Positions 1-64,000 of a DNA stretch of 64,000 nt are shown one piece after another (the stretch's first letter is position 1; every line of letters begins with the position of its first letter). Origin of the DNA: Nitrospinae bacterium CG11_big_fil_rev_8_21_14_0_20_45_15 (GTDB lineage: Bacteria; Nitrospinota; Nitrospinia; Nitrospinales; VA-1). Location: NCBI GenBank assembly GCA_002787235.1, contig PCWG01000001.1, forward strand, positions 1 through 64,000. The letters run 5' to 3'. The notes under the pieces were generated by a model. The model was given only the letters and a program-made list of their open reading frames with translations. It was not told the origin of the DNA and did not search any database. The position numbers were made by a program, and so were the translations under genes.

Positions 1-7
1 AACTTGA

Positions 8-583
8 TTAGTTGTATGTAAACGCATAGCCCGTTGCCTCCCACGCTAGTGGGCCGCTTGCGTCGCGTTTCTCGATGCGCGATCCGTTGCCGTCGTAGAC
101 GTAGCTCTGGATGAGGTCACCGACATTGCTGTAGCCATTGTACCATGCGCTCGAACCAGACACCGTTTGCCGATCGGCATTGCCCAATCGGGTCGGAAAA
201 TACGCGACCTGCTTCAAATACATCGAAGACATGTCCTGATGGCCCGGTATGTGACCCAACCTGAGCGTCGTCAGTCCCGATGGAACGGAACCTGTCAGAT
301 CGTTATTTACGTTTGTACCGTTCAATGAATCCGAAAAATCATTGGTATCCCATGTTAGAGAGTAGCCAAATTCTGTATCATTTGCTATACCTCCCGCACT
401 GCTTCCGAATTGTTCAACGCCCGCATTGTAGACCTGATTCGTCAACTGATTGCCGTAGACATCGATTTTATTCGTGGACGTTCCGTCATCAATCGCAACA
501 AACGGCGCGTTGCCCAGTGTTGCTACGTCTGTCAATTTTAGCAGATAGGAAATTGGAATCCAACCGGGGTGGGGGGCCTTCAA
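8..583 (-). pseudogene. LamG/concanavalin-like C-terminal fragment, 5'-truncated
   Basis: About 190 residues that look like the end of a LamG or concanavalin-A-like lectin domain. The visible hallmark is the segment QVAYFPTRLGNADRQTVSG, which matches the usual last strand of such domains (ayyPxRLsnaeLqalt). The only start in frame is a TTG at 583, and reading further upstream meets a stop within about 50 bases, at the hairpin behind the neighbouring cytochrome gene. The expected N-terminal half of the fold and any signal peptide are therefore missing. The tail after the lectin segment (YVYDGNGSRIEKR) is RHS-like at best. I read it as a decayed or rearranged remnant of a larger surface or phage-type protein; it could still be expressed as a short protein. 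Confidence 0.45.
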
Positions 584-609
584 ACAAAAATAGTTAGCGG
601 GATTGGGTG

Positions 610-637
610 CCCCTGAAAAATTTTATTTTTTCAGGGG
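610..637 (-). terminator. Terminator hairpin after the cytochrome c gene
   Basis: An 11-bp perfect stem (610-620 with 627-637) with a 6-base A/T loop lies 7 bases beyond the stop of the leftward cytochrome gene. The U-rich tract is inside the right arm and not after it, so termination strength is uncertain. It also forms the upstream edge of the truncated LamG fragment. Confidence 0.55.
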
Positions 638-644
638 ACGCAAT

Positions 645-1307
645 CTAGTTTTTAAAGCAGTCTTTTATTCTCAATGCGATGATTGCCAGATATTGTTTAT
701 TGTCTTCCTCGCCTTTGGTCAGGCTGACGTGAACGCGCACCAATCCTGTATTTTCTTTTTTGAAAGTTTTCAGCAAGTTGATGAAGTTGGGTGTCAGGGT
801 CAGTTCTCCTGCCTTGACGCTGGTTGTAACAAAATTCTCTTTGTCACTTTCTATTTCAAAATGCCCGCCAACTTCTACGTTATCCAACGAAATGACTTGT
901 GGGGTATCCACGCAGGTGTTTACGGTCATATAATTTTCAGTTAAAAAAGTTTTTACATAGGCAATGACATCGTCAATTTGCTTGTCGCTCAAGTTAAAGG
1001 CAGGCATGCCAGATGATGGGATGCCTTCTTTGATTGCGGCATACATGCTTTGATAAGGGATTCGATTCATTTCTTTATAAGAGGTAAAATTTCTAGGTTT
1101 GGGATTCAATCCATCCGCTAAAAAACCATCTCCCATACCCTGATAGCCGTGGCACATGACGCATCCCATTTCTTCAAATATCAATTGTCCCTCTTTTAAA
1201 GGCGGTGACTCTGGAAAGCTGTTCTTGGTTTTGGAAGATGTGAAACCTGTTAGTACTAAAAATAGGCCTAAAAAATATACGACGTTCTGGATACTGATTT
1301 TCTTCAA
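645..1307 (-). CDS. Secreted monohaem cytochrome c with extra C-terminal domain
   Basis: A 220-residue protein with an N-terminal signal or anchor segment (residues 1-23), a class I cytochrome c domain (about 36-125) with haem-binding CVMCH at 49-53 and the probable distal ligand Met101 in SGMPAF, then about 90 residues that I do not recognise, containing two cysteines (132 and 217). The core carries GDG...LNPKPRNFT, shared with the small cytochrome at 8368-8739, so the two domains are related. It should act as a periplasmic electron carrier. The start is TTG at 1307, chosen because AGGGAA lies about 8 bases upstream and the signal peptide follows directly. It stands alone, with a hairpin behind it. 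The partner redox enzyme is not in the window. Confidence 0.85.
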   Translation of the reverse strand: MKKISIQNVVYFLGLFLVLTGFTSSKTKNSFPESPPLKEGQLIFEEMGCVMCHGYQGMGDGFLADGLNPKPRNFTSYKEMNRIPYQSMYAAIKEGIPSSGMPAFNLSDKQIDDVIAYVKTFLTENYMTVNTCVDTPQVISLDNVEVGGHFEIESDKENFVTTSVKAGELTLTPNFINLLKTFKKENTGLVRVHVSLTKGEEDNKQYLAIIALRIKDCFKN

Positions 1308-1593
1308 TTTATAGTTCCCTTTGTTGTTTTAAATTTTTAATGTGACGTCTTTGAATGTGTTGGTTCTCTGAGAGGGCAATGCGAGTTTTTTGCTGTAAAC
1401 TTTGGTTTTTTTTGGGGGAAGGGATAATTTTAAAAATACACAAATCACTGTATTAATAGTAACGCTATTCTGTTGGGAAATCTATGGGAGAACAAACATT
1501 TTTTGAAGAATCGGATGCAATCCTGCATTGGAGGGTTGAGCTCAGTCCGTTTTAATTGCTTGATATGAATTTCGTTTGATGGGAGTTGAAATT

Positions 1594-2094
1594 TTATAAT
1601 GGATTTTTGTTCCTTTTTTTCTCCAGGCGGCGTTGTTTTCGCATTTCATTTTCAGCGATCATTTCTTTAATTTGTTTTTCTAGTTTGGATACCTGCTCCA
1701 TCGTCGCGCGGAGACGATGGATAACGATTTTCAGGATAATCATCAATCCCTGAGGTTTGTGTTTGCATAGAAATGAAAGTTGCTCTTCGGTTATTTCTGA
1801 CAGTTTGCATTCTTCCAATGCAACCGCTGTCACTGAGTAAGTGGATTTTTCGATCAATGACATCTCTCCCAGAAGGGCCTTGCCTTCCAGGATCGATATG
1901 GATATTTTTTCTCTTTCTTCCGTGGTTTTAAATATTTCTATGGAACCGGATTTGAGCAAATAAGCGCATCGACCGGGATCCCCTTGTTTGAATATAATAT
2001 CTCCCTTCTTAAATATTTTTTCTTTTAAATCAGGATCACGTCTTTCAATCTGCCTTCGATCTTCTCTGCGGCGGTCTTCTTCTTTGTCTATCAA
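1594..2094 (-). CDS. Small cyclic-nucleotide-binding (CNMP) domain protein
   Basis: A 166-residue soluble protein. A highly charged N-terminus (residues 1-22, mostly Asp, Glu and Arg) leads into one CRP-type beta-roll: IIFKQGDPGRCAYLLKSGSIEIF, then LLGEMSLIEKSTYSVTAVA, which is the phosphate-binding cassette. A coiled-coil, Lys/Arg-rich tail follows (about 130-166). There is no helix-turn-helix, so it is not a CRP/FNR transcription factor. It may bind cAMP or another cyclic nucleotide, or serve only as a beta-roll adaptor. The start is TTG at 2094, with AGGAGGT 7 bases upstream, the best ribosome binding site nearby. It lies 97 bases downstream of the ZIP-CNMP transporter on the same strand and may act with it. 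Confidence 0.85.
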   Translation of the reverse strand: MIDKEEDRRREDRRQIERRDPDLKEKIFKKGDIIFKQGDPGRCAYLLKSGSIEIFKTTEEREKISISILEGKALLGEMSLIEKSTYSVTAVALEECKLSEITEEQLSFLCKHKPQGLMIILKIVIHRLRATMEQVSKLEKQIKEMIAENEMRKQRRLEKKRNKNPL

Positions 2095-2191
2095 GCACGT
2101 ACCTCCTGAATGGGGGATATCCTTATAGCCATTATACTCGATATGGTTATGGATTCCTAAAGGATAACTTGAATCCGCCTGATAATGTTTT

Positions 2192-3520
2192 TCATGCGGC
2201 CATGATTTTAACGACCAAAGCGGACAGAAATCCTCCCAGAGTTGAAAGACCGATGATGGAACCGCCCTGCTCGAAAGCTTCTGGCAACATGGTCTCGGCG
2301 ATCATCGTCAGCATCGCTCCGGCGGCAAGGCTTTCGATGCCCACAATGAAGTACATAAAATTTCCTGTGGGTTCGGCGGGGAATATAACCGCTCCGATTA
2401 AAGCACCGATCCCGGTCATAAGGGTTATGGAGCCCCACATGGCGTAAATTTTGGTTGTTTTCATGCCCTGGGCTTTCATACTCAGAGCACTGGACATTGA
2501 TTCTGGAAAGTTTGCGAGAAACACGCCTGCGATGAATGCGAGGCTCATACCCGATGTGCTGGCGGCCAGCATACCGATGACCAGAGATTCCGGGATGCCG
2601 TCCAGCAGGATCCCCAACCAGATGGCCAGGCCGGCACCTCCAGTTTTTTGAGATTCTTCGTGGATTTCTTTGATGCTGACGGAGGTGGATTCGTTCTCAA
2701 GGTGACGCAGAGTCTGTTCTTTCCAGTGCGCATTTATTTGCAGGTGGCGGTGTTCCAGCGAATCGATTCGCTCAGTGCTCAGTTCTTTCAATGCGGACTT
2801 CAGCTCAACGCACTGCGTCATTACTTCCTGAATATCTTCTTTGCCGATTCGATAAACTTGAAGGTCTGTTTTGGCGATGGCATCGGCGGTGCGTGGAAAA
2901 CCACCGATGACTCCAAGTTCGCCAAAGGTGTTGCCTGTTTTAAGACAGGCCAGCAATTTGCCATCCGCATCGTTTGTCTCATGCAGGATGATGTTCACTT
3001 CTCCGTCGCAGATGAAATACATTTCCCTGGGATCATCTCCCTGTGAAAATATTTTTTCACCGGCGCGGTACTGGCCTTTTTTGATACGCCCGACTAGAAA
3101 TGCCATTTTCTCAGGTGGGACATATCGGAGGATTTCTATTTTTGACAATTCTTCAATCAGCTTGTTTTTGCGAGAAAATTTGAGGTAGCTTATGTATTGC
3201 CGGGCGGTGGAAAGATTGCGTAGAAAAGCACCTTTATTGTTCAACTGATTGTTAAGAAAATCAAAGAGGAGGCCGCCGGAGATAGCTCCAATGAGGGTAG
3301 CGATGAGGCTGGTCATGCCATGTTCGCGGACGTGGTGCGGAACGTGACCGAACAATTCGATGGTCAGCGCGAACAGCAGGGCTCCAGCTCCAAATGACAT
3401 GAAGACGGCATTGACTTTTCGACCCGGTTTTAACCACAAGCCAACAGCGGCACCGATCAGTAGAGATATTGCACTGAGTATTCCCCATAAAAAAGCTGAA
3501 GCACCGAGTGACAGGGGCAT
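2192..3520 (-). CDS. ZIP-family metal transporter with inserted CNMP domain
   Basis: A 442-residue membrane protein. Residues 1-95 form about three transmembrane helices of the ZIP fold. Residues about 120-255 are a complete CRP-type cyclic-nucleotide-binding domain (EKIFSQGDDPREMYFICDGEV, then GNTFGELGVIGGFPRTADA) in place of the usual variable cytoplasmic loop. Residues about 295-442 hold the remaining helices, with DGIPES and NFPES where ZIP proteins carry their HNxPEG metal motifs. Both canonical histidines are thus replaced while the glutamates remain. The ATG at 3520 has AAGGAGA just upstream. Gating of divalent-metal transport by a bound nucleotide is inference; altered ion selectivity is equally possible. 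Confidence 0.8.
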   Translation of the reverse strand: MPLSLGASAFLWGILSAISLLIGAAVGLWLKPGRKVNAVFMSFGAGALLFALTIELFGHVPHHVREHGMTSLIATLIGAISGGLLFDFLNNQLNNKGAFLRNLSTARQYISYLKFSRKNKLIEELSKIEILRYVPPEKMAFLVGRIKKGQYRAGEKIFSQGDDPREMYFICDGEVNIILHETNDADGKLLACLKTGNTFGELGVIGGFPRTADAIAKTDLQVYRIGKEDIQEVMTQCVELKSALKELSTERIDSLEHRHLQINAHWKEQTLRHLENESTSVSIKEIHEESQKTGGAGLAIWLGILLDGIPESLVIGMLAASTSGMSLAFIAGVFLANFPESMSSALSMKAQGMKTTKIYAMWGSITLMTGIGALIGAVIFPAEPTGNFMYFIVGIESLAAGAMLTMIAETMLPEAFEQGGSIIGLSTLGGFLSALVVKIMAA

Positions 3521-3544
3521 AGCGTCTCCTTGGAGGTTTCTGGA

Positions 3545-3898
3545 TTATATTACTTCAGACAAATCAGGAATTTTAAACACGCTGGATTTTTCTACCGACA
3601 TTTGATAGATGAACCCACCGTGAGGTTGATTGATTTCAGCTTCAAAGAAAATAAATTCGAAAATCTCATCGGCGCGTTCCGCCTCGACGATGACGGAGAT
3701 TACATCTACTTCGGCATAATTTCCATAACTCACTGCGTCAGCTACGGCAGTACTGCGTCCGCGACCGCGATGGATATTGCAGGTGTTGATATTTTTTTGT
3801 GCGTGCAGGCTTTCGACAATTTCTAACGCGCGGTCTTTGGGAAGAATTACGACAATTCGTTTGGGATTGTTGATGACGGGTGGTTCTGGTGGAGTCAT
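3545..3898 (-). CDS. PII-like protein, distal gene of DUF1538 operon
   Basis: A 117-residue protein with the ferredoxin-like beta-alpha-beta pattern of PII proteins: RIVVILPKDRALEIVESLHA, then a loop containing GRGRST, then VDVISVIVEAERADEIFEFIF. It lacks the PII signature tyrosine region, so uridylylation is not expected. Its ATG overlaps the end of the preceding PII-like gene by four bases (ATGA), which indicates translational coupling. With the neighbour and the DUF1538 protein it forms a three-gene operon. A PII-like protein encoded beside a transporter usually binds a small nucleotide and gates it; the ligand here is unknown. Confidence 0.75.
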   Translation of the reverse strand: MTPPEPPVINNPKRIVVILPKDRALEIVESLHAQKNINTCNIHRGRGRSTAVADAVSYGNYAEVDVISVIVEAERADEIFEFIFFEAEINQPHGGFIYQMSVEKSSVFKIPDLSEVI

Positions 3899-4275
3899 TT
3901 TTTTTCCTCCGTATTGTCAGGAGTTGTTTTCAAACGTTCCAGAATCTCAGGTGGAATGTAGGTGGCGGCTTTTTCTACCCGGGTGATGTACATGATGCCC
4001 ATCCCGGGAGTATCGAGATTGCCGGCAAAATACATTTTTTCAAAAATACGTTCCACCTGTTCGCTGGAAACGACAATGTTGATGACTTCTTTTTCAACAT
4101 CGACCGCGACACCTAAAATGCCAAGACGTTCTCGAACACCCATTCCACGTGCGAAATAAACGGTTGCGCCCTGTGCACCTGCTGACTTTGCCGCTACAAT
4201 TATTTTGTCGGCGGCACCTCTTTGCACGATACAGGTAATCAGTGCCACATCACTCAATACAGTTATTTTTCTCAT
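3895..4275 (-). CDS. PII-like protein, middle gene of DUF1538 operon
   Basis: A 126-residue PII-like protein: a first strand and helix (ITCIVQRGAADKIIVAAKSA), a glycine-rich ARGMGVRERLG segment where PII T-loops begin, and a second repeat (KEVINIVVSSEQVERIFEKM). The C-terminus is charged and disordered. It begins 5 bases after the stop of the DUF1538 gene and ends overlapping the next PII-like gene. The two PII-like proteins differ clearly in sequence, so a hetero-oligomer or two separate ligands is possible. The family assignment rests on fold pattern and context and not on a diagnostic motif. Confidence 0.75.
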   Translation of the reverse strand: MRKITVLSDVALITCIVQRGAADKIIVAAKSAGAQGATVYFARGMGVRERLGILGVAVDVEKEVINIVVSSEQVERIFEKMYFAGNLDTPGMGIMYITRVEKAATYIPPEILERLKTTPDNTEEKK

Positions 4276-4280
4276 GAAAC

Positions 4281-6047
4281 CTATGCCTCTAGGCCGTTGG
4301 TTAATAATTCTTCTTCAACATTTTTCTTTGATCTGGCCTGGTATTGGATCCAGAGTCCCATGGAAAGCACGGAGACAATCGGGCCAATAGAAGCCATGGA
4401 AAGAATTCCGAAACCTTCTACCGCATTGACGGCATCTCCAAAGCCCAGACCCATTGCTAGCACGAGTGGTACGGTAACGGGGCCGGTGGTCACTCCCGCA
4501 CTGTCCCAGGCCACGTTCACGAATTCCTCGGAAGAACAGTGTGTCAAGAAAATCCCCAACAAGTAACTGGGCAACAGGATGTAGCCGATGGGAATATCAT
4601 AAATTATTTTGACCAGACCCACTGCAATGCCGCATCCCACGCCAAAAGAAACCGAATACATGAGCATCTCTTTTTTAAAAGCACCGTTGGTAAGATTTTC
4701 TACAACCAGTCCCAATGCATTCAAGGCGGGTTCTGCGAGAGTGGCTCCAAATCCCAGTATCCATGCAAACAGGATGGCAACGGTGATGCCCATAGAATAA
4801 GTAAATAGCGGGGAATCTTTAATATGGTTCAAATGTGTGAAAGATGCGGGAACGAGACTCCCCGATTGACTGCCTAATTTGGCAAGGCCATAACTGAGCC
4901 CCAGGTTGAAAATGATCATCCCCAGAACAGAAAGGATCAAACCGTAAGTGACGATTCCTGACTCTTGCAGTTTTTCTTTGAGTACGAAAATCAGTACGAG
5001 GAATAAAAAAATCACCAGAGGAACAATGGCCTGCAATCCACCAATGATTTCTATATAGGGTGTGGTTTGATACCAGTTGATACTCTGTGTTGCCGCCGCC
5101 TGCGTGGATGCGGTATTCAAGATATCTTGCACGGAATAGTTGAAAGAAATATAGATCGACAACAGCATGACCGCTATGATTGGAAACAGGGAGGCCAGAG
5201 TCACGATCCCAAAACCAGAGAGGGAGGAACTCCCTTTTCCTGCGGCGGATGCAATGCCGATTCCGAGAGAAAGAACCAGAGGAACAGTGACAGGGCCCGT
5301 GGTTACGGCTCCGCAATCCCAGGCCAGTCCCAGTGTTTTAGCCAGATCGGGTTGGCTCATGCAATACAGGGTGAGCAAGAGAGTGGGACACAAGGTGGCA
5401 TAGATGATCGGTTTGAGGCTCCATCCATACAAAAATCGCAGGGTCCCCAAAACTGCGGCAAGGCCCACACCGATTCCCACCAGCAAAACCAGTGTTCCCG
5501 CCCACTGATTCAACAACACATAAAGATAGGGGGCCTTATGAATATCGACGATCGACCCTACGGTTTGTAACGCGCCAATGGCTGGTTCTGCAAAAGTCAC
5601 CCCGATACCGAGCAGAAATCCAATGAACAGGACGACAGGTAATTTTGATTTTTTAGGCAGACGGTTGCCAATCAATTCTCCAAAAGGCATCAGGCCGAGT
5701 TTCAAGCCTTCCATAAAAACCATCAGCCCAATGATAACGGCAAACAGTCCCCATACAATGATGGCGTGGTCCAAAACCTCTTGTCGAAGAATAAGAACCT
5801 GAAACAGGACGAGATAAAGTGCCAAGGGTACAACGGCACGCACCTGGGCCTGAAGCCTGACGCTGATATAGGGTGACAGGAGCTTGGCAACATCAATGCT
5901 TCTCAGGTGAATCTTTTTCGGATGGAAAGGGATTTCTTGACCCGAAGAGTCCAGAACGGGCTTGGGAGTCAGCTCATTATAGCTGATCGTTTTTTGGTTG
6001 ATTTTTATTTCGCGTGTGAAATCACCAAATCGTATTTGTTGATTCAT
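4281..6047 (-). CDS. Double DUF1538 multipass membrane protein
   Basis: A 588-residue integral membrane protein made of two homologous halves after a cytoplasmic N-terminus of about 70 residues. Each half contains an AEPA motif (GVTFAEPAIGAL and GATLAEPALNAL) and a nearly identical signature (AVTTGPVTVPLVL and GVTTGPVTVPLVL), the mark of the DUF1538 family. As I recall, two-gene DUF1538 proteins (UmpAB) from Halomonas behave as Na+/H+-type antiporters; here both halves are in one chain, so cation/proton exchange is the best guess. It is first in an operon with two PII-like genes 5 bases downstream. The ATG at 6047 lacks a strong ribosome binding site. Confidence 0.85.
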   Translation of the reverse strand: MNQQIRFGDFTREIKINQKTISYNELTPKPVLDSSGQEIPFHPKKIHLRSIDVAKLLSPYISVRLQAQVRAVVPLALYLVLFQVLILRQEVLDHAIIVWGLFAVIIGLMVFMEGLKLGLMPFGELIGNRLPKKSKLPVVLFIGFLLGIGVTFAEPAIGALQTVGSIVDIHKAPYLYVLLNQWAGTLVLLVGIGVGLAAVLGTLRFLYGWSLKPIIYATLCPTLLLTLYCMSQPDLAKTLGLAWDCGAVTTGPVTVPLVLSLGIGIASAAGKGSSSLSGFGIVTLASLFPIIAVMLLSIYISFNYSVQDILNTASTQAAATQSINWYQTTPYIEIIGGLQAIVPLVIFLFLVLIFVLKEKLQESGIVTYGLILSVLGMIIFNLGLSYGLAKLGSQSGSLVPASFTHLNHIKDSPLFTYSMGITVAILFAWILGFGATLAEPALNALGLVVENLTNGAFKKEMLMYSVSFGVGCGIAVGLVKIIYDIPIGYILLPSYLLGIFLTHCSSEEFVNVAWDSAGVTTGPVTVPLVLAMGLGFGDAVNAVEGFGILSMASIGPIVSVLSMGLWIQYQARSKKNVEEELLTNGLEA

Positions 6048-6426
6048 GAAGGCTCATTCTATCAATTAACAGATAGTTTTTATTTTTTTGTCCTGCATAA
6101 GTTAGAGGCTTGCATAACGGTAAATATTCCCGAATGAGGTCCTCATTGCTCCACCAATGTATGGGTGAAACGTTGATATTCCCGTGATTATAACATGGCA
6201 AGGTGTGAATTGTTGACTCCGGGAAGTTGTCAGCGTTTGTGGTTTTTTTAGAAACGTTTGGATTAAAGGATAGAGTCTGGCTTATACTTCTGAAGCAGTG
6301 AGGTGATTTTAGTTTTGTTCGGTTTAAATTATCAAATGGACTTTTGACTTGCATGATTCACGAAATGTATTTTCCCTCATTGCATCCTCATTTTCCCCGC
6401 GCATACTAAAATTTGAAGGATAAGAC
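6048..6426. other. Divergent intergenic region (379 bp)
   Basis: Between the leftward DUF1538 operon and the rightward UPF0178 gene. It is AT-rich and should hold both promoters. A TATAAT-like hexamer reads leftward near 6182-6188, but with no convincing -35 box. No RNA gene or supported coding region was found; the ORF on the minus strand across it has no ribosome binding site or recognisable product. Confidence 0.5.
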
Positions 6427-6873
6427 ATGAAGATATGGGTGGATGCAGACGCATGTCCCAAGGCAGTCAAAGAGATTTTGTTTCGCGCGTCCGAGCGCGC
6501 GCAAATACAAGTGACATTTGTTGCCAATCAATCGATCCACCTGCCAAAGACCGCTTTACTTGATTTGATCCAGGTCGGGCAGGGTGCGGATATCGCCGAT
6601 GATGAAATTGCGAACAAATGCGAAGCCGGAGATTTGATCATCACCGCAGACATCCCTTTAGCCGCGCGTGTTGTCGAAAAAGGCGCATGGGCACTCGATC
6701 CGCGAGGGACGATGTACGACAGCAATAATATCGGACAAATATTGAGTCTGCGAAATTTCATGGACAGCCTGCGTAGCAATGGCGTCGAAACCGGAGGCCC
6801 CAACGGTTTTGGTCAAAAGGAAAAACAAAAGTTCGCCAATGCGCTGGACAGATTCATTGCACAGAATGGATGA
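6427..6873 (+). CDS. yaiI: UPF0178 family protein
   Basis: A 148-residue protein of the UPF0178/DUF188 family, recognised from the N-terminal MKIWVDADACP and the later DLIITADIPLAARVVEKGA and ALDPRG segments. The conserved aspartates resemble the acidic pocket of PIN-like nucleases, but the cellular role of the family is not established. Length matches the family. AAGGATAAG lies just before the ATG. It stands as a single gene between a divergent operon and an amino-acid symporter. Confidence 0.9.
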   Translation: MKIWVDADACPKAVKEILFRASERAQIQVTFVANQSIHLPKTALLDLIQVGQGADIADDEIANKCEAGDLIITADIPLAARVVEKGAWALDPRGTMYDSNNIGQILSLRNFMDSLRSNGVETGGPNGFGQKEKQKFANALDRFIAQNG

Positions 6874-7015
6874 AAATTTGAGTGACTTATTTAAAAAATA
6901 ATTTCAGTCTCTTGATTATCCCCGCCCTAAGATTGAATTTATGAGATTCCAAAGTATGATGGACTCAGTACTCAGGGCATTTGATTTTAATCTTTTCATG
7001 TTTTGAACATAAATA

Positions 7016-8365
7016 ATGAATCAATTTTTTGCATCCTTTGCGAGTTTGATGTGGGGACCCTGGCTTCTCATTCTTTTGTTGGGAGTGGGAGTCTGGTTGA
7101 CGATTTGTCTCAAGGGCATCCAGTTTCGTCATTTATTTTATGCACTGCGTCTGGTTTTTTCAAAAGAGCGAAAAGGCGAGGGCGACATCTCGCATTTCGG
7201 TTCCCTCATGACAGCTCTCGCCGCGACCGTTGGCATGGGCAATATCGCAGGTGTCAGCACGGCTGTGGCTCTGGGGGGACCCGGTGCTATTTTCTGGATG
7301 TGGGTGACGGGTCTGCTTGGGATGGCGACAAAATATTCTGAAGGTTTTCTTGCGGTCAAATTCCGGACGATCAATGCCGAAGGCGAAATTTCCGGCGGCC
7401 CGATGTACTATCTGGAAAAAGGTCTCGGAAAAAAATGGTTGGGTGTTTGTTTTGCGGCCTTCGGTGCTCTTGCCGCGTTTGGCATTGGCAATATGATTCA
7501 AGCCAATACAACCGCGATTGCGGTCGAAGAGTCCACCGGGCTGAATGCTTTCTCTGTCGGTGCGGGTCTGGCCATTTTGACCGCATTGGTGGTCATTAAA
7601 GGAATCAAGCGCATTGCAGATGTGGCGAGCTATCTGGTGCCCGTCATGGTGAGCATTTATTTTATAGGAGCGGCTATTGCGATATTCTCGAATTTAGACG
7701 GATTGGGGGCGGGCATCCAATTGATTTTCGAACATGCCTTCACTGGCACTGCGGCTACCGGAGGGTTTATTGGAGCCAGTCTGACGCAAACCATCCGTTA
7801 TGGAGTGGCCCGGGGTCTGTTCTCCAACGAATCGGGAATGGGGAGTGCGCCCATCGCCGCCGCCGCCGCTAAAACGAATCATCCCGGCAAACAAGCCCTG
7901 GTTTCAATGTCTGGAACTTTTCTGGATACGTTGGTGATTTGCTCCATGACTGCGCTAGCACTGGCGTCTTCAGGTGTCTGGGTATCTGGCGAAACCGGAG
8001 TGGCTCTCACCATGCAGGCTTTTTCCACAGGTTTGCCCGGCCATTGGGGAAACTTGATAGTGACTCTTGGCTCCATCACTTTTGCTTTTTCAACCATATT
8101 AGGCTGGGAATATTACGGAGAGAAATGTTTTGAGTACCTCTTTGGCAATAAATGGGTTCACTATTACCGCTATGTCTGGGTGTTAATTGTATTTCTTGGT
8201 GCCGTGGTCAAGCTGGAACTGGTATGGAATTTTTCCGATGCGATGAATGCCTTGATGGCCGTTCCCAATTTGATCGGATTGATTTTATTGAGCACGGCTC
8301 TGAAAAAAGATTCTCAGCTGTTTGAAGCTGGGGTCCGCGATGGTTCTATAGGTAAATTTGATTGA
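7016..8365 (+). CDS. AgcS-family sodium:alanine/glycine symporter
   Basis: A 449-residue membrane protein of the alanine-or-glycine:cation symporter family, with about 11 transmembrane helices. The family motif is clear around residues 65-110: TALAATVGMGNIAGVSTAVA followed by ALGGPGAIFWMWVTGLLGMATK. The segment ARGLFSNESGMGSAPIAAAA is also typical. It should import a small neutral amino acid with Na+ across the inner membrane. No glycine riboswitch is visible in the 140 bases upstream, and the ribosome binding site is weak. It converges on the small cytochrome gene with only 2 bases between the stops. Confidence 0.92.
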   Translation: MNQFFASFASLMWGPWLLILLLGVGVWLTICLKGIQFRHLFYALRLVFSKERKGEGDISHFGSLMTALAATVGMGNIAGVSTAVALGGPGAIFWMWVTGLLGMATKYSEGFLAVKFRTINAEGEISGGPMYYLEKGLGKKWLGVCFAAFGALAAFGIGNMIQANTTAIAVEESTGLNAFSVGAGLAILTALVVIKGIKRIADVASYLVPVMVSIYFIGAAIAIFSNLDGLGAGIQLIFEHAFTGTAATGGFIGASLTQTIRYGVARGLFSNESGMGSAPIAAAAAKTNHPGKQALVSMSGTFLDTLVICSMTALALASSGVWVSGETGVALTMQAFSTGLPGHWGNLIVTLGSITFAFSTILGWEYYGEKCFEYLFGNKWVHYYRYVWVLIVFLGAVVKLELVWNFSDAMNALMAVPNLIGLILLSTALKKDSQLFEAGVRDGSIGKFD

Positions 8366-8367
8366 AT

Positions 8368-8739
8368 TTATTCCGGCAAATTCATCAGCATCTTACGGAT
8401 GTACAAGACTGCGGAGTGAATTTCCAGTTTTGAAAGTACCGGTGCCCAGGGCATCATAGCGGTTCCTTCCCGACCTCCAGAAACCGAGGTCAGCATACGC
8501 TCCGGGCTCAGTTCCTGCCTGGATTTTTCGGTGGTGAAATTTCGGGGCGGTGGATTGAGTGCATTGGCGGCAAAGGTGGCACCGTCTCCATTCACGCCGT
8601 GGCAAACCTTGCAATGCGTTTCAAAAATTTTCTTTCCAAGCTCCACATCTGCTTTGGGTTGAAGGGGGTTGCCTGTGGCTTCTTTGCCCGCAAAGAGGCA
8701 CAGGCAGAATAAAAGGACGACCTGAGACCAGCGGTTCAT
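8368..8739 (-). CDS. Small secreted cytochrome c coupled to glnD
   Basis: A 123-residue protein with a signal peptide (about 1-23), haem motif CKVCH at 43-47, and Met95 or Met96 in TAMMPW as probable axial ligand. It shares the GDG...NPPPRNFT stretch with the cytochrome at 645-1307 but ends right after the haem domain. Its ATG overlaps the glnD stop by four bases (ATGA), so translation should be coupled to glnD, an odd pairing of a nitrogen sensor with a periplasmic electron carrier. No functional link is known to me; the operon may be incidental. Confidence 0.85.
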   Translation of the reverse strand: MNRWSQVVLLFCLCLFAGKEATGNPLQPKADVELGKKIFETHCKVCHGVNGDGATFAANALNPPPRNFTTEKSRQELSPERMLTSVSGGREGTAMMPWAPVLSKLEIHSAVLYIRKMLMNLPE

Positions 8740-11405
8740 TGCGGCAGATTCCCAAGATTTTCTGTCAATAGAGATCGAACCAGATTCTCTTTGATGCGGC
8801 GCAGAAAGGGAATCTTGGTTATTTTCCCATTGAGATGGGTGACATGAAACACGTCGATGCCGCGTCCTCCCTCCGTGGCAATGATAGTTCGATGGATTGT
8901 GATATTGAAAATTCCAAAACTGCGCACCACTTTATAAAGCATACCGATGTGGTCCCGCGCTTCGACACGGACGATGGTGTAATTCCCGACAGATTGGTTG
9001 TCGATGGTTATTTTGGGAACGATGCCGACGGTGGAAGATTTTTCGGCAACAAAACGTGTCCTGGTTTTCAGAAGATCGGCAAGTTTTTTATGGCCGGAAA
9101 ATACATCATCCAGGTCACGGGAAAGGATTTCCCAAATTTCGGCATCGGTTGATTCTGGATGAGGATCTTCAACCTGCACCGTGACAATTGTCAGTCCGTT
9201 GCTTCGAGACAGTATTTTGGCTCCCAGAATATTAAGATTTTTTGTCGTGAGGATACCCACCAAATTTTCAAAAGCCTGATCGGGGGACGGGCAGGACAGC
9301 GTCAAATACTGAAAATTCCCTATAGGACTGACTTTTCTGTTCAAAACAAAGGATTTCCCCTTAAGAGATGCGCAGGCTCTTATATGTTGAGCCACTTCCA
9401 CCGAATCGTAGGAAATCAGATAATCTTTAGGCATTTTCCGCAAATGCCCTTCGATCTCGGTGGCTGAAAATTCCCATCGTAAAACGCGATAGACTTCATC
9501 GCGTGTGGCTTGAGGTCGTTCGCTCAAAGATTCAGGATTTTTTATATAGGCCAGTGTTCGATGGTAAAGCTCAGACATTAAAACTTCTTTGTAAGATGTC
9601 CACGCCCCGGGAGCTACCGCCCGCAATTCGGAGTAACTGAACAGGAACAGGAGTTGAAGCCGTCTCGATGACCCGATTTTCTCGGCAAACCGTCGCACCA
9701 CAGTGGGTTGATGGATGTCTTGATGAAGTGCGGTTTCAATCATTTCGTGCTGATTGCTCAGCAGGAATTTCAAGATTTCCATTTCCTCAAAACTCAAAGC
9801 AAGGTGGCTCAAATAGTCACTTTTTTCTGGATAGTCAACGGGTTGATCCTTCCATGAGAACTGAAGCAAAAAGGAAAGTTTGAGGGTTTGAGGGTCCTTC
9901 AGCTTTTTATACATTTGAACCAGCAATTTTCTGTCTTTTACGGGAGTCGAACCCAGTTCTTCGAGAAAAGCGACCTTTCTCAAAGAATGTTCATCTGCTG
10001 TAAAATGGTGGTAAAAATCATAGTTGACCATGCAGATAGAGCGACCGAAATCGGGCAAAATTCGGCCTAAAATGCCAGCTTCATGCATGATTCGGAGATA
10101 TTTCTCTGAATTTTGATGTTTGAGAGTTGTCTTCAGCAGAGTTTCCGTTCTTTTTTGCTGAATCGTTGCATCGTCGAGCAGATCGCTGAAGAGGTGGAGA
10201 TTTCTTTTGAGGGCAGAGTCGGGTTCCAGATCGTGCTTGAGGCAAAGATTGAGGGCCGTGATCAAAAGATTTTTGTCCTTTTTAAAGACTTCTCCCTTTT
10301 GCGAATCATGAGAAAGTAACTTTCCAAGACCATAAAAGCCCCCGCCCAATGATTTCCGGGCGAGATTGGCCAAAGCCCTACTTAGAGATGGCTTGGGTGC
10401 CAGACATTGCTGGATAATAGACTCGGAAATTTTTTTGACATAGCCGGTATGCAGGTAAAAATCATGCATGAAAGATTGCACAGCGTGTCGTCCCCCTCCC
10501 ATATATCCCAGATTTTTAGCCAGTTTTTTTTGCAAAGAGGTTGTGAGGACATCCGTTTTTTTCCCGGTCTGATAATGTAACTCGTTGCGAACGCGGAAAA
10601 GAAAATTGAGTGAGCTGTCGAGTGCATCCAGTTCTTTGGAAGAAACCACATCATCGCTTCGGATTTCTCTCAGCGAGGCACTGCCATAACGAGCGGAAAC
10701 CATCCACAGTGCGGAGTGATAATCTCTGAGCCCTCCCGGACCTGTTTTGATATTTGGTTCCATATTATTAGATTGCATCGCACTGCCCTCCTGCAATCTG
10801 GATTGAATAAACCCTTTCACGCTTTTTCCGAGAATATTGCTTTTAAAAGATCGACGAAACTGTTCATAGCGGTGCAAGTCGCCAATGAGGTAACGGGTAT
10901 CGATCATGGAGGTTTTGATGGTGATATCCTCTTCAGCCAGCTTGATGCAATCCTTAATGGTTCGGCAACTCTGGCCAATCTCCAGACCGATGCCCCAGAA
11001 AATGGACGTGACGTCCTGAATGAACTGGTCGGTGATTTTTAAAATATTTTTTGGGCGGAGGAAAAGAAGGTCGATGTCGGAATTTGGATTCAATTCCCCT
11101 CGGCCGTAGCCCCCGACTGCGACCAAAGCAAATTCAGAAAGTGGATCGTATTTATTGTAGGTGTCTAATTTTGAGAGACTTAGGATAATGTGTCTCAAGG
11201 ATTCATCGATCAAACCCGTGTGCGCTTGAAGCACCTCTCGGCCGACGAATTCTCGGCGATGCCATTGGCGAATTTTTTCCCGCTCCTCAGCGATCAGGTC
11301 CTTAAAGGCCTTGAAAAAATGGTGGCGTTTGCGCGGATCTGTGGTTATTTCTCCAGCCGTTGAGAAATCCACGCCAAACTGATAATGGTTGAGTGAGTGT
11401 TTCAT
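8736..11405 (-). CDS. glnD: GlnD-type PII uridylyltransferase, HD motif apparently lost
   Basis: An 889-residue protein with the GlnD layout. The nucleotidyltransferase domain carries GGYGRGELNPNSDIDLLF (98-115), with the catalytic Asp-x-Asp pair intact. A GlnD-specific helical region follows, then the HD region, where YHHFTADEHSLR (465-476) is conserved. Two C-terminal ACT domains (about 700-760 and 805-885) should sense glutamine. The anomaly is at 511-530: the metal-binding HDIAKGRGGDHS of the family is replaced by QFSWKDQPVDYPEKSD, so uridylyl-removing activity is doubtful while uridylyl transfer should remain. No glnB is in the window. The ATG at 11405 has no clear ribosome binding site. 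Confidence 0.93.
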   Translation of the reverse strand: MKHSLNHYQFGVDFSTAGEITTDPRKRHHFFKAFKDLIAEEREKIRQWHRREFVGREVLQAHTGLIDESLRHIILSLSKLDTYNKYDPLSEFALVAVGGYGRGELNPNSDIDLLFLRPKNILKITDQFIQDVTSIFWGIGLEIGQSCRTIKDCIKLAEEDITIKTSMIDTRYLIGDLHRYEQFRRSFKSNILGKSVKGFIQSRLQEGSAMQSNNMEPNIKTGPGGLRDYHSALWMVSARYGSASLREIRSDDVVSSKELDALDSSLNFLFRVRNELHYQTGKKTDVLTTSLQKKLAKNLGYMGGGRHAVQSFMHDFYLHTGYVKKISESIIQQCLAPKPSLSRALANLARKSLGGGFYGLGKLLSHDSQKGEVFKKDKNLLITALNLCLKHDLEPDSALKRNLHLFSDLLDDATIQQKRTETLLKTTLKHQNSEKYLRIMHEAGILGRILPDFGRSICMVNYDFYHHFTADEHSLRKVAFLEELGSTPVKDRKLLVQMYKKLKDPQTLKLSFLLQFSWKDQPVDYPEKSDYLSHLALSFEEMEILKFLLSNQHEMIETALHQDIHQPTVVRRFAEKIGSSRRLQLLFLFSYSELRAVAPGAWTSYKEVLMSELYHRTLAYIKNPESLSERPQATRDEVYRVLRWEFSATEIEGHLRKMPKDYLISYDSVEVAQHIRACASLKGKSFVLNRKVSPIGNFQYLTLSCPSPDQAFENLVGILTTKNLNILGAKILSRSNGLTIVTVQVEDPHPESTDAEIWEILSRDLDDVFSGHKKLADLLKTRTRFVAEKSSTVGIVPKITIDNQSVGNYTIVRVEARDHIGMLYKVVRSFGIFNITIHRTIIATEGGRGIDVFHVTHLNGKITKIPFLRRIKENLVRSLLTENLGNLPQ

Positions 11406-14009
<2,604 letters not shown>

Positions 14010-14014
14010 TGTGC

Positions 14015-14042
14015 TTTCCCCGCCTTTAACCGGGCGGGGAAA
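14015..14042 (+). terminator. GC-rich hairpin between icd and mdh
   Basis: A perfect 10-bp stem (14015-14024 with 14033-14042, core CCCCGCC/GGCGGGG) with an 8-base loop, 5 bases after the icd stop. There is no following T-run, so it may stabilise the icd 3' end or act as a partial terminator and let some transcript through to mdh. Confidence 0.6.
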
Positions 14043-14091
14043 TACCAAATCTTCAGGTCAAGGGATGTGAGTCTTATTTATTAACTTTTAG

Positions 14092-15060
<969 letters not shown>

Positions 15061-15079
15061 ATTTGCTGTAGACGACAAA

Positions 15080-15129
15080 GACGCCGTCAGATAGGGAAAA
15101 TCTACGGAACATGTTCCCTGTCAGGCGTC
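15080..15129. terminator. Nested inverted repeats between convergent mdh and sigma-54 activator
   Basis: An outer stem (GACGCC 15080-15085 with GGCGTC 15124-15129) encloses AGGGAA/TTCCCT (15093-15098 with 15114-15119) and a perfect 12-base palindrome GGAACATGTTCC at 15106-15117. It lies where two transcripts converge, so a two-way terminator is likely, although the palindrome could also be a protein site. Confidence 0.5.
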
Positions 15130-16443
15130 GATGCCGTAACCCTTCATTTTCCGCCACAAAGTCACTCGATGCAGGCCCAGACGTTCAGCGGCCAGAGTTT
15201 GGTTGGAACCACAGTTTTTTAATTCCTGCAGGATCGTTTCCCTGTCAATGACCCGACGTCTTGTATCCTTTATATTGGGCGAACCTTGTAGCGGTATCAA
15301 ATTGAGATCAATCGGCTCAATCGTTTTTCCGGTGCAAATCACGCAGGCCCGCTCGATGACATTTTCCAATTCCCTGATATTTCCCGGCCAATCATAATCC
15401 ATCAGTGTTCGCAGTGCCGAAGGCGAAATGCCGCTGAGCTGTTTGGTTTTCAACCCATCCCAGTTTTGAACGAAATGCTCAACCAGCAAGGGGATGTCTT
15501 CTTTTCTCATTCGGAGAGGCGGCAATTGGATGGGAATGACGTTGAGCCGATAAAACAGATCTTCTCTGAAACGCCCCTCTCTCACCTCGGCCATCAAATC
15601 TTTATGCGTTGCCGCGATGATGCGAATATCTACCTTACGGGTACGATTGTCGCCCACACGCTCGATTTCCTTTTCTTGCAGGACACGTAGCAGATTGACT
15701 TGCACACGCGGACTCAAGTCGCCCACTTCATCGAGAAAAATACTACTGCCATTGGCTTCTTCAAACCGTCCCTCACGGTCTCTCAACGCGCCGGTGAAGG
15801 CACCCTTGACATGACCGAACAGTTCACTTTCCAGCAGGCCCGGAGACAACGAAGAGCAGTTGACTTTGATCAGCCGTTTTTCCGAGCGCGGACTTTCTTG
15901 ATGGATGGCTTTGGCGACCAGTTCTTTTCCTGTGCCGCTTTCACCCTGGATCAGGATGGTGGAATCGTAGGCGGCAATATTTTTTATAAACTTGAAAAGA
16001 TCGGCCATTGCGGAACTTTTCCCGATGATATTGCGAAACGAGCGTGTCTCCTTCAATTCCTCACGCAATAGCTGAACTTCGGTCGCGTCGGTGATAGCCA
16101 CCATGACTTCTCGTCTGCCGGAATCGCCCTTGTTGATCAAACCAACGTGGAAATCCCCCATCCGTTCAGAACCATCTCTTCTAATGAATTTGGATTGAAA
16201 GCGCAGAGGTGCTTTGAGTTCCCCCGTTTTTGCGGTCATACACAGGGCACAATTATTTTGGCAAATATTAGACTTGAAGAGGGTGGTGCACTTCTGCCCG
16301 ATCACTTCTTCCTTTTTGAAGCGGGTGATTTCTTCGGCACGGGAATTAAAATTACGGATGATCATGTCCTGATCGTAGACGAAAACCGCCTCGTCGAGGA
16401 CTTCAAAAATATTGCTGAGATATTCGGAGTTTTCTTCGGTCAT
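15121..16443 (-). CDS. Sigma-54 activator with PAS domain and cysteine cluster
   Basis: A 440-residue bacterial enhancer-binding protein. An N-terminal PAS domain (about 8-120) contains Cys52, Cys61, Cys65 and Cys68 (C-x8-C-x3-C-x2-C), a spacing suited to metal or Fe-S binding. The AAA+ domain (about 145-375) has Walker A GESGTGKE, the sigma-54-contacting GAFTGA loop and a DEVGDL Walker B. A Fis-type helix-turn-helix ends the protein (NQTLAAERLGLHRVTLWRKM). There is no receiver domain, so it probably senses its signal directly through PAS. It converges on mdh and precedes no obvious partner kinase. Its targets are unknown. Confidence 0.93.
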   Translation of the reverse strand: MTEENSEYLSNIFEVLDEAVFVYDQDMIIRNFNSRAEEITRFKKEEVIGQKCTTLFKSNICQNNCALCMTAKTGELKAPLRFQSKFIRRDGSERMGDFHVGLINKGDSGRREVMVAITDATEVQLLREELKETRSFRNIIGKSSAMADLFKFIKNIAAYDSTILIQGESGTGKELVAKAIHQESPRSEKRLIKVNCSSLSPGLLESELFGHVKGAFTGALRDREGRFEEANGSSIFLDEVGDLSPRVQVNLLRVLQEKEIERVGDNRTRKVDIRIIAATHKDLMAEVREGRFREDLFYRLNVIPIQLPPLRMRKEDIPLLVEHFVQNWDGLKTKQLSGISPSALRTLMDYDWPGNIRELENVIERACVICTGKTIEPIDLNLIPLQGSPNIKDTRRRVIDRETILQELKNCGSNQTLAAERLGLHRVTLWRKMKGYGIDA

Positions 16444-16541
16444 CGCATCAAGTCAGGAAATAGATCAATTTCAGGGAAAAATATTAGCTCTCACTCCATT
16501 GAGGAGTGTTGCATTCAGTGTTGCATGAGCGGAGCGACGAA

Positions 16542-18596
16542 TCAAATATTTTCAATGGAATGGAGGACTGTCTTTATTTCAGATTCACTGGGAACGCTAC
16601 CGCCCCAGCGATTTTTCTCATAAAAGTGGGTGATGATTTCTGCGTGCGCTCTTTTCTCCGGGGGGAGTGCTTGTAGATTTTTCAAGAGTTCGCGGTGAGT
16701 CCAGCAGGGTTTTTTGCGAATGCCCGATCGTTCGAGACGGATCAACAGGTTTATATAAATTTGTGTTGAAAAGGATGTCTGGGACTTTTTATTGAAAAAA
16801 TACCAAAAAATACCCACACCGCTCAAGAGTGTGATGAGAAGTCCTGTCCAGGGCAACGATGAGAAATTGATTCCGCCGCGAAAGACATCTTTTAAATTGA
16901 AACTTTTTATTTCATTCGTCCATCCCCGACGTTCGGAGTTGAGGAAATTGAAAATTTCCATTTGATCGCGAAAGGAATAGCGGACGACATAGCGTTGCCA
17001 GTAAAGTTGCAATAGATCCATCCAAAGGAAGGCGACTGAAGATCCTGATTGTTGCGCAAGCGATAGATCGGGCGGAGTGGGGTCGTATACCATCCAACCC
17101 GTACCGGGGACAAAGGCCTCGACCCAGGAATGCGCGTGTTTTTCCTTCACGATCAAATATTCTCCCAGCGCGTTCCACTCCCCTTCCGCAAACCCGTTGA
17201 CCATTCTCGCCGCGACCCCTGCCTGACGAAGCAGTAGCGTCATCGCCGACGCAAAGTATTCACAATGTCCTTTCTTGCGTTGAAACAAAAAGAAGTCGAT
17301 GGGAGACATGCCCGCCTCCGGTGCTTCCTTTTCCAGTGTGTACGAAAAACCGTTGCGCAGGTGATTTAAAATCGCCTCAGCTTTGTCGGGAACGTTGTCC
17401 CGCTTGTTTGTCAATTGCTCTGCCAGTTGAACAAATTGCGTGCTTGTTTCTGGCAGTTGCAGGTATCTGGAATGATATTGATTGAAATCGAGATTGGGTG
17501 ACTTGAAATTGTAACTTTGGCCGGGATAGCCCACTTCGGATTGCATGACAAAGTGCCTTGCGCCTCCGGGATTGCCCGTCTTCAGAACAAATCCGGGGTC
17601 CATCCGCAAATGACGAAAGGTTCCATTGATGTTGCGGGGGATGCCGTGAGTGAAAACGATATCCGTATCAAAAGCTTCCCGGTACACATCCTGATGCAGG
17701 ATTTCCTTTTCTGGCACAATGTGGAAAAGAGCGATGTCCTGACTTTCAGCGTGCCACAATTCCAATTCCTCGCTAGAGGTGGCCCGCCAGCGATTGTTGC
17801 TGTAATGATCGAGAACAACGCCACGCCATAAAATCGGTGATTGCGGGCGAACCTTTTTACCGCCTTTGGAATATTCGACGCGCATGACGACGGCTTCGTT
17901 CTGTTTGATCTTCCCAACATCACCGAGCACCACATTGTCCGAAAATCCGCTGATAGAATTCGAAGCAGAGTTTAGAGATAAAAAACTCAATCCCACCCGC
18001 GGGAAGCTGATGAAAATAAAAATTGTGAAGACCAGACTGATTGCAATGAGACCCGAAGAGGCACCAAACAGGGAGACGGGGAGTTTTTCGTGATCGCCCA
18101 CCCATTTGAAAATTTCCGGTGGACTGTGACTGCCCACCTTCTCCACCGTCATATTGTAGAAAATCAGGCACAAACTGAGCGTCAGATAAAACAAAATAAA
18201 AACGATGCCGTAGGTGATATCCTGTACATGGAGAGCCCCGATGAAGAGGCAGACGATTGCCAGCATATAACCAAAAAGATAGTCATTGACCTCTGTTTTC
18301 AAAAGGAAACGGGTAAAGATAAGGAGCACCACAAACCAGATGGTTATATCAAATAGAGGCATATCCAGAGTGTAGTAGAGAACCGGGAGGATGAGAACAT
18401 TCCAGTTGGATATCAGTTGATTCGAGGAAGGGCGCACCGGGATGATCTTCTTCAGTTCCAGAGCGTAAAAAATTCCCAGACTTGCTATCAGGGCAATGCC
18501 TGTTGATTGAGTGAAAGTTTCGCTCAAGATCAGGCAGAATATTCCCGTACCCGCGAGCAGGTAACTGAAGGTCGTGAGGCCGGTTCTTAGGGTCAT
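16542..18596 (-). CDS. TgpA-like transglutaminase membrane protein (DUF3488)
   Basis: A 684-residue inner-membrane protein. About six N-terminal transmembrane helices (1-210, DUF3488) are followed by a periplasmic transglutaminase-like domain (about 370-500) with the triad Cys in KKGHCEYFASAM, His in KEKHAHSWVEAFV and Asp in VYDPTPP. One more helix (about 575-600) and a C-terminal DUF4129-like tail complete it. In Pseudomonas the homologue TgpA is an essential envelope protein with a periplasmic transglutaminase fold, but its substrate is unclear. In many genomes a MoxR-type ATPase and a DUF58 protein sit alongside; neither is present here. The start at 18596 has no clear ribosome binding site. 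Confidence 0.9.
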   Translation of the reverse strand: MTLRTGLTTFSYLLAGTGIFCLILSETFTQSTGIALIASLGIFYALELKKIIPVRPSSNQLISNWNVLILPVLYYTLDMPLFDITIWFVVLLIFTRFLLKTEVNDYLFGYMLAIVCLFIGALHVQDITYGIVFILFYLTLSLCLIFYNMTVEKVGSHSPPEIFKWVGDHEKLPVSLFGASSGLIAISLVFTIFIFISFPRVGLSFLSLNSASNSISGFSDNVVLGDVGKIKQNEAVVMRVEYSKGGKKVRPQSPILWRGVVLDHYSNNRWRATSSEELELWHAESQDIALFHIVPEKEILHQDVYREAFDTDIVFTHGIPRNINGTFRHLRMDPGFVLKTGNPGGARHFVMQSEVGYPGQSYNFKSPNLDFNQYHSRYLQLPETSTQFVQLAEQLTNKRDNVPDKAEAILNHLRNGFSYTLEKEAPEAGMSPIDFFLFQRKKGHCEYFASAMTLLLRQAGVAARMVNGFAEGEWNALGEYLIVKEKHAHSWVEAFVPGTGWMVYDPTPPDLSLAQQSGSSVAFLWMDLLQLYWQRYVVRYSFRDQMEIFNFLNSERRGWTNEIKSFNLKDVFRGGINFSSLPWTGLLITLLSGVGIFWYFFNKKSQTSFSTQIYINLLIRLERSGIRKKPCWTHRELLKNLQALPPEKRAHAEIITHFYEKNRWGGSVPSESEIKTVLHSIENI

Positions 18597-18800
18597 TGGC
18601 TATTGTTTGACATTTGACAAGTCATTCCTTAAAATTCCCATCTTTGCTTGTCATTGATAAAAAGATGTGAAATTCAGTGAGTATTGTTTTATTCTAAGCC
18701 AAAATTGAGCAATAATTGCTGATTTGTTTGACTGAGCTAATCTGATTTTTAATCATTATGACAGGGATTCCTTTTACAAGGCGAGCCCTGGGAGGATGGA

Positions 18801-19349
18801 ATGAACTTAAGGCTTTTGTTATCTGCAATTCTTTTAACCGGCATATTGAGCACTTCGGCCCAAGCCGAGGAAGTGGGCGTTATTGAAACCACTATGGGGA
18901 AAATTGAAATAAAATTCTTCCCGGACGTTGCCCCCGCACATGTTAAAAATTTCAAGGATCTGGCGAATAAAGGTTTTTATAATGGAACCACCTTTCATCG
19001 TGTGATTCCCGGTTTCATGATTCAGGGCGGCGATCCCAATACAAAAGATGCGGATAAAGGCAACGACGGAATGGGAGGCCCCGGCTATAACGTACCCGCC
19101 GAATTCAACAATTTGAAACATTCCAGAGGCATCCTTTCCATGGCACGTTCCGGTCATCCCGACAGTGCAGGATCACAATTTTTTATTGTTGTCAAAGATG
19201 CCAATTTCCTGGATGGAAATTACACCGTCTTTGGCGAAGTCATCAACGGCATGGATGTTGTTGACAAAATCGTTTCCGCTCCACGGGATGGAAATGACAA
19301 TCCACACACGCGAATTGAGATGACGAAAGTATCTATCGAAAATCGCTGA
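18801..19349 (+). CDS. Exported peptidyl-prolyl isomerase (cyclophilin)
   Basis: A 182-residue cyclophilin with a cleavable signal peptide (about 1-22, ending in AQA). The mature part has the PPIase core FHRVIPGFMIQGGDP, the GSQFFIVVKD segment and a C-terminal DNPHTRIEM. It should catalyse cis-trans proline isomerisation in the periplasm. GGGAGGA stands close before the ATG. It is about 65% identical by eye to the signal-less copy immediately downstream, so the pair arose by duplication. Confidence 0.95.
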   Translation: MNLRLLLSAILLTGILSTSAQAEEVGVIETTMGKIEIKFFPDVAPAHVKNFKDLANKGFYNGTTFHRVIPGFMIQGGDPNTKDADKGNDGMGGPGYNVPAEFNNLKHSRGILSMARSGHPDSAGSQFFIVVKDANFLDGNYTVFGEVINGMDVVDKIVSAPRDGNDNPHTRIEMTKVSIENR

Positions 19350-19374
19350 GTATTTTTACTTTATCCAAAAATTC

Positions 19375-19395
19375 ACCGGTTAAAGCCGGTTTTTT
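19375..19395 (+). terminator. Terminator between the two cyclophilin genes
   Basis: Stem ACCGG/CCGGT (19375-19379 with 19386-19390) followed directly by six T residues: a short but canonical intrinsic terminator. It suggests that the second cyclophilin has its own promoter or receives read-through only. Confidence 0.65.
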
Positions 19396-19413
19396 AAAGA
19401 AAGCAGGGAAAAT

Positions 19414-19902
19414 ATGTCAAATGAAACCGCAGTGATCGAAACAACCCTTGGGAATATAGAAATAGAATTCTTTGGAGATATCGCACCGGGTCATGTGAAA
19501 AACTTTACCGACCTTGCTAGAAAAGGATTCTACGACGGAACCGCATTTCATCGTGTCATACCGGGTTTTATGATTCAAGGCGGCGATCCCAACTCCAAAA
19601 ATAAAGACAAGTCTCTTCATGGAACGGGCGGCCCGGGCTATACGATCAAGGCAGAATTCAACGATACCCCTCATGATCGCGGAGTCCTTTCCATGGCACG
19701 TGCTCAAGATCCCGACAGTGCCGGGTCGCAGTTTTTTATTGTCGTTAAAGATTCCCATTTTCTGGACAATCAATACACCGCTTTTGGACGAGTGACTGAA
19801 GGAATGGATGTTGCCGATAAAATAGTCAACTCACCCAGAGACAGCCGTGACAATCCCAATGAGCGTATTGAGATGATAAGTGTTAAAGTCATCGAAGCGT
19901 GA
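19414..19902 (+). CDS. ppiB: Cytoplasmic peptidyl-prolyl isomerase (cyclophilin)
   Basis: A 162-residue cyclophilin without a signal peptide, so cytoplasmic. It has the same core as the exported copy (FHRVIPGFMIQGGDP, GSQFFIVVKDSHFL) and a typical short PpiB length. AGGGAAA precedes the ATG. A duplicated pair in which one copy is exported gives each compartment its own proline isomerase. Confidence 0.95.
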   Translation: MSNETAVIETTLGNIEIEFFGDIAPGHVKNFTDLARKGFYDGTAFHRVIPGFMIQGGDPNSKNKDKSLHGTGGPGYTIKAEFNDTPHDRGVLSMARAQDPDSAGSQFFIVVKDSHFLDNQYTAFGRVTEGMDVADKIVNSPRDSRDNPNERIEMISVKVIEA

Positions 19903-19935
19903 TCCTGAAATTTTAAATAGAAAAAACGGGTCTTT

Positions 19936-20295
19936 ATGGAAAAAGAATTTGTAGTAGACATTTACAAAATAACGGGGACCTCGACACCCTCTGGGCGCAC
20001 TGCGGACGAGGGCGAGGCTTCAGGCGAGACGATTCGTCAGCTCATTCTCGACAACTGGGATCAACACGAGAAGATCGTTATCCTGTTTGAAGGCGTTGTG
20101 CAAATGACACGTCCCTTTGTGGATGAAGCTTTTGCCAAATTGCTTCGAGATCACAGTCTGGATGCGTTCAACCAGAAGCTGTTTTTCCCCGACGCAAACG
20201 ACCGTATTGTAAAAGAATTGAATGCGGCGGTTAAACTGCGTTTGAAAATCAATCAAATGGAGAAGGATCGAGCGGAAGAAGCCGCAGGCAATTGA
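19936..20295 (+). CDS. STAS-like DUF4325-type protein
   Basis: A 119-residue soluble protein. The middle (about 40-75, EKIVILFEGVVQMTRPFVDEAFAKLL) resembles the STAS-like DUF4325 domain, whose members are often paired with histidine-kinase-like ATPases. No such partner is next to it. The N-terminus is short and flexible and the last 20 residues are charged helix. It is 33 bases behind ppiB on the same strand and has a strong terminator about 95 bases after it. The function is unknown; the fold call is moderate. Confidence 0.65.
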   Translation: MEKEFVVDIYKITGTSTPSGRTADEGEASGETIRQLILDNWDQHEKIVILFEGVVQMTRPFVDEAFAKLLRDHSLDAFNQKLFFPDANDRIVKELNAAVKLRLKINQMEKDRAEEAAGN

Positions 20296-20387
20296 TGTGG
20301 TTGTCTGAGTCGTGAACTTTCTAAGGCAGGATAAGCGGGTGAAAGTCCGTTGTAATGCAATAAACAGAGTTGTCGATAAAAAATCTA

Positions 20388-20423
20388 CAGGCCCCCTGGA
20401 GCGATCCGGGGGCCTGTTTTTTG
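20388..20423. terminator. Strong bidirectional terminator
   Basis: A perfect 9-bp GC-rich stem CAGGCCCCC/GGGGGCCTG (20388-20396 with 20408-20416), with T-runs on the right for the plus strand and, after TAGA, on the left for the minus strand. It separates the convergent STAS-like and kinase genes. Confidence 0.85.
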
Positions 20424-20424
20424 T

Positions 20425-21432
20425 TTAAAGTTCTTTGTATTCCTGGAGGATCTTGTCAATATCGGTGTGGGATTTTACGGGCATACGTGCCCCCATATGC
20501 GTCACAACCTGAGCCGCGCAATAAGAGCCGATGGCTCCTGCTTCGATCATTCCCCGTTTGTTGACCAGACTGTATAAAACGCCAGCGGCGAACAAATCGC
20601 CCGCACCGGTTGTGTCGATGGCTTGAACTCGAAAGGCTTTGACGAATTTTCTTTCCCCGCCCTTTTTACCAACATACGCACCATCCGCACCCAGAGTCAA
20701 AAAGAGTGCTTCTGCACGCTGGACGAGATCGTCAAACGCATCTTCAGGGTTGGACGCGTCGGTCAAGGCACGCGCTTCTACCGTGTTACAGAATAGAATA
20801 TTCACATAGTCATGGATGAATTCATTCAAAGATTCTTTATGGTGATTGACAACGAAAGCATCGCTCAGTGTGAAGGCGACAGGTATCTTTTTTTCTCGCG
20901 CTATCTTAGCGACCTTCATGGCGGCAGAGCGGGTGTCATCCCCGGTCCATAAATAGCCTTCGATGTACACACATTTGGCTTTTTCTACAATTTGAGGATC
21001 AATGTTATCCGCGTGAAGGCTGGCCGAAATGCCCAGGTGAGTGAGCATGGTGCGCTCGGAATCGGGGGTGATCAGCACGATACAGGTCCCCGTCGTATCC
21101 GTTTTCTTCGCACCTTCGCGACCGGGAAAACCCACGCGGCACTCGAACATATCGGCTTCATAAATTCTTCCACTGGGGTCGTCGCCAATTTTACCAAAAT
21201 AATAGCCGTTTCCGCCAAGCACACTCACACCGTGAACGGTATTGGCGGCGGATCCGCCCGAGCAGGTTTTGACTTTTTTTCCCTGAAGCACTTTCAGAAC
21301 ACGGGCTTGCTCCTCTGCGGTGACAAGTGACATCCCGCCTTTAGACAGGGAAAATTGACGTATAAATTCTTCATCTACCCGCGCTTCAAAGTCCACCAGC
21401 GCATTGCCGATAGCGACAAGATCGTATTTCAT
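20425..21432 (-). CDS. PfkB-family kinase, adenosine-kinase-like
   Basis: A 335-residue ribokinase-fold kinase. The N-terminal YDLVAIGNALVDFEARVDE, GGSAANTVHGVSVLGG and the C-terminal anion-hole motif DTTGAGDLFAAGVLY (catalytic Asp) define the PfkB family. The N-terminal pattern is closest to bacterial adenosine/nucleoside kinases, which phosphorylate a ribose hydroxyl with ATP; a sugar substrate cannot be excluded. GGAA precedes the ATG. It is convergent with the STAS-like gene and not clearly part of an operon. Confidence 0.88.
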   Translation of the reverse strand: MKYDLVAIGNALVDFEARVDEEFIRQFSLSKGGMSLVTAEEQARVLKVLQGKKVKTCSGGSAANTVHGVSVLGGNGYYFGKIGDDPSGRIYEADMFECRVGFPGREGAKKTDTTGTCIVLITPDSERTMLTHLGISASLHADNIDPQIVEKAKCVYIEGYLWTGDDTRSAAMKVAKIAREKKIPVAFTLSDAFVVNHHKESLNEFIHDYVNILFCNTVEARALTDASNPEDAFDDLVQRAEALFLTLGADGAYVGKKGGERKFVKAFRVQAIDTTGAGDLFAAGVLYSLVNKRGMIEAGAIGSYCAAQVVTHMGARMPVKSHTDIDKILQEYKEL

Positions 21433-21510
21433 ATTTTTTCCAATGAATTGTTTTTTTAACGAATCGATTACTTTTGGAAGTGCGAGACTGGTCTCGCAAG
21501 CACAAGCGAG

Positions 21511-22038
21511 CTATTCTGGAGCAGTATTTTGGAAAGCAAACATTCTCATACCCAGTAACGCAAACAGAACGATAGCGGAGACGAAGAAACATCCCGCCGA
21601 TCCCTGAGCGAGTAACTCGATCGCGTTTTTAGACGCGCTCGTAGACCCCATTCGAGGAGCCAGAAAACCAGCCAACAGCCAAAAAGTGCCATAACCCAGA
21701 GCCCCCAAACCACTGAAAATTGAAATGCCCAATTGCCAGCGCGGAGCAAATTTAAGACCCGCAACAAGAAGAGAAAATACCAGACTGATGACTCCCATCG
21801 TTTGCGAATGCAGATGAGCACGTATCATGTAATTCCAGGATTTATTGACAACCCTGTTTGCCTTTTTTTGACTGCCATCATAAACAGTGTCCAAAACTTC
21901 AGTCGAGTCTTTTTTGAATTTGTCAACGATGGTGTCTTCACAACAGCCGAAACCCAATCCCAGACTGATACCGAGCAGGATGGATATCAATGCTAAAGCG
22001 ACACCGTATTTGATGTATGTAAAATTAATCATGCCCAT
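21511..22038 (-). CDS. Small four-helix membrane protein, unknown
   Basis: A 175-residue protein that I do not recognise by name. It has four predicted transmembrane helices: one at the N-terminus, followed by a charged loop of about 45 residues (DKFKKDSTEVLDTVYDGSQK), and three more. A TTG at 22110 would add 24 residues; the ATG at 22038 is preferred because the first helix then starts directly. The conserved-looking RAHLHSQTMGVISL (His-x-His) at the start of helix 2 could bind a metal or haem. It is encoded upstream of the kinase and divergent from dacB. Confidence 0.65.
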   Translation of the reverse strand: MGMINFTYIKYGVALALISILLGISLGLGFGCCEDTIVDKFKKDSTEVLDTVYDGSQKKANRVVNKSWNYMIRAHLHSQTMGVISLVFSLLVAGLKFAPRWQLGISIFSGLGALGYGTFWLLAGFLAPRMGSTSASKNAIELLAQGSAGCFFVSAIVLFALLGMRMFAFQNTAPE

Positions 22039-22126
22039 ATTATAGCGGAAACTTATCTGGAATAAAAGAGGGGTGAAATTCAAAATGCCAATTGTATTTT
22101 CTTTACTCAACCAGTAGTATTTTACT

Positions 22127-23584
22127 ATGCGATTTTTGATGCGACAAATTTTTTACTTTCCCATTTTCATTCTCACTTCCTGTCTGATTCTTGTTTCTAC
22201 ACCTGCATTTGCGGATACCCCTGAGATAAGTTTCAAGAAGGCGATTGAGGAAATTCTTGCAAACTCCTGTTTGCGTAAAAAACAGTTTGGTATCCAGATC
22301 GTTTCATTGAAGGATAAATCCAGCCTCTTTTCTAAAAACAGTTCTCATCCCTATATTCCCGCTTCCAACATGAAGCTGATAACTTCTGCGGTCGCCTTAA
22401 GAGTTCTGGGGCCAGATTTTCGGTTCGTTACAGGTTTGCACACTCCCGGACGCATCGAAGGGAATACTTTGCAAGGCGATCTTTATATCAAAGGTTCGGG
22501 CGATCCCAAGCTGGTGACGGAGCAGTTGTGGAGAATGGCCTTACAGGTGCGGAATTTGCCTTTAACGCGAATATCAGGCGATATTGTGGCGGATGAAAGT
22601 TTCTTTGATGATCGCTCGGAGGATCTCTGGAAAGCAGGGATCGAAGCATACAATGCGCCATTGGGAGCCCTTTCGTTTAATTTCAATACGGTCGAAGTTT
22701 TAGTGACTCCCGCAGAAGAAGTAGGGGACCCGCCAGTGGTCGTTGTCGAACCCGATATTGGCTACGTGCGGGTAGACAATCGGGCAAAGACCTTGCCCTT
22801 TGGCAAAAAAGGCCGTCTCATTGTCAACCGTTTGCAGGGTGAAGGTTTCGATACAATAACGGTCACAGGAGGAGTTTCCACGGATAAAGCGCGCTCGCGT
22901 TATTTTGTTAACATCACCAATCCAGCTTTGTATGCCGCGATGGTTTTTAAGGATTATTTGCAAAGAGCGGGTGTGACAGTGGATGGAGATGTTCGTAAAG
23001 GGGTCACGCCTGCGCAGGCGACAGGGGTGACTGAATTTACATCGGAAGCACTTTCTCAAGCCTTGAGTGGACTGAACAAGTACAGCAATAATTTCTTGGC
23101 GGAACAAATTCTAAAAACCATTGGGGCTCAAGTTTCGGGTGCGCCGGGAAGCACTAAAAAGGGTTTGGCTGTGGTCAAAGAATACCTGCAAACTTTGGGT
23201 TTTAAAGCCAGTCAATTTCGGGTTTTTGATGGATCGGGCTTGTCGCGGCGCAATGAAATTTCTACCGATTTGATTGTTGCCGTTCTCAAAGATATGCAAT
23301 CGGACTGGAGTATTTTCCCCGAGTTTCTGGCTTCACTAGCAGTGATGGGAGCAGATGGAAGCGTTCAGGATAGATTGATGAAAACGGATGGGTCTAGAAA
23401 AATAAGGGTAAAGACAGGCACCCTGAATTTTACGAGCTCCCTTTCGGGATATGTCCAGTCAGCGGATGGCGAACGCTTTGCGTTTTCTATGTTGATGAAC
23501 GATTTGAAATGTTCGAATGGTCGCGTGAAAAAAATACAGGACCGTATTGTGAAAGAACTACTGCTATTCAAACGAGGGCACTGA
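22127..23584 (+). CDS. dacB: D-alanyl-D-alanine carboxypeptidase/endopeptidase (PBP4 type)
   Basis: A 485-residue exported peptidase of family S13. A signal peptide (about 1-30) precedes the three penicillin-binding motifs: SNMK (in PASNMKLITS), SNN (in KYSNNFLAEQ) and KTG (in RVKTGTLNF). The long insert between the first two is the S13-specific domain. It trims or cleaves peptidoglycan cross-links in the periplasm. The start is uncertain between the ATG at 22127 and the one four codons later; neither has a good ribosome binding site. Confidence 0.93.
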   Translation: MRFLMRQIFYFPIFILTSCLILVSTPAFADTPEISFKKAIEEILANSCLRKKQFGIQIVSLKDKSSLFSKNSSHPYIPASNMKLITSAVALRVLGPDFRFVTGLHTPGRIEGNTLQGDLYIKGSGDPKLVTEQLWRMALQVRNLPLTRISGDIVADESFFDDRSEDLWKAGIEAYNAPLGALSFNFNTVEVLVTPAEEVGDPPVVVVEPDIGYVRVDNRAKTLPFGKKGRLIVNRLQGEGFDTITVTGGVSTDKARSRYFVNITNPALYAAMVFKDYLQRAGVTVDGDVRKGVTPAQATGVTEFTSEALSQALSGLNKYSNNFLAEQILKTIGAQVSGAPGSTKKGLAVVKEYLQTLGFKASQFRVFDGSGLSRRNEISTDLIVAVLKDMQSDWSIFPEFLASLAVMGADGSVQDRLMKTDGSRKIRVKTGTLNFTSSLSGYVQSADGERFAFSMLMNDLKCSNGRVKKIQDRIVKELLLFKRGH

Positions 23585-23629
23585 TCTTCAATGATTGGGT
23601 GACAGGCTTCCCGTATAAAGGGTTGGTTA

Positions 23630-24430
23630 TCAGTCGCCAAAAACCTTTCGGTTTTCTTTAGCGTCTTCTTCGAGGATTTTCTTCCAATTGCGTTTTTGAA
23701 TTGGAGCGGCAAGAAACTCTTCATAAATCGATTTCGCCAGTTCTTTTCGATCAATCCCTTCAGGAGCGACTTGAATGTCGAGTTGCGCCATCGCCATGTC
23801 AAAATCCTTATCGAGCAGTGCGGCGGGGTCCATGCCATATTCTTTTGATGCTTGTTTGATGACACCTGTGCTGGCATTGAAGCGTCGAGCGACTTCGTTG
23901 ATGTTGGCCTGACGATACTGATTGTCGGGACGAATGCCCAGATGGTAGGCGCAAAATAATTCAAAAGCATCAATTTTTGCGACATCTGGATTCAGCGAAG
24001 CACTGCCTGTCTGTGCGGACGTTGATGCGACTTGTGTCTGCGGCTTCACATCATTTTGTGCCTGTTCCGGATTGGAGCGGAAAGGGCGGTCGTTATTGTT
24101 ACGTGGTTTGTTGTCCTGCCTTGATCGGAAACGGTTCTTTTGTTGAGACTTTGGATTGTTTCGCGGCGTTCCGTTTCTAGACTCGTTTTTAGTTCCATTG
24201 GAACTGTTTGAATTGTTGTTGTTCCGGTTTCCATTCGAAGTCATGGAAAGATGAGAAGTGAGCGTTTGTGAGGAGGAAGCAGAAAGCCATTGCTGAAGAT
24301 TGTCATGGCGTTGCTTGGCCCCACTACGATTTTGTTGGGAGTGTGAATTTTTGGACTTTCCCCCAGCATTCTCGGTTCTACGATTTGTGTTGGTTTTGTA
24401 AGGTCTGTCGACCGATCCTGATTTCTTCAA
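23630..24430 (-). CDS. Asn-rich protein with conserved C-terminal domain, unknown
   Basis: A 266-residue protein in two parts. Residues 1-140 are low complexity, dominated by Asn, Ser, Arg, Gln and Lys (NGNRNNNNSNSSNGTKNESR), and surely disordered. Residues 148-266 look folded: a short helix pair, then NEVARRFNASTGVIKQASKE, which has the rhythm of a helix-turn-helix, then acidic helices. I do not recognise a family. The basic tail plus possible HTH suggests nucleic-acid binding, which is inference. The start is TTG at 24430, with AGAGG about 8 bases upstream. It converges on dacB. Confidence 0.7.
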   Translation of the reverse strand: MKKSGSVDRPYKTNTNRRTENAGGKSKNSHSQQNRSGAKQRHDNLQQWLSASSSQTLTSHLSMTSNGNRNNNNSNSSNGTKNESRNGTPRNNPKSQQKNRFRSRQDNKPRNNNDRPFRSNPEQAQNDVKPQTQVASTSAQTGSASLNPDVAKIDAFELFCAYHLGIRPDNQYRQANINEVARRFNASTGVIKQASKEYGMDPAALLDKDFDMAMAQLDIQVAPEGIDRKELAKSIYEEFLAAPIQKRNWKKILEEDAKENRKVFGD

Positions 24431-24494
24431 AACTGTGTGCCTCTAATAAGGTTGGGATATGCCGCGTTTCTCACGCTTCGAGTTGAGCGGCGTT

Positions 24495-26309
24495 TCATGA
24501 CGTTTTTCGCGACGTCAATTTTTCCAATTGATTTACCAACTCGGAAAATTTATTTAATGCGGCGTCCACGGGGCGCGGGGACGTCATATCCACTCCGGCA
24601 TTTTGTAGTGCCTGGATGGGGTATTGGGATCCTCCGGAGCGGAGGAAGTTCAGATAGTCGTTCAGCTCTGATTCGCCACCCTCGACTGTACGTTCAGCCA
24701 AGGCGTAGGCGGCGGAAATTCCTGTCGCATATTTATAAACATAAAAACTGAAATAAAAATGCGGAATGCGAAAGCACTCCAGAGACAAGCTTTCATTGAG
24801 GATGACTTCATTTCCAAAATACAACGTTAAGAGTTCTTTGTAAACCTTTTTAAAGTAGTCCACTGTCAAAGGTTCTCCCGCCACAGCGGAACTATGTATC
24901 TTGTGCTCAAACTCAGCAAACATGGTTTGTCGATAAAGCGTTCCTCTGAAATTGTCTATTTCCCGGCAAATGAGATAAATTTTCATTTTCTCATCGCTCG
25001 CCGAATCCAGTAAATACCGGGTCAGTAGAGCCTCATTGAAAGTGGACGCGACTTCGGCGACAAAGATCGTGTAGTCGGCGTAAAGATAAGGCTGGTTCCT
25101 CCGGGAATACCGGGAGTGCATGGAATGCCCGGCTTCGTGAATGAGAGTGTAGAGACTATTGATATTATCGGCACGATAATTCATTAAGATAAATGGATTC
25201 GAATCGTAACAGCCAGAAGAATAGGCTCCGCTTCGTTTGTTGGCCGACTCGTAACGATCGGCCCAGCGTTCTTCCAGCAATCCTTTTTTCAACTCCGAAA
25301 CATACTCCTTGCCCAGGGGTTGCAGAGCGGCTTCTATTGTTTCCACCGCAGATTCATAGGACATATCCCATTTCAGATCTTTAACCAACGGAACAGCGCA
25401 GTCGTAGATGTGCAATTCATCAAGTTCCAGCAAACGTTTTCGTATGGAAAAATATTTGTAAAGAGGTTGAAGGTTGTTGTGCACACTTTCGATCAGGTTG
25501 TCGTACACCGCCGCAGGAATGTTTTCTGAAAAAAGGGCTTGCTCACGAGGACTTTCGTATTTGCGCGCCCGCGCATAAAATAAATCCTTTTTCACACTTC
25601 CCGCCAGCAAGGCCGAATAGGTGTACTGGTGTGAAGCGTATGCTGAGTAGAAGGAATCGAAAGCATTGCGCCGCAACTCCCGATCATAACTTTGCAGAAT
25701 ACTTTGAAAGCTACCTTGAGTGATGGCAACATCGTTGCCATTGGAATCTTTCGCCGTACCCAATTGAAGGTCAGCGTTGTCAAGCATATCGAAACCATCC
25801 CGAGCGGCTCTCGCCATGTCTGCGGATGCGGCGAGCAAGGCTTCTTCATTTTCTGAGAGTGTGTGCTCTCGAAAGCGGAGAATTTTTTCCAGATGAAGTT
25901 TGTAGGGTTGCAGGCATTCATCGTTCAGGTTCTCATCAATGTTTGTGATGGACATGAGTTCCGAGTCGATGAAGCTACGGGCTTGGGACAGCCTTGTGGC
26001 CAGCCCGACCGCACGCTCGTACAATTCCTGATGTTTGTTATGGGTTTTGTCTTCGTCGTTTCTCAGGTGAGAGTACGTATAGACTCGATCCAGTGTGCGC
26101 ATGCATTGCGCATCAAACTCCAGGCAGGCCTGAATTTTTTCCGGGCCTTCTGACAGCGTTCCTCTAAATTTTGCGTATTCTTTTTCACTCGTTTCGAGTT
26201 GTTTGAATTCTTCTTCCCAAGCTTGCGTGCTGGTGTAAAGCCCTGAAAGATCCCAGGTGTCCGCTTCGCTGATTTGTTCTCTTTTCGGTAGCTCGGTTTT
26301 CGCATTCAT
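24495..26309 (-). CDS. pepF: Oligoendopeptidase F, M3 family
   Basis: A 604-residue cytoplasmic zinc peptidase. The zinc motif HEAGH (in YTLIHEAGHSMHSRYS) and the downstream glutamate ligand in EVASTFNEALL place it in family M3B; length is typical. It degrades short peptides. The upstream in-frame starts (to 26435) would overlap valS; the ATG at 26309 has AAAGGA about 8 bases upstream and gives the standard N-terminus. It follows valS by about 90 bases, across a hairpin. Confidence 0.94.
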   Translation of the reverse strand: MNAKTELPKREQISEADTWDLSGLYTSTQAWEEEFKQLETSEKEYAKFRGTLSEGPEKIQACLEFDAQCMRTLDRVYTYSHLRNDEDKTHNKHQELYERAVGLATRLSQARSFIDSELMSITNIDENLNDECLQPYKLHLEKILRFREHTLSENEEALLAASADMARAARDGFDMLDNADLQLGTAKDSNGNDVAITQGSFQSILQSYDRELRRNAFDSFYSAYASHQYTYSALLAGSVKKDLFYARARKYESPREQALFSENIPAAVYDNLIESVHNNLQPLYKYFSIRKRLLELDELHIYDCAVPLVKDLKWDMSYESAVETIEAALQPLGKEYVSELKKGLLEERWADRYESANKRSGAYSSGCYDSNPFILMNYRADNINSLYTLIHEAGHSMHSRYSRRNQPYLYADYTIFVAEVASTFNEALLTRYLLDSASDEKMKIYLICREIDNFRGTLYRQTMFAEFEHKIHSSAVAGEPLTVDYFKKVYKELLTLYFGNEVILNESLSLECFRIPHFYFSFYVYKYATGISAAYALAERTVEGGESELNDYLNFLRSGGSQYPIQALQNAGVDMTSPRPVDAALNKFSELVNQLEKLTSRKTS

Positions 26310-26338
26310 TGTGTTGGATCCTTTGATATGAATTGAAG

Positions 26339-26365
26339 TTGTCTCCTCTCTAAGGGAGGAGACAA
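26339..26365 (-). terminator. Hairpin between valS and pepF
   Basis: A perfect 10-bp stem (TTGTCTCCTC 26339-26348 with GAGGAGACAA 26356-26365), loop of 7. No T-run follows on the minus strand. It may attenuate transcription from valS into pepF or protect the valS message end. Confidence 0.45.
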
Positions 26366-26397
26366 GCTTCTTTGTGTTTTTCAGTGATCGGGATTGC

Positions 26398-29049
26398 TCA
26401 GGAGAGGGCCTGTTCGACGGTTTCCATATGCGCAAGGAGACGGGTTTTCTTCTCTTCCAGATCGGCTTTCCATTGTTTGTCTTTGGCCACTACGTCCGCA
26501 GGGGCTCGGTCAATGAAGTTTTTGTTGGCCAGTTTTTTGTCGAGCGCGTCCCAGTCTTTCTGGATTTTTGCCAACTCTTTTTCGACACGTTTTTTTTCTT
26601 CCGCAAAGTCGATGAGACCCGCGAGCGGCACGATCAAATCCATTCCTGCCACCACCGATGAAGCCGAGCCTTTGGGTTTTGTGATTTCCGGGCCGTACTG
26701 AAAATCTTCGATGCGTCCCAAATCACGTATGGAAGCGGCACAGTGATCGAGAATTTGACGAACGGATTCGTCCCGGGTTTTTAACAGAACATTCAACTTC
26801 AGTCCGGGACTCAGATTCATCTCACCGCGAATATTTCTGACCGCAGTTACCACATCCATGAGCAAGCCCACCTCCGTTTCTGCGGCTTCGTTGTGACGCT
26901 CGGGATAGTGTACCGGGTAAGGTGCGACCATGATACTGCCATCTGTTTCGGGTAACTTCTGCCAGATTTCTTCGGTGATGAAAGGCATGAAGGGATGCAA
27001 CAGGCGCAGGCTGGTTTCCAGCACATGCACCAGCATGGCTTGCGCGGCCTTGCGATCACTGCCCTCGCGATAGAGCCGCGATTTGTTCAGCTCAATGTAC
27101 CAGTCACAGAATTCATGCCAGATGAATTTGTAAACAGACATCGCCGCTTCGTTGAATTTGAATTCGTCCAGTGCACGCTCTGTATCGCGGATCGTTGCAT
27201 TGAGTCGGCTGAGTATCCAGCGGTCAATGGTTGCCGAAGGTGCGTTTTTCTGCGCGTCGGGATCGGGAATATAATCTTCCAGATTCATGAAGATGAAGCG
27301 TGACGCGTTCCAGATTTTGTTGCAAAAATTTCGATAACCTTCGATGCGGTCTTCAGCCAACTTGACATCGCGCCCTTGTGCGGCAAAAGCGGCGAGAGTG
27401 AAGCGCAGGGCATCGGTCCCGTATTGACTCATGATGGTCAGAGGGTCGATGACATTGCCCTTGGTCTTGCTCATTTTTTGACCTTCTGCGTCGCGAATCA
27501 GGGCGTGGATGTAGACATGGCGGAAAGGAACATCGCCCATGAATTTCAAGCCCATCATTATCATGCGGGCCACCCAGAAAAACAGAATATCGAATCCCGT
27601 ACAGAGTACGGAGGTTGGGTAAAAGGTTTCCAGGGTCTTGGTTTTCTCAGGCCAGCCCATTGTGGAAAACGGCCACAGGGCAGAACTGAACCAGGTGTCC
27701 AGCACGTCGGTTTCTCTTACGATTTCAGCAGAGCCACAATGAGCACAGACGGACGGGTCTTCCCGTGTCACGGTCATTTTCTTGCACTGAGCGCAGGCCC
27801 ATGCGGGAATTTGATGTCCCCACCAGATTTGTCGAGAAATGCACCAGTCGCGAATATTTTCCATCCATTCGAAATAAGTGTTTTCCCAAAATTGAGGAAC
27901 GATTTTTATGGAGCCGTTACGTACTGCGGCGATAGCGGGTTCGGCCAGGGGCTTTATTTTCACAAACCACTGTTTGGACAAATAAGGCTCAACAACGGTT
28001 TTACAGCGGTAACAATGACCGACGGAATGAATGTGATCCTCAATTTTTTCGAGAAAGCCGCCGTCTTCCAGATCTTGAGTCAATTGTTTCCGGCACTCAA
28101 AACGATCTTGCCCTTTGTAGGGACCTGCGTTTTCGTTCATGGTGCCGTCGGGTTCCATTACGTTGATTGACTGTAGATTATGCCGTCGTCCCAATTCAAA
28201 GTCATTGGGGTCGTGTGCCGGGGTCACCTTCAGCGCGCCGGTTCCAAAGGAGATATCAACGTAAGCATCTTCGATCAGAGGGAGTTCCCGGTTTAAAATG
28301 GGCAGGAGGATGGTTTTCCCTTTGATGGCAAAATGACGTTCGTCTTCGGGATTGATGGCAACGGCAGTGTCGCCAAGAAGGGTTTCGGGCCGCGTGGTTG
28401 CGATCACAAGAAACTTGTCTTCGCCCTTGATCTGGTAACGCAGATGGTAAAGTTTTCCGGGTAATTCCTGATGCTCCACTTCGAGATCGGAAAGCGCGGT
28501 TTGACAGCGCGGGCACCAGTTGATGATGTAGTCGCCTTTGTAAATCAGGTCTTCTTCATACAGGGTGACAAAAACTTCGCGGACAGCTTTGGATAAGCCC
28601 TCGTCCATCGTGAATCGATTGCGTTCCCAGTCCAGAGACGATCCTAATTTGCGCAATTGTTTTTCGATGGTGTCGCCAGATTCTTCTTTCCATTCCCAGA
28701 CCTTTTCGATAAAAGCTTCGCGGCCAAGATCCTGTCGGCTGATGCCCTCGGCTTTGAGTTGTTTTTCAACAACGTTTTGAGTGGCGATTCCTGCGTGGTC
28801 GGTTCCGGGTTGCCACAGGGTGTTGTGTCCCTTCATGCGGTGCCATCGCGCCAGAATATCCTGAAGCGTGTTGTTGAAGGCATGACCAATGTGCAGGGAG
28901 CCGGTTACGTTGGGGGGAGGGATCACGATGGAAAAAGGCTCACGGCCTACTTCGTGGCCGGCGCGAAAATACCCTTTTTCTTCCCACAATCGGGACCAAT
29001 AGTCTTCAACCTGGTTTGGATCGTATTGTTTGTCGAGTTCAATTTTCAT
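26398..29049 (-). CDS. valS: Valyl-tRNA synthetase
   Basis: An 883-residue class I synthetase that charges tRNA-Val. It has the HIGH motif in [12 protein letters not shown], the KMSKS motif as [13 protein letters not shown], the editing domain in between, a zinc-type cysteine pair region ([20 protein letters not shown]), the anticodon-binding domain and a C-terminal coiled coil ([20 protein letters not shown]). The ATG at 29049 is preferred over a TTG at 29070 because it begins the conserved N-terminus ([11 protein letters not shown]). No T-box leader is seen. Confidence 0.97.
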
Positions 29050-29184
29050 AGTATTTGTGATGCCCGCCAAGTGGGGGAATGTAACCTTTCATAAAGTATT
29101 TGGCGTAGATATTTAACGCCATCGTATTATTTTATTTTCGTTACGACAAGGGTTATGAGGCTAAAAATGTTAAGGATCGCACAC

Positions 29185-31572
29185 TCAATCCATTTCGACG
29201 ATGGTGGCACCGTCGCCGCCTTCGTATTGCTCAGCAGGATTCCAGCTCTTGCAAACACCTGCAGTTGCCAGATAATCGCGTACCAGACTTTTTATGGTGC
29301 CACGACCATGCCCGTGGATGAGGGTCAAACGAGTGAGATTGCTCAAAATCGCCCGACTCATGAATGATTCGAGCGTGTTGAGAGCGTCGTCGGAATCCAT
29401 TCCGCGAAGATCGCAGACCGCCGAGGATGACCCGGGTGTTTCGATATGAATCTTGACACTGCCTGGGGCCGGTCTGCTGGCTTGCACTTGACGATTGTCG
29501 GAACCACGCAGGTTTTTTGTTTCTACCAGAGTAACGATGTTCCCCATTTTCACCCGGACCTTTTTTTTGTCCGCCGGGTCTTCCATCAAAATTCCACGTG
29601 CGCCTAAATTGCTCAGCAATACAGTGTCCCCTGATTTTAATTCTTTGGCAGATGCAGACCAGCCGAGGGCTTCTCTTTGCAGAGGAACCGCTTCGGGACG
29701 TCCCAATGCGTCCAGTTTTTTCTCTATCTTTTTGAGCGCAGGAGCCGAGCGATTTTCTTTGGCTTCCAGCATGTATTTGCGGACCTGAAATTTGGCTTCG
29801 CGCAACAGAGTTTGCATGCGCTTGTTTTTGTCTTTGTTGAAGTTCGCTTGTTTTTCCCGCAGAGATTCTACAATGGTCTTTTGATCCTCTGCGTACTTTT
29901 CGGCGGCTCTTAGCTGTTCGTTGAGAGCGTCTTCCTTATTCTCAAGCTCGATGCGTTGACGGGTGAGTTCCTGCAACGTGGAGTCGGCCCGGTTGTCCCG
30001 TTCGCTATAAATTTCGCGTGCCTTTTGCAAGGCTTCAGAAGGCAGGCCGAGCCGTTCTGCGGTGTCGAGTGCGGCACTTTGTCCGGGAGCACCGAACAAC
30101 AAACGGTATGTGGGAGACAGTGTTTCAGGATTGAATTCCGCGCAGGCATTGATAAATCCTTTGCGGATTTGTGCGAGCATTTTTATTTCCAGATAATGCG
30201 TCGAGACAATCGCGACGGCTCCTTTTTTTTGCAGATAAAGCAAGATCGCCTCGGCCAGTGCCGCGCCTTCTTGCGGGTCGGTGGCGATGCCCAATTCGTC
30301 GAGAAGGACCAGTGTTCCGGGCCGGGCCTGATTCATCACGTAGATGATTTTTTCGAGATGAGCAGAGAACGTCGACAGGCTTTCGCGTATGTTCTGGTCG
30401 TCGCCAATGTCGGCGAATACTTGCGGGTAAAAAGGAATTTCCGATCCAATCGCAACGGGCAGGCGCAAGCCCGCACGGATCATGAGGGAAAACAATCCCA
30501 GTGTTTTCAGGGTCACCGTTTTCCCACCGGTATTGGGACCGGAGATGATGATGGCCTGTGTGCCTTCCTCCCAGCACAGTGAGTTGGCAACGACTGGATG
30601 TTCGTTGAGAATCAGTTCTGGATTGCGTGCTTCCAGAAGATGCATTTTCCCATTTTGATTGAGCTTGCAGGACACGGCGTTCATTCTTCCCGCCAGTGAA
30701 CCTTTGGCCTGAATGAGATCAAGAGCGGTCAGAACTTTCTGGTTGTTGCGGATGGAGTATTCTTCTTCCAGAACACGTTGCGCAAGAGCCTGGAGTATTT
30801 TCGTTTTTTCGTGCTCGATGGTCAGCCGGGCGATTTTCAGTTGATTGTTGAGCGGAACCAGTGCGGTCGGTTCCATGTAAACGGTTTGTCCGCTGGCGGA
30901 GCTGTCGTGCACGATGCCATCAAGGGTGGAGCGTCGGTCGGCACGGACGGGGAGGACGATTCGTTCTTCACGCTCGGTGAAATAATTGTCTTGCAGAGAA
31001 GCTTGAACGTTGGAGTTGGCCAACATCCGGCGGACCTGATCTTCCAGTTTTTGCCGGGCGAGTTGCGCGGTTTTGATGGCCTGTTTTAATTCAGGCGAAG
31101 CGTCGTCGCGGATTTCACCGTCTTCGTCGATGCACCGTTCCAATTCCTTGAGCAGTTCGGGCAGAGGGGATATCCGGTCGGCATGGTGCCGCAGTCTGGG
31201 GAATTCTTCACGCGTGCCGATGCTTCGGAGAATGGAGCGTCCCAGACGCAGAAATTTCAGCACCGAGAGACAGGCAACGGATTCGATGATTTGCCGCTCG
31301 GAAACTTTTTCCAGTATCGGATCGAGGTCTTCAAATCGCGTGAGCGGAAAACTGCTTCCAACGGAAATCAGTCTGCAAATTTCATCGGTCTCTTCATTCA
31401 GAAGGCAGACGGTATCAAAATCATCTTCCGCTTGTAATGACTCGCAAATCGCAAGGGTAGCGGGAGAATGAACGTAATAGGCGAGTGCCGAACGAATGAG
31501 ATCCCAACCCAAAAGTCTGGCGGATTTCTTGAGCCACGAAGGCGATTCTGATGAGGTGCTGAGGGGGGTCAT
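29185..31572 (-). CDS. mutS2: MutS2 endonuclease/ATPase
   Basis: A 795-residue MutS2 protein: an N-terminal helical core, the ATPase domain with Walker A SGPNTGGKTVTLKTLG and VLLDELGIATDPQEGAAL, a coiled-coil region (about 500-620), and a C-terminal Smr nuclease domain with CDLRGMDSDDAL and LIHGHGRG. MutS2 suppresses recombination or rescues stalled ribosomes, depending on the species. The ATG at 31572 overlaps the TGA of the upstream lipoprotein hydrolase gene (ATGA), so translation is coupled; the longer TTG start at 31605 is not favoured. Confidence 0.95.
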   Translation of the reverse strand: MTPLSTSSESPSWLKKSARLLGWDLIRSALAYYVHSPATLAICESLQAEDDFDTVCLLNEETDEICRLISVGSSFPLTRFEDLDPILEKVSERQIIESVACLSVLKFLRLGRSILRSIGTREEFPRLRHHADRISPLPELLKELERCIDEDGEIRDDASPELKQAIKTAQLARQKLEDQVRRMLANSNVQASLQDNYFTEREERIVLPVRADRRSTLDGIVHDSSASGQTVYMEPTALVPLNNQLKIARLTIEHEKTKILQALAQRVLEEEYSIRNNQKVLTALDLIQAKGSLAGRMNAVSCKLNQNGKMHLLEARNPELILNEHPVVANSLCWEEGTQAIIISGPNTGGKTVTLKTLGLFSLMIRAGLRLPVAIGSEIPFYPQVFADIGDDQNIRESLSTFSAHLEKIIYVMNQARPGTLVLLDELGIATDPQEGAALAEAILLYLQKKGAVAIVSTHYLEIKMLAQIRKGFINACAEFNPETLSPTYRLLFGAPGQSAALDTAERLGLPSEALQKAREIYSERDNRADSTLQELTRQRIELENKEDALNEQLRAAEKYAEDQKTIVESLREKQANFNKDKNKRMQTLLREAKFQVRKYMLEAKENRSAPALKKIEKKLDALGRPEAVPLQREALGWSASAKELKSGDTVLLSNLGARGILMEDPADKKKVRVKMGNIVTLVETKNLRGSDNRQVQASRPAPGSVKIHIETPGSSSAVCDLRGMDSDDALNTLESFMSRAILSNLTRLTLIHGHGRGTIKSLVRDYLATAGVCKSWNPAEQYEGGDGATIVEMD

Positions 31573-32903
31573 GGAAGAGATGCGAAGCGGGTGCTTTCCT
31601 CCCAACTGATTTTTATCTTAGCGTCGTAGAGCAATGTGGGGTCTCTTCTTTTTTTGAATCCACTCAGAAGCACGGATAAATCGCGTGTGGCTTTTTGGTG
31701 ATAGGCGGGAAGCTTGGCACCGGTGACCAGTTTCCCGTTCTGGTCGGCAATGCTTTGTTTGGAAACATAGATTGTTTTATCCAGATCGACCATGTCTTCG
31801 TTCAGCAATAATTCGCACTCGACGATATTGCTACCCATCATCTCGATTTGATTGTCCCCCAGATTGGTGGCAAAAAACGTTCCGATTTTGCCGTCCTTTA
31901 TATTCACACGTTCCTTCTCAGGTCCTGGGATTTGCAAGGCGGCCAGCTGTATTCCCCGGCTGAATCGGGCCCAGTGAATCGATTCCATGTGATTGGCTTC
32001 GCGTGTCATGCGAACGGTTTTTGGATTGGGATCGCGCTTTTGTGCCAGCAACCATTCTTGCAATGCGGGGACTTCTTTTTCGGGCAAAAAATGTCCGCCA
32101 TGCGCATTTCCAGATTCTTTATGCTCGCGGTAGACGACAGGATATTTCATGTCGCTCAGGATTTGATAAATCCTCCGACTCAGTGAGATGGGAAATATGG
32201 GGTCGTGCTCGCCTTGAATCATATAAACAGGCGTGTTGTTGAGATTGACGAGAAAATGCATATAACGCGGGGTGACACTTCCGGCGATGGGAACAATGCC
32301 TGCAAAGGTATCGGGATAGAACATTCCGATCATGTAAGCCCCGATGGCTCCATTGGACAAGCCCGCCAGAAAAACACGATTCATGTCCACGGGGTAGCTG
32401 GAAGAGGTTTTTTGAACCAGACCCATCACCAGTTGTTCTGCATTTGGGGACCACCATGCCCCCATGGGGTAGCTGGGGCAGACGATGATGAAACGGTTCT
32501 GCAATCGTTCGACCCAGGCAGGAAGCGTATTGAATCCGCTTCCACCCATGCCGTGAAGGATGACGATCATGGGAAGAGATTTTTCTTTCGACTCCGGGAC
32601 AAATATTGCGTAGGAATAGGTTTTTGCTCCGATGAGGATTTTTTCATCCAGCAAGGTCCCCGCCGGGCCTTTCCTTTCATCAAGAGATTGGCGCAATAAA
32701 GATTTTATTCTGCTATGAGAAACGTTATTGGAATTGAGGCGATCGATGATTTCGTTTTCAACATTTGGATCGGTTGCGGTCAGATACTGCCCAATGTCCT
32801 CTTTGAGGGATGCGTCAGAATAGTTTGATGTAATGCTTTCAATCGGGATTCCCGCGCAGGCAGAAAGGAATAAAAATAAGACGCTCAGGTATAGAGTTTT
32901 CAT
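31569..32903 (-). CDS. Lipoprotein with esterase/phospholipase-like hydrolase domain
   Basis: A 444-residue probable outer- or inner-membrane lipoprotein: the signal ends at a lipobox LSAC (Cys16). An N-terminal helical segment (about 20-80) precedes an alpha/beta-hydrolase domain (about 85-290) with oxyanion HGMGGSG, nucleophile elbow GLSNGAIG, an aspartate in GEHDPIFP and a histidine in NAHGGHFLP, all in the correct order. The C-terminal 140 residues form a separate beta-rich part without a recognised family. It resembles the polyhydroxybutyrate-depolymerase/esterase group, but the substrate is unknown. Its stop overlaps the mutS2 start. Confidence 0.82.
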   Translation of the reverse strand: MKTLYLSVLFLFLSACAGIPIESITSNYSDASLKEDIGQYLTATDPNVENEIIDRLNSNNVSHSRIKSLLRQSLDERKGPAGTLLDEKILIGAKTYSYAIFVPESKEKSLPMIVILHGMGGSGFNTLPAWVERLQNRFIIVCPSYPMGAWWSPNAEQLVMGLVQKTSSSYPVDMNRVFLAGLSNGAIGAYMIGMFYPDTFAGIVPIAGSVTPRYMHFLVNLNNTPVYMIQGEHDPIFPISLSRRIYQILSDMKYPVVYREHKESGNAHGGHFLPEKEVPALQEWLLAQKRDPNPKTVRMTREANHMESIHWARFSRGIQLAALQIPGPEKERVNIKDGKIGTFFATNLGDNQIEMMGSNIVECELLLNEDMVDLDKTIYVSKQSIADQNGKLVTGAKLPAYHQKATRDLSVLLSGFKKRRDPTLLYDAKIKISWEESTRFASLP

Positions 32904-33058
32904 ATCTTTCTGATGGGGGATTCCTTGAAAGTTTGATGATCGGTTGTGGTTCGGAAATGAATTAGAGACCAGATTATCAAAAAAAACAGAATATTCAAAC
33001 CCCGAGTCAAAACAAAAGGGAGTAGGGCGGGCAGGGAATCTTTCATCCTGCGGTCATT

Positions 33059-34183
33059 TTAACTGGCGTCGAGGTCCAGAATCTTCTGTTTGTAAGCGGC
33101 GAGTTCTTTTGCTGGCAGTTCTTTGTGTACGGTTTTAATGGCTTTGAATTCGAAGGGATTCAAAATCTTCTTGTGTTTTCCGCGTGTCAATAATTCAAAA
33201 TGCAGGTGCGGGGCGAAGGTTCTGCCGGTATTGCCAGACTCTCCGATTTTTTGACCCGCTTTAACATATTCACCGCGTTTGACATAGACGTAACTCATGT
33301 GCAGATAACGTGTCATCACACCGGCTGAAGGATGGTCGATTTCAATGCAATAGCCATTGTTGCGAATATTCCATTGCGTCCTGAGTACGCGGCCTTCAAA
33401 GCTGGAAAATACAGGCGTGCCAACATCGGCTTTAAAATCTGATCCGGAATGCCCCAATCGTCGCCCTTTTCTCATTTCTCCGGGCAGAGCGGTGATCTCA
33501 ATATAATCGTGGATGGGTGCTTCCTTGCCGATGATACGAGGGGCAATTTCACGACCCTTTTGATCGTAATAAGCACCGTATTTCATGCCTTTGGCTTTGT
33601 AGAAATTGGCATAGAAAGTTTTGCCGAACAAGTTGCTTTCGTAAGCCAGTTTTAGAATTTTTATAGATTCGATACCATCGGGCTTTTCATACAAAAGCGA
33701 CAGATTGTCTCCCTTACGGGGACTGCTGTTGACATCTAAAAACCAGGTCAACAAGCGAGCCAGATTTGCGGCTAAAATCTTGCACTCGGTAGCATCTTTT
33801 ATTTCGTCACAAATGGTGTGAGTGAGCGAGGTATGAACCACTGTATTGATGGCATACACTCCCTTGCCTGAAATTTTGCGTTGAAACGATGTTTTTACAA
33901 TTTGATTGAGGGGTGACACCACCGGCCCGGGGATTTCTTCTTCCAGAGCGGTTTCTTCCTGTAGCTCTCCCTCCTCCTCAACGGCTTCTGCAACGGGATC
34001 AGCGATGGGATGATCTGCGATGGATGCAATCTCGGTTTGTTCTGCTTGTCCGGGGGATTGGTAGAAGAAAAGAGATGAGCCCAAGCCAATTGAGGCGATC
34101 AAAGCCAGAAACAATAACTTTTTCCTGGAATTTTTTTTAGTATTTTGAATGCTTTGAGCGGCCAAAAGTGGTGAATCGTGCAT
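33059..34183 (-). CDS. M23 family peptidoglycan metallopeptidase
   Basis: A 374-residue membrane-anchored peptidase. It has a single N-terminal transmembrane segment (about 22-42), an acidic Glu/Pro-rich linker, a domain of about 100 residues similar to the N-terminal region of Csd3/MepM-like proteins, and an M23 LytM domain with HSGSDFKADVGTPV (first zinc ligands) and HLHFELLTRG (catalytic His and ligand). It should cleave peptidoglycan cross-bridges in the periplasm. No LysM domain is seen. It is monocistronic: a terminator for the upstream TPR genes lies just before it. Confidence 0.92.
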   Translation of the reverse strand: MHDSPLLAAQSIQNTKKNSRKKLLFLALIASIGLGSSLFFYQSPGQAEQTEIASIADHPIADPVAEAVEEEGELQEETALEEEIPGPVVSPLNQIVKTSFQRKISGKGVYAINTVVHTSLTHTICDEIKDATECKILAANLARLLTWFLDVNSSPRKGDNLSLLYEKPDGIESIKILKLAYESNLFGKTFYANFYKAKGMKYGAYYDQKGREIAPRIIGKEAPIHDYIEITALPGEMRKGRRLGHSGSDFKADVGTPVFSSFEGRVLRTQWNIRNNGYCIEIDHPSAGVMTRYLHMSYVYVKRGEYVKAGQKIGESGNTGRTFAPHLHFELLTRGKHKKILNPFEFKAIKTVHKELPAKELAAYKQKILDLDAS

Positions 34184-34222
34184 AAAAAAATCTCAAAAAG
34201 AAATTAAGTAGGGGGATGGATC

Positions 34223-34251
34223 AAATAAAACAAGCACTTCGTTGAAAGTGC
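34223..34251 (-). terminator. Terminator of the three-gene GT-C/TPR cluster
   Basis: Reading leftward, the stem GCACTT/AAGTGC (34246-34251 with 34234-34239) is followed by TTGTTTTATTT. It lies about 130 bases beyond the last TPR gene and before the M23 peptidase gene. Confidence 0.65.
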
Positions 34252-34379
34252 GCTGAATTTGTCTGGATCACTATAAAATAGCTTTAAAAACAATGAGTTG
34301 TGATTATCTCAAATTGTATTGGCAAGTGCAAGGGCTAATGCGGAGGAAGAAGTTTTTTTGTTCAATCCCTTGTGAATTT

Positions 34380-36158
34380 TCAGTCTTTTTCGTCAGCGGC
34401 CAGCAATCGACGAATCTGCTCGGCACCTTCTTGAGAGGGGTCCAGCATCAAAGATCGTTTGAAAAACGTTTTGCCTTCACGAATTTTTTTCCATTTGAAG
34501 TAATGCAGAAATCCCAAATTGCGAAAAGCCACTGGAGAGTTGGGGTTTTTTTCGACCGCCTCGCGCAAAAATTGATTTGCCAATTCAAGATGCCCCAATT
34601 CCATATTGATTTCTCCGAGGCGGGCATAGGTTTCGGGAATTGATGGTTCGATTTGGCGGGCTCGCAAGAAGAGTTGAATGGCATCTTCTTTTCTGCCTTT
34701 CTGGTAATACAAATCTCCCAGATTGTAGTTTGCAAAAAATATATTCGGATTGATCGCCAGCGCGCGCTCGTAATAAACAATGGATTCGTCAAAACGACCT
34801 TCTGAAGAGTAACCGCGGGCGAGGTTGACAAGAGGTCTCAACAACCGGGGCGATTTTTTCGTTGCATCACTCCAAAGTTGAGATTCGCTGGACCAGATCG
34901 CGCTTCGTTTCAAGGTGGTTGCGCTCAGCAGAAAAAGTATCAACAGACCTGAAAATGCAAAACGCCTGAAATCCAAAATACTTTTCCCCTGTACGATGAC
35001 TTTGCAGAAAATGACCGAAAAAATAAAAAAAAGTCCAAAGGATGCCAGATAAACCCGGTGCTCCGCCGCTAGATCGTGCAGGGTGATGATTGACGAGGAC
35101 GGGGAAATGACGATCAACATCCATGCCAGGCAGAATACATAAACCGCATTGCCTCGACAGGCTTGACGATAGGCGAAAATCATTGCGGCTACGATCAGTG
35201 CGGCGGACCCCCAGAACGCAGGATGCGCGAACGAAGTTGTCATGGGGAAGTCAGGGTCTACATTCAGATTGAATGGAAATAATGCGAGTCGAAAATAATA
35301 AAAAATCAAAACGGCGGGTTGAGAAAACATGTAATTCTTTCGTCCGATGCTCTCCCCTGCATCTGAATAACCGATGAGAAATGTTTCGTCCGAAAATAGT
35401 TTCCAGAACAAGATTCCAAAAATTAAAAAAATGACAGTACCTATTGCAACCCGCCATTTTTTAATCCGACTAAAAAATGAATGTTTCGGTTCCAAACAGC
35501 AGAGGTAATAAATCAAAAGCATGCAGGGCAGGGTGACGATGGTTTGTTTGAATCCCGCACCGGCAAAGAAGCACACTGCGATTGTCAGACCGGCAACGGA
35601 CTTGTGGATCGCCTTCCAATTGTCTTTATATTCCAAAAGATTTTGAAATATTAAAAAAGCAGACAAGTAAAAAAAACCGGCAATCATCCCGGCCCGGCTC
35701 ATGACCATTAACACGGACTCGGTTTGCAGGGGATGCGTTAAAAATAAAAGTGCTGATAAAATTGAACAGAGGGTTCGCCCGCGTTTGTCCTCATGGAACA
35801 GGTGCAGGGACTGGCATAGTTTGAGGCTGATGAAGTAAATCAGCAGGGAGTTTAAAATATGCACGGTCAGATTCAGAAGGCGAAAGCCGAAGGGGTCGAA
35901 CCCGCCCCATTGCACATTGAGTGCGAGCGAACTCATCAAAAAAGCACGTCGAGTGTATTCCTTCCAAAGGTAATCGAAGGTTAACAATTGGCCGGGATCG
36001 CGCATGACGGGGTTGTTGGGGATGTAACGAACACTGTCAAACTGAAAGGGGTAGTTCAAGCTATTGGCATAAAGCAAAATACCCACGAAGACAATCGTCA
36101 GACACGCAAACAGGTGTCCTGATTTATTCAAAAAAATATTTTCTGTAGCGTTCGTCAT
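34380..36158 (-). CDS. TMTC-like GT-C membrane protein with TPR tail (third of cluster)
   Basis: A 592-residue membrane protein. Residues 15-415 contain about ten transmembrane helices in the order of TMTC/PMT-like GT-C glycosyltransferases: an early luminal-type acidic loop (FQFDSVRYIPNNPVM), the segment LLNLTVHILNSLLIYF, and MSRAGMIAGFFYLSAFLI. The C-terminus (about 430-580) is a run of TPR repeats (FFANYNLGDLYYQKGRKEDA). GT-C enzymes transfer sugars from lipid carriers to proteins or glycans on the outer face of the inner membrane; the acceptor is unknown. The ATG overlaps the stop of the preceding paralogue by four bases. Confidence 0.82.
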   Translation of the reverse strand: MTNATENIFLNKSGHLFACLTIVFVGILLYANSLNYPFQFDSVRYIPNNPVMRDPGQLLTFDYLWKEYTRRAFLMSSLALNVQWGGFDPFGFRLLNLTVHILNSLLIYFISLKLCQSLHLFHEDKRGRTLCSILSALLFLTHPLQTESVLMVMSRAGMIAGFFYLSAFLIFQNLLEYKDNWKAIHKSVAGLTIAVCFFAGAGFKQTIVTLPCMLLIYYLCCLEPKHSFFSRIKKWRVAIGTVIFLIFGILFWKLFSDETFLIGYSDAGESIGRKNYMFSQPAVLIFYYFRLALFPFNLNVDPDFPMTTSFAHPAFWGSAALIVAAMIFAYRQACRGNAVYVFCLAWMLIVISPSSSIITLHDLAAEHRVYLASFGLFFIFSVIFCKVIVQGKSILDFRRFAFSGLLILFLLSATTLKRSAIWSSESQLWSDATKKSPRLLRPLVNLARGYSSEGRFDESIVYYERALAINPNIFFANYNLGDLYYQKGRKEDAIQLFLRARQIEPSIPETYARLGEINMELGHLELANQFLREAVEKNPNSPVAFRNLGFLHYFKWKKIREGKTFFKRSLMLDPSQEGAEQIRRLLAADEKD

Positions 36159-38095
36159 TGTGTGTTGGCAGGTTGTTTTCCTGTCGGACGGTTTTGCATT
36201 TGTTGATAGAGCATCATCAGCTCTGCCACGCGCGGACTGTTCGGCTGTATTTCCGCAAGGCGTTTTAAGTACGAGATCGCTTCTTCAGGACGTCCCGTCA
36301 CCAGATAGAGACTGACCAGATTGCCAAGAACTTCAGGGTACTTATCATCCTCTTTAAAGGCTTTCAGAAATTCTTTTTCCGCGAGTGAATAGTTTTTCAG
36401 ATTCCAGAAGATGACACCTGCGTTGTTTCGCGCTTCGACATGTTTGGGGTTCCTGCGGGTAAGAATGCGGTATTGTAAAAGGGCACTGTCATAGTTTTTG
36501 ATCTCTCGATAGGCGTTGCCGAGTTGAAAACGATATCCCTCATGATTGGGTTTCATCCCTACCGCTTTGGTGAGAAAGGGGATGGCCTCCTGGGTGCGTC
36601 CTGTTTGCAAGCGGGCCAAACCAGCGTTGTAAAAAACTTCGGCTCTTTCCGAGCCCAATTCCAGAGCGTGATCGAAATAAGGCAGTGCTTCGTCTGGTTT
36701 TTTTTGCCGAAGGAGGATGTTGCCCAAATTGATATAAGCGTTGGCGTAAAGTGGATCAATTTTCACGAGGGTTTCAAGTTCTGCTTTTGCCCGGTCGAAT
36801 TGATCGTCTGCAAGATAGGCGGTTGCCAGATTGTTGTGCACCAAAGGTTTTTGCGGGGATTTCAATGCGGTGTCTTCCCACAAAATAATCCGGGTGCGAT
36901 AATCGAGAGTGCGAACAATCATCAAACTCGAAAATAAAGCCAGGAGGATCGTCACCGTAACCACTCGCCACTGAACTTTGGGCAACACGCTCAGGATGGC
37001 CCAGGCCAGTAACAAGCTGACTCCAAAACCCGACAAATAGGTCCGATGCTCAACGGCGATTTGTTTCAAGGGAACAATGCTGGATGTGGGCAAGATAGTC
37101 AGCAAAGTCCAGATTGCCGCAAATTTTGCCAGCCGCGAGTGCTGGAAATAAAATACCGCTGTCAAACCGAATGCAATGAAAATAGAAGCAATGCAGGCTG
37201 GATCAGAAAAATTCTCTGCCAGAACGATGTCCGGTTCAAAATTCAGATTGATGGGGAACAGCAATTTGTTCAGATAATAGAAAATCCATATTTTGATCTG
37301 TGTGAAAAAATAAAGCCAGCGGTTGAGTTCTGCTGAGGCCGGATCGGCTGTCGCCGTGAAGATTGCTCCTTGACGCACATAACGAAGGACCAGATAACCG
37401 CCCAGGAAAGCTGCCGCGATGAAGAGGGGGGCAAAAATTTTCCTGCGATCTTCAGTCGGGGTCTTCAGCCACAGGTAACTGCCTGCGATCAAGGGCAGAG
37501 TCAAAACAATTTCTTTCGATCCAAGCCCTAACAAAAAGAACAGAAGGATTGTCAGGAAATATCCTGTTTTTGTTAACGGATTTTTTGGTTTTTTTTTGAA
37601 ATAGAAGAGGATCGTATAAAACGTCAACAGGTAAAAAAAGGATGCGAGCAGAGAGGATCGGCTTGAAATATAGAGTACCGGCTCCACCGCCACGGGATTG
37701 ACCGTATGCAGGGCCGCCGCGAACAAGGGCAGATTCTTTAATCGGGTGCGGTTCTCATCGCGTTCCAGTTGTATCAACTCCAGTGCGATGAAATAAAATA
37801 CTATCGCGGAAAAGAGGTGGAGGAGGGTGTTGACCAAGTGGTACCCGAAAACGGATTGTCCTCCAATATGGTGATTGATCGCAAAGGTAAACTGCAGGAC
37901 TGAACGATTGAAAATATTTTCGATGCCTATCAGTGTCTGGAATTGAGACAGGTCTTTGATGTAGGGATTGTCTACGATTGCGTGCAGATCATCGTAGAGA
38001 AAAGGGGAGTGAAGCCCTGCAAAGAAAGTGAGCGTTGCCAGCAGGGCCAGCGACACAATCGAGCTTAAATGTTGTTTGTGAGGGTGCAAAAACAT
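36155..38095 (-). CDS. TMTC-like GT-C membrane protein with TPR tail (second of cluster)
   Basis: A 646-residue paralogue of its neighbours: FLYDDLHAIVDNPYIKD in the first loop, FGYHLVNTLLHLFSAIVFYF, ISSRSSLLASFFYLLTF, about ten helices to residue 400, then about seven TPR motifs (YANAYINLGNILLRQKKPDEA) and a short disordered end. The ATG at 38095 is preferred over a TTG at 38113 because GGAAAG stands 10 bases before it. It is tightly linked to the next gene (4-base overlap) and 55 bases behind the first copy, so all three are probably one transcript. Confidence 0.82.
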   Translation of the reverse strand: MFLHPHKQHLSSIVSLALLATLTFFAGLHSPFLYDDLHAIVDNPYIKDLSQFQTLIGIENIFNRSVLQFTFAINHHIGGQSVFGYHLVNTLLHLFSAIVFYFIALELIQLERDENRTRLKNLPLFAAALHTVNPVAVEPVLYISSRSSLLASFFYLLTFYTILFYFKKKPKNPLTKTGYFLTILLFFLLGLGSKEIVLTLPLIAGSYLWLKTPTEDRRKIFAPLFIAAAFLGGYLVLRYVRQGAIFTATADPASAELNRWLYFFTQIKIWIFYYLNKLLFPINLNFEPDIVLAENFSDPACIASIFIAFGLTAVFYFQHSRLAKFAAIWTLLTILPTSSIVPLKQIAVEHRTYLSGFGVSLLLAWAILSVLPKVQWRVVTVTILLALFSSLMIVRTLDYRTRIILWEDTALKSPQKPLVHNNLATAYLADDQFDRAKAELETLVKIDPLYANAYINLGNILLRQKKPDEALPYFDHALELGSERAEVFYNAGLARLQTGRTQEAIPFLTKAVGMKPNHEGYRFQLGNAYREIKNYDSALLQYRILTRRNPKHVEARNNAGVIFWNLKNYSLAEKEFLKAFKEDDKYPEVLGNLVSLYLVTGRPEEAISYLKRLAEIQPNSPRVAELMMLYQQMQNRPTGKQPANTQ

Positions 38096-38150
38096 CGTTA
38101 AAAAACTTTCCAAAATAAAGTGCTTGTAACTGCAATTTAAAAAATAGTTT

Positions 38151-40004
38151 TTAATTTTTAGAGTTTAAAGTTTCCTGCAATTTTTTGGTCCTTAGAATTC
38201 CTTTTTGAGCAAGTGCAAAATTGGGATTCAAGCGTAAGGCTTCACGAAAAGCCGATTCGGCCTTGTCAGGATGCCGGGTTGCCAAATAGGCCATGCCCAG
38301 ATTGTAGTGAGCCTGAAAGAGGCTGGGATCGTGTTGCAAGGCTTTTTCAAATTCAACGATGGCTTGAGGATAGCGACCGGTCTTGCCAAAAATTTCTCCG
38401 CGATTCAGTCGTGCCAATGGGTAATCCTCACCCGGAAATTGTTTGTCTCTCAATTGGAGCGAGAGATCGAAAAATTTCATGGCTTCGTCCAAACGTCCGC
38501 TCTGATTGTGAACGGAGCCCAAACCCAGTGCCGATTGAAAGTCATCAGGTTTGATTTGAAGTGCTTTTTCATATTCTTTTTTCGCTTCGTCCAGACGCCC
38601 TGAATCCAGATACAGATTTGCAATGTTATAATGCGGTTCTGCAATGTTCCAATCTTTCCTGCGATTTGTCCGGGCAAGGTTTTTGACCGCAAGGGACAAA
38701 TGTTTTTCCGCCAGCGTCCAGTTTCCCGCTTCATAATAAGCTCGTCCCAGATTATTGTGGGGTCTGGGAGAGTTTGGATTTTTTGTGGAAGCATCTTTCC
38801 ATACAGAAATTTCGCGGGACCAGACTTCGTTCCTGTGTGCGGTCAGGGTAGAGAGTCCGATCAACACTATCAAAAAAATAATGATTTTACGCCCCTTGAG
38901 AAAACGATCCACAGCCCAGCCGCCGAAAAGGGAGAGTCCCAGTGTCATGGGTAGGTAGACCCGGTGTTCGACGGCGAGATCATTCAACGGGATCAAGCTG
39001 GAAGTCGGGGCCAGTGTGATGATGAACCAGACCGCAGCACTTCGAGTCCAGAAGTTTCCCCATTTCCAAACGGCAAAACAGGTACTCAGTAAAAGCAGAA
39101 TGGACAGGACAATCGCGGGATCTTCATTGATTTTACTCAGTGGGAAACCGGGATCAATGTTGAAGTTGAAAGGCAGTAAAAAGAGTTTCAGATAATAAAA
39201 AACGATGACTTTCGCTTGAATCAGGAAATAGGTCGATCGTCCGTAAAAATCCATTCCATGATCGCGCGGACTGTAAATCCATTCCGGAAAAAGGAACAGG
39301 GTTGCGAGGCCCGCCAGAAATAGGAGGGCAAAAAATCCAAAATTTTTAGCTGTCAGAATCCTTTGCGACTCATGTGGAAACAAGCGCGGAAAGATGACAA
39401 AAAGAAAGGCCAGCAAAAGAATGAGTGGCAAGGTTGCCGAAATCAGTTTGGAAGCCAGAGCCAGATAAAATAGGCAGGCCAGAATGCCAAAGCCTGCGGT
39501 CAAGCGAACGGGATTTCTAAAAATTGAGGCAAATGAAAAAATGTAAGTAAATCCATACACTCCCGACAAGAAAAACAAAGTGGCAAGGAGGGATGATCGC
39601 GAAGAAATATAGGAAACGGCATCGACATTCAGAGGATGGACGGAAAACAGCAGTGCGGTAAACAACGGGATGGCAGAACGGCTGGCTTCTGATTCGGAAA
39701 TGAATGCGCGTGATCTTGTCAGAATGAATAAGACCAGAAGGGAAATTGCGCAATGCAGAAACAGATTGACCGTGTGGAAGCCAAAAGTATTGTTCGGGGA
39801 AAGTTGATTGTTGATCGCAAATGAAAACAAAAGGGCCGGGCGATTGCCAAGGGCTCCCCATTCCACATTTTTACTGAAAGCCTGGGTGTCTGTAATCCAG
39901 GGTTTATGCAAAAGTTCCTTGTCGTCGAACTGAAATTCGCCTTTGAGCGAATTGAAATAACAGAGAACTGTTATCAGTATGATGATTAGAATTTGTCGGA
40001 TCAT
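38151..40004 (-). CDS. TMTC-like GT-C membrane protein with TPR tail (first of cluster)
   Basis: A 617-residue paralogue, first in the leftward cluster: FQFDDKELLHKPW in the first loop, FGFHTVNLFLHCAISLLVLF, ISSRSSLLATLFFLSGVYGF, about ten helices, then about six TPRs (PRPHNNLGRAYYEAGNWTLA). Two of the three copies keep an adjacent Asp-Asp in the first loop (DD), the usual GT-C metal/acceptor position; the third copy has FQFDS instead. AAGGAA directly abuts the ATG at 40004, closer than ideal. Confidence 0.82.
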   Translation of the reverse strand: MIRQILIIILITVLCYFNSLKGEFQFDDKELLHKPWITDTQAFSKNVEWGALGNRPALLFSFAINNQLSPNNTFGFHTVNLFLHCAISLLVLFILTRSRAFISESEASRSAIPLFTALLFSVHPLNVDAVSYISSRSSLLATLFFLSGVYGFTYIFSFASIFRNPVRLTAGFGILACLFYLALASKLISATLPLILLLAFLFVIFPRLFPHESQRILTAKNFGFFALLFLAGLATLFLFPEWIYSPRDHGMDFYGRSTYFLIQAKVIVFYYLKLFLLPFNFNIDPGFPLSKINEDPAIVLSILLLLSTCFAVWKWGNFWTRSAAVWFIITLAPTSSLIPLNDLAVEHRVYLPMTLGLSLFGGWAVDRFLKGRKIIIFLIVLIGLSTLTAHRNEVWSREISVWKDASTKNPNSPRPHNNLGRAYYEAGNWTLAEKHLSLAVKNLARTNRRKDWNIAEPHYNIANLYLDSGRLDEAKKEYEKALQIKPDDFQSALGLGSVHNQSGRLDEAMKFFDLSLQLRDKQFPGEDYPLARLNRGEIFGKTGRYPQAIVEFEKALQHDPSLFQAHYNLGMAYLATRHPDKAESAFREALRLNPNFALAQKGILRTKKLQETLNSKN

Positions 40005-40386
40005 TTCCTTGAACGTTGAAGCAGAAAAGATTGTGCTTTTACCGATACCCCATTCAGTGATTTTACCTCATAGGCACGTAATATTCAGACATTTAAGCAT
40101 TAAATCCGAATTAAGGGATTTAGTATTTATCTGATTTTTCAATTGCTAATAATTGTAATACGAATTTTGTGACGAGATTGTGTTACTTTGCTTAATTCAG
40201 ACCATTTGTTGAATAATTATAGAATCAGGGTGGGCACTTCTTATTGAATGTAGGAAATAGTCTCTAGGTTTTTTCGTAGTGAGCATTATTTTACTTTTCT
40301 GTATTTTAAAGTTACAATATGTTTTAATTTTTTTCAATTTGGTCTCTAATCGATAATTTTTTTGCTTAATCTTACTGGATGAATCA
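40005..40386. other. Divergent intergenic region (382 bp)
   Basis: Strongly AT-rich. It holds a candidate promoter for the GAF/sigma-54 activator (40290-40318) and an inverted repeat TAAATCC/GGATTTA (40101-40107 with 40116-40122) about 100 bases upstream of the leftward GT-C cluster, which could be an operator. No coding region or structured RNA is supported. Confidence 0.5.
40290..40318 (+). promoter_or_regulatory. Candidate sigma-70 promoter of GAF activator gene
   Basis: TTTACT (40290-40295), a 17-base spacer, TACAAT (40313-40318). The -10 box matches 5 of 6 and the -35 box 4 of 6 positions. Initiation near 40325 would leave about 60 bases of leader. Confidence 0.4.
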
Positions 40387-41889
40387 ATGAAGCATATAGA
40401 CAGTCAGGCGAATATTCAGGCAGTCCGAAAAATATCGTCTCTCTTCAATGTTACGACTCTGGAGATTGACGAATTGTTGGGTACGGTCATTGATACGGCA
40501 CGAGACACAGTGGGGGCGTGTAATACCTCATTATTGCTGGTTCGTGACGGGAAGAAGAAGGCACTCCAATTTTATCAGGCTTCTGGTGATAATAAGGGTA
40601 AGTTGGCCGATTTTGAAATTCCTCCCAAGACTGGCATCAGCGGTTTGGTTGTAGAGACGGGGAAGACCATTATTTCCAACGATGTTCAAAATGACCCTCG
40701 ATGGTATCGAGCTGTCAGCGAAAAGGTCAAACTTCAGGTGAAAGCCATTGTTTGTCTACCGCTGATTGTTGAAGGAGAGGTTATTGGTGTTGTGCAATTT
40801 TTGGATAAAATTGACGAAAGCCCATTCAGCGAGCGGGATGCAAAAGTACTTGAGAGATTTGCCAATCTGATCGCCAAGTTTTTTCAAATTTCCAAAACAC
40901 GTGAAGTGTTGGGTGAGGAGTTTGATCGCCTGCGTGAAAAATACATGCAACGCTATTTGATTGTTGGTGAAAGCCCGGCGATCAAAAGTTGTATTCATCT
41001 GGCAGAGAAAGTTGCACCTGCAAAGGCCGCAATTCTGGTCACTGGTGAAAGCGGGACGGGAAAAGAGTTGTTTGCTCACCTTGTTCACGACCAAAGTCCC
41101 AGACAAAACAAGCCATTCGTTTCCGTCAGTTGTGGTGCGCTTCCGGCTTCCATTCTGGAGCGTGAACTGTTTGGGCATGAGAGAGGTGCGTTTACCGGAG
41201 CGGACAGCCGTAAAATCGGTCTTTTCGAAGCGGCAGATACCGGCACTCTTTTTCTGGACGAAATTGGAGAAATGCCCCTTGATATGCAAGTCAAACTACT
41301 CCGCGTACTTCAGGAGGAGACGTTCCTTCGATTGGGGGGGACAGAAAATATAAAGGTGGATGTTCGTATCATCACAGCAACCAATCGAGACCTTGAGAAA
41401 ATGACGCAATCGGGTGATTTCAGACAGGATCTGTATTACCGAATCAATGTCATCAACATGAAACTCCCCTCGCTCCGAGAAAGAAAAGGCGATATCTCTG
41501 ATTTGGTCGCATACTTTGTTAAAAAGCACACGACCGATTCAAAGCCTTCCAAAAAAATCAGCAAAAACCTCATCAATCATTTGATGAGTTATTCGTGGCC
41601 GGGAAATATTCGTGAGTTAGAGAATGCCGTCGAACGAGCCATCGTTTTGTGTGAGGGAGACGAATTGACTGTGGATTTATTCCCGCTGGAAGGCACTCAG
41701 GCTCCGGTGGAGATCAATGTGGGCTCTACATTGAAAGACGCCAGCGATGCTTTCCGTCGAACGTTCATAAAAAATACTTTAAAAACCACTCGTGGCAGTC
41801 GCACGAAAGCGGCGCAAATATTGGATATTCAACGTTCCTACCTGTCCCGCCTGCTCAAGGAACTTGATATCAACGATGAAAAAATTTAA
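40387..41889 (+). CDS. Sigma-54 activator with GAF sensor domain
   Basis: A 500-residue enhancer-binding protein. An N-terminal GAF domain (about 20-175; [20 protein letters not shown]) precedes the AAA+ domain (about 195-430) with [15 protein letters not shown], the GAFTGA loop and [11 protein letters not shown], then a Fis-type HTH at the end ([20 protein letters not shown]). The GAF domain probably binds a small ligand or redox cofactor. It is divergent from the three GT-C/TPR genes, which makes it a candidate regulator of surface glycan functions, although no sigma-54 promoter was found in that spacer. Confidence 0.93.
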
Positions 41890-41933
41890 TTCCCGCCTTG
41901 AATTGATATAAGTAATCATTGACAAATTTGGGC

Positions 41934-41953
41934 GGGCCTTTTAACTTAGGCCC
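41934..41953 (+). promoter_or_regulatory. Hairpin abutting the folD start codon
   Basis: GGGCC/GGCCC (41934-41938 with 41949-41953) encloses a 10-base A/T loop, and its right arm ends at the base before the folD ATG. The same G-run can pair with CCCGCC at 41892-41897. No ribosome binding site is visible, so the structure may control folD translation or form the upstream gene's terminator. Confidence 0.4.
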
Positions 41954-42802
41954 ATGCAAATAATCGACGGTAAAAAAGTTTCAGAAGAAATCATCGAACA
42001 GATAAAAATCGAGACCGGGGAATTCAAGGCATCCTGCGGAAAGGTGCCTGGACTCGCCGTGGTGCTTGTGGGCGATGACCCTGCATCTGCGGTGTACGTT
42101 CGTAATAAAGGAAAAGCCTGCGAGCGTGCTGGTTTTCATTCTTATGAACACCGCTTGCCTGCTGACACCTCAGAGGTTGATTTGCTGGCACTGGTTCGCA
42201 AATTGAATGCAGATTCTGAGGTCAACGGCATTCTGGTGCAACTGCCTCTCCCTGAGGGTATGGATTCGCAAAAAGTTTTGGAAGCAATCGATCCGGCGAA
42301 GGATGTGGATGGATTTCATCCCGTCAATGTAGGAGGTCTGGCTTCTGGCATTTCCGACCTCGCGCCTTGTACCCCTGCGGGCATCATGGAGCTACTGGAT
42401 CGTTATGAAATACCGATCGAGGGCAAAGAAGCGGTTGTTTTGGGCAGAAGCAATATCGTGGGAAAACCGGCCGCATTGCTTTTGTTGAAAAGAAATGCGA
42501 CCGTTACCATTTGCCATTCGCGCACAAAAAATCTGAAAGAAGTCACTGCACGGGCGGATATTCTGGTGGCCGCTATTGGCAAAGCCGATTTCGTTACTGC
42601 AGATATGGTAAAAGAAGGTGCGACCGTGATCGATGTCGGTATCAATCGTGTCGATGGCAAGTTGAAGGGAGATGTCGATTTTGAGGCCGTTGCGCCTAAA
42701 ACGTCCTACATCACTCCCGTTCCAGGCGGAGTGGGCCCTATGACGATTGCATTGCTTATGAAAAATACTCTTACCGCATTCAAGAAGCAAAACAGCCTGT
42801 AA
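41954..42802 (+). CDS. folD: Bifunctional methylenetetrahydrofolate dehydrogenase/cyclohydrolase
   Basis: A 282-residue FolD of standard length. It interconverts 5,10-methylene-, methenyl- and 10-formyl-tetrahydrofolate with NADP(H). Visible motifs are YVRNKGKACERAGF (catalytic Lys), NGILVQLPLPEGMD, the Rossmann VVLGRSNIVGKP and the C-terminal PGGVGPMTIALL. It lies 64 bases after the sigma-54 activator gene and 28 bases before xseA. Its ATG lacks a Shine-Dalgarno sequence and sits against a hairpin. Confidence 0.97.
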   Translation: MQIIDGKKVSEEIIEQIKIETGEFKASCGKVPGLAVVLVGDDPASAVYVRNKGKACERAGFHSYEHRLPADTSEVDLLALVRKLNADSEVNGILVQLPLPEGMDSQKVLEAIDPAKDVDGFHPVNVGGLASGISDLAPCTPAGIMELLDRYEIPIEGKEAVVLGRSNIVGKPAALLLLKRNATVTICHSRTKNLKEVTARADILVAAIGKADFVTADMVKEGATVIDVGINRVDGKLKGDVDFEAVAPKTSYITPVPGGVGPMTIALLMKNTLTAFKKQNSL

Positions 42803-42830
42803 TTCAAGGCGTAGAAGAATTCTCATTCTC

Positions 42831-44306
42831 ATGCCAATTCCCCCGGGACCCAAAGTCTATTCCGTTCGTGAGTTCACCGACGATACCAAAGCCATCCTTG
42901 AAGCCGCTTTCGATTCGGTCTGGATCGAAGGGGAAATTTCCAATTTACGCACACCCGCCTCCGGTCATTCCTATTTCATTTTAAAAGACAGTGCCGCACA
43001 GGTGCGCTGTGTTTTTTTTAAGGGCTATCGAAGCGGACTCAAATACAAACCGGAAGATGGCGACCACGTATTGTTGTTTGGTCGGGTTACAGTTTACAGT
43101 GCGCGCGGGGAATATCAGGTCATCGTAGAATCTGTTGAACCGCACGGTTTGGGTGCCTTGCAAAAGGCGTTTGAGCAATTAAAGAAAAAATTGTCTGATG
43201 AGGGATTGTTTGATGATGTGCGGAAAAAGACGCTTCCCGAATTTCCGTGGAAGGTCGGTGTCGTTACCTCCTCCACTGGCGCGGCGATACGAGACATCGT
43301 CAATGTGATTCAGAGGCGCAATCCCAAAGTATCGATCTTGCTTTACCCCGTCAAAGTGCAGGGGGACGGTGCGGCAGAAGAAATTGCCCAGGGCATCCGC
43401 ACGCTCAACAAAATACCAGATATCGACGTTCTTATAGTAGGGCGTGGCGGCGGCTCGCTGGAAGATCTGTGGGCCTTCAATGAGGAAGTCGTTGCGCGGG
43501 CGATTGCAGAATCTCAGCTTCCCATTGTTTCAGCGGTGGGCCATGAAGTGGATTTTACGATTGCCGATTTCTGTGCCGATTTGCGTGCCGCCACTCCATC
43601 CGCCGGTGCCGAACTGGTGGTTCCGGATTTACGCGAAATCGAATCTCGACTGCGGTCGTTGACTCGGCAGGCGATTCTCAACACGATGGATAAAATTCGC
43701 GTCAACAAAGAACACTTGCGTCACCTGACGCGCAGGAGAGTGTTGCAGAATCCGCAGGAAATTTTTGCGTTCAGGGCGCAGAGGGTGGACGATTTGAACC
43801 GTCGATTGTTCAACAGCCTCGACCACTGGTCGCTCCTGCAAAGAGGAAAACTGGAGGGGTGGCGTCATCGTTTGTTGCAGTCTTCCCCGCAAAAAACACT
43901 GGCGGTACAAAACGAGCGTTTTGCATCACTGAGCAATCGTTTGAAAAGTGCTTCACCTGCCCGGTTGATTCCACAGCAAAGAGAACTCGCACAGGCACTG
44001 GCCAAACGCCTTGAACGGCTCATCAAATCAAGTTTCAAGCTGGTCAGTGAAAGGCGTAAGACAGTTTCAACCCGGCTTGCGACTCAAGCAAGTCGACATC
44101 TTCAAGTGCAAAGAAAACGGTTTGAAGGAGCCGTGAAGCAGTTGAACGCACTCAGCCCACTCGCGGTATTAGACCGAGGCTACAGCATCTGTCTGCACGA
44201 TGGGAAAGCCGTGCTAACGAGCGCAAAAGTAGCTCCCGGTGATTCCGTGACAGTACGACTTTCCAAAGGACAACTTGACTGCGTCGTCAAGGAAACTCAA
44301 AATTAG
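42831..44306 (+). CDS. xseA: Exodeoxyribonuclease VII large subunit
   Basis: A 491-residue protein with an N-terminal OB-fold (SNLRTPASGHSYFILKD), the catalytic-domain motifs VVTSSTGAAIRDI, VGRGGGSLEDLWAFNE and GHEVDFTIADF, then a long Arg/Gln-rich coiled coil (about 280-440) and a closing domain (LAVLDRGYSICL). With XseB it degrades single-stranded DNA. No xseB follows within the window. FolD-xseA adjacency is common in bacteria. The ribosome binding site is weak. Confidence 0.96.
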   Translation: MPIPPGPKVYSVREFTDDTKAILEAAFDSVWIEGEISNLRTPASGHSYFILKDSAAQVRCVFFKGYRSGLKYKPEDGDHVLLFGRVTVYSARGEYQVIVESVEPHGLGALQKAFEQLKKKLSDEGLFDDVRKKTLPEFPWKVGVVTSSTGAAIRDIVNVIQRRNPKVSILLYPVKVQGDGAAEEIAQGIRTLNKIPDIDVLIVGRGGGSLEDLWAFNEEVVARAIAESQLPIVSAVGHEVDFTIADFCADLRAATPSAGAELVVPDLREIESRLRSLTRQAILNTMDKIRVNKEHLRHLTRRRVLQNPQEIFAFRAQRVDDLNRRLFNSLDHWSLLQRGKLEGWRHRLLQSSPQKTLAVQNERFASLSNRLKSASPARLIPQQRELAQALAKRLERLIKSSFKLVSERRKTVSTRLATQASRHLQVQRKRFEGAVKQLNALSPLAVLDRGYSICLHDGKAVLTSAKVAPGDSVTVRLSKGQLDCVVKETQN

Positions 44307-44411
44307 ACCAGGAGCTTTAAAGAATGGATAAAGTTTCTTGATTGGAATTGGGTCTTAGCATTCCTCGTAATAAACCCTCAAATTTGCGCGTAGAACCCAG
44401 GTCCTTGCATT

Positions 44412-46826
44412 ATGCAAACATCGGAAAAGTTAAAGTGTTTTTGGATTTTTATAATTTTTTCATTTGCCTTTAATTTTGACAAGTTTCTACTGGGGCCACA
44501 TGCATTTATTCGCCTTCATGATTCTTTTAATAGCGAATTGATACGCTACCTTTCTATTTCGCGTCACCTCTCAGACGGCTGGTTTTCCTGGCTTCCTGAT
44601 ATGGCAGGAGGATCTCCTGTCAACGCCTTTCATTTTGGACCAGAATATTTATTGGTCCTCGCTTCTTTATTTTTCCCACCTTGGTTGATTTATCATTTCG
44701 TTGTTGTTTTGCTGATGTTTTTGGCTGGTTTTGGAATGACAGTTGTATTGAAAGAATTTTTCAAACTGGAATTCAAGATTTCATTATTGGGTGGATTGTT
44801 CTTTGCTTTCATCACGCAATTTCAGCCAAACAGCTTAATTCATACCGTGTTTAATTGTGTATTCCCATTCTTTTTTATGCTCCTGCATTCACCCGCAGGG
44901 AAAAGTGCTTCAGATTTTATTTTGAAAATATCAGGACTGATTTTTCTTTCCTGGTTGTCTTATCCCATATTGACCGGCCCCATGTTTCCTGTGCTTCATT
45001 TGTCCCTGATTCTGATTTTGGCTCTGGAAGATAAGAAAATGTTGTGGACTTGGGGAAAACAGTTTGCTCTTTTTTGGATGGGTTATGCACTGTTGTTTGT
45101 ACCCAATGTCCTTGCTCTTTTAAAATTTATTCCTTTGAGTCAGAGAAACAGCAAGTTTGCGGGAGAAACCATTCAGAATGATTTTTTTTCCAGCGTATCA
45201 GACTTTGTTCGAGTGTTTTGGGAAAACAGTTTTGTGGATAAACTCAGTATCACATTGCTTATGCCGCTGGTTATTTCCGGTGTTCGATTGTTGGGTAGAA
45301 ACAAAAGTTTGGATCGCACCGGGATTTTACTTGTGGCATTGATGATCGTTTCAGCCATTTTTAATTCTAAATTGTCAGGATTTTTTAAAGAGACTTTTTT
45401 ATCCCGTATGGATTTGGGGCATTTCATATGGACTCTTCCATTTGTGGTCGTCTTGTTTGCCACGATGGTGTTGGATGAATTGGGGCGAAGCAATGACCGG
45501 GTCCGAAAACAAGCGTTCGCTCTTGGGGCCATAGGTGGGTTGATTCCCTTGTTTCAAACCCAGGCAAACGTGATGCTAACGGGATTGAATTTCCTGATGT
45601 GTATGAGTGTTGGATATTATTTTTTCATTCACAAAAATCCTGAAAACACGCTCACGAGATTTGTTTCCAGATCGTTTCAATATTTTATTTTAGGAGGGAT
45701 GATTTTTGTTTTGTGTGTGAGTGGCAAAGTTTTGCGAATGCTGGAAGGTGAACGGGTTGTCTATTCAAGCTACTTTCAATCACATCCGGTGCTTCAGGCT
45801 ATTAAAGAGAAAGCAGGCGAAACGGTTTTCAGGGTTGCTACGGTGGGTCTTCCCCCTGCGGTTGCTCAAAGTTATGGCCTGGAAACATTGGGAGCACGCA
45901 GTCCCCTGTTGAATGGATATTTCAAAGATCATTTTGAACAGATCGTGGCCCCACAATTGGATAGCCCTGAAAAAAAAGAGTCCTATCGGCATTATCCTTA
46001 TGATTTGCGTATGCAAATCGGTCCTCAATCGCACCCTGAACATAAATTCATGCGCCGACCCAAAGCAGAAGATTGGAACTGGCCTCTTCTGTATGCCAGT
46101 AATGTTCGTTACATCATTTCCAGTCGGCAAATTGTGGGTATGAAAGGAAAGGTCGTTGCGGTGCGAGCAGATCAGGGCGATAAATACGCTGAATTTGATG
46201 GTCCTGTCTATGCCTTTTGGTCCTTTTTGGACCGCCAGCTTTCAAAATTATCCTTTGTGAATTCGGGAAATATTGGACGTAGAAGGAAGCCCGTTCCATT
46301 GTATCTTTATGAATTGAAGGATTGGTTTCCTCGAGCCTGGTTGGTGGAGGATGTAGAATCTTTCACAGACCGGGAGAAACTTTTAGATGCTTTGGGGCAG
46401 GCAGATACTGAAAAATTGAAAAAGGTGGCTTATGTGTTTGACGGAGATGTTTCGTTAGAAAGTCTGAACGTGTTGCAGGGCGAGAAGCGAAAATCCGCAG
46501 ACGAAAGTCTTAAGGTCACCCATTATTCTGCCGATCGTATTGTGCTATTGGCAAACGTTAAGGGAGAGGGAGCAAGGTTGGCAATCGTTTCAAATAACTA
46601 CGATCCGCATTGGTCTGCGACCATCGATGGGCGTGAGGTCGAACTTTTTCGGATCAACCATGCTTTTCAGGGGATGGTGTTATCTCAAGCAGGCGTTCAT
46701 GAAATTGAATTGAAATATCACGATGGTTCGGTGAAGCATCTGCTTCTTTCTTTTCCACTGGGATTACTTTTGATTTCACTCTCCCGGATTTCATTACGCC
46801 GTAACTTGGAGAGCATTATTTCGTAG
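44412..46826 (+). CDS. YfhO-like large membrane protein
   Basis: An 804-residue multipass membrane protein with about 12 helices through residue 440, then a globular extracytoplasmic part and one last helix (about 775-795). The C-terminal beta-sandwich segment NNYDPHWSATIDGREVELFR followed by GVHEIELKYHDGS is typical of YfhO-family proteins (YypgWkatvDG pattern), which act in glycosylation of teichoic acid or other surface polymers in Gram-positives; in Gram-negatives the role is unproven. The early loop has LHDSFNSELIRYL, a GT-C-like acidic position. A monocistronic gene ending at a hairpin terminator. Confidence 0.8.
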   Translation: MQTSEKLKCFWIFIIFSFAFNFDKFLLGPHAFIRLHDSFNSELIRYLSISRHLSDGWFSWLPDMAGGSPVNAFHFGPEYLLVLASLFFPPWLIYHFVVVLLMFLAGFGMTVVLKEFFKLEFKISLLGGLFFAFITQFQPNSLIHTVFNCVFPFFFMLLHSPAGKSASDFILKISGLIFLSWLSYPILTGPMFPVLHLSLILILALEDKKMLWTWGKQFALFWMGYALLFVPNVLALLKFIPLSQRNSKFAGETIQNDFFSSVSDFVRVFWENSFVDKLSITLLMPLVISGVRLLGRNKSLDRTGILLVALMIVSAIFNSKLSGFFKETFLSRMDLGHFIWTLPFVVVLFATMVLDELGRSNDRVRKQAFALGAIGGLIPLFQTQANVMLTGLNFLMCMSVGYYFFIHKNPENTLTRFVSRSFQYFILGGMIFVLCVSGKVLRMLEGERVVYSSYFQSHPVLQAIKEKAGETVFRVATVGLPPAVAQSYGLETLGARSPLLNGYFKDHFEQIVAPQLDSPEKKESYRHYPYDLRMQIGPQSHPEHKFMRRPKAEDWNWPLLYASNVRYIISSRQIVGMKGKVVAVRADQGDKYAEFDGPVYAFWSFLDRQLSKLSFVNSGNIGRRRKPVPLYLYELKDWFPRAWLVEDVESFTDREKLLDALGQADTEKLKKVAYVFDGDVSLESLNVLQGEKRKSADESLKVTHYSADRIVLLANVKGEGARLAIVSNNYDPHWSATIDGREVELFRINHAFQGMVLSQAGVHEIELKYHDGSVKHLLLSFPLGLLLISLSRISLRRNLESIIS

Positions 46827-46866
46827 GGTGTAGACCATTTGCAGAGAGGGATGATTGACCTGCCCC

Positions 46867-46895
46867 TGAGACGCGGGAGTGGATCCCACGTCTCA
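46867..46895. terminator. Hairpin between convergent YfhO-like gene and purC
   Basis: TGAGACG/CGTCTCA (46867-46873 with 46889-46895), extended inside by GGGA/TCCC pairs. It is placed 40 bases after one stop and 36 bases from the other, so it probably terminates both transcripts; no long T-run is present. Confidence 0.6.
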
Positions 46896-46930
46896 GAGGC
46901 CCTTCAACCGATGAGTGCAAGAAACCAGAG

Positions 46931-47638
46931 CTACTCTTTGCAGACGAGATGATAGACTTCCTGATACTTTTCTTCGACACTGCCCAGATTGAAACGGAAG
47001 CGGTCCTTATCCATTTTTTCATTGGTGTCCCAGTTCCATAAACGGCATCCATCGGGGCTGATTTCATCTCCCAGCAGGACTTCTCCTTTGTGCCGGCCGA
47101 ATTCGAGTTTGAAATCGATCAGGCGGATATTGCGTTTTTTGTAAAAGTCGAAAAGCAGTTGGTTGATTTTCAAACCCCGCTCTTTGAGTTGCACGACTTC
47201 GTCTGCGGTTGCCCAGTTGAATACGTCGATGTGGCACTCATTGATCATGGGATCGCCAAGAGGATCGTTTTTATAGAAAAATTCCAGGATTGGTTTGGGA
47301 AGTGACAAGCCTTCTTCCAACCCCAGACGTTTGCAAATACTGCCCGCGGCCACATTACGCACCACCACTTCAACGGGAATGATGTCCAGACGTTTCACCA
47401 GCATTTCCCGATCATTCAACTGTCTGACGAAATGTGTTTTAGCACCGAGAGACTCCAGATACTGAAACATTTTAGAGGACACAGCGTTGTTGATACCGCC
47501 TTTATCTACAATCGTGCCTTTTTTGACTCCATTAAAGGCAGATGCGTCGTCTTTAAAATATTGAATGACTAAATCGGGGTCGTCCGTTGAATAGATGATT
47601 TTAGATTTGCCTTCGTACAGTTGTTCCCTGCGTTCCAT
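46931..47638 (-). CDS. purC: SAICAR synthetase
   Basis: A 235-residue phosphoribosylaminoimidazole-succinocarboxamide synthase, purine step 8. It has the N-terminal EGKSKIIYSTDDPDLVIQYF, VEVVVRNVAAGSICKRLGL and LIDFKLEFGRHKGEVLLGDE motifs. The length is that of the short bacterial form. AAAGGAT lies about 10 bases before the ATG. It sits in a leftward series purB, zinc-ribbon protein, purC, with an 18-bp inverted repeat ahead of it. Confidence 0.97.
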   Translation of the reverse strand: MERREQLYEGKSKIIYSTDDPDLVIQYFKDDASAFNGVKKGTIVDKGGINNAVSSKMFQYLESLGAKTHFVRQLNDREMLVKRLDIIPVEVVVRNVAAGSICKRLGLEEGLSLPKPILEFFYKNDPLGDPMINECHIDVFNWATADEVVQLKERGLKINQLLFDFYKKRNIRLIDFKLEFGRHKGEVLLGDEISPDGCRLWNWDTNEKMDKDRFRFNLGSVEEKYQEVYHLVCKE

Positions 47639-47688
47639 AACAATTGATATCCTTTTTTAAACGGGTGTTCCCGCTAGTATTATTATGA

Positions 47689-47733
47689 TTCGCCCCAACA
47701 ACGTTTTCTGAGGGGAAACGTTGTTGGGGCGAA
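47689..47733. repeat. Perfect 18-bp inverted repeat upstream of purC
   Basis: The arms at 47689-47706 and 47716-47733 are exact complements (core CGCCCCAACAACG) around a 9-base loop. No T-run follows on either side. It may end the zinc-ribbon gene's transcript, but a perfect 18-bp palindrome with a GGGGCGAA arm also looks like a dispersed REP/MITE-type element. No second copy was noticed in the window. Confidence 0.75.
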
Positions 47734-47791
47734 CCATTATCCCTACCATTGTAAAACTATACTTATAATCATTAAACAAGGAGAACTCAAC

Positions 47792-48427
47792 TTATTTACG
47801 AAGTCGTCTCCATTGCAAACCCATAAAACCCATGGTTATCGTGAACAGGGTAACGGAATAATGCAGTAAAACGGTGATCCAGAACTCACCGGTATCCGCG
47901 ACCGAATCATAAATGTCATGACAGGTCTGGTTGCGGCCAGAAAAACACTCCACATCACCACTGAGTATCGCTCCAAGAAGGAACCAGGACATCACGGCCC
48001 CGAGGCCAAAAAATAAGACAATCGTCGTTTTATCGTACAACTTGAGAAAGGACTGACTCGACTCATCCTGCTTTCTTTCTTCCAATTGATACATCCAATG
48101 GGCAACCTTTGGGATGATTTGGCAACTGAGCCAAATCATGACCATCAGCATCAAGACTCTGAAATAAGGATCCAGCGAGGGTGGGAATTGTAGAAAATAC
48201 AGACTCCTTGCAACAAGCACTGAAATAAAGAGGACACCTGCAACATAAAGCCTGACAGAGTTTCCTCCCTCCCTTTCAGAGAGAGTAGAATTTCCGGAAG
48301 GGCGGATTTGATATTTTGTCTCCTCTTTTTTTCTTTCCTGGATTTCGTTGTACTTGGAAAAAATGATTCCACACTGGGTACAAGTATCAGAAGAAGTCTG
48401 TTCAAACTGGCATTTAGGACATTTCAT
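47792..48427 (-). CDS. Zinc-ribbon membrane protein, unknown
   Basis: A 211-residue protein. The N-terminus is a zinc ribbon with CPKC and CTQC (C-x2-C-x9-C-x2-C, residues 3-19), followed by a polar linker and four probable transmembrane helices (about 60-80, 88-108, 135-155, 185-205). Between the last helices lies a short loop with two cysteines (VECFSGRNQTC). The ATG at 48427 is preferred over the TTG one codon earlier. It is sandwiched between purB and purC on the same strand, probably by chance. Function unknown. Confidence 0.75.
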   Translation of the reverse strand: MKCPKCQFEQTSSDTCTQCGIIFSKYNEIQERKKEETKYQIRPSGNSTLSEREGGNSVRLYVAGVLFISVLVARSLYFLQFPPSLDPYFRVLMLMVMIWLSCQIIPKVAHWMYQLEERKQDESSQSFLKLYDKTTIVLFFGLGAVMSWFLLGAILSGDVECFSGRNQTCHDIYDSVADTGEFWITVLLHYSVTLFTITMGFMGLQWRRLRK

Positions 48428-48501
48428 CAACTCACACTCCAGTTGCTCAAATCATCGAAATCACTTCATTTTATTTAAAGCAATTGGGCATGGTCTGGCA
48501 A

Positions 48502-49797
48502 TCACTCTTTAAAAACTCTTCGGAAAATCGTGTCTATGTTTTTAAATTGAGATTTCAGTTTGAACTCATGTTCCAGTTCTTTAACGGTCAGGAATTTTTT
48601 TATGTCGGGATCTTTTTTGAGCAGAGGAAGAAAATCTTCGTCCTTTTCCCAAACGCGCATGGCATTTCGTTGTACCCAGCGATAAGCATCTTCACGCTGA
48701 GCGTTTTTGCGGACCAGAGCGAGCAAAACGCTTTGCGAAAAAATAAGGCCGCGTGTTTTTTCCAGATTCTTCATCATATTTTTGGGATAGACCAGCAGAT
48801 TTTCCACAAGTCCTGTCATTTTGCGCAACATGTAATGTGCGAGGATCGAACTATCGGGACCAATGACGCGTTCCACAGAGGAATGGCTGATATCTCTTTC
48901 GTGCCATAGCGGCATATTTTCCATTGCCGCCATCGCATTGCCCCGCAGAATACGGGCGAGACCACTCATTTGCTCGGAAATGATGGGATTGCGTTTGTGT
49001 GGCATCGCTGAGGAGCCTTTTTGTTTGGCAGAAAAGTATTCCTCTGCCTCCAGCACTTCTGTGCGTTGCAGATGACGGATCTCGGTGGCTATTTTATCGA
49101 TGGTGCCTGTAAGAATGGCCAGAGTGGAAAAATATTCTGCGTGTCGATCGCGTTGGATGATTTGATTTGAAACTGGCGCGGGCTGAAGTCCCAGTTTTTT
49201 ACATACGTATTCCTCTACCTCAGGATCAATTGCAGAGAAAGTCCCAACCGCTCCAGAAATTTGCCCAACCGAGATGGATTTTCGTGCGTGTTTCAAACGC
49301 TCTATATTCCGTTCCATCTCGGCGTACCAATTGGCGAGTTTTAGTCCGAAAGTGATGGGTTCGCCGTGGATACCGTGTGATCGACCGATCATCGGTGTGT
49401 CTTTGTGTTCGTAAGCTCGTTTTTTGAGAGCGGCAAGAAAGGCACTGGCTTCTTTGATAATGAGCGTTGCCGATTGCTTCATCTGCACCGCCAGTGCGGT
49501 ATCGAGCACGTCTGAAGAAGTCATTCCCATGTGGATGTAACGGGACGATGGGCCGACGTATTCGCCGACGCAGGTCAGAAAGGCAATAACGTCGTGTCTC
49601 ACTTCACGTTCGATTTCATCAATGCGGTCGATGTTGAAATCGGATTTCTGCTGGATATCTTTCAGGGCCGAAGCCGGGATTTCTCCGCGTTGCGCAAGGG
49701 CTTCGCAAGCCAGAATTTCAATTTTTAGCCAAATGCTGAATTTGTTTTGTGGTTCCCAGATGGCGGCCATCTCGGGCAAAGTATAACGAGGGATCAT
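48502..49797 (-). CDS. purB: Adenylosuccinate lyase
   Basis: A 431-residue lyase of the fumarase/aspartase superfamily, with the signature GSSAMPHKRNPI and the substrate-binding GRSHGIHGEPITFG and MTSSDVLDTA. It acts twice in purine synthesis, releasing fumarate from SAICAR and from adenylosuccinate. The ATG at 49797 has AAGAGGAAA just upstream and gives the standard MIPRYTLPEMAAIW start; the in-frame extension to 49857 lacks a ribosome binding site. Confidence 0.97.
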   Translation of the reverse strand: MIPRYTLPEMAAIWEPQNKFSIWLKIEILACEALAQRGEIPASALKDIQQKSDFNIDRIDEIEREVRHDVIAFLTCVGEYVGPSSRYIHMGMTSSDVLDTALAVQMKQSATLIIKEASAFLAALKKRAYEHKDTPMIGRSHGIHGEPITFGLKLANWYAEMERNIERLKHARKSISVGQISGAVGTFSAIDPEVEEYVCKKLGLQPAPVSNQIIQRDRHAEYFSTLAILTGTIDKIATEIRHLQRTEVLEAEEYFSAKQKGSSAMPHKRNPIISEQMSGLARILRGNAMAAMENMPLWHERDISHSSVERVIGPDSSILAHYMLRKMTGLVENLLVYPKNMMKNLEKTRGLIFSQSVLLALVRKNAQREDAYRWVQRNAMRVWEKDEDFLPLLKKDPDIKKFLTVKELEHEFKLKSQFKNIDTIFRRVFKE

Positions 49798-49877
49798 TAC
49801 TTTCCTCTTGAATTGGTGGAATGTTACAATGTCGAAAGTGGGGTTCATATTAATCATAAATCAGGTCGAAATCAATC

Positions 49878-50372
49878 ATGGAAAAAAGCATTGTCTCCGT
49901 CAGTTTCGTTTGCCTCGGGAATATTTGCCGTTCGCCCTTGGCTCAAGGCGTTTTTGAAGACCTTTTGGAGCGTGAAGGATTGCTTGAGAAGGTGATGGTA
50001 TCCTCTGCAGGTGTCGGCAATTGGCATGTGGGTGCGGAACCCGATGCGCGTATGCAGAAAACCGCCAAGGCTCGCGGGATCGTTATGAGGAGCCGGGCGC
50101 AACAGATTCAAGCCTCAGACTTCCGCCAACTGGATCTTGTTTTAGCAATGGACCAAAGTAATATGGATGCTTTGATGCATACGGCTCGTACGGATGCAGA
50201 GCGGGAGAAACTCAAAATGTTTCGTTCTTTTGATCCCGAGGCCAATGGTGATTTGGATGTCCCGGACCCATATTACGGGGGCGACAAGGGGTTCGATCTG
50301 GTTTTCAATATCGTGCATCGCACCTGTCCGAAAATTCTGCAATACCTTCGACAACACTATAGTTTTTTGTGA
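49878..50372 (+). CDS. Low-molecular-weight protein tyrosine phosphatase
   Basis: A 164-residue phosphatase. The P-loop CLGNICRSP (Cys12 to Arg18, C-x5-R) is near the N-terminus and the general acid aspartate is in DVPDPYYGG. In bacteria such enzymes often control capsule or exopolysaccharide tyrosine kinases, but none is nearby. Its TGA overlaps the ATG of the next gene by one base (TGATG), so the two are translationally coupled. Confidence 0.94.
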   Translation: MEKSIVSVSFVCLGNICRSPLAQGVFEDLLEREGLLEKVMVSSAGVGNWHVGAEPDARMQKTAKARGIVMRSRAQQIQASDFRQLDLVLAMDQSNMDALMHTARTDAEREKLKMFRSFDPEANGDLDVPDPYYGGDKGFDLVFNIVHRTCPKILQYLRQHYSFL

Positions 50373-51259
50373 TGCAAAAAAAACTGGAAGAGCGTCTGCA
50401 AGAAATTTTCTCGCGTCCTGTGTGTGTTGAACGCACTTTTCCTGTGAGTGGCGGGTGCATCAATCAAAGTCAGATTTTGTTGCTGGACAATGGCGAACGT
50501 GTTTTCATGAAGTCCAACAACCATGCCCCTGAGAATTTTTTCCTCGCCGAAGCAAGAGGCTTGCTTTTGCTTTCCAAAGCCCCCGGCGGACCTAAAATTC
50601 CACGGCCTTTGGAAACCCCTTCCGCACAAGCCGGTGATTTATTTATCGAGTGTGTGGAGGAAAGCCCGGCTCCGTCGGATTACCCGGTGGTTTTTGCCCA
50701 GGCCCTTGCGAGTCTGCACCGTGTTACACAGGACGAATTCGGTCTGGATCACGATAATTTCATTGGCAAAACACGGCAGATCAATGATCTCACAGCCGAC
50801 GGTCTGGCTTTTTTTAGAGATCGGCGAATCGGGTTTCAACAGGAACTGGCGAGAAAGCAGGGACTGTTGCCCACCACAACGGATAGGGACTTGGATCAAT
50901 TGAAAGCAAAATTGCCGGAATTGCTGAATCTGGATGGCGAACGTCCCGCACTTTTACATGGGGACCTTTGGTCGGGCAACCATTTTCCTGTGGGAGGGCG
51001 ACCTTGTTTGTTTGATCCGGCAGTCTATTTTGGCTTTCGCGAAGCCGATCTGGCAATGACGCGTTTGTTTGGGAGTTTGCCTGAAAGATTTTACTCTGCG
51101 TACAGAGAAGTCTTCCCGTTGAATTCAGGATGGAAGGAACGTGAGGATATTTTTAATTTGTATCACCTGCTGAACCACCTCAATCTGTTTGGAACTTCTT
51201 ATCTAGGCTCGGTTCAACAGATAACGAAACGCTACGCCGGAAACATCTGCAATAAATAG
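50372..51259 (+). CDS. Fructosamine-kinase-like protein
   Basis: A 295-residue protein of the fructosamine-3-kinase/ketosamine-kinase family. The catalytic LLHGDLWSGNH (about 193-203), the early GGCINQSQILLLDNGERVFM and CLFDPAVYFGFREADLAMT are characteristic. It would phosphorylate ketosamines on glycated proteins and so start deglycation. It is paired with a tyrosine phosphatase gene, a combination found in other bacteria as a possible protein-repair unit. It ends at a strong hairpin, convergent with accA. Confidence 0.92.
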   Translation: MQKKLEERLQEIFSRPVCVERTFPVSGGCINQSQILLLDNGERVFMKSNNHAPENFFLAEARGLLLLSKAPGGPKIPRPLETPSAQAGDLFIECVEESPAPSDYPVVFAQALASLHRVTQDEFGLDHDNFIGKTRQINDLTADGLAFFRDRRIGFQQELARKQGLLPTTTDRDLDQLKAKLPELLNLDGERPALLHGDLWSGNHFPVGGRPCLFDPAVYFGFREADLAMTRLFGSLPERFYSAYREVFPLNSGWKEREDIFNLYHLLNHLNLFGTSYLGSVQQITKRYAGNICNK

Positions 51260-51291
51260 AAAAAATTTCGATGGCGCAATTTTCGTGAAGA

Positions 51292-51317
51292 AACCTTGAG
51301 TTGCCGAACTCAAGGTT
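51292..51317. terminator. Perfect 11-bp hairpin between convergent genes
   Basis: AACCTTGAGTT/AACTCAAGGTT (51292-51302 with 51307-51317) with a GCCG tetraloop, between the fructosamine-kinase-like gene and accA. It probably terminates both directions, although U-tracts are short. Confidence 0.65.
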
Positions 51318-51332
51318 CCGTCAGCGTCGTCG

Positions 51333-52301
51333 TTATTTCTCCCCTTCGGTGAATTCACCCATTCGGCGAAATTTTTCGTGTCGGAGTTCCAGCATTTCTT
51401 CAGTGGAATGATTGGCGATGATTTTGAAATTGGCGCGCAGAGCTCTGCGTACAAACGCCGCCGCCCGACGATGATTGCGATGGGCACCGCCTAGAGGTTC
51501 CTTGACAATTTGATCGATGACGTTCAATTCCAAAAGTTCTTTAGCGGTCAGACAAAGTGCTTTGGCGGCTTGCGAGACCTTGGTTTTGTCATCCCATAGA
51601 ATGGAAGCGCATCCCTCAGGAGAGATGACAGAATAGACCGAATGTTCCAGCATGAGTATGCGGTCGCCCACACCGAGTGCCAATGCGCCGCCCGATCCGC
51701 CTTCTCCTATGATCATGACAATGATGGGTGTTTTCAGCCCGGACATTTTGAAAAGATTGTATGCAATGGCTTCAGACTGGCCTTTTTCCTCGGCATCAAT
51801 GCCCGGATAGGCACCGGGTGTGTCGATCAAAGTGATGATTGGGAGTCGGAATTTTTCCGCGAGTTCCATCAAGCGCAGAGCTTTCCGATAACCAGAGGGT
51901 TGCGACATGCCAAAGTTTCGACGCAATTTTTCTTCTGCCGTCCGGCCTTTTTGTTGGCCTATGACCATGACAGAACGGTCGTCAAATTTAGCCAATCCAC
52001 CCACGATAGAGGGTCCATAACCACCGCGACGGTCGCCATGCAGTTCCTGAAAATCCTTGAACACATGATTGACATAGTCGATCATGTGCGGCCGATCGGG
52101 ATGACGCGCAACCCGGGTCATCTGCCAACCATCGAGTCCCGCGAATACTTCGCGTTTCATTCGTCGAAGTTTTTTGGTTCGCTTGGTTATTTCTTCTGTG
52201 ATATCACCGACGCTGTCATACATGTGAGACAGGGATACCAGTTCCCGAATCTGACTTTCTTCAGCGAAAAGTTCTTTTTCAAAATCAAGTATTTGAACCA
52301 T
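51333..52301 (-). CDS. accA: Acetyl-CoA carboxylase carboxyltransferase subunit alpha
   Basis: A 322-residue AccA, which with AccD transfers the carboxyl group from biotin to acetyl-CoA. It has the N-terminal coiled region, HPDRPHMIDYVNHVF, VIGQQKGRTAEEKLRRNFGM, LIDTPGAYPGIDAEEKGQSE and the oxyanion GEGGSGGALALGVGD. The ATG at 52301 (AGG seven bases upstream) is used; the extension to 52340 is not typical. accD is not in the window. Confidence 0.96.
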   Translation of the reverse strand: MVQILDFEKELFAEESQIRELVSLSHMYDSVGDITEEITKRTKKLRRMKREVFAGLDGWQMTRVARHPDRPHMIDYVNHVFKDFQELHGDRRGGYGPSIVGGLAKFDDRSVMVIGQQKGRTAEEKLRRNFGMSQPSGYRKALRLMELAEKFRLPIITLIDTPGAYPGIDAEEKGQSEAIAYNLFKMSGLKTPIIVMIIGEGGSGGALALGVGDRILMLEHSVYSVISPEGCASILWDDKTKVSQAAKALCLTAKELLELNVIDQIVKEPLGGAHRNHRRAAAFVRRALRANFKIIANHSTEEMLELRHEKFRRMGEFTEGEK

Positions 52302-52499
52302 ATCAAACCTGTAAAATTTTATTAAAAAGTGGTGGCCCAATTGCCGGGAAAATCCCTAGTGTTTTTATCTTTTAGCAAAGATATCTTGTCCGTTGCTCAC
52401 AGGAAGACGATTGCTTGAATGTATTTTACTGATAATTTAGTTCGATTGTTATTTTTTTACAAGAGTGCTTCATGCTAATTTTTTTGAAAGAACGTTTTT

Positions 52500-53567
52500 T
52501 TAGTAAAAGCCAAAGACAGGGTGACGCAGGTTTTTTAATGTTTCAGATTCTGTCAAAGCACGTGCGCCTTCTCCACCGATGCGGTTTTGTCCTAACTTCA
52601 GCGACACGAGGCTGGGCAGATTAACCGATTGCGCGATTGCAATTGCCCCTTTATCGCCAATGAAATTAAAGTTCAGATTCAAGCGTTGCAGATTTTTTAG
52701 TCCCTGCGATTCAGCAAGGGCAACCGCGCCCTCGTCGCCAATTCGATTACCGGAAAGATCGAGATGGGTTAACTTGGCAAGCTTTTTTGAATGGGCGATT
52801 GCGACAGCGGCAGAATTGCTCAGACCCGCATTTTTTAAATTCAAAGTCTCTAATTCGGAAGCGTAAGGTAACTCCAACAATACTTCAACGCTCAGGTCTC
52901 CAGATAAAGTGGAACCGATTTCCTGCAATCTATTTTCTTCATAAGATCGCTTTATCGATTGAGTGATGGTGAATCTTTCGTAAGAATCTTTTCCTTTTTT
53001 ACCAAGTGGATTGTAGGCCAATTCAAGTTTGCGCAGGTTCTTCAAAGTTTTGGAGTGAGTCAGTCGCCAGACACCCATATCTCCGATTTGATTGTAGTTC
53101 AAGTTCAGATCGGTCAGATTTTCCAATAAACGGGAGCTTGCCAGGGCCATCACACCACGATCACCCACTTGGTTGTGATGCAGATTTAAAACTTTCAGCT
53201 TTGAGAAGACGTTCGACTCGGCAATGATTTTCGCGCCAAGATCTGTGATCTGATCGGTCTCCAGAGATAAAGAAGTCAATTTTTTGAAATGCCGGGATTT
53301 TGCCAGCATCTTGACACCTTCGTCGCCAAGATTTCCATTGTAAATAACCAGAGTTTCTACGTTTTCCAATAAAGAGGATTCTGCGAGTGTATGCGCCCCG
53401 GCTTCACCTAAAAATTTATCATTCAACTTGAGTATGGTTGGGTGGTGCTTTAGTTTTTTTTTAATATAATTTTCGAGTTCTTCACCACTCAGGGGAGCGA
53501 GGCTCGCTCCCGAAAATAATATTAAAAGTAAAAGCCAAACAACGGTGCCAATAAATGTTCGTGCCAT
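52500..53567 (-). CDS. Exported leucine-rich-repeat protein (RNI type)
   Basis: A 355-residue protein with a signal peptide (about 1-24) and about nine repeats of 27 residues of the ribonuclease-inhibitor type, each like KLTHLDLSGNRIGDEGAVAL. The series is interrupted after the fourth or fifth repeat by about 45 non-repeat residues (SYERFTITQSIKRSYEENRL). Such proteins are protein-binding scaffolds. Here it would be periplasmic or surface-exposed. Ligand unknown; no operon partner is evident, since it is 167 bases from lpxD. Confidence 0.85.
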   Translation of the reverse strand: MARTFIGTVVWLLLLILFSGASLAPLSGEELENYIKKKLKHHPTILKLNDKFLGEAGAHTLAESSLLENVETLVIYNGNLGDEGVKMLAKSRHFKKLTSLSLETDQITDLGAKIIAESNVFSKLKVLNLHHNQVGDRGVMALASSRLLENLTDLNLNYNQIGDMGVWRLTHSKTLKNLRKLELAYNPLGKKGKDSYERFTITQSIKRSYEENRLQEIGSTLSGDLSVEVLLELPYASELETLNLKNAGLSNSAAVAIAHSKKLAKLTHLDLSGNRIGDEGAVALAESQGLKNLQRLNLNFNFIGDKGAIAIAQSVNLPSLVSLKLGQNRIGGEGARALTESETLKNLRHPVFGFY

Positions 53568-53734
53568 ATCAGTTCAGAATTAAAATTATAGGCGAAAGGC
53601 CTGTGTCCGGCAGAACATAGAGCACTTTAAAACGAGGTGGTTCAACAACACCAGGCTGTGAGCGTGCAAAGAGATAAAAATATTTTTTCTCTCGCTATTC
53701 CAGGTTTCTGCGATTAATTTCTTTAATAATTATT

Positions 53735-54781
53735 TTACTCAGGGTTTTTATTGTTTTCAACATTGTTTAACCGGGATTCGAGGTTACGAATCTTGCGAAT
53801 CAAGTCGGGAAGTTTGGGGAAAATTGCGACGTATTTTCTCCAGACAGATGCATCAGTCGCGGGGAATCCACTGATCGTAGAGCCCGCGGGAAAACTTTTT
53901 GCCACACCCGTTTTGGCCGCAACGGTCACATGATCGCCCAAGGTGATATGGTCTACCAAACCCGACTGCCCTGCGATCACCGTATAACGCCCGAGTGTGC
54001 AACTTCCCGCCAATCCAGACTGTGCGACCAATATGGAGTTTTCCCCGATCTCACAATTGTGAGCGATCTGGACCAGATTATCGATTTTGGTTCCCTGTTT
54101 GATGACGGTCATACCCAGTCCCGCTCGATCGACACAGGTGTTTGCACCGATTTCGACATGGTCTTCGATCACTACCTTGCCGATTTGATTGATTTTATAA
54201 TGACGTCCGGTTTTGTCCAGAGTATAGCCAAATCCGTCGGCACCGATCACAACGCCTGCATGCAGGGTGACATGAGCTCCGATCTCAGTTTCGGGATAAA
54301 GAGTGACGTTGGGATGCAGAACGCTGTCGCTTCCGATTCGACAATATTCTCCTACCGAGACATTCGACATCACGACGGCCCCGTCTTCGACGACTGTATG
54401 GTCACCGATGTACGCAAAAGCTGAGATGGATACGTCTTTCCCTATCTGAACATTTTCCCCGATCTCGGCTTTGGGTGAAACACCGGGTTTGGGTTTTTTC
54501 AAGGGATGAAATTCATTGACCAGCTGGGCAAAGGCCAGGCTGGGGTTGGGGGTCACGATTTGTGGAATCTCAATATCGTATTCACAGTCAACCAAAACCG
54601 CTGAAGCCTCGCATCCTTCCAGTCGGGGCAAAAACTTTTTCTTTGAGATGAAGACAATATCACCCGGTTTTGCCGTTTCCGGTTGCGAAACGCCGGTGAT
54701 AAGGATTTCAGGATTTTTAGTTGCTCTGCCACCGACCGAGTCGGCGATTGCGGAAATGCTGATTTCTTTTTGTGATGGCAT
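53735..54781 (-). CDS. lpxD: UDP-3-O-acylglucosamine N-acyltransferase
   Basis: A 348-residue LpxD, the third lipid A enzyme, which adds the second acyl chain using acyl-ACP. The N-terminal uridine-binding domain (about 1-100) is followed by hexapeptide repeats forming a left-handed beta-helix, with GADGFGY, the catalytic histidine in NLVQIAHNCEIGENS, and a C-terminal coiled helix (LIRKIRNLESRLNNVEN). It is third in a leftward operon after lolC and lolD, 9 bases behind lolD. It shows that the organism makes lipid A. Confidence 0.96.
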   Translation of the reverse strand: MPSQKEISISAIADSVGGRATKNPEILITGVSQPETAKPGDIVFISKKKFLPRLEGCEASAVLVDCEYDIEIPQIVTPNPSLAFAQLVNEFHPLKKPKPGVSPKAEIGENVQIGKDVSISAFAYIGDHTVVEDGAVVMSNVSVGEYCRIGSDSVLHPNVTLYPETEIGAHVTLHAGVVIGADGFGYTLDKTGRHYKINQIGKVVIEDHVEIGANTCVDRAGLGMTVIKQGTKIDNLVQIAHNCEIGENSILVAQSGLAGSCTLGRYTVIAGQSGLVDHITLGDHVTVAAKTGVAKSFPAGSTISGFPATDASVWRKYVAIFPKLPDLIRKIRNLESRLNNVENNKNPE

Positions 54782-54790
54782 GGCTGGTCT

Positions 54791-55510
54791 TTAAAGAGAG
54801 ATGTTTGTATCGAGCGGGCCGAGTTTTCCATCAACAAGTTGCAGGACGCGGTCCAGACTGCTGGCTAATTTTTGGCTGTGAGTGACGATGATGAAAGTTT
54901 GATTTCTTTCCCTGTTCAACTTGCGAATCAACTCCATGAAAGCTTCACCCGCTTTAGCGTCCAGGTTTCCTGTCGGTTCATCGGCCAGTGTCAGCTTAGG
55001 TTGATTGATGAGACCCCGCGCCAAAGCAACGCGTTGCGTTTCACCGCCCGATAGTTCGCTGGGCTTGTGGTGCAAACGCTCTTTGAGACCCATTTCGCAA
55101 AGCATGGCTTCGGCTTTTTCGCGCGCGATTTTCCGGCTGTCGCCACGGATGAGGGCGGGAAACATGGCATTTTCCAGAGCGGTGAAATCTGCAAGCAAGT
55201 TGAACATTTGAAATACGAATCCGACCTGGGTGTTGCGAAACTTCTCTAAAAATCCATTTTCCTGCTGGAAAATATCTTTGCCTTCAAAACAAATTTTTCC
55301 TGTATCAGGGCGATCGATCCCTCCGAGAATATGGAGCAGAGTGCTTTTCCCGACACCAGAGGCACCGACTATTCCGAGCATTTCACCTTTTTGAACCTGA
55401 ATGTCCATGCCCCGTAAAACCTTCAATTCGCTATGGAAGGTTTTGAAAGATTTATAGACTCCGTGTGCAGATAGCATGGGGACGAGGTCGGAGTGCTTTA
55501 CCTCATTCAT
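54791..55510 (-). CDS. lolD: Lipoprotein-releasing ABC transporter ATP-binding protein
   Basis: A 239-residue ABC ATPase with Walker A GASGVGKSTLLHILGG, signature LSGGETQRVALARGLI and Walker B LTLADEPTGNLD. With the LolC/E-type permease upstream it should extract lipoproteins from the inner membrane for outer-membrane delivery. Its ATG overlaps the permease stop by eight bases. The overlap and the lpxD neighbour support an envelope-biogenesis operon. Confidence 0.93.
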   Translation of the reverse strand: MNEVKHSDLVPMLSAHGVYKSFKTFHSELKVLRGMDIQVQKGEMLGIVGASGVGKSTLLHILGGIDRPDTGKICFEGKDIFQQENGFLEKFRNTQVGFVFQMFNLLADFTALENAMFPALIRGDSRKIAREKAEAMLCEMGLKERLHHKPSELSGGETQRVALARGLINQPKLTLADEPTGNLDAKAGEAFMELIRKLNRERNQTFIIVTHSQKLASSLDRVLQLVDGKLGPLDTNISL

Positions 55511-56768
55511 AACGCAGTCCTTCGGAGGGTTCCATGCGAGACGCTTTCCAGGCAGGGTAGAGTGATGCGGTGAAGCATATCACGATAGAAAAGATAACGA
55601 TGAGCGCGGAATCAGTGTATTGGATTTCCGAGGGTAGCTTGTCGAGAAAGTAGATATCGCTGGGAAAGGCGGTGATTCCAAATGCGCTTTCGATAAAACC
55701 AACGATTTCGTTGAGATTGGGCACAATGGTGAAACCTCCGATACATCCTAAAAAAGTCCCTACCAGACCTATGATGAGTCCTTGCAGGCTGAATATTTTC
55801 ATGATGCTGGTCTTGCTTGCGCCCATAGATTTCAGCACCGCGATCTCTTTGGATTTTTCCATGACGATCATGAACAAGGTGCTGATGATGTTGAATGCGG
55901 CTACCAGTATGATCAGAATCAGGATGATGAACATGACGATTTTTTCCAGCTTGAGTGCTGAAAACAGGTTCTTGTTCATTCTCATCCAGTCGCGAACGTA
56001 AAAAGGGAATGCCAGTTTTTTCTGAAGCCTTTGCGCGATTTCTCCAGCTTGTTCCAAATTTTTGACACGAATCTCAATGCCAGTCACATGATCACGCATG
56101 GCAAAGAATTTTTGTGCCGAAGCCAGTGCAATGAAGCCCAGGTTGGAATCGTATTCGTACATGCCGGATTCAAAAATACCCGCGACACGAAGGAACTTCA
56201 TTTTTGGAATGAGCCCCACGGGAGTGATGCGTGGTGCAGGTGAAACCATGGACACGACATCTCCAGTGGAAACACCGAGACGGTTGGCCAGTTCTTTACC
56301 CAGAATAAGACCATCTCTTCCTTCACTGTCTTTTGTTTTTGCAGGTGCGAGATCCGCCAGGGCTCCGCTGATCAAATTTTTCTCTAAATCAGAAACCTTG
56401 GCTTCCTGTTCGGGGTCCACCCCGCGCATGACAATTCCTGAAACTCTGCCGTTATAAGTCAGCATGACCTGACTCATGATGAATGGAGCCGCGGCTTCAA
56501 TGCCTTCGGTACTCAATGCGGTTTCGATGACTTGATTGTAATCCTTGATAGGTGCGCGATCAACATGGGTGACGATGATGTGACTGGTCGCACCGAGAAT
56601 TTTATCGCGCAAGTCTTTGCTGAATCCAGACATGACAGCAATGACGACGATCAAAGCTAAAACTCCCAGGGCGACACCGCCGATGGATATCCAGGTGTTG
56701 AGTGAGATGAACTTTTGCCGATTGCGCACACCAAGGTGACGCAGACAAATGAAGAGTTCGTAGGACAT
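55503..56768 (-). CDS. lolC: Lipoprotein-releasing system permease LolC/LolE
   Basis: A 421-residue membrane protein with one N-terminal helix (about 25-45), a large periplasmic domain, and three C-terminal helices forming an FtsX/MacB-type domain (about 275-410), with IAVLKSMGASKTSIMKIF. The N-terminal YELFICLRHLGVRNRQKFIS is typical of LolC/E. Only one such permease is present, so it may work as a homodimer (LolF-like) with LolD. First gene of the leftward operon lolC-lolD-lpxD; no strong ribosome binding site. Confidence 0.92.
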   Translation of the reverse strand: MSYELFICLRHLGVRNRQKFISLNTWISIGGVALGVLALIVVIAVMSGFSKDLRDKILGATSHIIVTHVDRAPIKDYNQVIETALSTEGIEAAAPFIMSQVMLTYNGRVSGIVMRGVDPEQEAKVSDLEKNLISGALADLAPAKTKDSEGRDGLILGKELANRLGVSTGDVVSMVSPAPRITPVGLIPKMKFLRVAGIFESGMYEYDSNLGFIALASAQKFFAMRDHVTGIEIRVKNLEQAGEIAQRLQKKLAFPFYVRDWMRMNKNLFSALKLEKIVMFIILILIILVAAFNIISTLFMIVMEKSKEIAVLKSMGASKTSIMKIFSLQGLIIGLVGTFLGCIGGFTIVPNLNEIVGFIESAFGITAFPSDIYFLDKLPSEIQYTDSALIVIFSIVICFTASLYPAWKASRMEPSEGLRYE

Positions 56769-57112
56769 GGCAAGCCGCTAAGCGGGTGTGGGTCTTGAGT
56801 GAAGGAAGAACATTTCCAGTAATCTGTTAAGAAAAATGCGACCGCAATTCCAACCGCTCAATTGATTTAAAAGTCATTGGATGGATTCTCGATTTGCATC
56901 GAGGCGTTCTAACTGCAACATCTTTCTAAATTCAGGAGGCTCGGGTCTCCTGGAAATGTGAAAAATAATTTACTGCAATGCATCTTTCTCCAGGACGACT
57001 CTAAACTTTTTAAGAATGAACCATCCCTTTGGAAATAAGATCAGTTAGAGAGTGCCTGATCCAGCGGATATGAAGACCGTTTCCTCTTTTCCATTCAATG
57101 AAGAGGACCTTT
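56769..57112. other. Intergenic region upstream of lolC (344 bp)
   Basis: It holds two inverted repeats: CAGGAG/CTCCTG (56933-56938 with 56947-56952) and TCCTCTT/AAGAGGA (57082-57088 with 57101-57107). The second lies just beyond the stop of the LapAB-like gene and may be its terminator. The lolC promoter should be here, but no convincing boxes were seen. Confidence 0.45.
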
Positions 57113-58504
57113 TCAGGATGCCTTGGGCAGAGTTGCATCCTCTTGTTCGGCATTTTCTTCTGTAGCGGTCACAGAAGTTTCAACGGTGTTCGGCAAACTC
57201 AATTTGCAAGCCAGACTACTCCAGCTGGAACATTTTTCACACTGGTGAGACCAGTTTTCTGTCACAGTGTTGCAAACTTTGCAAATGTATTCAAGAACTT
57301 GATGACGTACTTTGTTTGTGAGAGAAGATAAAACTTCTTCAGCCGCAGTACTATTGCCTTGCTCTTTATAGGCGGAGGCGAGTAACAGGGTTTGCTGGAT
57401 AGAAGTTGATTTGCTGTGTGTCGTCAAGGTTGCTATGGCAGAATCAACGTGACCCGTTTCCATATAGTATGCGGCCAACATCATGATCAAATTCTCATTG
57501 GGATTCGTACCGGAAGCTTTAACAGCTGATTCGAAGGTTGCAATGATTTCCTTTTGATTATTGCCTTGTTTCATCGCAGAAAACCAACGTGCGAGACATA
57601 AGATAGCACCGGTCTGTTGGTATCCCGCTTTCCAGGTTTTAATAGCAAGGGTAGGATTCCCCGCTTCCATATGCGAATCGCCCAGTTTCATGTAGGCCGG
57701 GATGCAGTTGGGATCGACTTTTAAAGCCCGTCGCAGTTCGTTTTGTGCTGTTTCATTTTGAGAAGCGGAAAAATGCATCAGGGCTTTATTGAAAGTGTAC
57801 TGAGCGAGTTTGTGATTTGCCTGATTCCGTTCTTCTCCAATTTTGGCTTGAGAAACGATTTTGTTTTGAATATCACACAAGGCGGTCCAGTCTTTATTTT
57901 TTTCCAAAGCTTCTCTCATTTTGGTTAAGGGAAGCGCGGACCGTGAGCTTTTATTGCGAATTTTCTTCAGGATTTGGACCTGTTCTTCAACTTTCCCGGC
58001 ACTGGCATAATCTTCTGCCAATTCATAGAGCGCGGCGATATTTTCGGGGGCACTTTCACAAAGGCCGGAATGAATATGAATCGCGCGGTCGTAATCTTTC
58101 AAGTTCCTGTACACGGCACCAAGTTGCAAAAGAGCGGCAGGGTGTGAGGGATTTTCGCTGATGATTTTTTTGAAAAAATGGGCCGCTTGCTCATAACTTT
58201 CGCACAAATTGGCATTGACACCCTTTTCCATCAGAATATCCCATTGCAGTCGCTCTTTTTCTTTTCTTTTTCTGGCCATCGATTCTCCAACGTCAGAGAA
58301 GGTGCGCTTGATTTGAGAGAACCAGTAGATGAGCAAGCTGGAGAGAACGCCGGCCATGATGGAACCCAAAAAGAAAATGACCATAGGCATATGAAGCGTA
58401 TCATGCTGGGTCAGGTGGAAATCAATTTTCTGAGGATTCAGAAAGGCAACATAAATGGAAAGAAGCGTGAGAACCGTTACGGTAACTATTATTTTGATCG
58501 ACAC
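57113..58504 (-). CDS. LapA-LapB fusion: membrane anchor, TPRs and rubredoxin
   Basis: A 463-residue protein. Residues 1-70 contain two transmembrane helices around a short loop with NPQKIDFHL, the pattern of LapA (DUF1049). Residues about 75-395 are TPR repeats (HPAALLQLGAVYRNLKDYDR). The end has a rubredoxin-type metal site, CKVC at 408-411 and CEKC at 422-425. TPRs plus rubredoxin define LapB (YciM), which in E. coli works with FtsH to limit LpxC and so LPS synthesis; LapA is normally a separate gene. The GTG start at 58504 directly begins the first helix. It lies near lpxD and lolCD. Confidence 0.8.
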   Translation of the reverse strand: MSIKIIVTVTVLTLLSIYVAFLNPQKIDFHLTQHDTLHMPMVIFFLGSIMAGVLSSLLIYWFSQIKRTFSDVGESMARKRKEKERLQWDILMEKGVNANLCESYEQAAHFFKKIISENPSHPAALLQLGAVYRNLKDYDRAIHIHSGLCESAPENIAALYELAEDYASAGKVEEQVQILKKIRNKSSRSALPLTKMREALEKNKDWTALCDIQNKIVSQAKIGEERNQANHKLAQYTFNKALMHFSASQNETAQNELRRALKVDPNCIPAYMKLGDSHMEAGNPTLAIKTWKAGYQQTGAILCLARWFSAMKQGNNQKEIIATFESAVKASGTNPNENLIMMLAAYYMETGHVDSAIATLTTHSKSTSIQQTLLLASAYKEQGNSTAAEEVLSSLTNKVRHQVLEYICKVCNTVTENWSHQCEKCSSWSSLACKLSLPNTVETSVTATEENAEQEDATLPKAS

Positions 58505-58590
58505 GATTTGTTTCTACCGATTTAAAGGTTGACGTATATGTTTGATGAGCCTTAATTATATCTAGAATTTTTCATTCTGCAAGGAATGCT

Positions 58591-58974
58591 CTAAATCAGG
58601 GGTTCTTGAGGAACCCTGCGTTTTTCTTCTTCCAGTTTGCTCAGACATTTGACGCAATGTGTTGCGAAGGGGATGACCTCCAGCCGGGCTGTAGGTATCG
58701 GTGCTTCGCATTCTTCACAAATTCCATAACAGTTATTTTCTATATTTTCTATAGCCGCTTCGACAAGCTTGAGTTTTTGCCACTCTTGCTCACCAAGATT
58801 CATTCGCAAGTCTTTGGTGTATGTTTCGACTGCTTCGTCAGATATGTCTGGAGCGGGACCGCTTGAAAATTCTATTTTTCCTGATTTTTTTGTTCCGGAG
58901 CCATCCCCGATTGAAGTTTTAATTTCCAAAAGTTTTTTTAAAAAAAAATCCGACTTGTCTTGCTTCATAATCAA
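58591..58974 (-). CDS. DksA/TraR-type zinc-finger protein
   Basis: A 127-residue protein with a C-terminal C4 zinc finger (CEEC and CVKC, C-x2-C-x17-C-x2-C, about residues 86-110) preceded by a helix typical of DksA/TraR proteins (QKLKLVEAAIENIENNCYG). The N-terminal coiled coil with its acidic tip is shortened, so action on RNA polymerase as in DksA is plausible but not certain. A TTG at 58974 has GGAG six bases upstream; an ATG two codons later is the alternative. It is 11 bases behind rsfS on the same strand. Confidence 0.85.
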   Translation of the reverse strand: MIMKQDKSDFFLKKLLEIKTSIGDGSGTKKSGKIEFSSGPAPDISDEAVETYTKDLRMNLGEQEWQKLKLVEAAIENIENNCYGICEECEAPIPTARLEVIPFATHCVKCLSKLEEEKRRVPQEPLI

Positions 58975-58985
58975 AATATACTCCG

Positions 58986-59345
58986 TCAGCTCGTGACATC
59001 TGCTTCCCTGTATGCGGGAGCATCTCCCCAGAGCCGTTCAAGGTCGTAAAATTCCCGGGCGTCTTTGAGGAATACATGAACAATGATATCCATAAAGTCA
59101 ATGATCACCCAAGTGCCGGAGGTATAACCCTCGGTGAAGGCCGGCTTGATATTTGCCAACAGAGCTTCCTCTATAATGGCATTGGCAATTGCCTGTACCT
59201 GTGCTTTTGAAGAACCGCTACAGATCATAAAATAATCAGTTATATCTGAACGTCCTCTTAAATCCAATAAAACGATATCGATCGCCTTTTTTTCGGCCGC
59301 GGCCGAAACGACGATTTGTTGCAGTCCAACGAGAGTTTCTTTCAT
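58986..59345 (-). CDS. rsfS: Ribosome silencing factor
   Basis: A 119-residue RsfS (Iojap/YbeB family). KKAIDIVLLDLRGRSDITDYFMI, GTWVIIDFMDIIVHVF and REFYDLERLWGDAP are family hallmarks. It binds ribosomal protein uL14 and blocks subunit joining when nutrients are low. The ATG at 59345 is chosen because GAGG lies six bases upstream; a GTG at 59351 is also in frame. It follows nadD by about 7 bases, the usual nadD-rsfS order. Confidence 0.95.
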   Translation of the reverse strand: MKETLVGLQQIVVSAAAEKKAIDIVLLDLRGRSDITDYFMICSGSSKAQVQAIANAIIEEALLANIKPAFTEGYTSGTWVIIDFMDIIVHVFLKDAREFYDLERLWGDAPAYREADVTS

Positions 59346-59352
59346 TGCCACC

Positions 59353-60042
59353 TCAGGCAGGGGCTATATTATATAAACGTTCGTGAATAATATATTGTTC
59401 GACTTCACTGGGCAACATTTTTTTAACGCTAATTCCGCGTCGGACATTTTCGCGAATCTTTGAGGACGATATATCCTGCAAGGGACATTCAAAAAAAACG
59501 ACGATTTTTCCGGTATCCTGATTCTGAAAACGAGTCCAGTTTCGGTTTGCTTCGCAAAGACTCATCGGCCCCAAAGTATTCAAGGGGGGGCTCTGATGCA
59601 GATCATCACCCGTTCCCCAGGAAAACCCCGGGCGAGCTCCGACGATCAAGTTGGTATAATTCATCAAGTCCCCGGCATGCTTCCAAGTGTGAATTTGTTC
59701 GAACGCGTCTATCCCAAGAATCAAATAGATCTCTTCATTGTGAGACCGTTTGTCGATTTCTTTGAGTGTCTGGATTGTATATGAAACCTTTGGTTTGCGA
59801 ATCTCCAGCTCATCGAGCTTGAATTGTGGTTTGCCGGACAGAGCAAGTTCGAGCATTTTCAGGCGAGCAGAAGGAGAGGCCTGACCTGCAGATTTGTGTG
59901 GCGATTGATGATTGGGAATGAACAGCACCTGATTTAAAGAAAAAGTATCCAGTGCGGCTTGGGCCAGATTGATGTGCCCCAAGTGTACGGGATCGAAAGA
60001 TCCTCCAAATATCCCGGTTTTGATTGTGGCCTGTTTTTTCAT
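59353..60042 (-). CDS. nadD: Nicotinate-nucleotide adenylyltransferase
   Basis: A 229-residue NadD, which adenylates nicotinate mononucleotide in NAD synthesis. The nucleotidyltransferase motif GIFGGSFDPVHLGH starts at residue 10, and SSSKIRENVRRGISVKKMLP near the end is the second ATP site. It leads the operon nadD-rsfS-dksA-like. Confidence 0.95.
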   Translation of the reverse strand: MKKQATIKTGIFGGSFDPVHLGHINLAQAALDTFSLNQVLFIPNHQSPHKSAGQASPSARLKMLELALSGKPQFKLDELEIRKPKVSYTIQTLKEIDKRSHNEEIYLILGIDAFEQIHTWKHAGDLMNYTNLIVGARPGFSWGTGDDLHQSPPLNTLGPMSLCEANRNWTRFQNQDTGKIVVFFECPLQDISSSKIRENVRRGISVKKMLPSEVEQYIIHERLYNIAPA

Positions 60043-60226
60043 TCCGTTTTAAGTCATTCAGCTCGAAAGCTGATAACTTTATCAGTTGAAAGATTACAAA
60101 TAGCGGTACAAGGACTGACAAAAAACGTCAGTTTTTTCAATTTCGCGAAGGTGTCTTTAAAAATTCTATTTTTTAAAGTGCTATTTATCAATAGCTTTTA
60201 GTTTTTATCGGATGGTCTTAAGATTA

Positions 60227-60242
60227 AGGAATGATATTTGCT
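60227..60242 (+). promoter_or_regulatory. Sigma-54-type promoter of the pilin gene
   Basis: AGGAAT, a 5-base spacer and TTGCT (60227-60242). The invariant GG and GC are exactly 10 bases apart (60228-60229 and 60240-60241), and TTGCT matches the -12 element fully; the -24 element matches at GG and A. Transcription would begin near 60253, 64 bases before pilA. Sigma-54 control is common for pilA. Confidence 0.6.
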
Positions 60243-60316
60243 TTATCTCTAGTAATCAAATTCGTGTTTATTTGCCAGTGAAACAAAAATATCAATCAAG
60301 AAGAGGAGATTAAAAC

Positions 60317-60694
60317 ATGCTTGCGAAATTGAATGAAGCAAAAAATCAAAAAGGTTTTACCTTGATCGAGTTGCTGATCGTTATTGCCATCATCGGTATT
60401 TTGGCGGCCGTTGCGATTCCGCAGTTCAGCCAGTACAAAAGACGTGCATACCATTCGGATGCTAAAGCCAACCTGCACAATCTTTACCTTGCTTGCAAAG
60501 CATACTGGGGAGATAACTCGGGTTCTGATGCTTGTACCTTGACGGAAGCGAAGAAATCCACGTTTGGTTACCAACAGTCTACAAATGTTGCTGTAACGGT
60601 TGGTACCGGAACAGAATCTGGTTTTGCTGCAACTTCTACGCATAACAGCGGAAACACAGTTTTCTCCATCGATTCAGCTGGTAACATCAGCTAA
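60317..60694 (+). CDS. pilA: Type IV major pilin
   Basis: A 125-residue prepilin. The 13-residue leader ends at Gly13 before [20 protein letters not shown], with mature Phe1 and Glu5. The mature pilin is only 112 residues. Its two cysteines (60 and 73) are close together after the long helix and not in the usual C-terminal loop, and the C-terminus is Ser/Thr/Asn-rich and ends in serine. GAGGAG stands 8 bases before the ATG. It is expected to be cleaved by PilD and assembled into pili. A terminator follows, and the next gene encodes a GT-C-like membrane protein. Confidence 0.95.
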
Positions 60695-60715
60695 TTTCAG
60701 CTAACTTTTTGTTAA

Positions 60716-62974
60716 ATGTCCCGTCCGGAGAAATCTCCGGGCGGGGTATTTTCCTCCTTCTATGTCCCCAGTAAAAATCCAATTTCCCGCGCCGGTTTTT
60801 TTTTAGTCCTTATTCCCTGGATCGTCTATCTGGCGACGATTTCCCCGACGGTGGGATATAAGGATTCTCCCGAATTCATCGACACTGCTTTTACTTTGGG
60901 GATCAGCCATCCGGCAGGATTCCCGACTTACAATTTGCTGGCCAAGCTGGCGACGTTCCTTCCTTTTGGTTCCATCGCGTTTAAAATCAATTTGTTTTCC
61001 GCCCTGTTTGCCTGTCTCACTTTGGGAATGCTTTATCTCACCTCCATCAAGATTCAATGTCTTGTTTGTGGACAGAAGGAAGAAGCTATTTATCGGAGAG
61101 TGGCACTGGTTTCGGTTGGTTTTCTGGCTTTTTGTCTGCCGTTCTGGTCGTTTGCGATCAAAGCAGAGGTCTACACTTTAAACGCTTTTTTTGTTTGTTT
61201 GATCGTCTATCTCCTTTTGGAATGGAAGCAGGTTAAAGACGCACGCTTTCTTTTTTCTGCGGCGTTTCTCTATGGTTTGTCGGCAGGAAACCACGCGACG
61301 GTGGGCCTTTTCCTTCCCGCCATCCTCATTCTTTATTTTGTTTGGAAAAGGGAAGGGGCACCCGGTTCACTTTCTCTTTGTGCGGCTTTATTTTTGATTG
61401 GATTTTCAGTTTACGCTTACCTGCCCTTACGCTCCTTTACGGAGCCGTCTTTTGACTGGGGCAACCCGGAAACGCTTGAAGGATTTTTATATCAGGTCAC
61501 AGATCGGAAGGATGCCAATGTTCATTTTTCTATTTTTAAAGCAATGGATTCTTCTGCGGAAACGGAAGCTGGTGCGAATGTAAAAGGAGGACTGGTTTTC
61601 ATTGTGGTGGGGATATGGGGAACCTTGAAATTTTTCTTGTTGGATGTATGGAATCGTTTGTCCCCATTGGTTGCGATTGGCATGTTGGGAGGCGGTTGGC
61701 TGTGTCTGCAAAAATGCAAACCCCTTTTCTTTTTCGTTGCATGGATCATTGGAATCAACGCCGTCTTCTTTAAAGGTTGGGGCGGCGAGAGTTTTTTCCC
61801 CGCCTATATCGTTGCCTGTCTGTTGACTTCGGTTTTTTTAGGTCAGTTGTTTTCGGGGAGAGATAAAGAAATCGACCCAGACCAATCCTCATTTGTAGTC
61901 AGTCGCTTTGGAAAGACCGATTGGCAAGGTTTGTGTGCGTTGGCAGTGGGATTGTGGATTGTTGTAACGGGAATCGTGCATTACCCCAGAATGGACCGTT
62001 CGGATTCCTATTCTGGCGAAACTTTCTTAAAGCCGGTTTTTCTATCTTTGGAAAATGATGCGATTTTTTTAGCAGGTATTTCCTGGTTTCAATTTTTTTA
62101 TCACAATGATGTGGAACGTTTGCGCGACGATGTCATTGGCGTGCGGGCCTGGGATTTTCTGGAACCGTCCCCTTTGTCATGGATCACCCCGCGCAGGTTT
62201 CCCGAATTGTCGCTTCCAGATCCTCAGGCGCATCGTTTTGCCTCACGTCAGGAAGCCTGGAATTATCTACTGGAGTTTATCGAGCTGAACCACAAAATGC
62301 GGCCTGTGTTGACCGATCAAAATATCCAGCTATTTGAACAATTTCCGATGGCAGGGTATTTTCTGCCTTACAAAAACGTACTGCTAAAATATTCCAATCC
62401 GAGTGAGCAAGGTCGGTCAATGAAAGGCAATGAGAAGGCTTTTGAAGAATTTCAAGCAATCGTTGAAAGGGAGGCTGTGCAGGCAGGGATTGTGTTCCAT
62501 AAAAACTGGATCAATAAAATTGCTTATTACACACCTTCCTTTGCAGAGTATTACAAGTCCCGCGGCCGTTTTGAGGAACAATCACAAGCCCTGCGCTTGA
62601 TGTATGAATTTCTTGGTCAGCGGGGTGCTGGCTGGAGAAAGGATATGATAGAAAACTTGATCGCGAGAAATCAAGCCGACTTAGTAGAGTCGCATTGGAC
62701 GGTTTTGCAGAGCGATTTCCCGGCAAGCTACGAAACCTTTATTGTGGAAGGCTGGCTGAAAGGTCTGCAAGGGGACTTGCAATCGGGGCAGACTGCTTTT
62801 CAGAAAGCCGCGACACTGCAACCGTCGAACTTTGAACCGCATCTGGAGGCAGGAAAATTACTGAGACGATTTCATAAGACGAACGAGGCGAAACTGGAAT
62901 TTCAATTGGCACGCGCGAAGGTTGTGAATCTCATGGAGTTGAGCAAGGTTCTGGATGTGGAAAATTTAAATTGA
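60716..62974 (+). CDS. DUF2723 GT-C-like membrane protein with TPR-like tail
   Basis: A 752-residue membrane protein. The N-terminal half (about 20-420) has about 12 helices and the DUF2723 signature YKDSPEFIDTAFTLGISHPAGFPTYNLL, which holds the acidic residue of the GT-C fold. The C-terminal 300 residues are soluble with a TPR-like end (GDLQSGQTAFQKAATLQPSN). It probably transfers a sugar from a lipid carrier on the periplasmic face. The ATG at 60716 has no ribosome binding site and lies two bases before the pilA terminator stem, yet no later start suits the first helix. Confidence 0.8.
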   Translation: MSRPEKSPGGVFSSFYVPSKNPISRAGFFLVLIPWIVYLATISPTVGYKDSPEFIDTAFTLGISHPAGFPTYNLLAKLATFLPFGSIAFKINLFSALFACLTLGMLYLTSIKIQCLVCGQKEEAIYRRVALVSVGFLAFCLPFWSFAIKAEVYTLNAFFVCLIVYLLLEWKQVKDARFLFSAAFLYGLSAGNHATVGLFLPAILILYFVWKREGAPGSLSLCAALFLIGFSVYAYLPLRSFTEPSFDWGNPETLEGFLYQVTDRKDANVHFSIFKAMDSSAETEAGANVKGGLVFIVVGIWGTLKFFLLDVWNRLSPLVAIGMLGGGWLCLQKCKPLFFFVAWIIGINAVFFKGWGGESFFPAYIVACLLTSVFLGQLFSGRDKEIDPDQSSFVVSRFGKTDWQGLCALAVGLWIVVTGIVHYPRMDRSDSYSGETFLKPVFLSLENDAIFLAGISWFQFFYHNDVERLRDDVIGVRAWDFLEPSPLSWITPRRFPELSLPDPQAHRFASRQEAWNYLLEFIELNHKMRPVLTDQNIQLFEQFPMAGYFLPYKNVLLKYSNPSEQGRSMKGNEKAFEEFQAIVEREAVQAGIVFHKNWINKIAYYTPSFAEYYKSRGRFEEQSQALRLMYEFLGQRGAGWRKDMIENLIARNQADLVESHWTVLQSDFPASYETFIVEGWLKGLQGDLQSGQTAFQKAATLQPSNFEPHLEAGKLLRRFHKTNEAKLEFQLARAKVVNLMELSKVLDVENLN
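60720..60750 (+). terminator. Terminator of pilA overlapping the next start
   Basis: An 11-bp stem with one G-T pair (60720-60730 with 60735-60745), AAAT tetraloop, followed by GTATTTT. It lies inside the first ten codons of the DUF2723 gene, so that gene depends on read-through from pilA. Confidence 0.7.
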
Positions 62975-63043
62975 ACCCATTTCCAGAAGAGTTGGCTTAA
63001 CTCAAAGGGGTCAAATCTTTATTTAATAGTTCTGGAGAGTCTG

Positions 63044-64000
63044 TCATTCGACTTTTTTTACCAGACCCGACCAGACGTAGCCCAATTTGCCATCAACGCG
63101 AACAATCAGCCAGGGCTTGTTGTCCAGCGTGACCGAAGCGGTACGTACGACTTGCAGGCGGTCGTTTCGATTGACTGTCATGGCGTCCGGAAAAATGGTT
63201 CCAGGTCCTTTTTTGATGGCCAGACCGTCTGTGCGTGGGGTCACAAAGCCGCTTCCGCCAGTGTACTGAGTTGTTACATCATCGGGACCCGAGAGGCCTG
63301 GCGTGGAGGGCGATCGCACACTGGGTCGGGAAACCTGAGGAATCTGGAAATTGTCTTCATTTTTTCTCATCTCCGGACGCATGGTGGAAGACACCCCCTG
63401 CGGTGCTGAAACCCTGGGCGCATTGGGTTCCGATATATCAGGACGTTGAGGATTTGCAGTGCCCGGATTATTCATGGCAGATTCTTTCAATCGCGCCACA
63501 TGTTCTTCCAGAGTGCCAAAACGGACGAATATCGGGTTGGAGCTCAAATATTCGGTATCTCCCACGCTGACGTTGACTCTGTAATAAGATCGACCTCTTT
63601 TTTCGACTTCCTTATCCTGCCAGGAAAATTGATAGGGAAGCGGAACGGTTTCTTCTTTGATGATGGTCCCATTTCTTATGATCGTGACGATTGCCGATTT
63701 CTCCCCGCCTTTTAAAGAGCGGATCGAGCCTCTCAGCTCAGGGTAATCTTCTAGGGCAAGTTCCTCCCCAAGGGTAGCGATTCTGCCCGTATTCCGATCC
63801 AGTAGTTTAAAATCGTCGAGTGAAAGTCGATTTTCATCTACCTGGCGTACCGCGTACATCCTTCCCGCTTTCATCGCGTCAAGAATCGCTTGTTGGCTTC
63901 GTTCGCGTGCCAGAATAATGGTTCGTGTTTGTCCCAGTGTTTGACCATTTTCACCATCGCAAGTGATGGGGTTGCCACCCAGTCCCCAAAGTGGCTTTTC
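63044..64000 (-). CDS. Partial gene: SH3-like C-terminus, possible PHP-type N-terminus
   Basis: An open frame of 318 codons that runs off the right edge of the window, so the N-terminus is missing. The visible part begins with ILARERSQQAILDAMKAGRM (upstream of the first ATG at 63874), whose rhythm resembles the end of PHP-type metallohydrolase domains (ILdALraGr). It continues with a beta-rich domain, a Pro/Ser/Asn-rich linker (about 190-260 of the partial chain) and a C-terminal bacterial SH3-like domain (RNDRLQVVRTASVTLDNKPW, then VRVDGKLGYVWSGLV). SH3-like domains often bind cell-wall peptides. Function unknown; the PHP reading is weak. Confidence 0.7.
   Translation of the reverse strand, partial: EKPLWGLGGNPITCDGENGQTLGQTRTIILARERSQQAILDAMKAGRMYAVRQVDENRLSLDDFKLLDRNTGRIATLGEELALEDYPELRGSIRSLKGGEKSAIVTIIRNGTIIKEETVPLPYQFSWQDKEVEKRGRSYYRVNVSVGDTEYLSSNPIFVRFGTLEEHVARLKESAMNNPGTANPQRPDISEPNAPRVSAPQGVSSTMRPEMRKNEDNFQIPQVSRPSVRSPSTPGLSGPDDVTTQYTGGSGFVTPRTDGLAIKKGPGTIFPDAMTVNRNDRLQVVRTASVTLDNKPWLIVRVDGKLGYVWSGLVKKVE

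Follow-up and report, generated by a model that had tools for sequence, protein, structure and literature searches.

A fused DUF1538 transporter with two PII-family genes in a Nitrospinota genome, and the widespread pairing of DUF1538 with PII

A transporter gene followed by a gene for a PII-fold protein is known from the AmtB-GlnK and SbtA-SbtB systems, and two adjacent PII paralogues with one target are known from nitrogenase (NifI1/NifI2). The PII-like protein SbtB, with AMP bound, docks on SbtA via its T-loop (PMC8352866). Divergent PII proteins of the PII-NG type cluster with proton-cation antiporters, CzcABC (PMC7726332). For the DUF1538 family, UmpAB of Halomonas zhaodongensis was tested in E. 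coli and is a Na+(Li+,K+)/H+ antiporter with demonstrated salt tolerance; the 2017 paper never mentions PII, and umpB is the last gene of the cloned fragment (PMC5484666). This is the only functional work on DUF1538 found in the searchable literature, and no report of an association between DUF1538/UmpA and PII was found in openly searchable sources, subscription papers lying outside this scope. Because public records already annotate a P-II gene adjoining DUF1538, novelty is claimed here for the system and not for the annotation.

The stretch of DNA analyzed (the window) comprises 64,000 nucleotides at the start of contig PCWG01000001.1 of a Nitrospinota genome. It contains a unit of three genes, all on the minus strand: a transporter gene, PIIA, and PIIB. 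An earlier note on this DNA, made from the sequence alone, described a membrane gene with duplicated TTGPVTVPLVL motifs, a PII-like gene 5 bases after it, and a second PII-like gene overlapping the first. This layout is exact: PIIA begins 5 bp after the stop codon of the transporter gene, the overlap is 4 bp, and an identical 11-mer begins at residues 249 and 520 of the transporter, once in each of two PF07556 halves. The features are as follows.

4281-6047, minus strand: 588-aa membrane transporter of the fused DUF1538 type (UmpA-UmpB-like); PF07556 362.8 bits, in two stretches
5901-6047, minus strand: soluble N-terminal extension, ~50 residues ahead of the first helix, characteristic of the two-PII type
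5154-5822, minus strand: N-terminal DUF1538 half; PF07556 186.6 bits
5580-5591, minus strand: AEPA motif of the N half, residue 153; helix break in the model
5271-5303, minus strand: TTGPVTVPLVL of the N half, residues 249-259; exact match
4353-5015, minus strand: C-terminal DUF1538 half; PF07556 183.2 bits
4725-4736, minus strand: AEPA motif of the C half, residue 438; helix break in the model
4458-4490, minus strand: TTGPVTVPLVL of the C half, residues 520-530; exact match
3895-4275, minus strand: PIIA, conserved PII-family protein, 126 aa; PF00543 36.3 bits
3906-3910, minus strand: GGAGG ribosome-binding site of PIIB, 7 bp upstream
3895-3898, minus strand: ATGA overlap, 4 bp, of the PIIA stop (TGA) and PIIB start (ATG); translational coupling
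3545-3898, minus strand: PIIB, divergent PII-family protein, 117 aa; PF00543 23.8 bits plus structural model

Both the window transporter and UmpAB are DUF1538 pairs. The transporter exceeds the PF07556 gathering cutoff of 22.6 bits in both halves, and the NCBIfam models for UmpA and UmpB match its N half and C half, respectively. It differs from UmpAB in being fused and in having the N-terminal extension, the TTGPVTVP motif, and the PII genes. Close relatives are found in Nitrospina and Nitrospinaceae MAGs, several of which have loci in common with genomes of the Nitrospinota sample. The NifI1/NifI2 target is an enzyme, whereas the putative target in the window is a transporter. At 24 bp downstream of PIIB lies a gene for a ZIP-family metal transporter with an inserted cyclic-nucleotide-binding domain (residues 150-236; window 2192-3520, minus strand), which is followed by a gene for a stand-alone cNMP-binding protein (window 1594-2094, minus strand). 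A conserved operon that includes the ZIP-cNMP gene was considered and rejected; this gene is absent from every other DUF1538 locus read.

The PII fold is supported for both small proteins, as the earlier note had proposed. PIIA scores 36.3 bits on PF00543, above the cutoff of 25 bits, and a profile of its relatives matches solved PII proteins (E 1.9e-10 to GlnB-1 of PDB 3o8w). PIIB reaches 23.8 bits (E 5.9e-5), 1.2 bits under the cutoff; among its orthologues, that of locus L045 scores 26.3 bits and the others fall below the cutoff. An alignment of the two paralogues matches PII structures. The AlphaFold2 model of PIIB (pLDDT 86.4) has the PII beta-alpha-beta-beta-alpha-beta order, and its best Foldseek match is GlnK (probability 1.00, TM ~0.64), although the underlying alignment includes PIIA rows and the predicted fold of PIIB therefore rests partly on PIIA.

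A search for conserved synteny, suggested in the same note, revealed a PII gene directly downstream and on the same strand in 134/134 complete DUF1538 loci with enough downstream sequence; some of these are near-copies (SAR116 group), and the sample is weighted towards Nitrospinota and Gammaproteobacteria, so they are not 134 independent events. They consist of 70 split umpA/umpB loci with one PII, 9 fused loci with one PII, 40 fused loci with two PII genes, and 15 fused loci with a multi-PII protein. PII also stands beside 28 of 29 further loci picked by best UmpA-model scores, some in genomes overlapping the first set, and the exception (L238) has only 706 bp to inspect. No genome of this further set is at the UmpA equivalog cutoff, so the Halomonas locus itself is not in the sample. 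Across 77 Nitrospinota genomes, DUF1538 and DUF1538-type PII (called at E below 1e-8) occur in exactly the same 48. The 76 PII hits include 73 that adjoin DUF1538, two at one end of a contig of 5,447 bp, which most likely complete a DUF1538 locus cut off at the end of another contig, and one orphan PIIB. Every one of the 63 Nitrospinota DUF1538 loci is matched by PII, in one case across a break between contigs, and 75 of the 76 hits belong to such loci. Among the Gammaproteobacteria sampled, about a third (125/369) have DUF1538.

The genetic unit is real and widespread, and the linkage exceeds chance by far. Since the small proteins have the PII fold and their pairing with DUF1538 is near-universal, the logic of a transporter with a PII sensor, for which the earlier note had invoked AmtB-GlnK and SbtA-SbtB, is strongly supported at the genome level. 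It differs from these two systems in several respects: the unit includes no known AmtB or SbtA homologue, the PII partner is DUF1538, the transporter matches no solved structure in sequence or fold, and there are two PII paralogues. The unit has the appearance of an ion transport system under sensor control that is widespread across several bacterial phyla.

Several loci depart from the common arrangement. The orphan PIIB (L266 2427-2789, G059:C22) has neither DUF1538 nor PIIA beside it and lies near what seem to be transport genes; of the DUF1538 systems, its genome retains just the split one. A MAG labelled Opitutales (G078) has two DUF1538 loci (L042 and L083), one of which is 70% identical to that of the window; misbinning or transfer is possible. 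Two decaying DUF1538 copies (L229 and L228) have several broken frames and still have the PII. In L226 (G168:C84), one PII gene lies between tandem DUF1538 genes, the second of which is cut by the contig end.

The number of PII domains per locus forms a series from one to three. One PII accompanies the split umpA/umpB pairs and a separate group of 504-540-aa fused transporters. Two PII genes, as in the window, are found in Nitrospinota and in Gamma-, Beta-, and Alphaproteobacteria. Two tandem PII domains in one protein of ~223-231 aa occur in four Clostridial records filed as plasmids (L143, L146, L147, L148), and three in proteins of ~390-412 aa in Gammaproteobacteria (L192, L193, L195, L198, L213). 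The three-domain form also appears in the sample from Verrucomicrobiota, the phylum to which the Opitutales genome belongs, where the third domain is weak (L210, L211), and four other loci there (L191, L207, L208, L209) have two detected PII domains and a C-terminal remainder. In all of these multi-domain proteins Pfam sees one PII domain or none, the rest coming from our own profile with less certainty. A stretch of ~60 residues between domains 2 and 3, apparently conserved, was observed in three-domain proteins (L213 2176-3411, L192 5138-6310, and relatives). Each kind of multi-domain protein has a single well-conserved domain, the remaining ones being degenerate. The occurrence of such tandem proteins beside other DUF1538 transporters shows that PII domains which are not equivalent function jointly as a unit.

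The split type has a fourth gene, which encodes a pair of CBS domains. The order umpA-umpB-PII-CBS is conserved in Nitrospinota and Gammaproteobacteria, and the window genome itself has such a second DUF1538 system (contig C37; L009, G000:C37, 5239-7601). Of 75 single-PII loci, 70 are followed by a CBS-domain gene, vs none of 50 multi-PII loci, a tally that includes three loci in which the CBS gene overlaps the PII gene and that, because of the relatedness of the loci, represents fewer independent events. A general proposal, which we hold tentatively and at somewhat below even confidence, is that DUF1538 antiporters are a widespread transport class in which a PII regulator is built in and obligatory. 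This regulator would have evolved from the subunit of a homotrimer through conserved-plus-degenerate pairs to three-domain single chains (a covalent pseudo-trimer), and the extra PII domains would replace a CBS adenylate sensor.

For the window, our preferred reading, to which we give an even chance, is a cation/proton antiporter under the gating control of a PII sensor of the adenylate type, PIIB being its degenerate partner subunit. Judging by its homology to UmpAB of Halomonas, the transporter would be a fused equivalent of the UmpA:UmpB heterodimer, of the cation/proton antiporter type, and a dedicated PII complex at its cytoplasmic face would set its activity. PIIA would be the sensor, a PII trimer with an effector of the adenine-nucleotide type in the inter-subunit cleft, whose shortened T-loop, or a nearby surface, would open or close the transporter. 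PIIB, a paralogue with most of the conserved cleft lost, may take part in a mixed PII complex as a subunit that does not sense, or may stack on PIIA as a second layer. In the single-PII relatives, it is probably the CBS-domain protein that serves as the corresponding second input. What we infer thus comprises the physical complex, gating, an adenylate ligand, a mixed oligomer, and Na+/H+ as the ions. A regulated transporter is probable, an adenylate signal and a mixed PIIA-PIIB complex are plausible, and the transported ion is an extrapolation. Adenine nucleotides are commonly bound by CBS domains, and it is mainly for this reason, together with the AMP site of SbtB (PMC8352866), that an adenylate signal is proposed. 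As for c-di-AMP, this ligand is unlikely here since the window genome has no match for a diadenylate cyclase.

The strongest alternative, itself unlikely, is that PIIA and PIIB form two separate homotrimers that read two signals (e.g., energy charge and ion or bicarbonate) and both act on the transporter. Both genes are under purifying selection (dN/dS ~0.01-0.1 for PIIA and 0.05-0.27 for PIIB in pairs with unsaturated dS), and PIIB forms one well-supported group in the tree (38/38) on a long branch, together with one stray PII from a decayed locus. This selection and tight clade indicate that PIIB has its own function. PIIB also retains R34, F74, and G89 (numbering relative to E. coli GlnB), and the linkage of CBS, a different type of sensor, to single-PII loci suggests a second input. 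On the other hand, only three columns are conserved at 90% in PIIB, compared with 35 in PIIA, and PIIB is without most residues conserved in PIIA, including most of the cleft. It evolves much faster (median pairwise identity 34% vs 64%), and the joining of conserved with degenerate domains in the tandem proteins speaks for mixed assemblies. PIIB thus looks like a degenerate partner subunit of PIIA. The two sensors of the earlier note are present as two genes, one state of the series, but their equivalence is doubtful, PIIB having lost most of the PIIA-conserved residues. The tree rests on 101 columns with long branches, so no dating was based on the branching order of PIIA, PIIB, and the tandem domains.

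A little less likely is that the window-type DUF1538 carries another substrate, such as bicarbonate or another anion, under PII control like that of SbtA-SbtB carbon uptake. The sole functional evidence comes from Halomonas UmpAB in E. coli, and the window transporter falls far below the UmpAB equivalog cutoffs (NF041627/NF041628, 204.9 vs 490 and 163.5 vs 500 bits). It also has TTGPVTVP in place of the TTSTxTVP of its split relatives, and for these two reasons the transported ion may differ. TTGPxTVP is found in most of the three-domain type, and neither form is clear in the Clostridial two-domain type. The genome encodes DabA as well, so carbon uptake matters to the organism. Nevertheless, one member of the family has demonstrated antiport activity and salt tolerance (PMC5484666), and AEPA is common to most types examined, being altered in part of the Clostridial two-domain type. 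AEPA and TTGPVTVP are conserved in each half, at helix breaks in an AlphaFold2 model of moderate confidence (20 sequences, pLDDT 73). This model matches nothing in the PDB (best E 0.043, TM 0.15), which leaves no relative from which to borrow an oligomeric state. PDB 9p1x, which has two P-II chains, was rejected as a transporter complex: DabA of this genome matches only 9rd0, 9rd8, and 9rd9, the DUF1538 profiles match no relative among solved structures, and no paper in the searchable literature names 9p1x. Our guess is that 9p1x may be a nitrogenase-NifI complex. Of 34 two-PII transporters compared, 33 have the soluble N-terminal extension (one start is unclear); it is shorter in most other types, and in the three-domain type a longer linker joins the transporter halves. 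The extension and the linker are candidate docking sites.

Direct sensing of the transported cation or a metal by the PII proteins, rather than of a nucleotide, in the manner of CutA or of PII-NG linked to CzcABC antiporters, is improbable. PII-NG (PMC7726332) shares with the window a divergent PII linked to a cation/proton antiporter, in the window a putative one, and CutA is a distant fold match of the PIIB model. The canonical ATP contacts K90, R101, and R103 are absent across the DUF1538-linked PII groups, so nucleotide binding cannot be assumed. These residues and Y51, as known from GlnB/GlnK, are not conserved in the PIIA or PIIB columns, and neither protein has the C-terminal CGPxGC loop of SbtB. 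PIIA and the single PIIs also lack R38, and their T-loop is several residues shorter. By contrast, the glycines that frame the nucleotide cleft remain: column comparison shows T29, G35, G37, G87, and G89 in PIIA and single PIIs, the second Clostridial domain keeps the cleft glycines and T29, and the middle domain of three-domain proteins keeps the glycines. R39, E40, and R46 are conserved in PIIA near the T-loop base. No conserved Cys/His/Asp metal cluster was found, C6 of PIIA being absent from single-PII proteins, and the linkage to CBS points to adenylates. Unlike PII-NG, the window has no CzcABC nearby; its PII genes lie downstream of DUF1538, and the neighbours are DUF1538, ZIP-cNMP, and cNMP genes.

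It is very improbable that co-transcription of the PII genes serves expression alone and that their target is something other than the transporter: the PII-transporter interaction is deduced from the genomes and one PIIB lies away from any DUF1538 gene, but co-occurrence is exact, adjacency persists over several phyla with different gene fusions, and orphans are very rare.

If PII is obligatory, as in the general proposal, the UmpAB measurements, made without a PII partner, describe an unregulated transporter, and the DUF1538 family, present in 125/369 Gammaproteobacteria and 48/77 Nitrospinota, gains a regulatory mechanism. The series of one to three PII domains would allow tests of PII symmetry logic, in which each site of a single-chain multi-domain PII could be changed separately. 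PII control would thereby extend to a further class of membrane transporters.
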